From Zarea fungicola (Eukaryota; Ascomycota; Sordariomycetes; Hypocreales; Cordycipitaceae): 64,000 nucleotides of DNA. The stretch is taken from contig FWCC01000179.1 in the NCBI GenBank assembly GCA_900169235.1, positions 248,001 through 312,000 of the forward strand, given 5' to 3'. The notes below the pieces were generated by a model that did no database searches, was not told where the DNA came from, and saw nothing but the letters and a program-made list of their open reading frames with translations. Numbering within the stretch: position 1 is the first letter of the stretch; the number at the start of each line of letters is the position of its first letter. Both the position numbers and the translations under genes were made by a program. Positions 1 through 64,000 of this stretch are shown here, in pieces.

Positions 1-1489
1 CGGTTGTGACCGGGCTTGCGGAGGAAGCCGCCTGACGAGATGTTGCAGGTGTCGACGAGGCGATACGAGGGTTAGAATTTATTCGGGTAGCTAGTCGATT
101 TCGTTAGGTTCGGCGCAGCGACACAGACAAGCAAAACAAGCAAATGTTGTGGAGCAGATAACGACGAAGCAATGCAAATATCAAAAGGACAAGAAGGTAG
201 TGAAAAAATGTTACTATTTGGGGGAGGGAGCAACCAACGCGAAACAGAGGCCATGGCTCTGGGATGGATCCTAGTCTAACGCGACCGCTCAGCGAGCCAG
301 CGAGGAGCCCCCGCTATAATGATGGCCTGAGCCTGCGCCCAAGCTTGAACGTGAACTTGGACTCTCAGTTGCGAAAAAGACGATGGACCAAGTGGCTAAT
401 GATGGAAATGCGGCAGTAGCGGCTTCATGCCATTGCGCAGAACGAGTTGCCAATTGTTAGGCGGGAGGCGCGGTGGCTGGTCTTTGGGTGAAGTTTTAGC
501 TCTTTGCTGACGACTGAGGGCTAGGCGGTGGAAGAGGTGCGTCAGTACGGAGTATAGCGGGGAGGAATAAGCTATACGACTCGGCCGGCTCAACAGTGGC
601 TGTTCCGTGCTTTTTTCAGGTGCTTCTACGCTGGCTTCTAGCGGGAGCCGAAGCAAAATGAGCCTGCGAGCCAAGGTTGTAGGCGCAATTTTTTTTTTCG
701 CTGCTCATGCGCAACGGAGCAGGTGCGGGGATCAGTGCTGCGGCGTATGGTAGTGGTCCGGGCGAGGCTGGGACCGGTTTGGTTTGGTTTGGGTTGGTTT
801 CGTTTCGAGGGTTGGAGCTTGGCGAAACACTTATTTGTTAGGCATTTAGTAAGGTAGTTCGCAGTTTGGTTTTATCATTTAACTAGTAGTTAGTGGATTT
901 GGGCAGGTGATGGATGGCTCAGGTGGTTCAGGTAGGAACCTCTTGCAGCCCGTCCCGTCCCACTGGCAAGAGACCGAGCCGTTTCAATATGCAGGCTGTT
1001 TTATCGAGTCGGAGCGACTCTGTGGAAAAGGCCAACGCACAGCTTTGACTAAAGAGTGTTGAAAGACAAACAAGCTTTACGACAGCCAAGGAACCCACAG
1101 CACTTAAACGATGCTGGGACAAAATATCTCTAATGTCGCTGGGTACCAACCTATTATATGGCTGTTGTATTCCGTACTCTGTACCCGTAACTAACGCCTT
1201 CGCACAGCCGCTGCAGCGTCGCCCCACCTCTTGTTCCTCTAACCTCAAAGCTGATTGGCAGCTAGCCAAGCTACAGAATAGTGGTCGTCATTGTGCAAGC
1301 TTGTATCTACTTACGCCGACGACGACAATCGACTCTCTCGCCTGACTGTCATCTTGTTCATCCCAATCTCTTACTCGACATCCCTCGCTTGACCACCTTT
1401 ACGTCCTGCAAGTCAACTACGCAGCCCCTTAACGGCCCTGTCCGTCTCGAATCTCCTCCCTACTCCTCACCTACCTACCGAGCGACATC
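1..1489. other. Left-edge region without a confident gene
   Basis: No reading frame here has the support that the other genes have. Open frames on the minus strand between 72 and 1269 mostly lack an ATG or have no recognisable sequence. On the minus strand the last 30 bases at the left edge can be read as GGFLRKPGHN after a possible acceptor (TCGTCAG), so a gene may enter from the left, but this is too short to call. The stretch from about 1280 to 1489 is pyrimidine-rich and is probably the promoter and leader of the V-ATPase gene. Confidence 0.5.
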
Positions 1490-2879
1490 ATGCCTACCAA
1501 ATATGCAGTAGTGTCGCTGCCCCTCAGCGCCTTTGACTCGAGCGACCGTGAGGACGCCTTATCGTCTCTCCGGGGTAACGTCGCCGACAATGGCAACGTA
1601 TTGCCTTTCAAGATTCCCGACTTCAAGATTGGCACACTCGATGGCCTAGTGCAGCATGCTGATGACCTGGCCAAACTTGAGGCCAACTGCCAAGCCGTTG
1701 TGGCCAAGGTTGCCGAGTCTCTTCGCTCGGTGCTCGACAATGACCCAGATCGACTAGCTTCCTACAAAATGGTGAATGATAGTATGCGGCCAAAACAGCT
1801 ATGCCCTCGGATGACGCTGACACATGCAACGCAGAGCCTACCGATCACTACCTAAGCAACTTCAACTGGAACAAGGTCCGTTACCGTTCCGACAAGTCGC
1901 TCAGCGAGCTTGTTGATACTTTACAAAAGGTACCTCCGGAATATCACAGCTCTATACCTTTGTGTCTCTAATGCCTCACCAGGAGCTTGTTACTGTCGAT
2001 AACGATGTCAAGACCAAGTTTAACCAATATAGCTCTGTCAAGACAAACCTCGCTGCGCTGCACCGAAGACAGCAGTAAGACGCCCATGCATGCGTAAATA
2101 ATAGTTGCTAACGGATCTAGGGGCAACCTCGCTACCAAGTCACTGGCGCCTATCGTCAACCCCTCATTACTCGTCACCGATTCAGAATACCTCGAAACCC
2201 ACCTAATTGCAGTGCCAAATACCGTCAAAAAGGACTTCCTCAAGGAATACGAGACCCTGTCTCCCATGGTTGTTCCCCGATCTTCGATCGAGATTGACCA
2301 CGATGACGAGTTTACACTGTTTGGCGTTACTACGTTTAAGAAGCACAGCGCTGAGTTTCTGCAAAAGTGCCGCGAGAAAAAGTGGACGCCTCGCCAATTC
2401 AAATATGTCGAGGGTGGGCGCGAGGAAGAGCAGCGCGAGCTGGACCGGATCACCAACGAGGAGCGCAAGGTCTGTGGTGAGGCTCTTCGCATGGGACGCA
2501 CCGGCTGGAGTGAGAGTGTCATGGTCTGGATGCACGTGCTGACGTTGCGGGTCTTTGTCGAGGCTGTCCTCAGATATGGCCTGCCTCTGGAATACCTGTC
2601 AGCATTGGTCAAGGTATGCAGCGAAGACTATCCGTCTGATTATTTGCGCCGTAGGATGCTAACTCGATACAGACGACAACGAAGCAATCGGATAAGGTCA
2701 AGGCTGCACTGGACAGTAAATTCGCGTTCCTTGGCGGCAATGCATTTGGGCGTGACAAGCGTGGGCGGGTGACGAAGGACGACGCTGCATTTAGCTCAGA
2801 GATGGCTGCGGCTGGACTGGCGACTGGTGAAGGCCATGAATACATGGCGTTTGTGTACTACGAGGTAGAATTTCCTTAG
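1490..2879 (+). CDS. vma5: V-type proton ATPase subunit C
   Basis: This is subunit C of the peripheral V1 sector, which joins the peripheral stalks to the ATPase and controls reversible V1-Vo assembly on vacuole and endosome membranes. I join five exons: 1490-1781, 1835-1929, 1983-2074, 2121-2613 and 2673-2879. They total 1179 nt and 392 residues, the length I recall for yeast Vma5. Family landmarks are the N-terminal KYAVVSLPLS, SYKMVND-KPTDHYL across intron 1, FNWNKVRYR, MVVPRSS and the C-terminal HEYMAFVYYEVEFP. Each intron is 46-59 nt with GT-AG ends; several show TGCTAAC or GCTAACT branch sites. The start is the first ATG (CATCATGCC) and matches the family N-terminus. There is no operon-like neighbour. 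The family assignment is certain; exon borders come from frame and splice signals. Confidence 0.96.
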
Positions 2880-3148
2880 AAATCTAGAGCATGGGCATGG
2901 AGACCCCGGTATTGTATGGCAGGCAGTTGTAGGCCCACAGGCCATGTTTCTCTTCAATTTACCTAGACACGCTTCATCACTCGATGCATCCCAGTGCCCT
3001 CGTGCACTATAATCAGCTCAGCAGGGCTAAGTCGAAATGTTTATTGAAGCAGTGCTAGTACGCATATAAAAATTCGGGTTATCCAGTCCCTCTCTATGTC
3101 AAATGGTTCTTTTATTCTATCTTTTGCAGCAGCAGGCTATTGGCCATC

Positions 3149-4002
3149 TTAAGCAGTCTTGATGTAGCCCTTGTCCGAGAGCCACTGGGTAATCTGGGCG
3201 ACACACTCCTCGACGGTGTTTTCATGGGTCTTGATGGTGATTTCGGCGTTGGCGGGCTCCTCATAGGGGGCCGAGATGCCGGTGAAGTCCTTGATCTCTC
3301 CAGCGCGGGCCTTCTTGTAGAGTCCCTTGGGGTCACGCTGCTCGGCGACCTCGAGCGGAACGTCGACGTAGACCTCGACAAAGGGGATGGCCTCGTCGGT
3401 GCTGCCCGGAGGCACAGCGGCGTGCATGGCGCGGGCTGAATCGCGGTCGGCACGGTAGGGGGAGATGAAGGAAGTGATGGCGATGGCGGAAGAGTCAGCG
3501 AAGAGCTTGGCAACCTATAATTTCCAACATGATTAGAGACGAAAAGCCTACAAGCGAGGTAGCGAGGAAGAGAGAGTTGTATGTAGTAAGGCGCAATAGC
3601 ATTGCGAATGGCGCGGAGGAGATGGGGGGAAAATTACCTCAGCTATGCGGCGAATGTTTTCGTTACGGTCCTTCTCCGAGAATCCCAGGTCCTTGTTGAG
3701 TCCGAAGCGGACGTTGTCGCCGTCGAGGCGATAGGCAGTGATGCCGAGGTGCAGGAGGTGCTGCTCCAGCGCCGTTGCGACAGTCGACTTGCCCGAGGCG
3801 GAGAGGCCGGTGAGCCAGAGTGTGAGGCCGCGCTGGCCACGTAGCTCAGCGCGCTCAGCACGGGAGAGGGACGGGTGCCAGGTGATGTTGCTGTATTATA
3901 TGTGTTAGCTAGCGGTTTTGATCATGAATGGCCTTTGCAGGGGCGGGGTTGAACAATGTGGGAGGATGGAGGGGCACTGTCTAGGACGACTTACGTAGCC
4001 AT
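3149..4002 (-). CDS. met14: Adenylyl-sulfate kinase (APS kinase)
   Basis: The enzyme phosphorylates adenosine 5'-phosphosulfate with ATP to give PAPS, the second step of sulfate assimilation leading to methionine and cysteine. Exons are 4002-3995 (only eight bases, encoding Met-Ala plus two bases), 3890-3638 and 3514-3149. They total 627 nt and 208 residues, as expected for a single-domain APS kinase. The P-loop GLSASGKST lies at about residues 31-39. It is followed by the APS-binding stretch [12 protein letters not shown], then [10 protein letters not shown], the [20 protein letters not shown] region and the end NAEITIKT. The N-terminus [10 protein letters not shown] is typical of fungal enzymes. 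The tiny first exon means a simple ORF search misses the true start. Function is known from the family; exon borders are read from splice signals that keep frame. Confidence 0.95.
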
Positions 4003-4805
4003 TGTGAGACGAGTTCAAAGATTTGGATTGGGAAACTTTGAAGGGGAAGAAGAGCGCGTCTTTAAATTACAAAGAATCGGCTTTTGGGAAGTGAGAAGAA
4101 AAAGGCAGAAAGGAAGGGCCTACATATCCAGACCGGAGAAGGTGGTCGAAAGCCGTGTGGGTTTGGGCTAAGCTATTGCGTGATGACAGGACCGCGCTGA
4201 GGAGGGTGGCGGCATTGTAAGATGGTGTAAGATGAGATTGAAGATGACTGCAGGGGCTAGCGAGCAGGTTATATTTTAAGTAGAAGATAATATTATTTTA
4301 TTTTCTTACCATTACATACCAGTACTTATCATAGTAATCTTAGTTTATTTGTTCTGATGAATTGCAAATCTGTCTAGTATAGTAGGCAAAAAAAAAAATC
4401 TATATGGCGCAACTGATGGCGACATCCCGGTGCCCCGAGGATCCGTGCCCCACCATGTGTTATTACTGAGTACAACTGGTTCCAACAGCCTCTGCAAAAT
4501 ATGATTGGAAAAATGCTGTAATATCTAAGTACATCTCTTTAATCCATATTTATATGATCTATATTTCTATTTATCTCTCTCTATATGCTTAGGCTCTATT
4601 CTCCAAGCAGTTGCTCCTGGTGTTAGATGGGACCTCCGAAGAGACACATCCAACTTCTATATTAAAAAGTACCGGTGATTATACATGGGAACTAAACGTA
4701 GCAAAATCAGACCACCGCTACAATTCGTTCTTCTCATGGCGACCAAGTGTACTGATTTGCCGAATCGTCATCTGTTGTATCGGAAGAACAATCCTGAATC
4801 GTAGT
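4003..4805. other. AT-rich intergenic region
   Basis: About 800 bases separate the APS kinase start from the end of the thioesterase gene. The part from 4260 to 4600 is strongly AT-rich with A and T runs. Both flanking genes are on the minus strand, so this holds the APS kinase promoter and the thioesterase 3' region. I see no gene or clear motif. Confidence 0.5.
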
Positions 4806-5643
4806 TTACTGGATGCGTGGCATCATCTACAGGAGGAGTTAGCCACGCCGAGGTAATTTATACACACGATTCCTCCAATTGGACAAAACTTACAGCAGCC
4901 TGTTTTGGGGAGACGAACATTGCCGTTGCTTCGGCAAAGATAATGGGCTTGGCGCCTTCGTCCTGTAGTAGTTCAATGTGGCCTTTAACCCAGGCCTTGC
5001 GGCCTTCGACCTTTGTCGTTGTCGCGCGTAGCACTAAAAAGCTATTCGCTGGCATTGGCTTGCGGTAGTCAATATTGAGGTTGGCTGTCATGCCGATATT
5101 ATGCGGTAGAGCGCCAAAGCAGCAGCGCGCAAGCCCCTCATCGAGCATGGTGGCGATGAAGCCGCCGTGTACGACGCCTGGGTGGCCGCACAATTCTGAT
5201 CCGACATACGACACGCCGACGAATGACTTTCCGCCCTCCTCGGTCCAGGAAAAGGGCGGCACGACGAGCTTGCCAGGGCCAAGGAGAGCGCCGCCGGTGA
5301 GTGTGTGCTCGCGGAAGGTCGAGGGCATCTTCATGTGTGGGCGGGACTCGGTCATCTCGGGACGGGTACGCAGCTCAGCGACTAGAGGGTGCGCATTGAT
5401 GGCGGCCTCGATGCGCTGGGTTTCTTCATCGCCGTGGGTCGCGGCGAGTTCGGCCGCGCGGACATTGGAGTCCTCGTCCGAGTAGAAGCCCAGGCCGGCT
5501 TGCGTCATGATCTTCCAGGTTGCGGCGGCGCCGACAGTGGTGAATACGATTGCGCAGAGGGCAAGCTTGGCGCCTGAATTGCTGTTGCTTCGAGGAGGAG
5601 GCGGCGGTGGTGGAGGACTGGCTGTTGAGGAAGCTGGAACCAA
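4806..5643 (-). CDS. HotDog-fold thioesterase, probably mitochondrial (5' end unresolved)
   Basis: The protein has a single PaaI/THEM4-like HotDog domain, expected to hydrolyse acyl-CoA thioesters. The core contains GHPGVVHGGFIATMLDEGLA, including the HGG...DE helix that is the family hallmark, followed by TANLNIDYRKPMP. Before it lie a proline run and one hydrophobic segment (LALCAIVFTTVGAAATW), so a membrane-anchored or organellar location is likely. The open frame has no ATG before the proline run, only a TTG at 5643, so an upstream exon must carry the start; a leader reading MPLKLAPRL with a GTGAGT donor lies near 5850, but its phase does not fit. At the 3' end, a GTAAGT donor (4893), a GGCTAAC branch and a TGTAG acceptor (4827) make a 67-nt intron. 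Splicing gives a MMPRIQ end at 4806; reading through ends at 4858. Confidence 0.8.
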
Positions 5644-6481
5644 GTAGATATTAGGTTAACAGGTCTGCTGGCAATAACTGAAGGACTCCAATCTTCAACT
5701 GCGAAGTGGATCATAGATATACTTTAAGAGATTCCTTGAGCAAACAAACAAGAAGAAAAATCTCTTTTTCCCCAACAAAACCCTTTTTCGTTCTAAAACA
5801 AAAACTCCGTTATCTCCTACTCACCAGACGTGGAGCCAGCTTGAGTGGCATAGCCGCGCCGCACGGCACCGTTTGTCCACCGAGTTGCTACCTTCGCGAG
5901 TCGCCGCCTGGGCTGGGCAATCAAACGCTGACTCAACATAATGACGTACTGGGGAGACGTGTGCAAATCGATTGAACCCTTTTTTTGCGCCGCAAATGTG
6001 AAAAAAGAAGGCTGCGTTACTGGTACGGATAAATAGATAAACCCCTGCTTACGATTTTTTGGCTTCGCGACCGACCCGAGGCAGAGGCAAGAGTCCGTCT
6101 ACCCGGACCCACCACCCCTGCCGGGCGCGGACTTTTTCGTGGCGTTGCGTGCCATCATCCCGGCCGTTCCCTGTTCAGTAAATATGCATACTAACTATCA
6201 CGTGGCTGATCGCATGGATCTAAGTAAATCTACGAAATGAAGCGACTGTCGTCATAACGTCCAACCACGCGACTAGGAGGATGAAAACAATGACGAGTGG
6301 AAAACGCGAAACAGAAAGTCGGAGGATTCATCTCGCAGAGTGTAAAAGAGTACTATGGCTCACTTCCTCACGGCTGTTGGCGGAAAAGAATCACTTCAAG
6401 AGTTTGCATGATAGAGTCGCCATTGACATTTTAATCCCAAGTCTATGTATATACAATACTTCACGCCCCACCGTAAATTTT
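5644..6481. other. Intergenic region between the thioesterase and MAK21 genes
   Basis: This interval holds the unresolved upstream exon(s) and promoter of the thioesterase and the 3' region of MAK21. A purine/pyrimidine-biased tract covers 5745-5800. A candidate first exon of the thioesterase (minus strand, about 5862-5830) is the only coding-like item. Nothing else is supported. Confidence 0.4.
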
Positions 6482-9400
6482 CTACATATCATCATCCTCA
6501 TTCGCCAACATCTCTGCATAGTCGTCCACAGACGCAAACGTGGGCAGACCTTTGATCATCTTGCGTCTCGCCGACTTCTTCTTGTTTTCAGCCTTCTTGA
6601 TATCCAGCTCCTCCTCTGAACCGTCCTCATCATTAAACTCAACGAACCCATCTGAGCCATCTTCATCGCCATCGTCCTCAAAAGACACGCCGCCATCAGA
6701 ATCGTCGTCATCTAGGGACATCGCAGGCGAGGAGCCGTTGAGGGAAGCCAGCTCCTCATCGTCAAAGTCGTCAAAGCCTTCGTCCAGGTCCGAGCCATCG
6801 CCTTCGACGTCAGGACGAGCGTCAACCAGAGCCTTCCAGATCTCATCTTCGCCAGCCTCCTCTTCAGGCTCATCAGTAGCGTCAATTTCAGCGGCCTTGG
6901 TCTTCTTCCTGTTCTTGGACTCCTTGCCAATGTTTTGGAAATACTCGTGAAAGAAAACATCATCGGCGGCAACGTCTTCGGACTTCTTATTCCAGAACGC
7001 TGCGGTATTGACCTGAGTTCCAGTCGCACCAGCGCCGCGGCTGCCCAGCCAGATATCGCCAGAGTCCTTCGTGGCTCTGAGAGGTTGCATGATGGAGGCA
7101 CCCTTGGCGCCATCGGTAGACTTGGCATTGCGATAGACAAACTTGTCGAGGAACCGAATGAGTGAGTGGCTATCGAGATCAGGCTTCTGCATCTTGGTGG
7201 CCTTGTTTAGAAGGCCAGCAGCAAACACGCTGACTGAGGGGTGGTAATGTGTTTGCATAGGAATCATCTCCCACAAACAGCTCCTTTGTGCGTTACTATG
7301 CTCTGGGTTTCGCTTTCTGCCATCGTACATAGGGCGCTGAATATCGTCCTCATCATCATCAAACACAGATTCCTCAGGTTGGTCAATCAGAGTAGACAGG
7401 TCAGGGAAAGTTTGGCGTAGGAGGCCAATTACGTAGAGAAGCCCGCAAACAAACGGCGGTTGGTGCAAAACAGCAATCTGCAGCATGCGTTTCGCAAAGG
7501 CCTTGACTCGACGTACATCCACATCGTTCTTTAGTGAGCGTAGCAGTAAGTTGAGGTATAGAGATTGTTTTGAGGAGGTAACAAGGCGAGGGTCGAGCAG
7601 AGATTCATAGAGGGTGCGGTAGAAACGGTCGGTGGCGATGCTTCTTGCCAACGAAAGGTGCTGGATTAGCAAAAGAGCCTGGATGCCAGTATTGAAGTTG
7701 GCAGAGTGCGCAATCTTGAAAAGTGTGTCTACATGCGTCTCCATACTATACAATGTCAGTTTCACAGTAACTCCTCATACGTGCTTTGTAGAACTAATAC
7801 TTACACTGCGTCATTTGCGCCAACAAATGGGGCGGCACGGTTGACACCAGTTAACAGAGCTGAAACTAGCTTGTCGGCAGCTTCAGCTTCAGGGACTGCA
7901 GGCGCGGCTTTGGCTGGTCTCCCGCCTTTCCTTGGAGGTCGCCCACCGGGCTTGCCCGGGCGAGGCTCTTGTGTTTTCTCGGTACTGTTCTCTCCGCCGA
8001 CCTCATTTTGCAAGGGAATGCCCAGGCTTCCCGATTTCAGCATGCTCACAAAAAGTTCAAAGTATATGCGGACAAGGGATTCGGCAACAGAGGGCTCTTT
8101 GCTGCTTAGAATGGTTTGGTTAAGGGTGTTGATGGCATAGTATCTGGATCGAGAGTCCTGGGAAGGATGGAAAAGAATCTCTTGTTCCACTGCACGAACA
8201 ATGACGGGCTTCATGCCGGGGTGCGAGTTTTGGAGCTGTAGGAGCAGATAAGAAACGCGGGAGGCAATTTTTTTGTCTCTGTCGCCAAGCTTGTTCACGA
8301 GCAGAGTTAGGAGATTTGTCTCTTGCTCTGGCTTCTCTTTCAGTAGGCCATAGACAAAATCAACTGCCTTGATACGAGAATATTCGATCTCGTCGGCACA
8401 CCACCCTTCCAGGAGTTGGATAATCTTGAAGTAGGTGGCCTTGAGCCAGTCTTCAAAGACCCAAGAAATTAGGTGCGCCTCGGAGACTTTTCCGGGTAGA
8501 GGCTGGTTAGGCGCCCATGCCCTGATATTGTGCTTCTGAAGTGTACCAAGCAGACCGGGCTGGTTTTGGAAAATGCGCAGGCGTCTGTCTGCAGGCAAAA
8601 GGGTGCCGGGTCCAAGTAAATCGACAAGGGCGCCTATAGCACCGATAGCTTGAGCACGACTCTTCTTTGAGGCAAGATTCATCAAGCCATCAAATGCACG
8701 AGTATTGTGAACAGGGGATTCTTGGATGGCAAGAGTAAGGGCAGAGACTTTATCAGTGAGAGTACCGGAGGTCATTATGGTAGACAGAAATTTGTGCGAT
8801 GCAGATGCAAAGATGCTAGTTCTGTATTTATCGGCATCCCTGTCCAAGAGGCCCTGTGCATGTTGTTTCAGCGCTTGAATGGGAGAGAAAAAAGGGCCAG
8901 CGTCATCCGTGATGGGAGATGGAAGCTTCGCTAATTTGTAGGCATGCCAGTCGGCGCGAGGCTCAAAAGTCTTTCTTGCAACGTCAGTAGCCATAACAGT
9001 CTCATTCAGCAGAACAAACATACCATATTGCTTATTTTGCGACTCTCGTGGATATGCTCCTCCTCTCGGTCGTCGACTTCATCGTCCTCGTCCTCGTCCA
9101 CTGCGGAATCGTCCTCCGCAGAATCGTTCTCATCCTCTTCGACTTCATCCTCGCTGGCCTCTTGGGGCGCAAGCGCGGCGAAGCCTAATTCCTTCGACAA
9201 GGCAGCGAGCTCGTCTCTCAACTTCTTGTCCACTGGGGCTGTCTTACTTTCGTTGGTGACCTCGTCGTCCGAGTCGACGCCGTTGATCAGCTCTAGGTCG
9301 TCCTCGTCACCTCCAAGTGCAATGATCTCGGCAAGAAGATTCTCTTGTTCTGTCTTGGATTCACTTGTAGCGGGTGCCACATTCGAGTTGCGCTGCTTCT

Positions 9401-9569
9401 TGGCCGTCTGGGCTGGCGAGGCATTCGTGGGCGGTCGCTTGCGCTTGTGGTCGTTGTCGTTCAGGCTCTGGTCAATTCTCGAAGTAAGCTTTTCAAGAGC
9501 ATCTTCGTTGAAAGTGCTACCCCCATTAGGATTGCGGGGTCCTTTTCCTTTTTGTTTCGACTTGGCCAT
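6482..9569 (-). CDS. mak21: Ribosome biogenesis protein MAK21/NOC1 (CBF family)
   Basis: MAK21/NOC1 forms a nucleolar complex with NOC2 and is needed for maturation and intranuclear transport of pre-60S ribosomes. Exons 9569-9024, 8970-7805 and 7745-6482 join to 2976 nt and 991 residues, close to the roughly 1000 residues of yeast Mak21. The N-terminus is basic and low-complexity (AKSKQKGKGPRNPNGG), followed by a long acidic stretch. An alpha-helical repeat region surrounds RADWHAYKLAKLP and VSALTLAIQESP. The CBF/Mak21 domain lies in the last third (YRTLYESLLDPRL, LFKIAHSANFNTGIQALLLI), and the C-terminus is acidic then basic (KKSARRKMIKGLP). Intron 2 is standard (GTAAGT, GTATAG). Intron 1 needs an AAAG acceptor to keep frame, because the nearby CAAG shifts it. 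The gene is divergent from mitochondrial prolyl-tRNA synthetase across about 270 bases. Confidence 0.94.
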
Positions 9570-9839
9570 TTTGTTATTACGACTCTATAATCGGAAACTG
9601 CTCTGGATGCAAAATTTCTAGCAAAGCAGGACGGCTTTTGCACGTCCAACCTGAACTTTTTTTGCGGGCCATTTTGCCGACCCCACCCACTTTGGGGGCG
9701 TTCACTGTGGATCTTGGTCGAGCTGCTGAGCTGGTCGTGAGACCCCAGTTAGACTTTACCTTCAGTCACCTTTTGTAGACGGTTGGCCACAACGTTGGCT
9801 TTGTAGTTATAGGTGTTCCGTTTGCTTAATTGGGTCGAA

Positions 9840-11827
9840 ATGCGCTTTTTGGTCTCACAAGGACAGGGGCGTCACACTCTCGGTACTCGGGGCCCTTTAC
9901 GGCTTATCACCAGCAACTGCACCGCTCGACGATGTCGATCTACTCTCTCGAAGATATGGGTGCCATCGGGAGGCATTGCTGAGACTGAGGCAGAATGTGA
10001 GGAGGAATAATTTTGGATTTTTTCATAAAACTAACTGTTCTCAGCTGGGCATGACAAGCTCATCCGCGCCGGTTTCCTTCGGCAGGTGAGCACATGCCAC
10101 CGCTCTACATGCTTTCTCTTTTAACCTATTCGCAGTCTCATGCAGGAATCTTCCAATTTCTTCCACTCGGCGTTCGTGTGCAAAAAAAAATCGAAAAGCT
10201 GATTGACAAACACATGGAGTCCATTGGTGCGTTGCCCCTTTTCGTGGCTGCGAACAGTTGTTAACCCGTATAGGGGCATCACGACTCTCTCTGTCTACAA
10301 TCACGACAGAAGACTTATGGGAAAAAAGCAGTCGCTTAGGTCATGTGGCCCCAGAAGTAAGGCTCTCGAATTGTTCAAGTCAAGCATATCTGACTGTTGC
10401 AGCTCTTCCGTCTCAAGGACCGTAAAGGAGCCGCTCTCATGCTTTCGCCTACGCATGAGGAGGAAATTACAACACTGGTCGCAAATTCAGTTCATTCCTA
10501 TAAGGATTTACCTTTGAGAGTATACCAAATAAGTGAGTTTTTGGAGAAGTACATGTTGTCCGTTGCTAACAATGGCCTAGCTAGAAAATATCGCGATGAG
10601 ATGAGGCCGAGACAGGGCTTGCTCCGGTCGCGAGAATTCACCATGAAAGATCTCTATACCTTTGATCTGACTCCTGAAACTGCTATTGACACATATCAGC
10701 AAGTGCAAGGAGCCTACAAAGCCATATTCGACGAAATGAAAGTGCCGATTCTGGTGGCTGAAGCAAGCTCCGGTGACATGGGTGGAAGTCATAGCCACGA
10801 ATATCACCTTGCGAACTCTACAGGAGAAGACACTGTTGCGCATTGTGCTGGATGTGGTTATACGGCAAATAATGAAGTTGCAGTTTCTCGGCCAGCGTCA
10901 CTGGGATCACTTGACACCATGTCACCGTCGAACTTTGGACTATGGCGAGGTATTACCAAGGACAGACAGACATTGATAAATGCATGGTATCCTCGGGATA
11001 CTGGTGCACAAGATGATATGTTAAACTTGCATGCCATGAAAACGCTTGTACCAGAGCTTGATTCTGGCGTGCACGACCCCTTCCCGCTTTGGGAGGAGGC
11101 GGTTGAGAGCGCCGAGACGGTGCTGGTCAATATTGTGGATGGCCGACTTGCGTCTAGCTTTGGAAAGCAGCATTCTAAACTACCAGTTCTCCCAGACGAA
11201 CTACGCCATGATTATATTGGTCCACAATTTGTAACGAGCACCACGACAACTGGCGAAGGGCTAAACTTGCTGGCGCCCATAGAAGGGGATGGCTGTCCTC
11301 GGTGCGCGAGTGGTACGCTCAAGATCGAACGTGCACTTGAACTTGGACATACATTTTACCTTGGTACCCGATATTCCAAGCCTCTTGAGGCTTACTTTAC
11401 ACTCCCTGAGAAGCCATCTCAGTCAATTCCTATTCAGATGGGCTGCTTTGGCATTGGCGTATCGCGTATTTTTGGTGCCGTCGCCGAAAGCAGGGCGGAT
11501 GGAAAAGGTCTGAACTGGCCTAGAACAATTGCACCATTTGAGGTCGCTGTTATCCCATCCTCGGCCGTCAACGATGAAACGCTCACATTCTTCGACTCAC
11601 TCACATCCAGCGGAACCTTTGACGCAGTGCTTGATGATAGAAAGAAGGCGTTTGGATGGAAGATGAAGGATGCCGATTTAAGCGGATATCCGGTTATTGT
11701 TATTTTAGGAAAAGCCTGGAGAGAGCGTGGTGTCTGTGAGGTGCAGTGCAGAAGTCGCGAGGTCAAAGAGGACGTTGCTGTTGATGAGCTGCCGAAGTTT
11801 TTGGAGCAACTTTTGGAGACGCTGTAA
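9840..11827 (+). CDS. Mitochondrial prolyl-tRNA synthetase (bacterial type)
   Basis: This class II synthetase charges mitochondrial tRNA-Pro with proline (yeast AIM10-like). Exons 9840-9996, 10045-10085, 10136-10226, 10274-10356, 10403-10532 and 10581-11827 keep frame and give 582 residues. The first ATG in frame is at 9840; upstream GTG codons are unlikely starts. The N-terminus is rich in Arg, Ser and Thr and lacks acidic residues until IAETEAE, as in a mitochondrial presequence. Motif 1 is around SHAGIFQFLPLGVRV. Motif 2 includes PTHEEEIT and RYRDEMRPRQGLLRSREF-like residues ending in FTMKDLYTFD. Motif 3 is MGCFGIGVSRIFGA, and the anticodon-binding domain follows. The segment between motifs 2 and 3 seems much shorter than the bacterial editing insertion. 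Five of six exons are small and would be missed by ORF search. Confidence 0.93.
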
Positions 11828-12077
11828 GACTGGCTGAGGCGATTCTTTTCTGTATACTATAAAAGGTTCACTGTATCACATGTAAAATATCTAGAAATGG
11901 CAAGTACAAATCTGTTTAACCTATATGAATCGCATTCGTTTACTGCGCTTGATGAAGTTTAAGTACGGAGAAGTGTGTGGGGCTGGCAAGGGTTGCTTCC
12001 AAAATATGGACAGAAACTAATAATGGTGGGGGTGTTTGCCGCCTCTACCTCCCACTTCCAAATCACCAAATCATATC

Positions 12078-12812
12078 ATGTCGTCTGGCGAGCGAGAAAC
12101 AGGTACGGAGGCTCCATCTCTTCCCTCTATAGATATTCCAAATTATGTTAAACCCTAACACTCTTTCGCGAAACAGTCAATCTCGACACCCTCGAACCGC
12201 AGCAGCTCGCTCAAGTCAAGAAGCAGCTCGACGAGGAGCTGGACCACCTGACATCGTCCTTTCAACAGCTTCACGGCGCGCAGACAAAGTTTAAAGAATG
12301 CTTGCGATGCGTTAATACTCGTTCTGAGTCCTCCAAGAGTGCGTCCTTGCATCTGCGAACAACAACGAAAGCAAACGAAAAGCAGACACTAATACGAAAG
12401 CATTTGAGGCTATATAGGCTCGAACGCAGTCCTGGTGCCATTGACCAACTCCCTTTACGTCCGAGGCGAGTTAACAAATACTGAGACTGTGCTGGTGGAT
12501 GTTGGCACCGGCTTCCTTGTGGAAAAGGTAGACAGTCATTGCGTCGCTGGAGGCTTCTACAACAAAAAATGTGCCGCGCTGACGAATAATAACAGAAACT
12601 GAAATCGGCGGCCGCATTCTACGAAAACAAAGTCAAAGAGTTGACAAACAGTCTAAGGGAACTTGAGGCTATTGTGCAGCAAAAGCAGATGAACGTGCGC
12701 ACGATCGAAGAAGGTGAGCTACCGTCAAGCTTGGCAAAACCTTTGCTAACTCGAGATTACAGTACTACGGCATAAGATGATGGCTCAACCAGCTAGTCAG
12801 TCTCAGTCATGA
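12078..12812 (+). CDS. gim5: Prefoldin subunit 5
   Basis: An alpha-class prefoldin subunit, part of the hexameric cytosolic chaperone that hands unfolded actin and tubulin to the CCT chaperonin. Five exons (12078-12102, 12177-12338, 12418-12527, 12596-12713, 12763-12812) total 465 nt and 154 residues, the usual family length. The N-terminal helix begins VNLDTLEPQQLAQVKKQLDE. The central beta-hairpins carry VLVPLTNSLYVRGEL and VLVDVGTGFLVEK. The C-terminal helix holds AAAFYENKVKEL. The gene follows prolyl-tRNA synthetase on the same strand after about 250 bases and converges with the RGG-protein gene, leaving only 114 bases between stop codons. Every exon is short, so it does not appear as one long ORF. 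Confidence 0.95.
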
Positions 12813-12926
12813 GATCCAAAAGTATAATAAAGAAAATATTTTGCATTGTTCCGCCTCTCAAAGTCTTCACTAGATTTACTTTCTCCCTGTGCCCCAAGAA
12901 AGGCACTCATGTCTGGCAGAACCGTC

Positions 12927-14691
12927 TTAGCACATCAGCTTAGTGACGAGGGTTTGTATAGACAAAACGCACTCCAAAATGCCTTGCAGTCGTTGTTCAA
13001 GAGAGCCACCCCCTGGCCAAAGTAGTGAAAGATCCTCTCCAAATCCTACTTCCGCCTCTCCACCCTTGCGTTCATTCAAAGCTTCATCCCAGTTGATCCC
13101 AGATACCGATATAGACCAGCTCAGACGGTCGGGTTCAACGCTGCAGTTGGGTTCTGCGTTGGTCGGTATTTTAGCCCAGTGTTGTGCGACGGTAACCTCT
13201 ATTTCATATGGCGTATCCCGAAACTGCACTTTCGCAGATGATTTGACCTGAATCTTGGTCACGGTTTGCGCAAGTTCGCCACGACTAGATGCTTGCCATC
13301 TCGGTAGCGTGAAGTATCGTGCAAATGCATTGGCGTCACTATTTGACTTATTATCCTTTCGGCTCTCGAATCGGAAGGCAAAAGATTCGGCTAGTTTAGC
13401 AATTGCTGCTGGCATTGCTTCGCCAGTTACGTGTGAGTCGACTCGCAGGTTCCAATCGACAGACCTGGGGCATTCAGCCAAAGTTAGCATAATTATGCAT
13501 ACAGGAAAACAAAACATTACATATCAGGCGCTGATATAATCCAATTCAATGGGGGGCAGCTATCCTTTTCGGTCCATGTCGGACTTGTAGCGTTGATGGC
13601 GCCGTCCTCTTGCTTTATGTCTGCTGATACAGTTTTCCCTCCTGCAACAAACTCGACGTGATGGCGTAGAAATGGTGTGGTGCCATTTGGCACAATTTGC
13701 TCAACTGCCAAGACTGAGGAAAGAAATTTGTCGGCAAAATCCATCTTGTAAAGTCTGTTTCTTGTCAGCCCCATCTCTCGCGCAGTTTCACTTCACATAC
13801 TCTGTTTGCACAACAGCGCCATTTCCGCGGCTGGAATATTTCTCGAGAGCTTTTGCATAGTCATCGATTGATAAGAGATTCGCGGTTCTTTTTCGCTTCG
13901 TCACTATATTTATATTGCCAAAAGTGATTTGCATTCTCAGGCATGGCAGTGCCACCAGCGTTTTGAATGACCGTGGGAGCAATCTAGAGAACTCCGGTAG
14001 TGAAACGCTGAGAGCATGCAATGGGGGGTTTAAACACACCCTGCCGTCCTTTAGAATCGGTCTCTTTCCTGTTTCAAAGACAATTGGCACTTCACAATTT
14101 GCCTGTAGCGGCGGCTGAACGAAGTACCGCGTAGGCAAGGATTCATCCGAACGTCTCAAGATATGTATCATCTTGTTGACCGCTCTTAGCCCATTCTGAA
14201 GTGCCGTTGCAGTAAATGCACATATTTCTAGAGAGTTTTCAGTTCCTTCTTCTCTTTTGATCCAGACCATTTGGCTTCTGCGAATATCATCAAAAATACT
14301 TATGTCGTCGAGTGCCTTGGGTACAAGGTGCTCCCCCGGAAATACAAGTCGCAACTAAGAATATTCCGTCAGACCTGACTGTTAGCTTGCTGATTTGACA
14401 TACCTGAACCAAGGCCATTCCCCTTGGTGGTGGCCTACAATAATCTACTTCGGACTGCTGGTTATCATTTTGGCGTCTCGTCTCAACCTGGTGCTGTCCA
14501 GACGGCATCACATCGCCTTTGCCAAATCGATCCTTTGGTTTTCGAGGATCATGCGGCCTGGTGAACTTCTTCTCTGGCGAGTTGTTTTCTTTTTTTACGC
14601 TTTCTTTTGTTGGCGTACTGTAGTGGCCGCGGCCACCACCACGGCCCCGAGCAGGACTACCACGACCTCGAGTAAACCTTCCGCGGCTCAT
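12927..14691 (-). CDS. Uncharacterised RGG-tailed protein, probable RNA binder
   Basis: Exons 14691-14404, 14354-13801, 13754-13521 and 13464-12927 total 1614 nt and 537 residues. I do not recognise the family. The first 25 residues form an RGG/RG box (SRGRFTRGRGSPARGRGGGR), typical of RNA-binding and nucleolar proteins. A charged linker follows, then a predicted globular part with LVFPGEHLVPKALDDI, LRAVNKMIHILR and a second beta-rich half with WNLRVDSHV and YFTLPRWQAS. Introns have clean signals (GTATGT donors, GCTGACA and GCTAACT branches). The gene shares a 475-bp promoter region with ORC1. RNA binding is inferred from the RGG box alone. The coherent splicing and balanced composition make it a real gene. 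Confidence 0.85.
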
Positions 14692-15052
14692 AATGTTGAT
14701 CAGTTGAAGATGGATGTTGAAAAAAAATTCCCTAGAGAACTAGCAGTGGAGGTATTTATAAGTAATACAGCAAAGTGCTGCCAGGTGCGACGCGCCGCTG
14801 CCGGCTGCCGGACTGCCATTGCAAACGGGAGCTGGTGCTTAGTAAGTTACGACGTAAATTGTACAGATGGTGAGCAAAAAGCACACCTCTCAGCGAGTCC
14901 TTCTTGGCTAGCATATTAAAATTATAGGAACAAGGCCTTTCAAGGAACCAATTCGTACTAACGTGCCAGCAGTTGCTGAAATGTAAAGAACCAGACGGCT
15001 GTAGTTGCATTCTTATATCGAGACTTATGCATCTAAGAGAAACTATTCTGCG

Positions 15053-15071
15053 ACGCGTCTTCTAAACGCGT
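15053..15071. promoter_or_regulatory. Two MCB (ACGCGT) elements upstream of ORC1
   Basis: ACGCGT occurs at 15053-15058 and again at 15066-15071, about 100 bases before the ORC1 start codon. ACGCGT is the MluI cell-cycle box bound by MBF (Mbp1/Swi6) in fungi and drives G1/S transcription of replication genes. The paired palindromes beside a replication-initiation gene make a functional site likely. They also lie upstream of the divergent RGG gene, about 365 bases away. Confidence 0.7.
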
Positions 15072-15166
15072 TAAGTGGCAGCCGCTAGGTGATGTCAGTT
15101 TACTAGGCAGGGCAGCAACTTGCCTAGCCTTTTTTAAAGATCTCGGGACAGAAGGCGTCGACAGCT

Positions 15167-17356
15167 ATGCAGAACCAGGAAAACGGCAAGCGGCCCGCGC
15201 AAGGGGTACTACCTGAAGATTCGTATGACGAACTTGACACCGAAGATGTTCCGTGGGAATGGATCTACGAAGACGAGGCAACGACAAAAGCTCAGGCAGA
15301 GGAGGGCGATCGTAAGCGACGCAAAGTCGCTGGCAAGCCAATTACTGGTGCTCGTCTAGGCACATTTGAGTGCCGAATAGGGGATACAGTGCTTCTCAAA
15401 GCTGATGGCTCGAATGAGGCGTGGGTAGCAATTATTTGCGAATTTGTTGAGGATGACGGTGACGGAGATAAGGCAGCCAGCTTCATGTGGTTCTCCACGG
15501 AAAAGGAGATTCGTAACAAGGACAAGAAGCGCAACGACTTTTACTGGAATGAACTGTATCTATCCCCTTCATGGGATGTCAATTCTCTTGCCTCCATAAA
15601 TGGCAAAGCCAGAGTCTTGTCTTTGGAAAAGTTTCTGTCACGGCATCCATCCGGCAAGATGCCGCGCAATTCTGCCGAGTACGGTAAAACATTTGTGTGT
15701 CGGCGTGGCTGTAATACGAGAACGGCCACGTACACGAATGAGTTTCTCTGGGAGGATGTATATAGCGGTGCCGACGATCTCTCGAGCCTTATGGATATGA
15801 TCGAAAGAGACACCAAGGCGAGTCGAAAGAAAAGGAGGGCAAGGAGTCCTACGTTCGTGGATAATGCATACTTTCCACCACAAACGCCTACCAAACAGCG
15901 AACGGCCGTGGCCACAACACCTCATTCGAGAGGTCGCACACCGCGCGGGGCAAGCAAGAAGCTTGAATTTACACCACTAGCCATGCGAAAACTGTCACCA
16001 AGCAACGTCCAGTCGTCACCATTTCAAATTGCACGCTCACGATTGCACGTATCTTCTGTGCCTGCCAGCTTACCCTGTCGCGAGGGCGAATTCTCTCTTG
16101 TCTACTCGCATCTTGAGGCTGCCATTTCCGAAGGCACAGGAAACTGCATTTACATATCTGGTACGCCGGGGACTGGCAAGACAGCCACGGTAAGAGAGGT
16201 TGTTTCTCGTTTGGAGGATGCTGTCGTCTCTGACGAGCTGGATGACTTCATCTTTGTCGAGATAAACGGCATGAAGATTACAGATCCCCATCAGTCATAC
16301 ACACTTCTCTGGGAGGCACTAAAGGGGCAGCGAGCGAGTCCAACGCAAGCCCTGGATCTTCTGGAGCGCGAGTTCAGCAATCCCAGTCCACGACGCACTC
16401 CATGTGTAGTCCTTATGGACGAGTTGGACCAGCTTGTAACTAAAAACCAAGCCGTCATGTACAACTTTTTCAACTGGCCTACGTTGCGTCACAGTCGGCT
16501 CATTGTTTTGGCTGTTGCCAATACCATGGATTTGCCCGAGAGAACTCTCAGTAACAAAATCAGCAGTCGTCTCGGTATGTCACTCATTCGATTCCACGAA
16601 GCAGCCACTAACCACATTACGACTGCAGGCCTTACTCGAATTACCTTCCCTGGCTATACACACGACCAGCTTATGAAAATTATACAGTCACGTCTAGAGG
16701 GAGTACCCGGAAATATCGTGGATGCAGATGCGGTTCAATTCGCTAGTAGAAAGGTTGCTGCAGTCAGTGGTGACGCCAGACGAGCACTAGACATATGCCG
16801 ACGGGCTGTCGAACTCGCCGAAGCAGATGCACCACCTGACCCATCTACGCCAAGCAAGAAAACCCCTGGAGGTGATACTACAGAACTATCACGACGCGGG
16901 CGCGTTACTATTGCCACGATTAAGAAAGCTATCAACGAGGCCACATCGAATCCTATCCAACAACATCTCCGCAGCTTGCCCCTCACGAGCAAACTTCTGA
17001 TGGCAGCCATGCTGCTTCGCATTAGAAGGACGGGTCTCGTGGAGACGACTTTTGGCGAGACGCTGGATGAACTGCAGCGCGTCTCAGCATATGCGCCGCG
17101 TGCCCCTCCAGGTATGGCGCAGATTCTTGGTAGCCATGCCAAGGGACCTGGCCAAGCTGGCATGCTCCAGCGGCACACAGGGCGGCCTGCGTATGTCCAT
17201 ACTGCCGCCCTCGATCTTGTCGCGGCAGGTTTAATCAACCTGGAGGCTCACCGTGCAGAAAGAAGCAGCAAGCTGCGGTTGGCCATAGCCGATGACGAGG
17301 TCAAGATGGCCTTGCGTGAGGACCCAGAACTGCGGGCACTGGGCATCAGTGTATAA
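15167..17356 (+). CDS. orc1: Origin recognition complex subunit 1
   Basis: ORC1 is the largest ORC subunit. It binds replication origins and, with ORC2-6 and Cdc6, loads MCM helicases in G1. The gene is a single exon of 729 residues. Residues about 75-200 match a BAH domain (GDTVLLKADGSNEAWVAII, FYWNELYLSPSWDV, GKTFVCRRGC), which contacts nucleosomes. A basic, proline-rich linker follows. The AAA+ module has Walker A GTPGTGKT at 332-339, Walker B VVLMDELD at 414-421, sensor I-like VLAVANTMDLPER, and an arginine-finger region (SSRLGMSLIRF). A winged-helix domain forms the C-terminus. The start is the first ATG and lies just downstream of the MCB pair. The gene converges with PRP46, with 92 bases between stop codons. 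Confidence 0.96.
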   Translation: MQNQENGKRPAQGVLPEDSYDELDTEDVPWEWIYEDEATTKAQAEEGDRKRRKVAGKPITGARLGTFECRIGDTVLLKADGSNEAWVAIICEFVEDDGDGDKAASFMWFSTEKEIRNKDKKRNDFYWNELYLSPSWDVNSLASINGKARVLSLEKFLSRHPSGKMPRNSAEYGKTFVCRRGCNTRTATYTNEFLWEDVYSGADDLSSLMDMIERDTKASRKKRRARSPTFVDNAYFPPQTPTKQRTAVATTPHSRGRTPRGASKKLEFTPLAMRKLSPSNVQSSPFQIARSRLHVSSVPASLPCREGEFSLVYSHLEAAISEGTGNCIYISGTPGTGKTATVREVVSRLEDAVVSDELDDFIFVEINGMKITDPHQSYTLLWEALKGQRASPTQALDLLEREFSNPSPRRTPCVVLMDELDQLVTKNQAVMYNFFNWPTLRHSRLIVLAVANTMDLPERTLSNKISSRLGMSLIRFHEAATNHITTAGLTRITFPGYTHDQLMKIIQSRLEGVPGNIVDADAVQFASRKVAAVSGDARRALDICRRAVELAEADAPPDPSTPSKKTPGGDTTELSRRGRVTIATIKKAINEATSNPIQQHLRSLPLTSKLLMAAMLLRIRRTGLVETTFGETLDELQRVSAYAPRAPPGMAQILGSHAKGPGQAGMLQRHTGRPAYVHTAALDLVAAGLINLEAHRAERSSKLRLAIADDEVKMALREDPELRALGISV

Positions 17357-17448
17357 AATTTTGTAAAATAGCTAATGAGAAAGTGAAAAAAGGAAATACC
17401 CTTTTGAGGCGTGTGGTATCATTATAGTTTTTGTTCTCCCATACTAGT

Positions 17449-18967
17449 CTAAAATTTGCGGCGTCCGAGCGATCGTGTCCACTGGAGAGGGTGCGTCTCT
17501 TCAGACGCGTTCTCATCCTGTTTCCATATTTTTACTGTCCAGATGTTAGTTTATTGTTGCTTTGACGATATTGAGGGGGTTGCTTACTTGTCTTGTCCGC
17601 TTCACCGCAAATGAGACGCAAGCCAGAGCGATCAAATGTAGAGCTCATGAGGCCGGCCTCTGCGTCTAAGGACCCAGGCTGTGCTGTAGTATCAAGGGCT
17701 TGGAATCTATGGCCAGTTTTCCAGTCCCAGAAACTCATGGAGCCGTTATCCGCTAAGAATATCGGTTAGTTTACCAAAAGAACGAGGCTGGCAAATGAAA
17801 CGTACCTCCCGAGAACAAGACGTTATTTTGGTTGACACTCATTGTGTTGATAATGGCATTCTGGCCTTCGAAATTTTGCATAAATGCGCCCTCCGGGCAT
17901 TTCCACTGCTTAATACTTCCTGTGCTACCACTGGCAAATGTGAATTCTTCTGGATGTACAGCAAGAGCACGCACACCCTTCTTGTGATGCGTAAGGACGC
18001 CCATAGCCTTGCCGGCGGCAAGATCCCACAAACGAACGGTCGAGTCGAGTGAGGCACTGATGACCTGGGGGTCAGCTTCTTGGCACTTGACATCTGTCAC
18101 AGTCCCTGTGTGGCCGGAGAGAACGTGGATGTTGCTTCGTGTACGCATATCCCAGACTCGGGCGACACCGTCGCGGCCACCGGTCACAAGTACATCGAGG
18201 GTTGGATGCAGCGACAGTGTATACACACCGCTCAGGTGGCCGTGGTAGTGTCGAATAACCTTGTTAGTCTCAAGGTCCCAGCACTTCACCATCTTGTCCT
18301 CGCCGCAGGAGAAGAGGTACGGGTGCCGCGGGGACACGGCGAGTCCGCGCACCGTGCTAATGTGGCCAGTGAGGGTGAGCTTGAGGCTACCCGTGGCCAT
18401 GTCCCAGATCTTTATGGTACGGTCGCCAGCACCGCTCGCAAACCACTTGTTGTTGGGCTCAACGGCGAGAGCGCGCACCCAGCCCAGGTGGCCTGAGATG
18501 ACACGCATGAGCTTCCACGGCGGATGCCACTCGGGCTTGACTTGTTGTATCGAATTGGCACCGAGGCTGCCGGTGCCGGCTGTCAGGCTCATGCTATGCG
18601 GCTGTGGCACGTTTCCTCCGGTGGCAGCGCCGCCGGCTGTCTTTGAGCCGGGCCCCTCCAGGAGCTTCTGTGGTAGTCCGGGCCGCTGCGCGACAACCAT
18701 GGACTTGGAGGCGCCCTTCTTCTGAGGCTTGCCGGGCTGCTTGGCAGCAAGGGATGGCGGCAGAGTTTCGGTGGCAGCATATTCGTTCTGGAAGCGGCGC
18801 TTCATGATGACGTCGTCAATGTCTTCGGCGAGCTTCTGGCGCTTGCTGCCAGGGCCGTCCTGGGAAACAACGGCAGCACGCGCGTAAATCTGTCGAGCAG
18901 CAGTGGAATTCTGGGCCACCATGGCGCTGAGCTTCAGGGCATCTTGTGGAATCTGCGGCATCTCCAT
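17449..18967 (-). CDS. prp46: Pre-mRNA-splicing WD40 protein PRP46 (PLRG1/PRL1)
   Basis: PRP46 is a WD40 propeller protein of the Prp19-associated (NTC) complex that stays in the activated spliceosome. Exons 18967-17806, 17752-17588 and 17534-17449 total 1413 nt and 470 residues. An N-terminal region of about 170 residues ([21 protein letters not shown]) precedes seven WD repeats beginning [21 protein letters not shown], a very characteristic family motif. WD ends include [30 protein letters not shown] and [10 protein letters not shown]. The last repeat spans exons 2-3 ([30 protein letters not shown]), so the full propeller is only seen after splicing. Introns use GTACGT/GTAAGC donors and CTAACC/CTAACA branches. 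The protein ends in LGRRKF. Confidence 0.96.
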
Positions 18968-19540
18968 TGCTTAGGAGTGGGCAGTCGATGAAGAGTTCGA
19001 TTGGCTGTGACCGCGGGTTGTGTGTCGGATACCTGGCGATTTTACAAGGTCTGGATATTTGGAAAATTATGGACGTCTCCAAACTCTGGTCGCGCGACGA
19101 TTTAAGTGGGTCTCTCACTTCTGACCGTTTTTACATCTTGTAAACTGCAAGATCCGAGACCAATTTCCCTTTCCTTCTCTTTCATTCACATGAGCTTGGA
19201 GCGAACCTCATCTTCAAATTTACGTGTTCTTGTGTGTTCATGTGCAAATTACTCCTGGTTACGCAGCCTCCTTGTACATTGTGACGGCTCATCAAACGGG
19301 TGAGCGCTGCTAACGGCCATTCATTTTACATTCAGGCCTTTCGTTTCCTTCAGCAAGGAAAGTATAGAGCGCAGGTACTTCAAGACTGGCAATTTTATTT
19401 GTTAATTTTTCCTGTCAGTCAAGTATGCGTTATTTCATCCTGTTGCTCCCAGAGTATGGGATCGGAGCACTGTGTAAGTGGCGACCGATCACTGTACATA
19501 GTTGGTTAGCTGTTTCTAAGGGTTACTTAGTGTCAACTTC

Positions 19541-19555
19541 TAACCCTAACCCTAG
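19541..19555. repeat. Interstitial telomere-like motif
   Basis: The sequence CTAACCCTAACCCTA holds two and a half units of CCCTAA, the complement of the TTAGGG telomere repeat of filamentous fungi. It sits inside a promoter-like intergenic region, not at a contig end. Two units could arise by chance, so significance is modest. Nearby single GGGTTA words (about 19518 and 19739) add weak support for a relic. Confidence 0.45.
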
Positions 19556-19691
19556 TGCGCTGCTAGCCTACTGCTACATAGCCAGCCAGCCAACCAGCTA
19601 AGGTATTGAGGCTACTAGCAAAGCCAGCCAGTCAATTGGGGCTAGAGTTTATTAAAGCCGTTTATGCAGTTGACGCCGCTGTTAACCACTT

Positions 19692-19740
19692 GAGATCATT
19701 GAGGTCGTTGAGGTCATTGAGGTCATTGAGGTCATTGAGG
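19692..19740. repeat. 9-bp tandem repeat (GAGGTCATT, about five units)
   Basis: Five consecutive 9-bp units run from 19692 to 19736, followed by a partial GAGG. Unit 1 reads GAGATCATT, unit 2 GAGGTCGTT and units 3-5 GAGGTCATT exactly. The array lies about 360 bases upstream of NAS6. A direct-repeat transcription-factor site or simple slippage are both possible. Confidence 0.85.
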
Positions 19741-20091
19741 GTTACATGCTAGCCAGTGAGTCAGTTAAAGCTATGTACTTCCAGCGCCTTTACAGCGACT
19801 TTAGAGGGCTGTGTTAAGGGTTGGCCTCATAACAAGAGCTGACAGGTAACAAGCAGAAGAAATCATAAAGGTAACCGTACGTTTAAGCTAGCGTTCGGCT
19901 AGCCGTACATTGATCGGTAGCTGTGTAAGTGCAGCACCTGCGCAACTGGATGCCTGCCTGTTGAGGTGGGGCACATTGCCTGACAGGTTGTAGGGAACTC
20001 GCAAACTCTCTAATAAATGGTTCCATTCCTGTCCCTTACTTCCCACTATCGACATCAGGATTCTTTTTTCTGCAACTATTTTCGAATATAT

Positions 20092-20115
20092 ATGCTCTCC
20101 TATGATGACCGATAA
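20092..20115 (+). other. Possible upstream ORF overlapping the NAS6 start
   Basis: An ATG at 20092 opens an eight-codon frame (MLSYDDR then stop) that runs past the NAS6 start codons at 20102 and 20105 in another frame. If the transcript begins upstream of 20092, this overlapping uORF would reduce NAS6 translation. The transcription start is not known from the sequence. Confidence 0.35.
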
Positions 20116-21052
20116 AGAGGATAAATTTCCGCTGCACACGGCCGCGCGTGAGGGTCGAGGTACACAACAGCGGCCATTCCAATCCTTCAATACGTACTAA
20201 CTGTCTAACAGTGGCTGTCGCTGAAAGCTTACTAAAGGTGTCGTTTACTCCATAGAGTAAGATGACTTGCATTGATGCTAATCTGCCTGCTCTCCAGACA
20301 AATTCTAAGCTATCACAGAAAAGGGATGATGATGGCCGGTATCCCATCCACTGGGCGGCCTCTTCCAACACCCTTGACATTGTCGTCTTGCTAGCGAACC
20401 AGTCGACTTTTGACGCAGATGTGCAAGTATGTAGTTACTGCTAGCCTCAAATGGTATCACTTCACTCATGTTCTTTTGTTTTACAGGATGAGAGCGGCTG
20501 GACAGCTCTCATGATTGCCGCCAGCGTCCCAGAGAGCCAGGCCGTTCTGAATGTCCTCATCAAGGCAGGTGCCGATGTCAACGGAAAGAGTAAGTCCACA
20601 GCCTACTAACACAAGAGATGTGTTTTTTCCAACAAAATTTGCCATCTGCAGACAACAGCGGCCAGACAGCCCTTCACTTTGTAGCTTCAAAGAAAAACCT
20701 TGACACGGCCCGGCTGCTCCTCGACAACAAGGCTTCCACGCGCGTCAAGGACCGGCGAGGGCAGTACCCCATTCACCGCGCCGCTGCCGTCGGCTCCGTA
20801 CCCATGTGCCTTCTTCTCTTGAAGAAGCTCAGCCCCACGAACCCGCAAGATATCGAGGGTTATACGCCACTGCATCACGCCATCGCCGAGGGCCACGGCG
20901 ACACGGCGGTAGCCCTGCTGAAGGAAGGTGCGGATGCAACGATTCAGAATGGCGAGGGTGTTGTACCGCTAGATTTGTCGCCGGATAAGGAGGTGAGGAC
21001 GTTTATACTGCGTGGTGCGGAGCGTGAGGGCATCGAGTTGGAGGGGCAGTGA
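20102..21052 (+). CDS. nas6: 26S proteasome assembly chaperone NAS6 (gankyrin/PSMD10)
   Basis: This ankyrin-repeat chaperone binds the C-terminal domain of Rpt3 and guards assembly of the 19S regulatory particle base. Five exons (20102-20159, 20212-20237, 20298-20426, 20487-20589, 20652-21052) total 717 nt and 238 residues, close to the roughly 230 of gankyrin. Ankyrin signatures are FPLHTAAREGR, DDDGRYPIHWAASSN, DESGWTALMIAAS, NNSGQTALHFVASKKN, DRRGQYPIHRAAAVG and DIEGYTPLHHAIAEGH. Exon 2 is only 26 nt. Acceptor choice at 20297 (CTCCAG) rather than an earlier site restores the expected LLK-TNSKLSQKRDDDGR. The first of two adjacent ATGs was used; the second would remove one residue. Confidence 0.92.
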
Positions 21053-21224
21053 GAAGATACAAGCGCTATTAAAGAAAATCTTAAAATAACAGAGAACATT
21101 GCCAGAAAATCGCTCTATGCTGAGGTGATTGTACATAGCTTCGATGTTTAAAAGTTAAAGGTAGAAAATGAGGTTTAACGGAACAGTGCATGAGATATCT
21201 ATATGCACAGGAAACAACAGCCGT

Positions 21225-24063
21225 TCATTTCATGGTCTGCTCGATAAGCTCGCGGTACATGGCCTTGACATCCTGCACATCTGACCGGAGTTCCTCCACC
21301 AGCTCGCTCTTCTCGCCCAGCATCTCCAGTGTTGTCTGGTACCGTGCATCCAGCATCTTCACCTGCGCCTCCAACTCAGCAACGCGAGCCGACCCCTTCT
21401 TGGCCTCCTCAACCTCCTTCATCAACCCAACCATATCGGTCCGGGCTTCATCGCGCTGACTGCAAACGCGCGCCATCTCCTCCTTGGCCGCGACCTTCTC
21501 CGCCTCGAGGCGTCGGACTGCGGCGCTCATGCGCTCGACAAGCTGTACAGAAGGACCTGCGGCGACAGTGGACATGGAAATCATGTCGTGCGGCATCGGG
21601 TTCTGGCGAGACGATGGCGACGCGATGTTCATGGGCTCGTCACTGATACCAAGGCCGTTTGCAATGGGGTCATCGACAGCGGGTGGTGAGAGGGGATGAC
21701 CACCGCTACTGAATTCGCTTGTGGACTGTTGGAACGGCGAGAAAGGGGCAGGCGGCATGCCGGTCAGACCTGGACTCAGACTCGGGCTGCCGGCTGTGAG
21801 ACGGAACAGTGGTTGCGCTGACGGACGGCGTGAGCGTGGAAGGCCATCGGTATCGGGAATGCTGCCAGAAAGCGGCGTGGTGCGTGAGCGGAGTGGCAGT
21901 GGCAGGCCACCGAGGCTGGCGAGGTCGGTGCTAAAAGTGCGCGATACGTTGCCCGGCACAGGCGACTCAGGTCGGCTATCCAACTTGTTGACGCGCATGG
22001 CGTCCTCGGGCCATTCTGGCTGTTGCAGTGCGCTAAAGTCGCGGCTTTTGGTGCGATGCTCCCTCTCCAGATCGGAGCGTGCCAGATCAAGGGCCTCTTC
22101 GGTGGCCTTGGAGGAGGCCCTGAGGGCCGTCAGCTCGTCACGGACCTTTTCCAGCTGTTCCCTGGCTTTTGTCAGGGCAGGTTGCACATCTTGGAGCTCT
22201 TCGTCGAGCATTCTCGCCCTCGTCGTCTGTTGGAGTTAGCACACAAATCCATCGCAGCATACAGGATAGAACATACAGAATCTCGGGCCTTTTTTCTCAT
22301 TTCAGACTCTCGCTTCTGCACCTCATCTCTTTCCTTCTCCACATTCGAAAGCTTGGCTAGCAATGTCGACTCCATAGACTGCCAGTTGCTGCTCGCCGAA
22401 GCATACTGCGATTGTAACGTCTCAATCTGCCGTAGCAGCTTCACCTGTGCCTCCCCACCAGATCCGGATGTCGCCTCCTCGGCTTGCGTGCGCATCACCT
22501 CGAGTTTCGTCTCCATGGCCTTGATCTCGACCCGCAGCTCATTCTCGGAATTCCGGCCACGCTCCACAGCACGGTCCAATTTCTCGCTCCACTCAATGCT
22601 TTCTTGCTTGGCCTTTTCGGAGATGGCCTCCTTTTCGGCGAGCAGCGCTGCGTGGCTCTCTTCCTGTGCCCTCAGCTTCGCTCGCTCAGTGGTGAGGTTG
22701 CTGCTCAAAGTGGCAGCTTTGCTTGCCTCCTCCGTCTTGGTCTTGAGGTCCCGCTCCAGTTTACGCGCTGTTTCGTCACTGGTGGCCTTTTCCTTCTTCA
22801 GGCCGTCAATTTGCTTTTGCAAGCCAGCTGCGACTTTGTGCGCTCCTTCCTGCAGCTTCTCCTTCTCCTCGTTGTTATTCAGTTGCGTTCGGAGTGCCTC
22901 CACTTCGGTCACTACCTTGTCCTTACTCTTCCTAAGCTCCTCGGCCTGCTTCTCAGATTCCGCAAGCTGCTGCCGCAGCTTCTTTATTATGGTTCTGTAT
23001 TTTTGCTCGCCTGCAGCCAGCTTTTGGCCCTCCTCCATGAGCAGCGCGATTCGTTCGTCCTTTCCGGCGAGCTTGCTCTCAATGCTGCCTGGGACGGCGG
23101 CATTAGCGGTTTGCTTGGCGGACTCGGCAGCTGACTTTGCTAGGTACTGGAGCTTGGACTCAATGGAGTCTATGCGTTCCACGTATTCTTGAATCTCTAG
23201 ATGATGGGCTGCCTTTATTTGGTCAATTTCTTTCGACACTGCAGTTCCTTCTTCCGGGATTGCGACAGAGACTGGTTCCTCTTCCTTTTCCGCAGCCACC
23301 GGTGCCGTTTCAGTTTCGGTTACAGTAGTAGCGGTATCTTGTGTAGTGTCAACTGGTGGTGTGTCTTTGGCGACAGGCTCGGCAGCGGGCTCGGCAGCAG
23401 GCTCGGCAGCAGGCTCGGTAGCAGGCTCAGCATCGGGCTCAGACACTGGTTCGGCTGGTTTTTCAGTTTGAGCCTCATCTGTTGGCACTGGTGCTGTGGC
23501 GTTGTCCTCTTTCTCTGGCGATTCCGTCGCTAGTGTCTCTGGCGTATTCTCTGCAGGCTTCGACTCTGTAGACTGTCGCTCCATGGATGGTCTGCTCGCA
23601 TTGTCAACAGAACTGCGTGGCGAGTTACCACCCTGCACCGCAGAAGCGGCCTTGCCAGCCATGGCCTTGGCCAGCCTGGCTTGCAGTCTATCATTTGCAC
23701 GGTTATTCGAAGAAGAACGTGAAGCACCTATTAAAATGAACAGAGAGGGATAACCCAATTAGCCAAACCGCGGCTCCTGACAGACGGACTAAGCAACTCA
23801 TTTCTTCCTTCTCATGACGCTGGCTTACTTGGACTGGCTTTTGCCGCGGCCGGAACGGCGCTGGCCGGCGTCGGCGTTGGCGCCGGCACCTGCATCTGGG
23901 GCTGTGGGTTTGGTTGCTGCTGTGCCGCTGGAGCACTGGTGCTCTTCTTGCCAGCATCTTCGTCAGCGAGGATGTTATCGAGGCGCGACTCGACGCCCGC
24001 AACAGCCTGTGACAGGAACGAGCCCCATCTCGACGTCGACGACGGCTTGTTTGGTGCAGCCAT
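21225..24063 (-). CDS. TMF/Sgm1-like golgin
   Basis: This is a coiled-coil golgin expected at the Golgi rim, binding the Rab6/Ypt6 GTPase. Exons 24063-23829, 23727-22277 and 22226-21225 total 2688 nt and 895 residues. The N-terminal SRWGSFLSQAVAGVESRLDNIL motif is characteristic of the fungal TMF/Sgm1 family. A disordered part contains a 12-bp repeat (AEPAAEPAAEP, DNA around 23386-23430). A long heptad-rich coiled coil runs over about residues 250-590. A second disordered Ser/Pro segment follows, and a C-terminal coiled coil carries ARYQTTLEMLGEKSELVEEL ending in MYRELIEQTMK, as in the TMF C-terminal domain. Introns use GTAAGC and GTATGT donors with CTAATTG and GCTAACT branches. The family call is strong; the Rab partner is by analogy. 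Confidence 0.9.
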
Positions 24064-25234
24064 GGGTGTTGCGATTCAATATATTTATTGGGTCGTGGTT
24101 GGCCCCCCTCTCTTGCATCTATATTCCAATAGTTCGGGCTGCTTTTTCAATTTTTTGCATAGACTTTTCGGTTCGTATTCGGTAGGTGTCGTTGTCGTGG
24201 CTGCGTGCGCCATACCTCTCTATTCCCCGTCGTTCAGACCGTAACCCCCTGCTGGGGACGTGGCTCGGCCTCCAGAGTTGATCCTTTCGCGCGCGGAACG
24301 ACCGTGTGTCCGAGTGTGCGATGATAGAAACGTAAAGCAAATACAAATATTCAAACAGATGACAGTACAAAAACAATGCACACGCTCGCCTCACACATAA
24401 ACGAGAGTACAGGTTTCTATTGCAAGAAAAGAAGCTGTGGTGGGTTTGTGGGGGATGACGCGCGCCGGTACCAGGAATTGAAGTTGAGCTGGCAAGCCCA
24501 GCTACCCACCAGCTTATCCGTGTGGGTTTTATCTATTTTTGAATGCGCCACTGAAAACGGTTGAGGAAGTGTAAAAGGTGTAATTTCGAACAAGCCAAGC
24601 TGAAATATGTGGCCTTTCCCAATTCTTCCTTTTTTTGCCTGTTTGCAATTGCACATGCAGAGAGTAACAATTTAAATAATGCAGCACAACTGCGATTGCT
24701 ACACGTTGTCCAATTTCGAATATTACGTATGCCATAACAAGGTTGTTAGGTTTCGCCAAGCTTAGCAGTTCATATTAATTTCCTCCTCGCCGGCTTACAA
24801 TGCTTTCCCAAGGACGGATTCTTTCGTATCGCATCTCCTACGTTTTGTATTGCAATTCTATGCCCGGCGCGCTAGATCAGTCAACTAACGTTGAAGCATC
24901 AAAAAAATGAGCTGAGCCGTGCACTTCCATGCCAACTGACGCCCGTTCCTTTCCGTGCTTACTTACATCCTATGGATTCACATTCATACGCGGTAATGAT
25001 GCGACATTCGTATTCATCTTCAATATATCAAGTTATATAAAAACACCCCCCGTAGTCGTAACCTATCAAATAATCCCAAAATGCTGTCAAGGGTATAATT
25101 CGCCGCTAGCTGTTGTTTCCAGACACATGGTATATCAACAAGGTTCGCAATACAATTTAAAACAGCAAAATTCAACATATTACAACAAGCCCCTCGCTGC
25201 TCTTTCGGCACGTAAACCTTTTCCGAGGCTTACT
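24064..25234. other. Intergenic region between the golgin and giant-protein genes
   Basis: About 1.2 kb. It contains the golgin promoter on the left and the giant gene's 3' region on the right. The part from 24640 to 25200 is AT-rich with several A/T runs. I found no RNA gene or supported ORF. Confidence 0.5.
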
Positions 25235-28200
25235 TTACCCCGTTATCTTCTTCCACCAGCTTGTTCGCGCGGGTGGCTCCATGAATACCGAATTGCGGCG
25301 GCTGGTAGTGCGGTCTTCGCTCGCGTCCGAGGGTGGGACACGGCGCTGACGCTCTTCGTGTCTTGCACGGCGACGTCTATCATCTTGGGCTTCGTCGGCA
25401 GCGGCTTCGGGACCTGACTTACCGCGGCGACGCGCACGACGTGCGTCACGCCGGGCCTGCTCATCGTCTCCGTCGCCACCGTCTGCTGGCGGAGGCGGCG
25501 CATCAGAGTGCTCCTTCACCCACGAAGAAGTGCCTGAGTGCGGCCAGTTTGTGGTGCCCTGCTGCTTTTCCCTCTCCCGGCGTCGATCTTTGCGCGGGTA
25601 GGCCTGCTCGTCTTCGCTCGGACGGCGGCTGGTCTTGCGCTTGTTGCCGTCCTCCTCGGCAGCGCGAGCTTCACGACGGGCCTCACGGCGCCGGCGGCGC
25701 TCTGGATCCTCTTCCGTACCGTCTACGTGCCGAGACCGGCGGCGCTCCTTCTTGACATCAGCGTCCTGGTTCTCCTTTTCCGCAGCTATGGCGGCCTCCT
25801 CTTTCTCCTTTCGCTGACGGCGACGCTCGGCACGTCGCGCCTCTCGCTCCTCCGCTTCACGGTTGTCGTCTTCTTCACGCTTGCGAGCGGCACGTCGCTC
25901 AGCGCGTCGCGTTTCCTTGTCATCAAGCTTGGGGTCTTCATCACGTCTGCGAGCCCTATCGCGACGAGCATCATCTTTGGAGCCGTCGCTGCCGCCCTCA
26001 CGCTTGCTCTTGCGACGAACATCACGATCCATCTCCATGGCAACGTCGGGGTCGTCAACAGGTACTTCGGCTTTGCCCTTTGAGCCCATAAAGCCGCTAA
26101 AGAGACCGGTTAGGCCAGCCTTCTTCGCGAGGGATGCACCGCGTTTCAGAGGAGTATCCGTCGGGCCACCGGCATCGACCATGACAATGTCATCGTCCTG
26201 TGGTTTCCTGTTACGACGCCTCTCTGTCCTCGGGATATCATCATCCAGGGCGCCACTCATGGCAATGTCTGGGTCCGTACGGCCTGGACGCCTCTTGCTG
26301 CTGGACTTGCCAACACCAAGGATTTTGGCCGCCTTGGCTGACATATCAGGCAGCTCCTCTGGGGGCGGCGACGCGAGGCCATGGGCACTGACAGAGTGGC
26401 GGCGTGAAGATTGGCTGCCGCCGACGGCCCTTTTATCGCGTGTAGACATCGATCGTGAGATGGGCGGCGTACTGAACATTGCAGACGTGCGCGACTTGGA
26501 TGACACTTTCGGCGGCTTGTCGTCGCCCTTGTCCGACCCAGAGCCCCTGGAGGACGACTTTTCGGCCGATCGCTTAGACGATTTTTCAGTCTTTGACTTG
26601 GACGACCGGCGCTCTTCTTTGCGTTCGTCGCGGCTTGGCCTTTCCTCTCTACCCTCGTCCCTGCGTTCGTCCCTTCGCGCAGCCGAGGCACCCCAGGCGC
26701 CAGAGCCGTCACGGCTAAGCTTGGGGCGATCCTTTCTCGAGGCCTTCTCTGGAGGCGGTGTCAGTGGGTTAAAGGGTGCATCAGGCACTGGGGGTGGAGG
26801 CGCGGGAGGAGGTACTTCCTCCAGCCCTTTCGATTTGCTGCTCTTCTTGCTCTTTTTCTTATCCTTAGGACTCATATCAACAGGCGCAAAGTCTAGCTCC
26901 TCATCGTCGATGGGAAAGCTTCCGGGCAGGTCAGCTTCTCGGCGACTCTTCCTGGATGAAGGAACGGCGACCACTGGCGGCGGCGGCGGCGGCTCAGCAA
27001 CCTCGACGACTTTGGACGACTTTTTCTTCTTCGAAGACTCCTTCCTATCTACGTCCTGGGGTGGGGACGGTGGAGGCGGCGGTACTGCTTCTTCCTTGGC
27101 GGATTCAAACGACTTGAGTTTATCAGCAATTTTGCCCCCAACCGGCTTGCGCTTCATTGAAGCGGCATCATTCGAGATGGACTTGGAAAGGGGCGTCGCC
27201 TCCGTGTCCTCAATAGCATCTTCCAGAACTATATGATGAGTCAGCATATGTAATTTCGTGGCCGACAGGGATCATCTTGTTGGGGTAATCTGGGGTAGAC
27301 AGGGGTCTGGTGTTGCTCTCCAATTTGAGACCTACCTTTTTTGGACTTTTTCGCGCCCCAGAACGAAAAGACATCGGCCGGCTTGTCGGCCGGCGAGGAG
27401 AGAAGCTCGTCAATCTCATCTGGCTTCAGTTCTGCCGAAGGTCTTGGAGAGTCAAAATCAGCGTTCTTAGACTTCTTCTTCTTCTCCTTTTCCTTCTTCT
27501 TGTCCTCTTTCTCTTTCTTCTCGTTTTCTTCCCTCTCCTTCTCCTCCCTTTCTCTCTCTTCTTCCTTTTCCCTCTCTTTCTGCTTCTTCTTTTCCTCCTT
27601 TTCCCTCTTCCTCTCTTCCTTTTCCTTCCGCTCCTGCTCTTCCCTCTCTTCCCTCTCCTTCTCCTCCCTTGCCCTCTCTTCTTCCTTTTCCCTCTCTTTC
27701 TGCTTCTTCTTTTCCTCCTTCTCTCTCTTCCTTTCTTCCTTTTCCTTCCTCTCCTGCTCCTCCCTCTCTTCCCTCTCCTTCTCCTCCCTCTCCCTCTCTT
27801 CTTCCTTTTCCCTCTCCTTCTGCTTCTTCTTCTCTTCTTTCTCTCTCTTCTTCTCCTCCTTTTCCTTCTTCTCCTGCTCTTCTCTTTCCTTTTCTTCCCT
27901 TTCTTTCCTCTCTTTTTCTTCCTTCTCTTTCTCTTTCTTAGAGCTCTTCTTGGACTTCTTCGCAGCCTCCTCTTCAGCTAGGCGGGCAGCTTCTTCCTCA
28001 CGCTCCTTGGCAGCCAACTCTTCAGCCTCTTTAGCTGCCAGCTCTTCGGCCTCCTTGGCAGCCTGTGCTTCTGCTTCCGCAGCCTCTCTGGCCTTTTGCT
28101 CCTCTGCACGCTGGTCGGCTTTATCTGTTAGTAGCTTCAACCTATCGGTTTCCCTCTTTAATAGCTTCTTCTTGCCCCGTTTGGCAATCAGGGTTGCTAT

Positions 28201-31200
28201 CTCCGCCTCCTCTTTCTGAATTTCGGCCTGCGCTTCCTCCTCCAATCGGAGCTTTTCCTCGGCCTCCTTGGCAGCGGCTTCCTCAGCCTCACGAGCGGCT
28301 TGCTCTGCGGCTTCCTTGGCAGCTTCTTCCTCGGCCCTGGCTGCCTCTTCTGCTTCGCGGGCCTCCTGTGCCGCCTTTTCCTCCTCGGCTTTCTTCTTTT
28401 CCTTTTCGAGTTTCTTGAGTTCTTTTGAGCTCAACTTGGGCTCCTTTTCCTTTTTCTTGTCGGCATCCTTATCCTTGGACTTCGATTTCGATTTAGAGTC
28501 TTCAACGGGGTCGGGTTCTGCTAGTTCATCCTCGGTTTCAGTAAGGCCCATTTTAGGGGGGGTCGGCGCAGGAGGGGGCACATCAGTCATGGGGTCGTAT
28601 CGAGTCTTTGATTTTCCTTTTTTGGACGTCGATGTCCAGTCCCAATCTTCATCGTACATAACCCCATGAACCGCAGTCGCCTCCTGCATTGCTTTAGTTG
28701 GGTAAGCCTCACCAGTAGTATCAAAAAAATCCGTAGACTTATCCTTTTTCTTCTTGTCCTTTGAAGAAATAGTTCCCCAAAAGTCGTCTTCTGCCGGTTC
28801 ATCGGGAACAGGGGTATCGTCAATCGAGTCCTTCTTCTTTTTGTCCTTTTTGCCTGTGCCGAAAGAATCGAAAAAGTCATCGCCGTCATTGGGATCAGAC
28901 TTCTTGTCTTGCTCATCGAGATCAATCAAGTCGCTCTTTTTCTTTTTCTTGTCCTTGTCCTTGTCCTTATCCTTATCCTTTTTACTGGTCGTCGCGCCCC
29001 AGCCGCCCCAAAGGTCGTCGCTCTTGGTTTCTTCTGCCTTGGGCTCCTCCTTCGGCGGGTCATCAAAGATAGAAGCCTTTTTCTTCTTCTTATCCTTGTC
29101 CTTGTCCTTGTCTTTATCCTTGTCTTTATCCTTGTCCTTTTTAGAAGAGCTCAGACTACCCCAAAAGTCATCGTCTTCCTTTTTTTCTGGTTCAGGCTCA
29201 GGTTCAGGCTCGGGCTCGGGTTCTGGGTCGGCACCTTTCTTCTTCTTCTTCTTGTCCTTTTTGGAACTGGCTGTGGCACCCCAGATGTCCTCTTTCTCGA
29301 CAACAGGTTCGGGCTCTGGCTCTGGCTCTGGTTCCGGTTCAGGCTCTGGTTCTGGTTCTGGGTCTCCGAACAAAGCAGCCTTCTTCTTCTTCTTCTTGGA
29401 GTCCTTGGAGTCCTTGGAGTCCTTGGTGTCCTTTGTGTCCTTCTTGGTCGTCGTGGAGAAGCCCCATGGGTCATCTTCTTGCTTCGGGGGTTCCGGTTCC
29501 GGTTCAGGTTCCTTGATAGGCTCGGGCTCGGGATCCCCCTTCTTCTTCTTCTTCTTCGAAGCAGTACCCCAAAAGTCATCTGCAGGCTCGGGTTCCGGAG
29601 GCGCTACTGGTTCTGGCTCAGTTTTCTTCTTGCCTTTCTTGGGAGCACCCCAAGTATCCCAGGGATCATCACTCTTCGCAGGTTCGGGCTCGGGCTCGGG
29701 TTCAGGCTTTATCTCCTCGACGACCTCAATGGCACCCTTCTTCTTCTTCTTTTCCTTTTTGGAAGACGGCGCCATCCAGTCATCTACCGCAGGGGCAGGT
29801 TCTGGCTCAGGGGCAGGCTCGGGATCACTCTTGCCCTTTTTCTTGAGGCCACCGCCCAAACCCCAGGGATCGACGTCCAGTACTTTGGGTTCCTCCTTTG
29901 GCTCTTCGATAGGATCTGCACCCCAAGCGCCGGCCTTCTTCTTCTTCTTTGCATCCTTTTTGCCGATGGAGGTGAAGCCCAAATCTTCCTCTTCAATCTT
30001 CGGAGGGCTTTCAGGCGGCTTCTCTTCTGTCTCACCAATATCGCCAAAGGAAAGGCCGGTACCTACCTTTTTTTTAGTAGACTTCTTCGGGGCACCCCAT
30101 GGATTTGAATCGACTTCCTCCTTCTTTTCCTCGGGGGGAGCTGTCCCTCCATTAGCCCCAGACCAGTCCCAGGCGCTGCCGCCTGTACTCCATTTGGTAC
30201 CCCACGAGCCAACATTGTTTTTAGTTTCCGAAGAACCGAAATCTACGTCGAGCTTCCCACCGTCGTCGCCGAGCTTTATTTCGTGAAAGGCATCGCCGCC
30301 AAAATCGGTGTCTGGAATTTTGGGCGCGGCGTCAGCATCGGCGCCCTTCTTCTTCTTTTTCTTAGAACCGGCGGCGGTGAAGTCGGCCCAGTCATCGGTG
30401 GGATCGCCTCCTCCACCAGCACCATCATTGCCTTTATTATCTTTGTTGTCATCGCCATCGCCAGCGCCAGCGCCAGCATCGCCGCCGGTATCACCACCGC
30501 TATTGCCGTCTGGATTAGAGTTCTCCTCTTCTTTTTTCTTCTCTTCATCGCCTCCACCACCAAAGGCGTTGCTGTTACTGGAGGAAGCTGCTGGCGCCGC
30601 CTTCTTCTTCTTCTTTGCGGCCTGGATGACATTGTCCAGATATCCAAAGTCGATGGCCGAAGATGACGGGGTCGGGTCGGCGAACAGATCGTCTGAGGCA
30701 TTGCGGCGTTTCAGCGGCGCATCTGCTGATGGGGGTAGCGCAACGGCATCTGGTGTGGGAGGCTGCTGGCAGAGGGCATAGCTAGCGGAATCGTGAATGT
30801 GAGTAGCTTCAGTTTCAAGCTCCTTTCCTTCACGGAGATGTCGTAATCTGCGATGCCACGAGAGAGAAAGATCTGGCAGAATCAGATGTCTTTCTTTAGA
30901 CTCATGGACTGATAGTGTATTCTAATTTTGAAAGGCAAACCCGGTTAGCCAGTTGCATAAGTGGGATGTGGACAAATGGTGGCTGAATTTGACTCAAGGG
31001 TATAGCCGAGGCAGCGGTTAAGGTTTGGCGCGCAAACTATACAGAGAAGAGACGCAGTACACTACGCGATACGTAATACGTACATTATCATATAAGTGCC
31101 TGTCAACTTGCCAGGCGTGGGAAATCAGACGCAACTTCTGGCGCAAGGAGATATCATCCCAGCCAGTCGTCGTCGAGGTCGGGGTCGGAGGGCAAAGCGA

Positions 31201-31251
31201 TGCGATTCCTCTCAGACCTTCGGGGAAAGCCAAGACACTGGCCGCAGCCAT
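25235..31251 (-). CDS. Giant charged low-complexity protein with Trp-Gly/poly-Lys repeats, unrecognised
   Basis: Exons 31251-31084, 30921-27336 and 27228-25235 join to 5748 nt and 1915 residues. Intron 1 runs from a GTACGT donor through GGCTAACC to AATTAG; intron 2 from GTAGGT through GCTGACT to ATATAG. Both keep frame, although ORF calls split the gene at each and start exon 2 at an internal TTG. The first 160 residues look folded (GWDDISLRQKLRLISHAWQV, SKERHLILPDLSLSWHRRLR). Residues about 230-850 repeat a unit of acidic residues, Trp-Gly (DDPWG, DDFWG, EDIWG), a Ser/Thr patch and a poly-Lys or (KD)n run, joined by (PE)n spacers. Residues about 880-1205 form a highly charged E/K/R helix with a 40-residue period. 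The rest is basic and disordered, ending TSWWKKITG. I know no function. A cortical, septal or endocytic scaffold is only a guess. Confidence 0.85.
27541..27900 (-). repeat. 120-bp coding tandem repeat (three units)
   Basis: Lines of sequence starting at 27541, 27661 and 27781 are nearly identical over 120 bases, giving three tandem units inside the giant gene. Each encodes a 40-residue block rich in EEK, KEREKEEE and REEKEREE. The exact 120-base period keeps frame. The region is a pyrimidine tract on the plus strand. Confidence 0.9.
28940..29480 (-). repeat. 6-bp microsatellite blocks encoding (Lys-Asp)n and (Pro-Glu)n
   Basis: Within the giant gene the plus strand shows repeated TCCTTG/TCTTTA hexamers near 28949-28980 and 29085-29140, encoding KDKDKD runs. 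GGTTCA/GGCTCG hexamers near 29185-29230 and 29305-29365 encode PEPEPE runs. The blocks alternate, so repeat slippage in multiples of six keeps frame and can change spacer length. Confidence 0.85.
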
Positions 31252-34200
31252 TGTTCAAGTCAGAGCGCGTGTAGTGGCAGTCTGGCGTCAAAATCATGGA
31301 AGCTACCGGGGCGAGGTGGGAGTCGTGTGGGCTGTAGTCGATCGGCCGCAAATTGGCAGGAAGGTGGCGGGACGAGACAGGCTATGCTGAGGGTTGAAGC
31401 AAAGTATATTCGCCGCGGGGGACAGCGCGGTCACGCCAATGTCGCTTTTCGGTCGGGAATTAAGAGTCGTGGGAGGAGAGTGTATAAGTAGAGGCCGTTA
31501 ATGTCGTGGAAATGCTGCAAATCAAATGAAACAAAGCCGCTTGCAAAATTCGCTGGCGCTCGTGCAGCAAGACAGAAACACAAGAGCAGATGGGCGTACG
31601 AGTAAAGTCTGCAACGCCAGTCCACACGGTGCAGAAAAGCCAGAGCAGGTACGTGGTACGATTGTCAAGCAAAGTGCCACGAGCAATGTCGAGTGGCGGC
31701 TTTTTTGCTCTTTGGTTGAGAGATGAGCGCTGTCGCTCCCGTCCAGTCTGGCGGTGGAGAGGAAATGGGTGTGGATGGCAGGCGGGTAGATGTGGGCCAG
31801 GTTTTTTTTTTTTTTTTTTGCTTCTGAGACGTTTTTTCCAGACTTTTTCCTTCCTTTCCAAATCCCTTTGCGGCAGGATAAGATAACCAAACCAGCGTTG
31901 GGGGGTTCTGGCTAGAGTGTAGCTCTTTGTTCCAGGATATCCCAGCCACCTGGGGAATGACACTGGAGCAACTGCGGGACACTAGCGAACTAGGCCTGCC
32001 TTGGAGGGGTCTAGTCCAGGGATCGCTGTGGGTTTGAGTCGAATTGCCTTGACCACGGGTTCTTTGGTTGTTGAAGAAGAAAGTATTATCTGTAGTTTGC
32101 CGTCTTGTACAGGTGGCTCTGACGAGCCTTCGTGAGTCCCAAAGGTCTGAATACCTGTAAAAGGGAGCGCCTGTCTCTATAAGTCTTAATCAAGGAATAT
32201 GTCGCCCACCAAGTGTGAATACAATCCAGTAAGCTTCGAGGACTTTTCTCTCAGCCTTCAGGCTATTAGATTGCGAGACAGTCGACGGTTTCTGTGCCTC
32301 CCTCGCAGTAGCAGGAATCCAATAGACACAGGAAACAAGGGCACGCCACAAGTAAGCCGGTAAATAAAAATGACGCGGAAATATGGTCAAAAGGGGAAAA
32401 TATGAAAGGAATATGCTGCCGGATTCATTTACAACCAATGTCGGCGACTGGTGTGTTGCTTGGGGGCAAGGAGGTTCGCTGAAGCAGTGAGTGGCGCCAG
32501 TATATTCCGAGGCTGCGTGACACGCGAATGATGCTGGGAATCACTGGGATGCGACCGATAGCCCCTACTTGCGCAAGTCACGCGCGAGCATCCAACGCAA
32601 CGCTACTTTCTTTGGTGAGCCCGTACCTAGATCTGGGATTATAGTGTGTATACGGAGTACTGGATATAGGCATTCCTGGAATAGCTGGCCTGCAAAGAAG
32701 AACGAGCAACAACTTGCGCGTCAGATGCACAGGGGCACCGTTGTCGCGCGTAAAGAGGTACAGCAGCGTCCGGTGGTGAGGAGGTGCTCAATGTAAGTAC
32801 CGGCAGAAAGACAAGGAGACTGTACTCCGTATGGTGGCACCGATTATTTACGTGGTGGCAACATGGCTGACCGCTTCTTTGGCCAATACTAAAACATGCC
32901 CGCATAGTACTAATAATTAAAACTAATCGCAATACTAAAATAAAACAAAAACGCCTCACCCATCCACCAGTCGCAGTTGACCCTTTGGGCTGCAGGTAGA
33001 AAAAAAAAATTTAAAAATGTGAGATGGATGGCTGGGGGTGGGGCCAGTTGGGCAACCACCAGCACTTGACTGAGTGGCCATGCCGTCACCAGACCCATTT
33101 CACCGAAAGGGAGGGGGATCAAGAGTGGGTGTCATAAAAGCAACATTGTATTCGAGACCCTTCTTTGATGAAATTGCATGGGGATATCGAGGGTGCTGTT
33201 GACAGACGGGCGGCATCCAGGCTGAAAAGGGACAAGTTACGTCCAAGTACACCATTCAATCAACTCTCATCGACTCGAGGCTTTTTTACCTCCTCGACAG
33301 CTTCTGTTGACTGAAACATGATTGCTCCATCGCCGTCATCCTTTATTGGTAGTTACACGGTGGGACCTAATACTAGTAGCCTATCGTGTGGCAGAAGATC
33401 CCTCCCGGAGAACCCCTAAAACCTGAGATGCCAGTCTAACCTGCAGCCCAGCCCAGTGATGTCCGTGCAGGCGTGTCATGATAGGTCAACCCGGCTGTCT
33501 TCCTCGCATCAGCCAGTGCGCCCAGAAATGCAGGCTCTTGATCGTTCTACTGGTGTTTATTGACGCAGTGCCCGATTAGGAAGCTGCAGAGGCGATTCTC
33601 TTACAGTATGAATGGACAATCAACCACTGAGACTTTGGATGCAGAATTTTCACATAGAAGCAAGTTTCATTCCTAGCCTTTGGACGTATTCTCAGCGTCA
33701 GTGGTGTCGGTCGTGTATCAGCTGAAGTCGATTGCCCCTGTAAGACACTGACGTCTTGCCCTTATCCTTCAGGGCAAAGCAAGGGTACTGTTTAGTTTGT
33801 GTAAGCGAGACGGCACATTTCTCAATTGCCTTTGTAAATTAGTGGTACTGGTAAAATTGCAAAAGTACTTTACGAGCAAAACTGAGCGCAATAATATCAA
33901 AAATCATGGCATGACAAGTAGGTAAATTATGTTCCAGCCATATAAATCCACTCCGTTAGAGTGTGGTTCGCAGTGCGCGTTCCCCTCCGAAAAGTCCCTC
34001 TACCAGAGCCAGCGACAGTGGAGTGACCCGCGAAGAGCCGGTCCATTCTTCGGTCGAGTTATGGAATATTCGTCAGCTTTCCCCGTATCAGGTTGGACAA
34101 TGGGACTTGCCCATGCACCTGCAGCGGAGTGCAATGCATCGCTGCCCAGCTTTGCCAGCTCGACATACGTACTGCGGGCCGAAGCGTGGCCGCCACATAA

Positions 34201-34766
34201 CATGCCAGCGCTCATCGGCATCAGGAGACGGGCAGAGCGATAGCGGCGGTGGATAGGATAGAATGATTCACACTGTCCATGCTCCAATAGTGACGACTTT
34301 AGAGACAGCTATCTAGAGTTATCTAACGAAGCATGGCTCAATTGCTCCAATGGGTAACCCTTTTCTGCAGTCCAATTGACAAATGCGTGCCTCGGATGTC
34401 TGTAGGGAACGACAAAGAGTTTTGCGGCTATTGTACAATTCCCAACTTACGGCATGACAATCCATTCATAAGCCGCACATAGTTGTATCCATGGCCCTTT
34501 TTCAATTAGAAGGTTATAAAGCGGTAGTGAGCATCAGGCAGATGTCTTGTAGCGTGCTATAAGGCTTGTCGCCATCCACCCAGGAATACGGGTTTCAGGC
34601 AGTACAGGGCCCTATGACTGTTTCTCCTCGACTATGATCTATTAAAATGCCATCATGAGAAAGATGCTATCCAACAAAGTGGTTGAAGATATGGACCCAA
34701 GCTGTCTGCCGACCACGATAGCTTTATAGGGAATAATAGTCAGCCGGCTTTCAACTGACCGTTTGG
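31252..34766. other. Gene-poor region
   Basis: About 3.5 kb without a supported gene. The first 700 bases are the likely promoter of the giant-protein gene and include a T19 run at 31802-31820. Open frames on both strands (for example 31460-31963, 33929-34287) have no recognisable content or splice support. GC content varies in patches, as expected for decayed sequence. Confidence 0.5.
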
Positions 34767-34898
34767 TCCCCTGTAGCTCAGTTGGCTAGAGCGTCGTAAG
34801 TTGCTGACAATCATTCCAATGATGTATAATTAGCATACTAATATCCAGTTCAGAGACTGTTAATCTGAAGGTCGCAAGTTCAAACCTTGCCGGGGGAG
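34767..34898 (+). tRNA. tRNA-Asn(GUU)-like gene with a spliceosomal-type intron, copy 1
   Basis: The 5' exon is 34767-34795 and the 3' exon 34854-34898 (74 nt joined). The joined molecule folds as a standard tRNA: acceptor TCCCCTG/CGGGGGA with G73, D stem GCTC/GAGC, anticodon stem TCAGA/TCTGA with loop CTGTTAA (anticodon GUU), variable AGGTC, and T stem GCAAG/CTTGC with loop TTCAAAC. The A box is TAGCTCAGTTGG and the B box GTTCAAACC. The intron (34796-34853, 58 nt) lies between positions 28 and 29, not at the canonical 37/38. It starts GTAAGT, has TACTAAT with its branch A 12 nt before the 3' end, and ends CAG. Without splicing the 5' half of the anticodon stem is broken. A T5 run follows at 34918. 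Expression and splicing are unproven. Confidence 0.85.
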
Positions 34899-34917
34899 GA
34901 CCACTGTTCTCCATAAC

Positions 34918-34922
34918 TTTTT
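34918..34922 (+). terminator. Pol III terminator (T5) after tRNA-like copy 1
   Basis: TTTTT begins 20 bases past the tRNA 3' end, and a second run of six T follows at 34926-34931. Pol III stops at runs of four or more T. Confidence 0.65.
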
Positions 34923-35059
34923 GTCTTTTTTGCCTTGCAAATATAACCAACTTGTCTTTTACAAAGCAGTAGGAGATTATGGTATTTTTATCTGACTCTG
35001 CTTCGAGTGTATTCCCTTTTACAAATTAATAAGTAAGCCGGACGTTAACCGACTATTGG

Positions 35060-35190
35060 TCCCCTGTAGCTCAGTTGGCTAGAGCGTCGTAAGTTTCCTG
35101 CAACACATGAAAATAGTAAAGTTAGCCTACTAACAACATATCTAGAGACTGTTAATCTGAAGGTCGCAAGTTCAAACCTTGCCGGGGGAG
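35060..35190 (+). tRNA. tRNA-Asn(GUU)-like gene with a spliceosomal-type intron, copy 2
   Basis: The two exons (35060-35088 and 35146-35190) are base-for-base the same as in copy 1 and give the same cloverleaf with anticodon GUU. The intron (35089-35145, 57 nt) is at the same place but otherwise unlike that of copy 1. It begins GTAAGT, contains a perfect TACTAAC (35128-35134) with its branch A 12 nt before the 3' end, and ends CTAG. The upstream flank shares scattered words with copy 1 (AGCCGG, GACC/GACTATT), so the copies arose by segmental duplication. GG before the first base and GACC after the discriminator G are also kept. A T5 run follows at 35212. Confidence 0.85.
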
Positions 35191-35211
35191 GACCATCCTC
35201 TGTTGTTTATA

Positions 35212-35216
35212 TTTTT
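35212..35216 (+). terminator. Pol III terminator (T5) after tRNA-like copy 2
   Basis: TTTTT begins 22 bases past the 3' end of copy 2, at nearly the same distance as in the other copies. Confidence 0.65.
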
Positions 35217-35825
35217 GGCTGTTGAAGTTACCAATACGCCTAGGGACTTGAAAGAAGGAGTGTTTGTACTTATGTGTACGCATGAGCGTTAACATTGGGG
35301 GCTCGTTTACTCCAGGCTCCTATTGTGTTCTTTTCCGGCTCTACTATGAACTTGCACGGACTCATCTTTTTTTGCTTGTGTTTCTTTTGAATGTCCTCTA
35401 CTCTGCAGGGTTGGTGTTTGATGCAACTTGTAAATGCTAGGTACCGTGCGGCTGGTTGTTGGTCTCATCTTGTAATCTGATTATCTAGATGTACCTGTTG
35501 ATAAGCGCCTCGACAATATCACGGGCAGCATCAGGACAGTTTACCAGAGAGAGTAGTAACGCAATGCAAGATGCAACCGGCCCCTACTTAGGAAAAAAGT
35601 AAAAGAAAAAGTATTATTGATAATTGCTACACACGCCCAAATGTAGTTGCAAAGGCAACTGCTATGCCTCGGTCGTCCCAGTGCAGGGTAAGGACCAGGC
35701 TGCCAAAAACACAAAATCATTGCTTGGCCGTTTGTAAGAAGCAAACAACAAAGTGTGGCGGGCACGAGCTAACTTAGTCCTAGCCAAAGCCAGGGTAGGA
35801 AATTTATTTAGTTTGTCCAAAAAGC
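35217..35825. other. Spacer between tRNA-like copies 2 and 3
   Basis: About 600 bases separate the convergent copies 2 and 3. The only ORFs are short and lack family features. No repeat joining the two copies is visible. Confidence 0.4.
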
Positions 35826-35830
35826 AAAAA
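35826..35830 (-). terminator. Pol III terminator (T5) after tRNA-like copy 3
   Basis: Five A on the plus strand give TTTTT on the transcribed strand, beginning 18 bases past the 3' end of copy 3. Confidence 0.65.
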
Positions 35831-35847
35831 GTAAGGAGGATCAGGTC

Positions 35848-35984
35848 CTCCCCCGGCAAGGTTTGAACTTGCGACCTTCAGATTAACAGTCTCTGATAAG
35901 AGAGTTAGTAACCAATCCTGGTTGCCAGTTCATTGACGAATGTACTTTAACTTACGACGCTCTAGCCAACTGAGCTACAGGGGA
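35848..35984 (-). tRNA. tRNA-Asn(GUU)-like gene with a spliceosomal-type intron, copy 3
   Basis: On the minus strand, exon 1 is 35984-35956 and exon 2 is 35892-35848. Both are identical to the exons of copies 1 and 2. The intron (35955-35893, 63 nt) again starts GTAAGT, carries TACTAAC (35910-35904) with its branch A 12 nt before the 3' end, and ends TCAG. Beyond these signals it shares no sequence with the other two introns. The conserved block extends to GG before the first base and GACC after the last. This copy is inverted relative to copies 1 and 2, so the three are not a simple tandem array. Confidence 0.85.
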
Positions 35985-36624
35985 CCCATTATTAATAGTC
36001 TGAAAGTTATTATTCACTATAGAGGAGTTCTAAACTTGACAAAGTACTTCTATTAGGTCTTCCGCATCACTAGTTTGTCAACAACTGTTCTGTGGTATAC
36101 ATCAGCTACCATTAATATGGCCTTGATGCCCTGAAAGCATTCAAACAGCAGTAAAATAAGGGACGAACATATGCAACGGTGATTCCTGTTATGGAACACT
36201 CAACTGAATACTTATTTAATAAAAAGAAATCACTGTCGAGGCTTCTAATATCTTACATTTCACGTTTAGGTTTCGTCTTCACGTTACCCATTTCTCGTTT
36301 CGCGCTTCACACTTCGTGTGGCAAGCCACGAAGACTAGAATGGCGTCACAGCTGGGTACAGACATAAGCAAAAGCACAGTGGGAAACGGTGTATTCTGAT
36401 GAGGATGAAACTGGAATATTCCAGTGTAGGCGACAGCAGTGGGATGTGAGTGTCCCAGTGGCGAGTTAGCCAGTGGCGGGTGTGCCTGTCAACACTTCGC
36501 TCTGCACGCGTTGCTCTTCACGCGTTGTTCTCCACGTTTCACGTTTCACGTTTCACGCTTCACCTCACATTCAGCATAAGGAAAGGGGGTTTACTTTATT
36601 CAAGTATCTCGACCAAAAAAAGCC
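35985..36624. other. Intergenic region with CACGTTT-type short repeats
   Basis: No gene is supported. From 36480 to 36565 the words CACGCGTT, CACGTTT and TTCACG recur in near-tandem order (for example three TTTCACG words at 36536-36556), just upstream of the orphan ORF. A similar but looser TTTCACG/TTCACG pattern is seen at 36257-36318. Confidence 0.5.
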
Positions 36625-38796
36625 ATGGGCGATCATCGGATGATGCGAGGCGTTATCGAAACCTGCATAAATGCTTTCTACGCCTGTCACTCTCGGCATG
36701 CTAAGTTCAATGGCATCGAAGCGCAATTGAGCTGCTCTTGCAATTCACAGTTGGAGCGAAGACCAACCTGTGGGACTTGTGTTGCAAGATTAATCTCAGA
36801 AGCAATATCTATCACCCTTTCGCCACCACAACTCGAAAATTTGATTGAGTTCCTGATGCAAAGAGAGCCACTGGCCCCGGACGCCGGCCATCTGAAGATT
36901 CTTAAAGGCGAGAAGCTGAGAGAGTTCTACGCTGCTGAGACACGAACTTCCGGGGAGAGCGATGCGAGACTAGCAGATTCGAGTGGACCAGAGAATGCAC
37001 TTTTAGGTATAATCCTGCACGTCCAAAGTGAGGACGATACTATCGGAGAGTTCTGGGATATGCGTAGTGCAACTATAGGGCTTATCGAAGAAAAAGGCAT
37101 CGATCCTGATTTTGCTTTCGGATACGATTGGCATTGGAGAGCTAACGACTCGTTCCATTCCTCTCAACGTCCAGGCTGCCCGGCCGCTCGATGGCGACGA
37201 GAGCTCCGGGCTCTACATGATCAGATGTCTATGGATATCCTTCACCTATTACCGCTGCCATTTGTCATCACAGGATCCAGCTGTGTTCGGGAAAGCATAC
37301 GAAAAAACTTCCACGAGAATCTTATCCCACTGGAAATTCCACTGAAAACTGGTATTATACCAGAGGCTGCAACATTACGACTAGATATTGAGTATAGACT
37401 CGACACAATCCAACGCATATTTTGTCACGTTCATCATCCATCGGCTGGATTTTTTGCCACAAAAGATATTCGCGCAAGCATGGCTCTCCAGATAGATGCC
37501 GGAATGAACTTTTTTCTCTGGCTAATCGGACGGCGATATGACGGAAACACTTTTGGGCGTCATTACAAGTTCGCAGCTCCCCGAGCAAACAAAGCAGCCC
37601 CGTTACCCGAGATGTGGGCATATGTGCGAAAGGAAAGAGAAACTGGACGGAGTCTAACATTACAAGAGTACTCACCATCATTTCTTACCTGGGCTCGACG
37701 TTTTCTGGGAGACACTTTTCCCAGCGGGGTTTTGCCGGTAGGAGAGTCGGTAGCGGACAGAATTGCAACTGAAATACGCCGAAGACTTAGCCTTGCTGCT
37801 ACGGAACGATACTGTCGTCGAAAGGAAAACCTTTTGGTCAACGAGCTTGAAATTGTTGCCCCCGTTGATGAAATCCTCACGACATCTGTCGCTGCCGAGA
37901 AGCGTCCCGAGCTGACGGAGACTGACCTGGCGCTGTATGGGGAAAGGCAAATGAAGAAAAAATACGTTCAGGATGATATTGGAACGCAACTACTGACGCT
38001 TCACGGGTCCCAAGTTACAATTATGCGGTCAGGTTTTGTAAAACTTCAGACGCACAATTCTCATCAACTTAAATTTCGTCTTGCGAATAAGACCGCTAAA
38101 GAAATTTTAAAACTCGGAGAAACTCTGAGAATTTTCTTTTCAGTAAGGGAGCTAAGCATCTTAGTCAATGAGAATGTGGTCTATCAGAAGCCTATTGAGA
38201 GGCTTTTGGCTTCTGCCGAAGGGCCGGCTTGGTTTAGCCAAATCATGCACGAGATTAATGGAATTAAAAACTCAAAAACGGGGCCAAGAAACACTCAGGA
38301 GACAGCTATTCATGATATTCAACGCATAGAGCACCATGCAGGTCTTGGAAGTGGCTGGAAAAAAGGCGAGCTGCGGCGAAAGCTACTGGAGGGCGATTTA
38401 TTTCACTGTGGCAGAGGGAATATTAACGGAAGGCTATATGGAAGGGTGTCGTTTCGCGGCATTCAAATCTGGATACCCGAAGAGGCAGATGCTGCGTCCG
38501 TTTGGATACATTGCTTCATGGTTCCAATGGGATCCCAGCATCCATCTCAATGCTGCAACACGGGGCCGCTCGATGATCCCTGCCGGCGTCTTGGTGTCAA
38601 AATACGATATGTAGTGGCAACCAACCGATCCGAAAAGGAACAGTGGATCACTTGGAAGGGGGAAAAGAGTGCTAAAAAGCTAAATTCCTTAGTTGACTTT
38701 TTGGAACACCGGAATGATATCTGGACAGAATCCCAACCGCGACGATTCTTGGACCGAAATCTGAGCAGAGGAAGAAAGAACATTATGTATACATAA
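36625..38796 (+). CDS. Uncharacterised 723-residue intronless ORF
   Basis: A single exon opens at the first ATG in frame and encodes 723 residues of ordinary complexity. I believe related hypothetical proteins occur in many filamentous ascomycetes, but I know no function. Recognisable pieces are an N-terminal cysteine cluster (CSCNSQLERRPTCGTC), a PLAPDAGHLKILKGEKLREFY block, ALLGIILHVQSEDDTIGEFWDM, a repeated 'HHPSAGFF' region, PSFLTWARRFLGD, and a beta-rich segment around TIMRSGFVKLQTHNSHQLKF. There is no signal peptide or clear transmembrane segment. No stop interrupts the frame, so it is not decayed despite lying in the gene-poor part of the window next to the tRNA-like copies. It could belong to a dispersed accessory gene family. 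Confidence 0.75.
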   Translation: MGDHRMMRGVIETCINAFYACHSRHAKFNGIEAQLSCSCNSQLERRPTCGTCVARLISEAISITLSPPQLENLIEFLMQREPLAPDAGHLKILKGEKLREFYAAETRTSGESDARLADSSGPENALLGIILHVQSEDDTIGEFWDMRSATIGLIEEKGIDPDFAFGYDWHWRANDSFHSSQRPGCPAARWRRELRALHDQMSMDILHLLPLPFVITGSSCVRESIRKNFHENLIPLEIPLKTGIIPEAATLRLDIEYRLDTIQRIFCHVHHPSAGFFATKDIRASMALQIDAGMNFFLWLIGRRYDGNTFGRHYKFAAPRANKAAPLPEMWAYVRKERETGRSLTLQEYSPSFLTWARRFLGDTFPSGVLPVGESVADRIATEIRRRLSLAATERYCRRKENLLVNELEIVAPVDEILTTSVAAEKRPELTETDLALYGERQMKKKYVQDDIGTQLLTLHGSQVTIMRSGFVKLQTHNSHQLKFRLANKTAKEILKLGETLRIFFSVRELSILVNENVVYQKPIERLLASAEGPAWFSQIMHEINGIKNSKTGPRNTQETAIHDIQRIEHHAGLGSGWKKGELRRKLLEGDLFHCGRGNINGRLYGRVSFRGIQIWIPEEADAASVWIHCFMVPMGSQHPSQCCNTGPLDDPCRRLGVKIRYVVATNRSEKEQWITWKGEKSAKKLNSLVDFLEHRNDIWTESQPRRFLDRNLSRGRKNIMYT

Positions 38797-40147
38797 GACC
38801 GCCACTGAGCACACTTATTACTCTTGGGGATAGCTAGGTTACAAAGGCAACATAAGTATGCCCATTTAGAAGGACGATAGAAACTTCTTGCTCACTATCA
38901 CCATTACTTGCAATACCTTTGGTTAGAAAATCGATCAACTACTTTCGCCTCTTAAATTTTCTAGTGTGAAACCCCGCGCGGCTAGAATTCAAAGATGATT
39001 TGCTGACGGGTGTTAGGACACGAGAAATCTCAGAGACGCCCGTATGCCATTCCTCGCATTTTGATGAGGCGAACAATTGGAGAGCCGAACGTTGTAATAG
39101 AATGGTGAAGCGGCCAGGCCTGATTAGGCTTTCTTGTATTAGTTATTTTGGGTTTATGAATTATAACCCAAATAAATCATAGTTTTGGATGAAGAATTCC
39201 ATTGTTGGTAGTTGGACAAAAGATCTCAATCGTTGCCAATGAATGCTCGCTCCAGACTTACCGAGAGGTAGCCGCCTTGCTGCCTGTGTGTCGCGCCGAA
39301 ATCCATAAACCCGAATTAATTGCCTAAGAGAATATGATCTGCTATTATCAATACCAGCTTAGCGTTGTATAGAATTGAGAATGGAAAAAATGAGTCGTAC
39401 CTTCTACGATCGCGAGGCCCGGAACCCGGAGCCAGGACACGGCCCCACCTCGCCGTCGACACCGATGTTTCCCTCCGCGAGGCAGGAATAGGAATCGGAG
39501 ACACCAATGCCCCCGTACTAGGAGCAAGTCAATAAGAATCTAGAATCTAGAATGGAATGAGTTTTCGGAGGCCTCAATCAATATACAAATGTCAATGCGT
39601 TACTTCTCAATCCATGTCAGAGGGCGCGTTCCCGGGCCTACTGAAGAACCACCACTACTATTCGCCATTCTCCAAGTTATTTCCACGAAAAGGGTCAATA
39701 TTTTCACTTAGCAGGGCAATATAGCAGTCTATTTGCGTAAATCGTCCTATCACAAGGCAGTCGGTCTCCAAGGCATTTTAGCCACCCATGTTCAGCTGAA
39801 GTGTCACTTGTATAAATTTCAGCAATGACACGTAACTGTCGTGGCTATGCCGTTGCTGCGCAAACACGCTGCTCGCACCCCTTCCTCTGGGAGCGGGGAG
39901 GTTCCAAAACCAATCAAACCAGCTTTACAATTAAACTTAAACCCCTCCAAAACTGCGTTTTACTCGCTGCAATGACCGCCTCCGTGCTGCTAGCGGTATT
40001 GTTATAGACACGCCGGCCGCCCCTGTCGACAGCCCCCTTGCAAGGCGGGACTCGATCTGAAATATCGGACGGCAAGGCAGATTTGGGGATTTTGTTTAAT
40101 ATATGCACACCCTGTTCACTACTCCTATACATTTCATCTTAATTAGA
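38797..40147. other. Intergenic region
   Basis: AT-rich sequence with a GC-rich patch at 39400-39520. The patch can be read as a 36-residue frame (MEKMSRTFYDREARNPEPGH...) that stops at once, which suggests a decayed gene fragment. Nothing else is supported. Confidence 0.4.
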
Positions 40148-40389
40148 TTAAAGAGCTCCTGAAACGCCGCCGTGGACCTTCCTAGTTCGGCAATAGGCAA
40201 CATACCTTGGATTCTCCATGCATCTTTGCTTCTGCGTGTTATGCCTGTTTCTAGAAACTTTACCCGCCGGAAATTGGGAACTTTCAAATGTAGGATCACA
40301 TGCTTTTCTCGGCAGTTGATGAATCTGCCTGCTGTCGTTTGTAGTAGAGTGGAGAGGACTAATATGGTTGAAGAGATTGCGAGGTTCAT
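40148..40389 (-). CDS. Possible small secreted protein (weak)
   Basis: The ATG at 40389 opens a frame with a signal-peptide-like start (MNLAISSTILVLSTLLQTTAG) followed by about 40 basic residues (RFINCREKHVILHLKV). Reading on gives 97 residues ending at 40096. A CAAG|GTATGT donor and a TTTCAG acceptor about 46 nt later would instead end the protein as RIQGAL at 40148. The branch site is weak. There is one cysteine only. Length, location and lack of homologues that I recognise make this a low-confidence call. Confidence 0.3.
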
Positions 40390-40658
40390 TTGTATTCAAT
40401 GTATCAAGTGGTATCTCTTTCTAATGAAGTTTGTTCGAGTTATCCCATGCATCAACTTTCAAAGAAGCCGGGGGCCACAGAGTAAATTGCAGCTCAGTCA
40501 TTTCGCACCCGCACCGGTATCAAAAAGAGGCGGGGACGATCTAGTGAACATGAAAGGAATCGAATTATTTGAATCGTATCGATTCGCAAAAGAAAAAAGG
40601 AAAAAAAAAACGCCTCATGAAATCCACCATTAGTTTATCCTTGGTTCCAAGGCACTTA

Positions 40659-42731
40659 TCAACGCCCACCCATGTCGCTGTTATAGCCAACTTCACCAAA
40701 GTTTTGCGACAAACCACCTTCACCGTATCCTGTGCCGGGACCGCTAATGTAGCCACCATCATCGCCATCATCGTAATCGCTAGCATCGAAAGACGACCTA
40801 CCGCTGAGATCGTCATCCATGCCGCCCATCTCTGGCGCTGACCAGTTCATGGTTGCCAGTGCAGGATACTGAGCCAGGAGGGCTGCCGGGAGGGCATAAT
40901 TTCCGCTGCCATCGACAGGGTAGCCGGTTTGTGCATCGACCGCCATATTGGGGCTGCCCATATTGGCCATGTCTTGCTGGAGGCGCTGTTCTTGCCATTG
41001 CCGTTGACGCTCAATCATTTCTTCATCTAGCAACGGCTTTATGCATATGCGGCCGGCCTCTGATCGAAAGTGGCGGCCCAGAGCATCGGCGCGAGCAAAT
41101 CGTCGACCGCAGCCCCATTGTCCGCCGGCTTTGAGCTCGCCCTTGCAGACAAACTTCTTTTCACCTGAGTGTAGACTCTCGTGTCTTTTGCGGTCGTGCT
41201 GTCTTGCAAACGCCTTGCCACAGACGGTACAGACAAATGGTCGCTCATCTGTGTGTGTTCGAAGATGGGAACGCAGATTGTAGGCTCGTGTAAATCGTTT
41301 GGGACACAGATTGCACTGAAATGTGGCAGGGTGCTTCTGCACGCGCTTCGGGCCACCACTTTCTGCCCCCCCTTGGTACTCGGGATCCGCCAGGCGCAGG
41401 GCAATGACATTATTTGGCACAGCTGACGTCGATTGCCGCCTGCGCGCTGCCGAAGAGTGTCTATCACCTGGAGATAGAGATCGTGAGACGTCAGGGCGGG
41501 AGGCCAGGTTGGCACCGAGGGTGGCATTGACACTGCTGGGTCGAGGCTTAGTAACAGCTCCAGGCTGGAAAGGATCTGTTACTGATCGAGGACGAGACTT
41601 GGGTCGACCTGTATACTATTAGTTGCGGCGCATTGCACGGGTATAGAAACAGTTCATACCTCGGTCTGGAGGTAGTAGGGAGCCTTGGTCCAAAGGAGAC
41701 TTGGTAACATCAAAGCCACCAACCTTGGCATTGTTGGTAGGCGCAAAGTCAATATTTATGGCAGGGGCCATTTGTGACATGTCCTGGCCAGTCCCTACAA
41801 AGCTGCCAGATGGTTCTTGGATGGTCGGGTACATGTAGTTAGGATTCGGCGATGCTTGGTATGGGATATCAGGCAGATGTTGAGGACCAATGCGGGGGCT
41901 GATGGCTGGGCTGTGAGAAGGGCTCCGGCCGTGGTCGCCAATGGAAAATGAACCGATGCCGAGAACCTCCTGATACATGCTGCCGTTTGAAGCCCGCTGC
42001 AGGGGCGAGTGGCCGATGCCGTCGTCAAAGTTATCGTGCGCAACTACGTTGGGCGAATGCGTGACGGAGGAGACGTCTGAATACTCGGACGGTGCACGGC
42101 GATGGTTGGTGAATTGAGCGCCGGACCACTCGTTCATCTGACCGGGTAGGAGTGCTGCCTCTGGGCCGAGGGAAACATTTCTGGAGTGGACATGCGGCGA
42201 GGAGAATTGGTGGTGTTGGCTAAAGGATGGCGAGTGCTGCGCCGAGTTGGGTGAGTGGTGCGACTGAGGAGACGCCATATTATTCATCTCGGCCGGGCTG
42301 AGGCTGGAGGACTCGAAGAGGGGTGTGTTGAATTGGTCGCCCTGGTTTCCGGACGATGGAAAGAGGGAGAAATCCCCCTCTGCGAGGCTGGCAGACAGAA
42401 AGCTTTGCTGCGACTGGGAAAAGCCCAAGTTGTTTACGCCTGAGCTTTCCTGGGCGAAGCTGGCGGTCGGATCAAAGGCGGCTGGGTTTACGGCGTCGGC
42501 TTGAAAGGACTGAGACTGTTGCTGGGAGGACTGAGATGCCATGAAGTTGTCGGCAAAGGAAGAGTCGAAACTCGAGTCGGCGGCAAACTGTTGCTGCGTT
42601 TGCTGGTCGAGAGACAGGTCAACGTTGGGAGCATCAGAACCAGCGGTTGACGCAAACTGATTTGGTGACGGCGAGTGCGCTTGATTTATAAGAGGCAGCT
42701 TCTTGCCATCGTCCTGCGACTGGTGGTCCAT
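40659..42731 (-). CDS. crz1: CRZ1-like calcineurin-responsive zinc-finger transcription factor
   Basis: CRZ1 is dephosphorylated by calcineurin when cytosolic calcium rises, enters the nucleus and activates stress and cell-wall genes. Exons 42731-41660 and 41608-40659 total 2022 nt and 673 residues. The first 350 residues are Gln/Ser/Pro-rich with many SP sites. PAINIDFAP at about 323-331 fits the calcineurin docking pattern PxIxIT at the place where fungal CRZ1 proteins carry it. Two C2H2 fingers ([19 protein letters not shown] and [19 protein letters not shown], about 454-504) are followed by a third, atypical finger ([14 protein letters not shown]). The C-terminus is acidic ([20 protein letters not shown]). 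The start is the ATG at 42731; an in-frame TTG upstream is unlikely. The single intron has a GTATGA donor. Confidence 0.94.
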
Positions 42732-45700
42732 GTCGGGCAAGGTTTTGAGTAAAGCGGAGCGCCGTTAGACGGCCTGCTTAATGGTTCCGGAAACGAAGGG
42801 TGGTTGTTCCTTCGCGTAACGGCGGGATGGGGCGGGAAGAGAAGGCAGGTTGGCGTTTGCCGTTTGGAGAACCAGGGCGTGGGCAAAGTAAAACAAAAAA
42901 GAAGAAGAAGGGGGTGCGTCGGAGGCGATGACTTGTCCGGTGAGGCAGATTTCCGAGTCAGCCTTCTTGGGTGCCGTGCGTGTGGTGGTAATGCTGGAGG
43001 AGGCTGTGCAAAGAAAGGTCGCGACAGCGGGGGTCAAGAAAGGTTAGGCGAGTTATTGGTTGGCTCCCACAGCCCAGGGCCGCGTGGAAGGGGGAGACGA
43101 GTGGTTGCGGCTTATTATCGTTTTGATGATGAGAGAAGGATAAATCGAGAGGAGACAAAAATAACGCTTGTGTCTGCAGAGCGTCGCTAACGCTTATGGT
43201 GAATAGCGGCAACAGCCTGATGATGAGGGGAAGTAGGAGAGGTTGAGACCAGCGCGAGGCTGTTCGGAGTAACCTTGGCTTTTTTAGGCGGTAACAGTGC
43301 TGGAGGGGCACTATCAGGTCGACGGTAGTACACAATCGCAAAACTGATGGGTGAGGAGCTCAGTGAATGACTGTTTGTGAGGTGATTTGGCCTAGCTTGC
43401 TTCGGACCTTTGCCGGATAACCTCAGCCATGCATTGTAGCACTGAACGGTAATAATAGTAATACTGACAGGCGTCACTGAGGCGGGAATGGAAGTAGGTA
43501 CCAAGGTAAAGAGTCAACACCATGGCAAAGCGGGGCACGAGATGGTGGGGCATGATTTCCAATGGCTTTATGTATGTATGTACAGCACTTGAAATTGCCT
43601 ACTGGTACAAATGGAATGCCTATTAATATTACTACGTATCTCGGGCGGGGCTCTTCCTGCCAAAGTCTTCTGCAAGATGTTGTAGCCTTGCGCCCGCACC
43701 CGTGCCCGCGGCAGACAAGTACACTCGCCTCCAGATTTCTACAAGCTAGAACAAGTCTGATCGCCCACTAGCGCCCGTGAATCCGGTGTGGCCGGGCTGA
43801 AGGCGGTTGTTCAACAACCGCTGTTTACGTACGTTAAGCAGAATCTCCAGAGAGACAATACCTCGGGACCATTGACGTCCAAGGAAATTCTAGATTGATG
43901 ATTGTTCATTGGATTACTCTCTTTGGGCTTGATTTTCAACATGCATTGGTGGAGCCCTGTGGACGTGATTTCTGCGACAGTATCATCATCCTTCCCTCGT
44001 GCGCTGCTCAATTGTAGTAGCTGGCAGACAGTTGGGCGCCACAACTCATGCAGCAATACACATGAGCCGGAAAAGAAACGCTAACTATAACGGGGTATTT
44101 AGGCACATGCTAATATTTAATAAAACTTATTGGGCGAATAAAAAATGGAGTGTCGGAGAATTTGATTAAACGGGTATTTAGAAATCAGAACAACTGTGAA
44201 GAGAAGGCCTCGAGGCCACAAAAGAGAATGTCATAATTTGTTGCCTAACTAGAAGCTACCCCATACTCTTTCTTACCTGGTACTTATTAGTACTTGTTTG
44301 GGCATAAGCTGTAAAATACGGCCGCCGACGGCACCGTACCATGGCATCCGAGCGTCTTTTAGCATCGGTGAGTACATCGAAACCAGTAACGGATTGGGTA
44401 TATGACTGCCAGAAAAACTGTCCTGGCCATGTTCTTTCCGTTTAGAAAGTTTTCTGTCCAATGACCCAATTATCGAGCCTTGCCTTGGCCAATTTCGTTC
44501 TGCCGGGGTCGACTCAACGTGGTAGGGGAGGGGGCGTGTGCAATCAAAGCTGCGCCACTCCTGATCTCGTTCTCTAAACCGTTTGGGACGAAAAACGCAT
44601 CAGAAATAGGTAACGCAATCTTGCTAACGTTGGCGGTTGTGGCGTGCCCAATCTTAGTCGTTCCAACCCAATGGTAAAGGTGACCAAGCATGCCCGAATT
44701 AGCACTGATGCCATCATGGTACCTGTCTCTAGTACCAACATGGCCCCCGCATATCCAGAAAGCCAGCAGCCCAACGACACCCGTAGTCCTTTGGGAAAAT
44801 GATAATACGCAGCGGTCATCTGGCAAAGGATTCCCAAAATCATAATTTATTATTGCCACACCCGGGGGGTCCGCGCACGGCATCTAATTGAATTACCAAA
44901 AACCTGTTTATACAATCCTCAAATTCATTTACTACAGCACATAAGAAAGTTTAGTTGCCGCTTGGTCCATTACCACATGGGTGGGCTCCACGCCATGACG
45001 CGGCCTCTTTCCCACACCTCCAGGAAGCCGTGATGCGCCCGACTTGAGTCAACATCGAGAATGAAAGAAAGTTTCATCCGATTACCCAGTTTTCTCATTC
45101 GTGGATATGATGAGAGTAGTCATAACGCCGGAGTAGTATTCGTTCTTTTTATTTCCTTGGCTTCGACTTGGCAAAAATGATATTGCAATGTCGCTTGATG
45201 CCCAATTGCGGCTTGACAGTTATCCAAAGGTCTAGAGTCTCGGCGTACTATAAGGGAGGAGACACGGATATTGCAAGTCTTGGCGGCCACCGCAGTTTGC
45301 CGATATTGAGATGGACCATTCATCTATAGATCTACATACATGCACTGCTTTTTGTGCAATGCAGTGCGAAAAGCGCCGTATAAAAGCGCCGTGCAACATA
45401 CATGACTGGTCCAATCGGTCTCCCCGATGCATGTACATATAATTACAACAAAGATATCAGATAAATGACCCCTTTCGCCCCTAAAAGGCAAAATGAAACA
45501 AGCAGAGCAACGCATTCAAACAGTTGTGACTTGTCAGTCGCGTTGCATGTAACTCCCGTACAAAGTAGGTCATTAACCGCCGGTCCACTTGCATTTCTGT
45601 GCCCTGCAAGCCAGATGAGACACCCCGACCGCCCCTGCTCGTAACCAAATAAAGACCATCGGGAGACTGGGGCAGCGTGTAACCACCCACGGAAGCTCGG

Positions 45701-46484
45701 CCGGGGACGTGGCGCCGCTTTGTGGGCCATCAGGCAAGGCTTTTCGCAAGGCTTTTCGGAGTAGCTGCCGCCGATGTCTTCACCAAGAGGCCGCCGCCTG
45801 CAGGGGTATGGAGGGTAGCAATCTCGGCGCCAAAAGAAAAAAGGGAAACCGAACTTTTTGCATGGTTTCCAATGGAGTACCCAGGCTCCATTCATTTAAT
45901 TTGCTCATAGTCGGTATCATGATTAAGTTTTGTTCCTGAATGCCTCATTATTAGACCGAATTTATTTTAGCTAGCCGTTTTTGGCCGGACCGAACTGGTG
46001 GTACTTTCGTCGACGGCCAACTGCCGTAGTTATTAGTATTAGTAGTAGCTTCTCAGTCTTGCTCTTCGGTTTCAATTCCGGTAATTGCGTAATTCCTAAA
46101 CGAATTTGAAGATTGATTCCCAATTGGGAACGACAGTGAAAGACAACAGCCAATTGGGAACCATGATCAAACTACAACTACACTTCTGAAGGAACTTTTG
46201 ATTTCAATGACACGTGCCTCTCGAATCAGCATTAAAAAAGGTAGAAAGTTGAGTACTATCACGATACTGCCAAGTATTCTGTAGCAGGTTCGTACCGCCA
46301 GCCCAATTGCACCTGTTACAACTGTTGCGTATGTGCCGGCGACATCTCCGTTCCAAAGGCTTTTTGTTCCAAATCCGACCCGGAACCCCCGAAACACAAA
46401 TGATGATGTCTTCCACGACATTCAAAACGAGAGCGACCCTTTGGAGTTGATGTAAAAGAAAAGAAAAAGAAAAAGAAAGGAGCG
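42732..46484. other. Long intergenic region upstream of CRZ1
   Basis: About 3.7 kb. The first 700 bases are GA/CT-rich and probably hold the CRZ1 leader and promoter. From 43500 on, base composition fluctuates and short unrelated frames occur (44470-44883, 45443-45895, 46167-46421, all minus), none with splice support or a family match. The minus-strand frame at 44843 has hydrophobic stretches and may be a decayed membrane-protein gene. Confidence 0.45.
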
Positions 46485-47663
46485 CTAGACAACCTCATCT
46501 CGCTCGAAGCCAGCCGCCTTCAGGCTTGGGTTAGGTCTCTCCTTGTTGTCCTTGAATTTGCTGACAAATGGGTTCGGGTCTTCCTTTTGGTTCAGATTTC
46601 CGAATGTGTGGTTGACACCTCTATGACCGGCTTCGTCAGCACGAATATACAAGATGAGATCACGCATCGTCTGATGGCCCTCAGGCATTTTCCAGTACTA
46701 TAACTTGTTAGTAAGAGTGCTAAAGCCTTGCATCTTATGGGTAGGCTAACCTGGACAGCAATATCTGGAATACGGAACTGCGGGTCCGTCCATCGCGGCA
46801 GATGACCGTCTTCGATTTCCTTGATGGATCTTGTGTATGTATGCACGGCTTCTTCCTCGAGATACCCGACGAAGCGGTGAACGATCTTGGGGTTCAAGAG
46901 GTACATGACAAACATGCCATTGAAGAAGACGCCTTGGGCACCGATAATCATGAGCTTCATGAACCAACCCGGCTCACACATTTTCATGAACGTGAGTAGG
47001 TGCATTCTTTCATTGTAGCTTTCCTCAAGAAGAGTCTCGATCCAGCCATTGTCGCGCTTCATGCGTCTCAAGCTGCCCAGGTGGCGAAGCATGCCACCGA
47101 CCATGCCGGGCACGCCCGCTATACTCTCGAGAAAGACGAATCGGATAAGCTATTACTTTTGCGTAAGCATAATTAATCAAAACCAAGCATGCTCGTGTAC
47201 CTACCCATTGCGCCTCGGTCAGAGGCTTTTGTGCTTCGACAGCCGTTGTCGGATTTTTCTTGTCTGTTTGCTGCTGCTCGCGATCCATGCCAGTCGCCTT
47301 GTCCATGCAGTAGCGTGCGAAGCGGACTGTCTTCCACGCCACCCAGTCACCAAACGTGCGAGGCTTACGATGGGCGGGAACGACGGCTTTCATCTCCTCC
47401 ATGGTGTAACCTGGATGCGGCCATGCTGGTGGCGTGGTTGAGATGAGGTGCGTGTCCTTGGCCGGAAAAAAGTCCTTGAGCTGGGACACGGGCGTGGTTG
47501 AGAATGAGCGACATCCATGGCAGTACTGTGCGGCGACTAGGCGCAGGCGCAGGCCGGCTTGCGGATTTGAGGCTGCCTGTGTAGAGGCGAGGGCAGCCTT
47601 TGCCAGCCTTGCCGCTTGTCGTGAGGCAGCTGGTGCCTTAGAACGTGCTGTCGTGGAGAGCAT
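46485..47663 (-). CDS. aox1: Mitochondrial alternative oxidase
   Basis: AOX is a di-iron ubiquinol oxidase on the matrix side of the inner membrane that passes electrons straight to oxygen, bypassing complexes III and IV. Exons 47663-47205, 47149-46751 and 46697-46485 total 1071 nt and 356 residues. An Arg/Ala-rich presequence of about 55 residues precedes the mature protein. Iron ligands are visible: Glu161 (FLESIAG), Glu200 and His203 (NERMH), the Glu cluster near 251 (YLEEEAVH), and Glu308 and His311 (RADEAGH). [10 protein letters not shown] and [14 protein letters not shown] are typical. Intron 2 uses an uncommon GTTAGC donor. The upstream TTG in frame is ignored in favour of the first ATG (MLSTTARSK). 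Fungal AOX is usually induced by respiratory block or oxidative stress. Confidence 0.96.
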
Positions 47664-48779
47664 CGGAGGCAAACAATGCTCGTAGAAGGTGTGTTGTTGA
47701 CACGAGGAATTTTGACGCTAGATAAATAGTAGCGAAGTTATGAGGACCTGGACTACTATTATTGATGTTGCTGTCGGAGGGGTACCTTATGTTTTATGTA
47801 TAAAGCAGGCTCGTGTGTCGCTGATATGACTTGGCGTTTGGCAAATTGATTTAGTATGGCAGTTCACAATGAGGGAGTGCAAACTGCGGCTGTTTGCAAG
47901 AGATGGCGCCTTTATATCATTCACCCTGGGGAGAAATTCGACAGGAGGCGCTACGGGTCGCCGAATGGATCGGGAATATTTTTCTCACTCTCTCGATAGC
48001 CTAAGGAAACAAAATGCCAGTGCAAGGCATCACGAGCAGTGCTAAACTTCCCAAGGCACGAAAGCCTACTGGCAGGCGTCGCCGAAAGCAGCAAGTCAGA
48101 GTCAGTGACTGACCAAGCAGGCTTTGGCGATTGGTCACTGGCGAGGGGTCCGGAATGGTCCGGTGTTAGCTTGGTGCTCCGCTGTGACTCTGCTGGTTCC
48201 GTTTGATTTTCGACGACCACAATAAGGCTTCCAAAAAGGAGTGATTTTGAGCTGATAATTATCGTAAGTGATCATATGATAGACAAGAATTTCATTTATT
48301 TAATTACCTTGTCTAGAATTGTGATTTGTTGATTCAGGTACTTCTTCGGCCGACCCATTACATTTTAATACTGGTAACCGTGGAAAACCCACCTCGGGCA
48401 AACCCACCACCGGAGATGTTTTGTTGACGCTGTTGTACAGGCCTCCCGAGCCGTTCGCTTGCGGCGTACAACCCCTGTAATACGATTCAAAAGCTCTGCT
48501 TTGACAAATTAGAACTAGGAAATGACGTAGGGCAGCATGAAGACATGACCAGCCTGCTGTTCCAACGTACTTCAGGATGCATCGCGCCGTGGGAAAAGAC
48601 CTCAGCAGGAATTAGGAATTGAAAGGGAGAAAGCTGCACTGTCAATGTAATATATGGTATATTTCAATACAAACGTAGATTGCAATTAGCCTGCCAGTGA
48701 TTTCAACTGAATCTAAGGCCGTGTCGCAAAAACGCATCGACTATGTACAATTTATTTTATATACAGCAGCCCCCATGGC
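47664..48779. other. Intergenic region between the ABC transporter and AOX genes
   Basis: About 1.1 kb. The left half is the AOX promoter and the right half the 3' region of the ABC transporter. A minus-strand frame at 47951-48220 lacks an ATG and is not called. Confidence 0.5.
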
Positions 48780-51700
48780 TCAATAGCTGGGGACCCAATA
48801 CCCAGACCTTGTGCTGCGCCGCAACACATCCACTACATCACCACTGCTAAGCTCAATGCTTAGATCAATATTATCGAACGAGTCTCGGCGGTGTGAGATA
48901 TGCACAACTGTGCAATCTGCAAATGATTCATCCATAATGGCCTGAATCTCTTCATCCATCTCAACGTCAAGAGAGCTCGTCGCCTCATCCACCAGCACAA
49001 TCTTGGTATCCATGACCTGCTGGTGCAGGATAGCGCGCGCAATAAAAAGCAACTGCTTTTGACCGTGCGAGAGACGTGTCTTGACTATGTCTGCGTCTAG
49101 CCCACCGTGTTTGCTGATGTGAGCCCACATGCCGACGCTCTCCAGTGCCCCTATAAGATGGTCATCCGCCGGCATGGGCGCGTCAAAGGGAAACATGTTA
49201 AGGCGTATCGAGCCCTTAAGCTCCACGCCATCTTGTGTGAGTGTTGTGATTCGCGAGCGCAGAATATGGCGAGGGACCGTCTTGATCTCTCGATCATCTA
49301 TGCTAATGCTACCTGAAAATTCAATCAGGTGGAGGAGCGCTAGTAGCAGGGATGATTTTCCACTTCCAGTGCGACCAATGATGCTCACTTTTTGGCCATG
49401 CTGAATTGTCACAGTCGTGTTGTTGAGACCTCGGCGGAGCTCTCCACTTGGTGCTCTGTAGCTGGCGGTGACGCAATTAAAGTCAATCTTGCCAGTGGAG
49501 GGCCAATTCTCAGGTAAACCAGGTGTGTCTGTACGGTCTTCTTCCTGAGGCGTGTCCTCACAAAATTCCTTTATACGTGCGAGACCGCCTAAGCTGGTCT
49601 CTAATCGAACCCACAGCGAAATGAATAAAGAGGCTGTGGCACTGAAAGAAATAAGGTTGAGCAAGGCAAGACCAATAGCACTATCAGAAGTAGATTGGGG
49701 AAATGTGAGCGCGATGGCAATCAAAACGACCGCGGCTGTAAAAGTTGTAAAGTCCAGGACAAAAACTAGCCACTGCTGGATACAGAAAAGGTAATAATAT
49801 GGCTTTTGTGAATAGTCGAGACGAGCGAGTAATTCTCGCTGAAAAAAAGACTGCCAACCAAAGCTGCGAATATGCGCCATGCCTGCGCTGGTCTCTGTGA
49901 TGTGGGTGACCAATGGAGACGTCGTCTCGAGTTCTAGCAGACGTAGTTGTCGTGAGGTCTTGAGATAGAAGTGCTGGACAGTATACAGGATGATGATGAG
50001 AAAGACGATTATGGGTGCCGCATATTTTGCACCCGATGACACAATCCCAACGTCTACAAGAACGTTGAAGAACATGGAAACGGTCGCCATAAACACAGTG
50101 GGGAGCGTCTGTGAAATTAAGGCCACATCCTGACTGAATCTATTGAGAAGCGACCCGGAATCAGTATGGCTGAGAAACGATAATTGCGCCTCCATGACTG
50201 CCTGGAGCAGGTTCCAGTGGAGCTCGTTTGACGTCTTAGGGAGAAGCTGCTTGAAGAATTGTGCTCCCACCACTGAAATAGCAGCAATGTCAGCAAAGCT
50301 AAATGCCACAAAGCCGGCGAAATACGTGTTGTCATTTGCATCGATACTGAGCCAGATTCGCATGAAGATTTGAGGCATTCTTTCGAGGACAGCAGCAATT
50401 GCTATGCCGAAAAACCATAAGATGAAGAGGAAGATGTTTGTGGAGCGGAAAAAGTAGCCGTATAAACGCAAATCACCGTTTCTCCTTTTTCCGTTGGGAA
50501 TATCTTCAGGGGTCTTGCTGGTATCGACGCAGGGTGGTTCAGTTGCTTCCGCTGCTGGCTGCTGCTCCAGGGCTGGTGTATCTTCTCGGAAACTTCGTTC
50601 GGTATTGTCATTGTGCGTGATTGTACCAGGACGCTTTCGTTGGCGTACTGTCCCATTGTTGCTAACTTCAAAAACAACATCGGCAGCGTCAAGGAGCTCC
50701 GGCTTATTCGTAGTCATTATGACAGTGGTGCGCCAGGCACGTAGAAGGCCATTGGGCCCAACCAGACGGTCAGCAACTGTCGCAGCGGTGTCTGGATCTA
50801 AAGCGCTAAATACATCATCGAGGATGATGATGGAGCTTCGGGAGAACAATGCGCGGGCGAGCCCTAGACGCTGCTTTTGGCCACCACTTAGGTTGCACCC
50901 ATTACTTCCTGTCATGGTTTGATCACCATCTGGAAGATCATCTAAATCTTTGTTCAGCGCACATGCGTCAATAACTTGGTCGTACAACTCCTCAATAAAA
51001 GGGAATGGTCCAATGATGTTGTCTTGTATAGTGAGGTTTTGGATCCACGGTGTCTGGTCGGCATAGGCAATGTGTCTTGAAGCAACATCGATGACGCCCG
51101 TATCGATTGGTAATTCTCCAAGTATCGACTTCAGGAAAGCAGATTTACCAGTGCCGACTGCCCCATGGACCATCACAACAGAACCAGTGGCAATCCGCAG
51201 GCTCACGTCTCTAAGTACAGGTCCAGACATGTCAGATGTAAAAGACACATGGCTCATTTCAACAGCATATGGTCTTGGCACAACCACCTGTGAGCTCTTT
51301 TCAGTCATTTCGGGACCTGAAAGGTGCCCGGGCTCTCTTTTATCGGATATTTCGCCAAGAAGGAGAAATTTCTGGATCCGGATGACGCAGGCCCATCCGC
51401 TAGCATAATACGGAAGATAGCCAAGGAGTTCGCTGATTGGCAATGCAACAATGAAAATGATGGCATACGTGGCAAAGATTTCGGGTATGGTCATAGGGTT
51501 GGCCGCTCGTGTCCAGAATCTAGCGCCAGCGAAAACAACGACTGGCGCCATTGTATTCCCGAATGCGTAGATGGCAAAAATGGAGATTCGTGCGTTTCGT
51601 TCACTCATTGATGTGTTGATCTCGTCAACTCGTTTATCCTGGAGAAATTTTGATAAAGCCTTGGATAGGCCCATCGCTTTGATACTCTTAAGCTGCGCCA

Positions 51701-53211
51701 ATATATTTGACGTAGCTGCGACACGAGTCTGGATTTTCTCGTTCCAGGCGGTCCTAGCATTACCCATCCTCTTTGATGTGTAGAATGTCGCCACCGAAGC
51801 AACTGTTTTTCATATTGTTAGTGATTATTAAACGCTTTGTGCAAACATGAAACATACATATTGTGGGTATAAATATTAAGAAGCACGCCGCGCCAACAAA
51901 GTTGTATAGGACGTAGATGCCGAGTCCAAGTTCGAGGCACGAGGCCCAAGTGGAGTGCAGTCTTGTTACAGCATCTTCCACACCGCTAACATCCGTTGTC
52001 ATCAACGAGACAGCTCCAGAGGTGCCGATATCCTCCATGTTTAGCCTCTGAAGTTTATCATAAATGGCAACGACAAGTATGCCTCTTATGCAGATCTTGG
52101 CTTGGTATTCGAGTCGTTCGAATATTGATCTTGAAATCTACACATGAATACGTTAGTCATAGTCACCACAACTGCTTGTCTGGACGCTAACCATTAGGCC
52201 ACCAAAGACGAGGATGGCAGAACCAATAAGTCCATTTGTGACACTCGCTGAGGCGCCACCACTGTTGACAGCATTCATAACGCGCTGCATTAAGAAAGGG
52301 CGGCCGAACGAGAACCCAATAAAACAAAGCCGAGGCAAAATCGGACAGAGAAACTGCCAGTAGAGGGTACGAAAGCATGCCTTGATCAGTGGTTGGGTGG
52401 ATATCTTTGAATCAGTCGCTGGTAATTGTTAGTAGTGGTAAGAAGACAGTAAGATTACGCGGAATATATTCGATTCCTGATTTATAAGCTTACCTTTTCC
52501 CCAGTATGGACGAAACCTGTCATAAAGCTGTTCTGAGGCATAATTTTGGCCAATGTTAGGAAGTTCATCCACAGTCAGGCTCTGCCGGGCGCCCAATATA
52601 AGAACACGGGTAACCCAAAGCAATGTTGAACGATTCCAGAAGCCGCTGACTTGCTCTGGACCTGCCGCAGCGCGCAATTGTTCGGTGTTGAGCAAATGCC
52701 TCCTTGGAGCCTCCTCAAGGCTAACTAGAATGAGTTTAAGTGAAGCAATGGCCACTTGCAATGCACTGATGGTGCCAAGGCCGCCTCGCATAAAGTAAGA
52801 TCGAGCCATGGTTATGTCAAAGAGCATCGTTATTGTGAGGAAGAGGCTCAGGAAGGCTGTTGATTGGACCATGTAAACATGTGTTATGTAAATGATGGCG
52901 ACGACACATATGGAGGCGACGAAGGACATGATGGAAGCTGCAAGTGAAACAGCTGTTCGGGATGCATTGTGCCATAGCACAAGACTGGCGAGCTGGATAG
53001 CGACGAGAGCGACGCCGATGGCGAGCTTGACCCAGAGCTGAAAGCCAGGGCGAGCTTTGCGGGTGGCACGGGCGGCATTAATGAAGACTGGGGTAGCCAA
53101 GACAACGATTCCTGTGGGTACAAGTCCAAGCATGGCATGCTCAAACAAGATGGTGAAGTCGAAACGGCCAGCCAACGCAGGGCCGAAGAGGCCGTCCATC
53201 TGGTCCAGCAT
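48780..53211 (-). CDS. ABC transporter, ABCC/MRP type
   Basis: A full-length ABCC exporter, probably in the plasma or vacuolar membrane, moving conjugated or amphipathic compounds with ATP. Exons 53211-52494, 52418-52192, 52137-51858 and 51802-48780 total 4248 nt and 1415 residues. An N-terminal TMD0 of about five helices (residues 15-190) precedes TMD1. NBD1 has Walker A GAVGTGKSAF (about 622), signature LSGGQKQRL (713) and Walker B SIIILDD (732), with Asp in place of the catalytic Glu, as is common in ABCC. TMD2 is followed by NBD2: Walker A GRTGSGKSS (1218), signature LSHGQKQL (1319) and Walker B KIVLVDEATSSLD (1342). Upstream of 53211 the frame stays open (INRCLPLPIGHSAG) but has no ATG, so a first exon could be missing. 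The substrate is unknown. No biosynthetic genes lie next to it. Confidence 0.93.
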
Positions 53212-55683
53212 CCCAGCAGAATGACCTATCGGCAATGGCAAGCAGCGGTTGATATGGGTAAAGGCTTTGCGGCAAGCCGAGAGATGAGAAAGGCGTCGGC
53301 ACGAAGCATCTGTGCCTATTTCAGTTTGAGGTGTTGGAGCGAAACAAAGCTGGGCGGTTGTAGAGAGAAATGCGATTATTCGTTCGGTAGGGTCGATCAA
53401 GCAAGATTATGAGAGCGGGAGAATGGTGGAACCCCACCCCAAAATAAGCCACCGTTAGGACCGAGATGTCGGCCGCAACCTTTCCATTAACTACCTGGTA
53501 CTTTCCAACTATCACCTGGTGTAGTTAGACAGCTTTGAAACGTACGGCAGGCGGAGCATCACACAAAGCATGGCAGTGGATGGAGGATCGAGGCGGCCCG
53601 GGTGTTATTTGGGGGACGAAGTGGCGTAGTTGTGTTAGTGGAGGGATGATCCTGGGGTGCGGTGCTAACGAAAAAAACACAGTAGTGTCACATTGTTGGT
53701 GGAGGTTTTTTTAGCGGTGGTCAGCGCTGACAACCCCTTTGCTGCCTTACTGCTTTAAACTGCCAGAGAAATATTGCCCGTTGGTAGTCATGGTGTTGTT
53801 GACGACTCCATATTCTTGCCCGGTTCACTACACATTAACACTACCTAAAACCATCAAAGAGTGACCGTAATAACTTTTTATGTTTACTATGGCGTTGGCT
53901 ACGAATTGCAGATAACCATTTTCCACGTGCTCCGGGAAGGGGGCTTTGGGGGCGGTCGTAAATCAGTGAACAAATATTGCTGGAAAAAATTAACAACACC
54001 AAAGTCCTGGGATTAGTGGGGAAGAGAAAGCAAGGGTGGTAGCAGGCCAATGAAGGCAAAGGCTGCGGTGGATCAACAAGACTCGTTCGCGGTACAGATT
54101 GAACGAACGATACTAACCGCGAACATGGTTCGTCCAGATGATGACAATGGACACGCATGCAGATTATCACGAGCTTGACCTGTCCGTAGCTTCACAACCT
54201 CGCTGGATTTTCAAGGTACCCAGGCAAACTTACCTGCCTACCGAACACCAACCTGCCAGAAATTCTGTTACCATCAGTACGGAGTAATTTAGGTTTTCAG
54301 GTTTGCTTCTCCGCTGGTAGGATTGGGCCTAGCGCTTCTACCGGACGGTGACTGCTTCTCCATCATCGAGCGGGATTCTCGTACCCAGTTAAATAGTAGA
54401 CAGTGCTATCGGCCTAATAAGTGGCAACTGGGCAACTCACATGTTTTGGTTGGCGAGGCATCCGCGACTAACTGGTAGCATTGTAACATGGGGGCCGTCC
54501 AGGCCTCGATGCTGCGTTGTCACTTACCAAGGGTGGTTGGCCATTTGTCATGAAAAGCAAGTTATTAATAACAGCTGAAAAGTGCAGCACTGAATTATTG
54601 TTTGGCTGTGGCCGGTTGCACTCATGAGGCTGACTTGGAGGGTTGCATTCTATGATTTGGACGAGTCCTAAATTTTCAATAAACAAGCCCTAGTTGGCGC
54701 TATAGTGACTAGGTAGGCAGGTTGACGGTCATGCAAACTTGGCACACTGTACTCTGGAAGCTGAGCGAGCGGCACAAAATAGTAGTAGGGCTCAGGAATG
54801 CTTGCTAGCTCAGAATGAAGTCTGGGAAGCACCCATCAGTCGATAACCAGCGACTGTTCTCGCGGCATGAAATAAATAGCTGGATTATGCGCATGTTTGT
54901 GAAAATTCTGCAGGATGTGAAGAGTAGGAATAAATAAAAATGCATACAGCCTACTTATTAGCGCAGTCTTCTTTTGAACTAACATCGTAACCTACACTGC
55001 TTCTCTATTGCTCGTAGGCCGACAGAGAGCTGGTCACCCGGTCGGGTCAAATTGTACACATCTAGAAAAGGCTTCGGTACTGCAATGCAGTGTAACTCGG
55101 ACATGCATGCAGCAAAATGTTTCCCACCAAAATGCAACCTTGCGCGACTGGGTAGACCCACCGAGGCCTCTTCGCTGGACTTTCCACGCAGCATGGAACA
55201 GCTTGTAGGGCGATGCTGATACCAGGAATATGCAGGTAATATGGAGTACCTCATTAATCCCTCGTGGCTGCGGGCTCTCGTCTTTTCTGCAGCCCACTAC
55301 CGAAGTGGCGTTAATGGAGGGGCGGGGTCAGGCACGTTATCGACCAGTCGCAGCAGGGGTCAACCACGAAGTGCCACCGCTCACTCCGAAAGTGGTACAT
55401 GTGTGGGGTACCACTACCGACGCAGCGGGTGCGCTGAGGTGAGTTGATGATGCCCCACCACCGCGCACCCAACACGGTACAGTACTTGCTTGGGTACTGT
55501 CCCAAGTCCGTAACTAGTACTGGTTACGCAGCACGGAGTACGGAGTCTTACGGCAGGCTATTGTTGCTAGAAATGCATTGCTCGGATTTATCATACCGCC
55601 ACTGTCAACTATGAACTAGTACATGTACACTCAAAGCAGCGATCGAACTGCCCTGCAGCTTCCCCTGGCCAAAATGGTTCCCA
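53212..55683. other. Intergenic region upstream of the ABC transporter
   Basis: About 2.5 kb holding the transporter promoter, possibly a missing first exon, and AT-rich sequence. T and A runs occur around 53670-53720. No gene is supported between 53520 and 55683. Confidence 0.45.
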
Positions 55684-55984
55684 TTAGCTGGTTTCCGACC
55701 CTTTGCTCGGTTCTCGTCCCAGTGTTGCGTCGCTATCTGCTGCCTCAACTTCAGAAAAGTAGGATTTTGCCGGGCTGACTGCGTTTGTAATAGCCATGCG
55801 TCCTCGGAACAAAAGATTTCGGCTATCCTGGTCCACTGTAGGCGGCCGTTGGTTAGCAAATGGTCCGAGCCAGGAAGATACTGCTACAAGAACCAATTTC
55901 AAATGTTGATAGGCTAAACTTACTCGGACGCGCATGGCATACTGCCACGAGCAGGAGAAGACAGAATACGACAAAACGCAGCAT
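55684..55984 (-). CDS. Small secreted protein, two exons
   Basis: Exon 1 (55984-55924) encodes a classical signal peptide, MLRFVVFCLLLLVAVCHA, with cleavage expected after CHA. Exon 2 (55835-55684) follows an 88-nt intron with GTAAGT donor, GCTAACC branch and TACAG acceptor. The join recreates an ATG (Met) codon and gives 213 nt, 70 residues. The mature part of about 52 residues is hydrophilic, cysteine-free and has dibasic-free Arg sites (RPMDQDSRNLLFRGRM), then an acidic and Ser-rich tail (YFSEVEAADSDATLG). I do not recognise it. It may be an effector or a peptide precursor. The clean signal peptide together with an in-frame canonical intron is good evidence for a real gene in an otherwise empty 6-kb stretch. 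Confidence 0.7.
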
Positions 55985-58900
55985 TTTCTTCGGGGTTTTT
56001 TTTGTCAAGATTATTGCAAGTGTCTCTTGGTCAAGGGCAAAAGTCGTGTTCACATCATGAAAGTGAAACTGGCGCAAGGCAGGTATTTCATCACGTGGAG
56101 TTAGTTTACGCCTGCTCCATTTTTCGGCCACTTAGGCTTCGCTCGTTTTCTACATTAGCATTTTGCGGCGTCGAAGCTGTTCAATGCCTTTGTCTGGGGA
56201 TGGATTACCAAGGATGTCACTAGCCACTGCCTTCTGGACCAATTGCACCCGGCCAAGGCTTACGTATGTGCATTCAATCACGTCAGGGGCACTCCTGGCT
56301 GGGTACAGTTCTACAAAGAAGCGGCCAAAAGTAGCCACAGTTCCGATGTGTTGGGTTTGAGGCGTTGGTGGGAGTTACCAAGCGCGAGGGCTGGGGAGAA
56401 TAAAAAGTGGCGGCTTCCCCATTTGCGTGTTGGTGGTGCTGCGGCTGCGACGGAGGCGGCTTACAAGCTTGGGTCCGGGCGAGTCGGTGACAAAACTGAC
56501 AACTGACGCTACGAAATGACTAGTGACAAAAGATCTATCCCTTGCAGGTACATGTATACGTAGAATACAAGATGTCGGGAGAGAGTAAACTATAAATACT
56601 GGGGTGAGATGGACTAAAGGAGAGCAAGGGAGTTGGCTGGCTTGTGCTACATTTGTACATTGAGCTCGGGTATCGCCGTCTCGGGCATGAGCCGTGTCTC
56701 AGCTAGCTGTCTATATCTTGGCCCGACCTGGGGGTGACATTGCCCAGATCTGCAATTTGCAACTACTCTGTATGTAAACAGGGGACTGCTTCGGACGAAA
56801 AGTTGTATTCCTCTGTATCGCCTGGAAGCTTTCATTGGCCAGGCATGACTTAGTGACAACACACGGTTCGTTTACGCTTTGTCCGTCATCGTGGCTTTTC
56901 AAATTATGTGAACGAAACAATCTTCTTCATCGTACAATCATATAACTTCCCCCCTACCGCGTATGTGGCAGAAGAATGGCAGTTTGCTGAATAGCTGTTC
57001 GTGGGCTACCGATATATGTTTACCATCCTTTATTCTCGTCTTTTGATGTTATCGAGTACTCCTTGGCTGCTTCCCGGCTACCGGGTAAGTTGAAATTTGT
57101 ATGCCAGCATCATCTGGCACACTGAAAAGGATAATACATGAAATTGAGAACGACGTATCTATGAAACACAATTATCTCGCCAGCCTCAGAAACTGTGAAG
57201 TTTATGCAATTTCTACGTAATGATTGGCTCCGTGAATAGATCCATGATAGGATAGCTCCAGTAAAACGCATAAAGTCTGACTAGCCATGCCGTGCCAAGT
57301 ATTCCGGCGTCGATGCATATGCTCCGTGACGTTCAATGTAAAGACGAATGATTGTAGATGCTGGTATCTCGTCACTTACATCTTCCTCGTTCTGCCTGAT
57401 TCGTAGCTCATTTCTTGTTCCGATACGCACCAGCAAGTCGAATTACAGTCCTCGAAAGACATGGTGACTTGTTTATAATAATACCCACAACAAGCGTCTT
57501 GATAGAGGTGAGAATTGAACCCCATTTCTTAGCTTTAATATTTGTTTTCATGTTCAAAGTGACGAGGTCCCGATAGTTAACCGCATGGAAGTGTTAAATT
57601 TTGGAGAACGAAGAAGCAAAAATGTGACTGCTACCGATTATCAGGTCTCCAAAACGTCGAAAACTGGGATGGTGATCATTCAAGTAAATCACGAAGATCG
57701 GGTATACGTCTTGTTATCTTCTCCGACTTGGGATCATAGTATGAGGCATCACCGCGTTGTCGCACACAGATCGTCGGTAAATAAGTGCTTAGCTGATTAG
57801 CAAGGGTTTGAGCTTTATTCATCTTTTACATTTGTTGTAGTTCTAGTTTTATAATTTTTTTATAATTCTTTTTATAATTTTTTTTCTTGGATTTACTGTT
57901 TCTATTTCAGTCTGCGCTGGATATAAATCAGTCTTTCGTCAGTCCTCCGGCAGTGCTCTGATGGGGTGGCAGCTGAAGATGTCTTGTCAGAGATAACCCC
58001 CCCCCCCTTTTTTTTGGAAATACTTTTCTTTTGCAATATTAGACCGAGGTCCTGGATAGAGGTCTCCCTGCCCAGTACAGATATGGTAAATTCGGAATGC
58101 TGCTGCGACCCTTCCAGTCATCATTGACGGACTGGGCGCGATTGGGAACGCTTTAAAACCGGTGTGCGGTAAATATTTCGCAACAGACTGCTTAGACCCA
58201 GTTTCATCCGAGAACAAACACAAAAAAACTGTGCTATGCCGCAGTTGAGTACCGTGTCAGGCTCCCAGTAGTCCTACCCGACTTGCACAGTTGCCTGTTG
58301 GAAACCGATGTTTACAAGATCTGTGTATTTTCCCGTTCGCAGAACCGGCGATGGTAATTTATTTAAAATTTTGCCAAAGCTCTTCCACCTTTAAGAAATT
58401 TAGATTAAATAATGTTGAAACTTTCATGAGCACAGATTCATGCCCAGGAAGCACGGTGAGTCGCACGGGGCAACCATATATATCGCCACGGGGATAGCTA
58501 TTTCACCGTTGATATTGGACGAGACACTGGCATCGCGTATAAAGCCGGCGTCCATTCAAGAGGGCCGAGCCTCCATAATGACCTCACCTTGTATTTTGTT
58601 CCTTCATTGTCCAAAATAACTTGCTACCTTTGGGCCCCTGGATAGTCTTTGGTTCGGTCAGCAACGCAACGTTGTTGATCAGCAAATTCAGGGGGTTTGC
58701 GTCGCGGTGCTTTGTAGAGTATCCTGGTTTCTTTAATTGATTCTTGTGTTTTTTTACGTGCTTTAAATTGTGATTTTTTTGTGACTGGTAATGTTCGTTC
58801 TTTCTTCCACAAGACATTGGCATGCATGGATGAGTCAGATATGAGGGGTACATCGAAAAGTGAGCAGGCCAGAGAGGGGCTACACGGTGACACCAAAGGG

Positions 58901-59326
58901 CAAGGAGGGGTAAATTGCCGAGTCACAGCTGTCACAGGCTGTCGTCACTGCCTCTCCAGGCTCTCCCTGGCCGGCCCTCATCATCCCACCAAGCACAACG
59001 TTCGAGAGAAAGTTGAATCGCGCAGCCCAAATTGCCCTACAGTACCCAATCTCGAGGCCACCCGCCACGCCACACTTACCTTAGCCTGACGCTCACCCAC
59101 CCAAGTGACTCTTGCCCCCCTCCCTTTGTCCACAGGTTTACTTCAGTCAGAAGGAATTTTTCGGCGCGTGAGACAAGGACTAAAAAAATTACACGCCACT
59201 TAAAAATAGACCAGATCTCCTCCAACTTCGATCACTCCGTCATCCCTCTCACCACCGACCCAACGTCCAATTTTTTCGACCAGCAGCGACAAGAAACGTG
59301 ATAAATTTCGGCAAATAATAATTATC
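55985..59326. other. Gene-poor region
   Basis: About 3.3 kb without supported genes. It contains AT-rich tracts (57830-57920), a C12 run followed by T8 at 57998-58017, and a tRNA T-arm-like segment at 57510-57530 that does not extend to a cloverleaf. The last 300 bases are pyrimidine-rich and are probably the eIF3j promoter and leader. Confidence 0.45.
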
Positions 59327-60507
59327 ATGCCTCCAGCAAAACAGTGGGGTAAGTCCAATATACAATGCACAATTAACGCGGTGCTTTGCTTGTGCGTCCA
59401 TGGCGGCGTTTGCCCGCAAATCGAGGGGCATAACGAGCGCAATTTGCGATTCTGCTTCCAGCTTCAATGTGCACCTGTGGAACATGAAATCATAGTTTGG
59501 CAGCCCGAGCTGCACTTCTCGCAATTTTTGATCCAAGTAGCCGGCTGATCGCTAATTTTGTCCCTTTTCTAGACGACGAGGACAGCGAGTCCGATTCGAC
59601 ACCCAACTCACCAGTTGTTGCTGCCGCTGCCCCCCGCCGACGCCAGTTCGACGATGAAGAGGACGACGACGATGTAAGATCAAATAGTCTAGATAATCCG
59701 CGGGGGATATTTATAACAGTTGCTAACCTGTTACTTCCAGGTTCTTGATTCCTGGGATGCTGCAGAAGACTCTGAAGTAGAGCGCGAGAAGGCCAAGAAG
59801 GCTGCTGAGCTTAAAGAGAAGAAAGCAGCCGAGGATGCTGCTAACAAAAAGTCTAAACTCCAGCGCATCGCTGATCATCAGAAGCAGCGAGCGCTTCTCC
59901 GTGATGAGGATGATTCGTCTGAGGAAGAAGAGGGTGAGAGCGAGCGTCGCGCTCGGCTCCGCCGTACCGAACAGGAAGCCGATCTTCGCCACGCCGAAGA
60001 CTTGTTTGATGGCATCGGTATCAGCAACGACCGTGCGAAGACGATCACGGGCTCTAACGTCGTCATCGATGCCAAGGACCCCAGTAACACCATTAACCTT
60101 GCCAAACTGCCCATCTTCAGCCCACAGACCAAGAAGCAGTTTGAAACGCTCCGCCAAGTTCTCGTGCCTGTCATTGCCGCCAATAACAAGAAAGGTCACT
60201 ATATCCTCTTCCTAGAAGAGTTTGTCAAGGAGCTCGCCAAAGAGCTGCCTAGCGAGCAGATCAAGAAGGTTGCCAGCTCACTGACCCGCGCTGGTAACGA
60301 GAAGCAGAAGGAAGAAAAAGCCGCAGACAAGGGCGGCAAGAAGACCAAGGCTGCCAAGACCAAGGCGACTCTTGTTACTACTCGTGCTAATACTAATGAT
60401 ATGGAGACGTATGACGGTGACGCCTTTGGCGAGTGAGTGAAACCGGATCTTAGTGATGTTATCCAATATGGCTAATGGCAGCGTCCTTTAGTGATGACTT
60501 TATGTGA
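59327..60507 (+). CDS. hcr1: Translation initiation factor eIF3 subunit J
   Basis: eIF3j (yeast Hcr1) binds the 40S decoding centre and helps mRNA recruitment and ribosome recycling. Four exons (59327-59348, 59573-59673, 59741-60432, 60492-60507) total 831 nt and 276 residues. The N-terminus is MPPAKQWDDEDSESD. The acidic region continues RRRQFDDEEDDDDVLDSWDAAEDSE, with the WD motif typical of the family. The core includes DLFDGIGISND, IFSPQTKKQFETLRQVLVP and YILFLEEFVKELAKEL. Reading through exon 3 would stop at 60436. A GTGAGT donor at 60433 and a TTTAG acceptor at 60491 instead add a 16-nt last exon, giving GDDDFM, the expected eIF3j C-terminus. The first intron is long (224 nt) for this genome. 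Confidence 0.95.
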
Positions 60508-61524
60508 AGAACGAACTCAATATTCACCGTGTTTCTGCAGACCGACTGGTACCTGCATGGGCAAGCTCATAGCACTACCAGCTTCTTCGGAATTAGATGG
60601 CAACTGCGGTTTCAAAGGCCGTGCCAAGCAAGATAGTCACTGGGCGGTTGAGGAAAAGGATGAGTGGCGCATGCTGTCAGAGCTCGACCGGTTCATTGTC
60701 CAACCACTCTCCCCTCTCCCTACCTCGAACCCCGGGCGAGAACGCCAGTCCTTGTCAAGCTTCGAGGTTCAGGGTGACAAAGGTGATCGGAGAAAAGCTC
60801 AACTAGGGGAGATGCACTGTGACTAGGCTAAAATGAGAGATATAGGGGTGGGAGAAAAAAGAATGCTTGACGTTTTCTTGTCTTTTATTATTTTAGTTTA
60901 AAGCTGTCACTGGTTTTTTTTCCGTCGCGGAGAACTATTTTAGACCATTGCATTTTTTGCATGCATTACATTTTAGCATCATATGAAGAAATACACTTAT
61001 TTAGTCCTTTTTGAGAACAGTCGCCGGTCATCGACTTCTTGTCCACGTTTTATCCAGACCATCTCAACTTCACAATTTTTTACTAGAAATACATTTTGAA
61101 ATTGACTTTTCTCAAGGGGACATAAAGTCATACAAAACCCCCTCGTTAAAAGTAATCCATAATTTATACAGTGTATAGGACTCTCGTTTCCCTGCGTTCT
61201 TTTCATATTGCCCTCTTCCTCCTGTGCTCCCTTTATCTGTATTAAATACCTTCCTAAATTGTTACACAATAAAAGTATAAGAAATCCTAAACCAAGCCCG
61301 AAGACGGATAGAGCATGTTCCCAAAACGCCAGTGCCAAAATGTACTTTAAAGGGAGAAGAAAAGAATAAAAAAAAATGCAATTAACATCCGTGTATCTGT
61401 CCGCTTGGGCTTTGCAAGTGGCAATTCTCTCTCTTTCTTCTCTGTATTTGTTTTTATTTTGCCGTACTCATGTAATGCAAGGCTCGTACGAAGGCCAAAA
61501 TCGCTTTTCAGGGTGGTGGTACCT
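60508..61524. other. Convergent intergenic region
   Basis: About 1 kb between the ends of eIF3j and MDM31. The part from 60860 to 61400 is AT-rich. A minus-strand frame at 60997-61338 starts only with TTG and is not called, though it might belong to the MDM31 3' UTR. Confidence 0.5.
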
Positions 61525-63714
61525 TTATACGACATTACCTGCCATGCCCATGAACAGGGCATGTACGGCAAGCGACAAGGTCCAGAAGCCCACCTTTTTG
61601 AAGCGGCGAACGCGACTGTGCCGATCTTCAATATCCTGTGCGAATGCCTCGTACGTCTCGGCGGACGTGTCATCCATCAAACCACAGTCAAAAATTGTCC
61701 ACGAGCCGTCAAAGTCACTAATGCGTTTGACGATGCGGCACGAAATGGGGATATAAGTCTTCTTGGCGTTGATGTAAGCCACGATGGGACGAACTAGTGC
61801 CTGGTTGACATAGGACATGTCCTTTGTGAATAAAGGCATCGCAGCCTTGACGTCGTTTAGGTGGATTCGGAGATCCATTATTAAGAAGCGCCTGTCTTCA
61901 TCTCCTTGGGAGGAGGCTGTCTTGAGATGCTCCTGCGGTGGCAATGGCATGGCAGCTTCTGAGATGTGGCCAGACTGCAGCATAAGTGGCTGTGGTAGCT
62001 CTTCAATGGTGTTGCGCAGGAATCTATTCCTGTTGGCCACGACCACCTCTTCAAGATGATCGTAGAAATCAGCCATGACTTTTGTGATACTCTCATCAGT
62101 GTCAGCCGGGAACATGACATCTGCGACAATGTCGACATCACCCTCGTAGATCCATCCGAACGGACCCTCAACACCACGGTTGAGGTGATCAATTTTTAAG
62201 CCATCAATCCTGAGACGACTCGATTTCTTCCAAGCCGTCGGTTCACTAGCGTCCACCCGTTCTCCCTGAAAATGATTTGACGGAATGCCATGAACTTGAC
62301 GAGGATGTATAGTAAAGAGGGACCCGTCGAAAGACCCAGATACATGAGTCGCGGCTAGAAAGTCGTAGAACAGCCACTGCTTTCGAAGCTGTGGCAATTC
62401 GCAAGAGTAAATGCTGACAGAAAAGGGTCGGAATCCATCAGGCTGATGTATCGTAACCAACAAGTCTTCAAGCTTGAATGACTCAATCTCAAAGTCGCCT
62501 GCTTGATGTTCGTGTCTATACGAATAAGGATCCAGAGGTACCAAAGGCCATTGCACGGATGTTCGGTCAATCACGCCGCGAACCCCATTTACTTCCACGT
62601 CTTTCAGTAGCCCCTTTCCATTCCACCAGTTAAGGAACGACAAAGTAACGTTGACATTGGCAATAGTTACATCGAATTGTGAATAGTTGCCATCGTCCTC
62701 TGAATTGGCAAGCTGCGCTTGACGATCTGCAGCCGCCGCAGCCGCCTCGTCGTAGGAGCCTTTGCTGACACTGGACGTGGCTTGTCCTGGACGACGGGAC
62801 ACAAACACGTTCCGGAATGCTATCACACCATCTCCCCATTTGGGAACGATGGCGGATTCAAATACAACGTTGACTCCTGCTGACTGGGTTAAGTAATCAC
62901 CAACCCATTTCGCCAATGTTTCTAAGGCAAGTTAGCATGCATCCAACTGACTGAGAAAGGGTCGAGGCAGCTTACCCTGAGCAAAGACCGTGTTAATAGA
63001 GAGAATAAGTAGGGAGAAAAATGTTGTCGTCCCGACCAGCACCCAAAGGATATGGCCAAAGAGAACCCAAGAAACAAACGCGCCCCATTCGTCCGCATTC
63101 CACGGTCGCATACTCCTGATCGACATCCACTTGAACCTCACTCTCAAACGCTCCCAGAATCCATTTGCCGCGGCCAGTAGTTCTTCCTTCGTTGGGCGAT
63201 GCGGCATCTTTGGTAGGTGTAAATATTTTGACACAGAGGCAGCTAATGACTCCGCATGGCTCTCGGCATTCGAAGGCTCTGCACCAGCGGCGCCATTCTG
63301 GGGTTCACCATCGGTTCTAGCCTGTTCAGGCTTTGGATCACTTTTCGCTTTCTCTTTGGTCGGTAAGAATTTAGTATCACGGGGTTTGCTGCTGCTGCTG
63401 TAAAATTGTCTTGATAGTCGGCAAATTATGTGAGGGTATCGGTAGCTGCGTAAATATCGATTCGGTTCGTTTGCCGCTCTGCTAATGCGAAGTTGAGCAT
63501 CTGAGGGCCAACTCGATGTATCGGTTTGGATGCTATATTTAATTTTAGGAGCATCTGGTATCAAAGGAGAAACAAATGACGCCCCATTCATCCCGAACCT
63601 TCGTGATGGATGAGAAGCCTGTCGCAATGCTCCCAAGCCTACGGTAGGGGTAGATGAAGGCCGAGCCGCACCGCAGAGGCGCCCAGTTAGCCACGACGGT
63701 ATGCTTCTAGACAT
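61525..63714 (-). CDS. mdm31: Mitochondrial distribution and morphology protein 31
   Basis: MDM31 is a mitochondrial inner-membrane protein that works with Mdm32 in organelle shape, mtDNA inheritance and phospholipid homeostasis. Exons 63714-62976 and 62921-61525 total 2136 nt and 711 residues. The N-terminus is Arg/Ser-rich, as in a presequence. A first membrane span lies near residues 218-245 (FVSWVLFGHILWVLVGTTTFFSLLILS). The intermembrane-space part contains ETLAKWVGDYLTQSAGVNVVFESAIVPKW and NVFVSRRPGQ, then NVTLSFLNWWNGKGLLKDVEVNGVRGVIDRT, which are strong family signatures. A second span lies near the C-terminus (WTLSLAVHALFMGMAG). A GTAATG donor-like site just before the stop leaves open a further small exon. 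The intron uses GTAAGC and GCTAACT. Confidence 0.94.
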
Positions 63715-64000
63715 GGCGCCGGATCATGGTGCTCGCAATCGAATAACGAGGACGCTGAAATGATAGAAATGATGGCCACTTCCACGTTACCAATACCCTG
63801 ATTAGAGGGAAGCTTCCAAGAGGCTGGCTGCTGGCAGTAAACTAGACATTCCATGACGCGCTATAATTTTGGTGCCGCCTTACTGGGAGAAATCTCAACT
63901 GTGCTCCATATTGCTGCGCCAGGTGGTGGTGGATTTAAAATAGCGATGAAGCTAGGCCGAATCAGGATGTGATGGCTTGTCCAATCGATAAAGCCGATAA
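63715..64000. promoter_or_regulatory. Probable MDM31 promoter region
   Basis: The last 286 bases lie directly upstream of MDM31. No specific element is recognised. Confidence 0.4.

Follow-up and report, generated by a model that had tools for sequence, protein, structure and literature searches.

How can a nuclear tRNA gene yield its product when the sequence that interrupts it carries the signals of an mRNA intron? Canonical eukaryotic nuclear tRNA introns lie at position 37/38 and are removed by the tRNA splicing endonuclease. The question is raised by three tRNA-Asn(GUU) genes in a 64,000-nucleotide stretch of Zarea fungicola DNA, the whole of which was analyzed and is referred to here as the window. 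The inserts of all three open with GTAAGTT and sit after nucleotide 29 of the gene, that is, after tRNA position 28. As established by direct reading and measurement, copy 1 (34767-34898, plus strand) comprises a 29-nt exon 1 (34767-34795; tRNA positions 1-28), a 58-nt intron (34796-34853) and an exon 2 (34854-34898) that starts at position 29 and holds the anticodon GTT and the discriminator G73. Its intron begins with GTAAGT (34796-34801), contains TACTAAT (34836-34842) with the branch A at 34841, and ends in CAG (34851-34853); a T5 run resembling a Pol III terminator follows the gene at 34918-34922, and then a T6 run at 34926-34931. Copy 2 (35060-35190, plus strand) is built in the same way, with exon 1 at 35060-35088, a 57-nt intron at 35089-35145 (GTAAGT; TACTAAC at 35128-35134; branch A at 35133; 3' TAG), exon 2 at 35146-35190, and a T5 run at 35212-35216. 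Copy 3 (35848-35984) lies on the minus strand, with exon 1 at 35956-35984, a 63-nt intron at 35893-35955 (GTAAGT; TACTAAC; branch A at 35905; 3' CAG), exon 2 at 35848-35892, and its T5 run, read as AAAAA on the plus strand, at 35826-35830. The intron of copy 1 contains an extra CAG 7 nt past the branch A and before the 3' CAG, which means that splicing would have to use the second AG.

Joining the exons yields a 74-nt RNA, identical across the three window copies, which ARAGORN folds into a complete Asn(GTT) cloverleaf with G73. Neither a default tRNA scan nor an Rfam scan at gathering thresholds gave a match at the Asn loci or elsewhere in the window, and ARAGORN detects the three loci only when introns are allowed; copy 3 is then called tRNA-Phe because the program places the intron elsewhere. 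A first-pass annotation, made from the letters of the window, had placed inserts at 28/29 in three Asn(GUU) copies, had described them as starting with GTAAGT, containing TACTAAC or TACTAAT, whose branch A lies at a distance of 12 nt from the 3' end, and closing with CAG or TAG, and had held that their removal restores the cloverleaf. Its placement proved exact to the base, and both the signals, seen in all three copies, and the restored fold were reproduced. Adjoining the tRNA array is a 722-codon open frame (36628-38793, plus strand) with no Pfam match. The window also encodes ORC1 (15173-17353), whose sequence identity is 90% to Zarea fungicola, 89% to Akanthomyces lecanii, and 87% to Beauveria; the first two belong to Cordycipitaceae, Hypocreales, and this one protein places the DNA in that family.

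The same kind of intron was found elsewhere in the genome. In the assembly that was searched (43.1 Mb in 456 contigs), 14 mRNA-type introns of 53 to 75 nt were identified in 11 tRNA genes of four isotypes (Asn, Thr, Leu, and Trp), at positions 24/25, 28/29, 34/35, 35/36, and 47/48. Because introns that share a position have a common origin, they are not independent, and the count represents five positions and not 14 events. Two further Asn genes have the arrangement seen in the window, one at C391:228777 with a 63-nt intron and one at C323:44434 with a 75-nt intron (positions of the pattern match). A scan for GTAAGT, CTAAY, and a T loop returned 16 matches, 6 of which are tRNA genes; 5 of the others were examined and, according to ARAGORN, are not tRNAs. 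A tRNA-Thr(CGU) gene on C172 is split within the anticodon, between positions 35 and 36, by an intron of 69 nt, and its joined exons are identical at 72/72 bases to an intronless Thr(CGU) gene on C170. The flanks of the two genes differ, as judged by eye in the sequence displayed, and at the sequence level this intronless twin confirms the intron borders of the C172 gene.

A second scan, for CTAAY and a B box, gave 33 matches; among the 10 inspected were four tRNA-Trp(CCA) genes, located on C318, C341, and C357 (two). All four contain a 53- to 56-nt GTACGT...CTAAC...CAG intron in the variable loop at 47/48; the GTACGT start is preferred here over a GT two bases upstream because it would leave a normal five-base variable loop. 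Three of the four also carry a D-arm intron at 24/25 (54 to 60 nt, GTTAGT...TACTAAY...CAG), and the fourth, C357:103653, is continuous across the junction that the other three form. In addition, each of the four holds a canonical intron of 11 to 14 nt at 37/38. A tRNA-Leu(UAA) gene on C98 likewise combines a canonical intron with a 58-nt GTAAGC...AACTAAC...CAG intron at 34/35. The presence of both kinds of intron in the Trp and Leu(UAA) genes implies that two splicing machines act on one tRNA. All five distinct exon-joined tRNAs form ARAGORN cloverleaves with the correct anticodon, that of Trp with one mismatch at 31:39. The scan for ordinary copies, described below, covered Asn, and we make no claim that every Trp, Thr, or Leu gene has such introns. 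A tRNA family search, which listed the Leu gene on C98, scored 63 of 1,250 first-look candidates; nuclear Ala, Cys, and Pro are not among its listed genes that were read, which, given the fraction scored, proves nothing about their absence.

To what do these introns correspond? The GT-AG borders are present in 14/14, with 5' sites GTAAGT (6), GTTAGT (3), GTACGT (4), and GTAAGC (1), as is a CTAAY branch site whose A lies 12 nt from the intron end in 10 cases and 11 nt in 4. Exact joining, as expected of U2-type introns, restores the host gene, as judged by the Thr identity and the cloverleaves. The pattern GTAAGT-TACTAAC-YAG has 119 matches in the genome versus 39 for the reversed pattern, a count in which multiple AGs per branch site are scored separately and in which three of the listed introns are tRNA introns. 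The matches listed, a part of the 119, contain 90 distinct introns; leaving out the 3 tRNA introns and 5 others whose sequence was listed only in part gives 82 non-tRNA introns, presumed to be mostly from mRNA genes. Among these 82, a branch distance of 12 is the commonest (16/82) and distances of 11 to 13 account for 32, with a median of 13 and a range of 8 to 26, so that the spacing is tighter in the tRNA introns (11 to 12) than in the listed others. A catalase-peroxidase gene contains a 58-nt intron with GTAAGT, TACTAAT, and a branch distance of 12. Its excision restores the reading frame and gives a fragment of 97 residues that can be aligned over its entire length to catalase-peroxidases of solved structure (E = 2.2e-39), and it is certainly an mRNA intron. 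The resemblance to the mRNA introns of the genome that had been proposed from the window alone is borne out by the shared signals and branch spacing and by this gene.

In other eukaryotes, U6 is transcribed by Pol III. The sole U6 match in the genome (C377:4441-) is interrupted between GGAT and GACACGC by a 59-nt GTAAGT...CACTAAC...CAG insert with a branch distance of 13 (intron at L087 1568-1626). The joined exons form what we take to be the normal U6 sequence. The intron also contains a B-box-like GTTCGAAACC. In Schizosaccharomyces pombe, U6 is a Pol III transcript with an mRNA-type intron that is removed by the spliceosome (PMC8917221). Together, the intron found here and the splicing of S. 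pombe U6 mean that the one accepted precedent is already present in this genome. The U6 introns of S. pombe and some other fungi are like the tRNA introns described here in placing GT, branch site, and AG within a short gene of the Pol III type; they differ in that the present hosts are tRNAs of several isotypes, occupied at several positions, and in that the Trp and Leu genes also carry a canonical endonuclease intron.

The best explanation, which we consider highly probable, is that these are working nuclear tRNA genes with U2-type spliceosomal introns that the spliceosome removes. The gene would be transcribed, most likely by Pol III, from the internal A and B boxes to the downstream T run. 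In the transcript, the spliceosome would use GTAAGT, the branch site TACTAAY, and, 12 nt farther on, the AG; the exons that it joins could form the cloverleaf. For Trp and Leu(UAA), the tRNA endonuclease would remove the second, canonical 37/38 intron either after or before the spliceosome acts. Counting against this explanation are T runs within introns, the AG of copy 1 that would have to be skipped, the A31-C39 mismatch of the Trp anticodon stem, and the common descent of introns that share a position.

The usual coupling of the spliceosome to Pol II favors a different account, in which the loci are Pol II transcripts that are spliced and capped, the tRNA is then cut out, and no Pol III transcript is spliced. 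T runs of the introns bear on the same point: Asn C391 and Leu C98 have intronic T5 runs that would hamper Pol III, and Asn C323 has an intronic T4 run; such runs could impose an early Pol III stop. However, the internal tRNA promoter boxes are intact, as judged by eye, and a run of T5 or longer occurs within 60 nt downstream of 11/11 intron-bearing tRNA genes. Among ordinary tRNA genes, 20/21 have T5 or longer over the same distance downstream and the remaining one has T4. Furthermore, the genome's own U6 has such an intron, and the S. pombe counterpart is made by Pol III and spliced by the spliceosome (PMC8917221). A Pol II origin is therefore improbable, and transcription of the intron-bearing tRNA genes by Pol III appears likely.

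Still less probable is that the inserts are ectopic BHB introns of the endonuclease, like those known from Cyanidioschyzon merolae and archaea, and that their mRNA-like motifs are incidental. The machinery that canonical introns need is present in the genome, with two matches to the endonuclease family PF01974 and one to the Trl1-type ligase domain PF09511, and multiple ectopic tRNA introns are described in C. merolae (PMC9602550). None of the 14 introns lies at 37/38, however, all being at the five other positions. A BHB-type 4-bp central helix can be drawn for 5/5 canonical introns of the same genes (3 to 48 of 500 shuffles are as good) versus 2/14 of the new introns, those of Asn copy 1 and the D arm of Trp C318, which are equaled by 76 and 38 of 500 shuffles, respectively. 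The rate of 2/14 is at chance level, and the introns thus seem to have neither the helix and bulge of endonuclease substrates nor the BHB structure. The canonical or BHB assignment was rejected on these grounds, that is, the helix in only 2/14 and positions other than 37/38; it would also leave unexplained why GT...CTAAY...AG with fixed spacing recurs in 14/14. The remark in the first-pass annotation that the borders are unlike those of tRNA endonuclease substrates is in line with the comparison to the five canonical controls.

The spliceosomal introns proposed here can thus be set beside several known kinds. Like canonical nuclear tRNA introns, they are found inside nuclear tRNA genes, and the same gene may carry both; unlike them, they occupy other positions, bear mRNA-type signals, and lack the BHB at 12/14. 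Eukaryotic tRNA genes are described as limited to one intron (PMC8450103), with C. merolae as an exception (PMC9602550). The ectopic introns of C. merolae, archaea, and the Guillardia nucleomorph likewise lie at noncanonical positions, and PMC9602550 and PMC3978253 give up to three introns per tRNA gene in such systems, but these introns are defined by BHB structure (although not always in Guillardia, PMC3978253) and not by splice site sequence. The spliceosome-type introns of fungal nuclear rDNA, represented by a title cited within PMC11782384, are also mRNA-type introns in a noncoding RNA gene not transcribed by Pol II; their host RNA and polymerase differ from those of the tRNA introns.

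Could the genes instead be dead, broken by insertions, while the cell uses other tRNA-Asn genes? The existence of an intronless Thr(CGU) gene means that the intron-bearing Thr copy could be dispensable, and an assembly in 456 contigs may lack genes. The genome was scanned for ordinary Asn genes, intronless or with a 37/38 intron, a check that the first-pass annotation had put forward. A whole-genome scan with an anticodon-to-T-loop Asn pattern, allowing up to 2 mismatches, gave 16 matches (17 for the control). Five are exact, and all five carry the insert; for the other 11, which have 2 mismatches, ARAGORN gives Thr- or Arg-labeled tRNAs or nothing, and Asn in 0/11. A short-intron pattern for a canonical 37/38 Asn gene, used without a positive control, had 0 matches in the genome. 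The pattern scans thus find five nuclear Asn genes, all of which bear the insert, and no ordinary one. A mitochondrial tRNA-Asn without the insert is located on C218, as expected because the organelle has its own tRNA set.

The Asn genes also differ among themselves in a manner that argues against decay. They form two families that differ at 12/74 bases, and within each family the exons are identical while the introns differ. As read by eye from the cloverleaf, 8 of the 12 differences are compensatory two-sided changes at 7:66, 28:42, 29:41, and 50:64; of the remainder, one converts U6:G67 to C6:G67 and three are unpaired, and no pair is broken. The intron splits two of the compensated pairs, 28:42 and 29:41. 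Exon 1 ends with base 28 and exon 2 opens with base 29, and compensation at the pairs of these two bases therefore points to selection on the joined RNA. The window copies have exons that are 100% identical, whereas the interiors of the introns (15 pairs among five Asn introns and one Thr intron) never exceed the maximum of 200 shuffles. The pairs nearest to that limit are window copies 1 and 2, with an interior identity of 0.629 against a maximum of 0.639, and C391 and Thr, which equal their maximum of 0.574. The dead-gene account was rejected on the absence of ordinary Asn copies from the scans and on the exon identity, and we regard it as extremely unlikely. Group I or II self-splicing was rejected, as no Rfam family reached the cutoff in the window and the inserts are only 53 to 75 nt long.

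The first-pass annotation had suggested that a tRNA precursor may be spliced by the spliceosome, leaving the choice between Pol III and Pol II open. The failure to find an ordinary Asn gene, the borders unlike those of endonuclease introns, the Thr, Leu, and Trp cases, and the Thr twin all lend support to this suggestion. A known kind of intron, the spliceosomal one, would then have a new type of host, the tRNA. The open-license PMC literature yielded no account of tRNA genes with spliceosomal introns; subscription papers and preprints lie outside that scope and may hold one. In two sequence collections that contain no fungi, the intron-bearing Asn pattern gave 3 matches in viral_contigs, none with a tRNA, and 0 in genome_contigs. 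The exon-only pattern gave one match in each, both ordinary intronless tRNA-Asn genes, from a viral contig and an archaeal assembly, respectively.

It is probable that Z. fungicola has a second, spliceosomal route for splicing nuclear tRNAs, without which at least tRNA-Asn could not be made, that tRNA-Trp and tRNA-Leu(UAA) need both the spliceosome and the endonuclease, and that introns entered Pol III genes at several sites, maybe widely in Cordycipitaceae. Such a spread would escape notice, as introns of this kind are not modeled by tRNA finders. If this is true, decoding in Z. fungicola depends on the spliceosome, and two splicing systems serve tRNA maturation within one nucleus. The link between spliceosome and Pol II would be loosened on a scale beyond U6, and spliceosomal introns could arise in tRNA genes, even within the anticodon. 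Moreover, tRNA finders that allow for 37/38 or BHB introns would overlook real tRNA genes. The Thr and Trp paralogues with and without an intron would offer a direct system for studying intron gain and loss outside mRNA.

Some further features of the tRNA loci were observed. A tRNA-like sequence at C309:13985-14057, labeled Thr(ggt) by ARAGORN, looks bacterial, has an unusual anticodon loop, and is a pseudogene or a stray sequence. The A31-C39 mismatch is common to all four exon-joined tRNA-Trp sequences. Finally, the 3' trailer TTCAATTCCCACC(A/T)TTCGGTG recurs in all four Trp copies; it forms another hairpin that resembles a T arm and matches the B box strongly, and it also includes a small CACC/GGTG hairpin. 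The trailer B box is perhaps a displaced B box in genes that introns have stretched.
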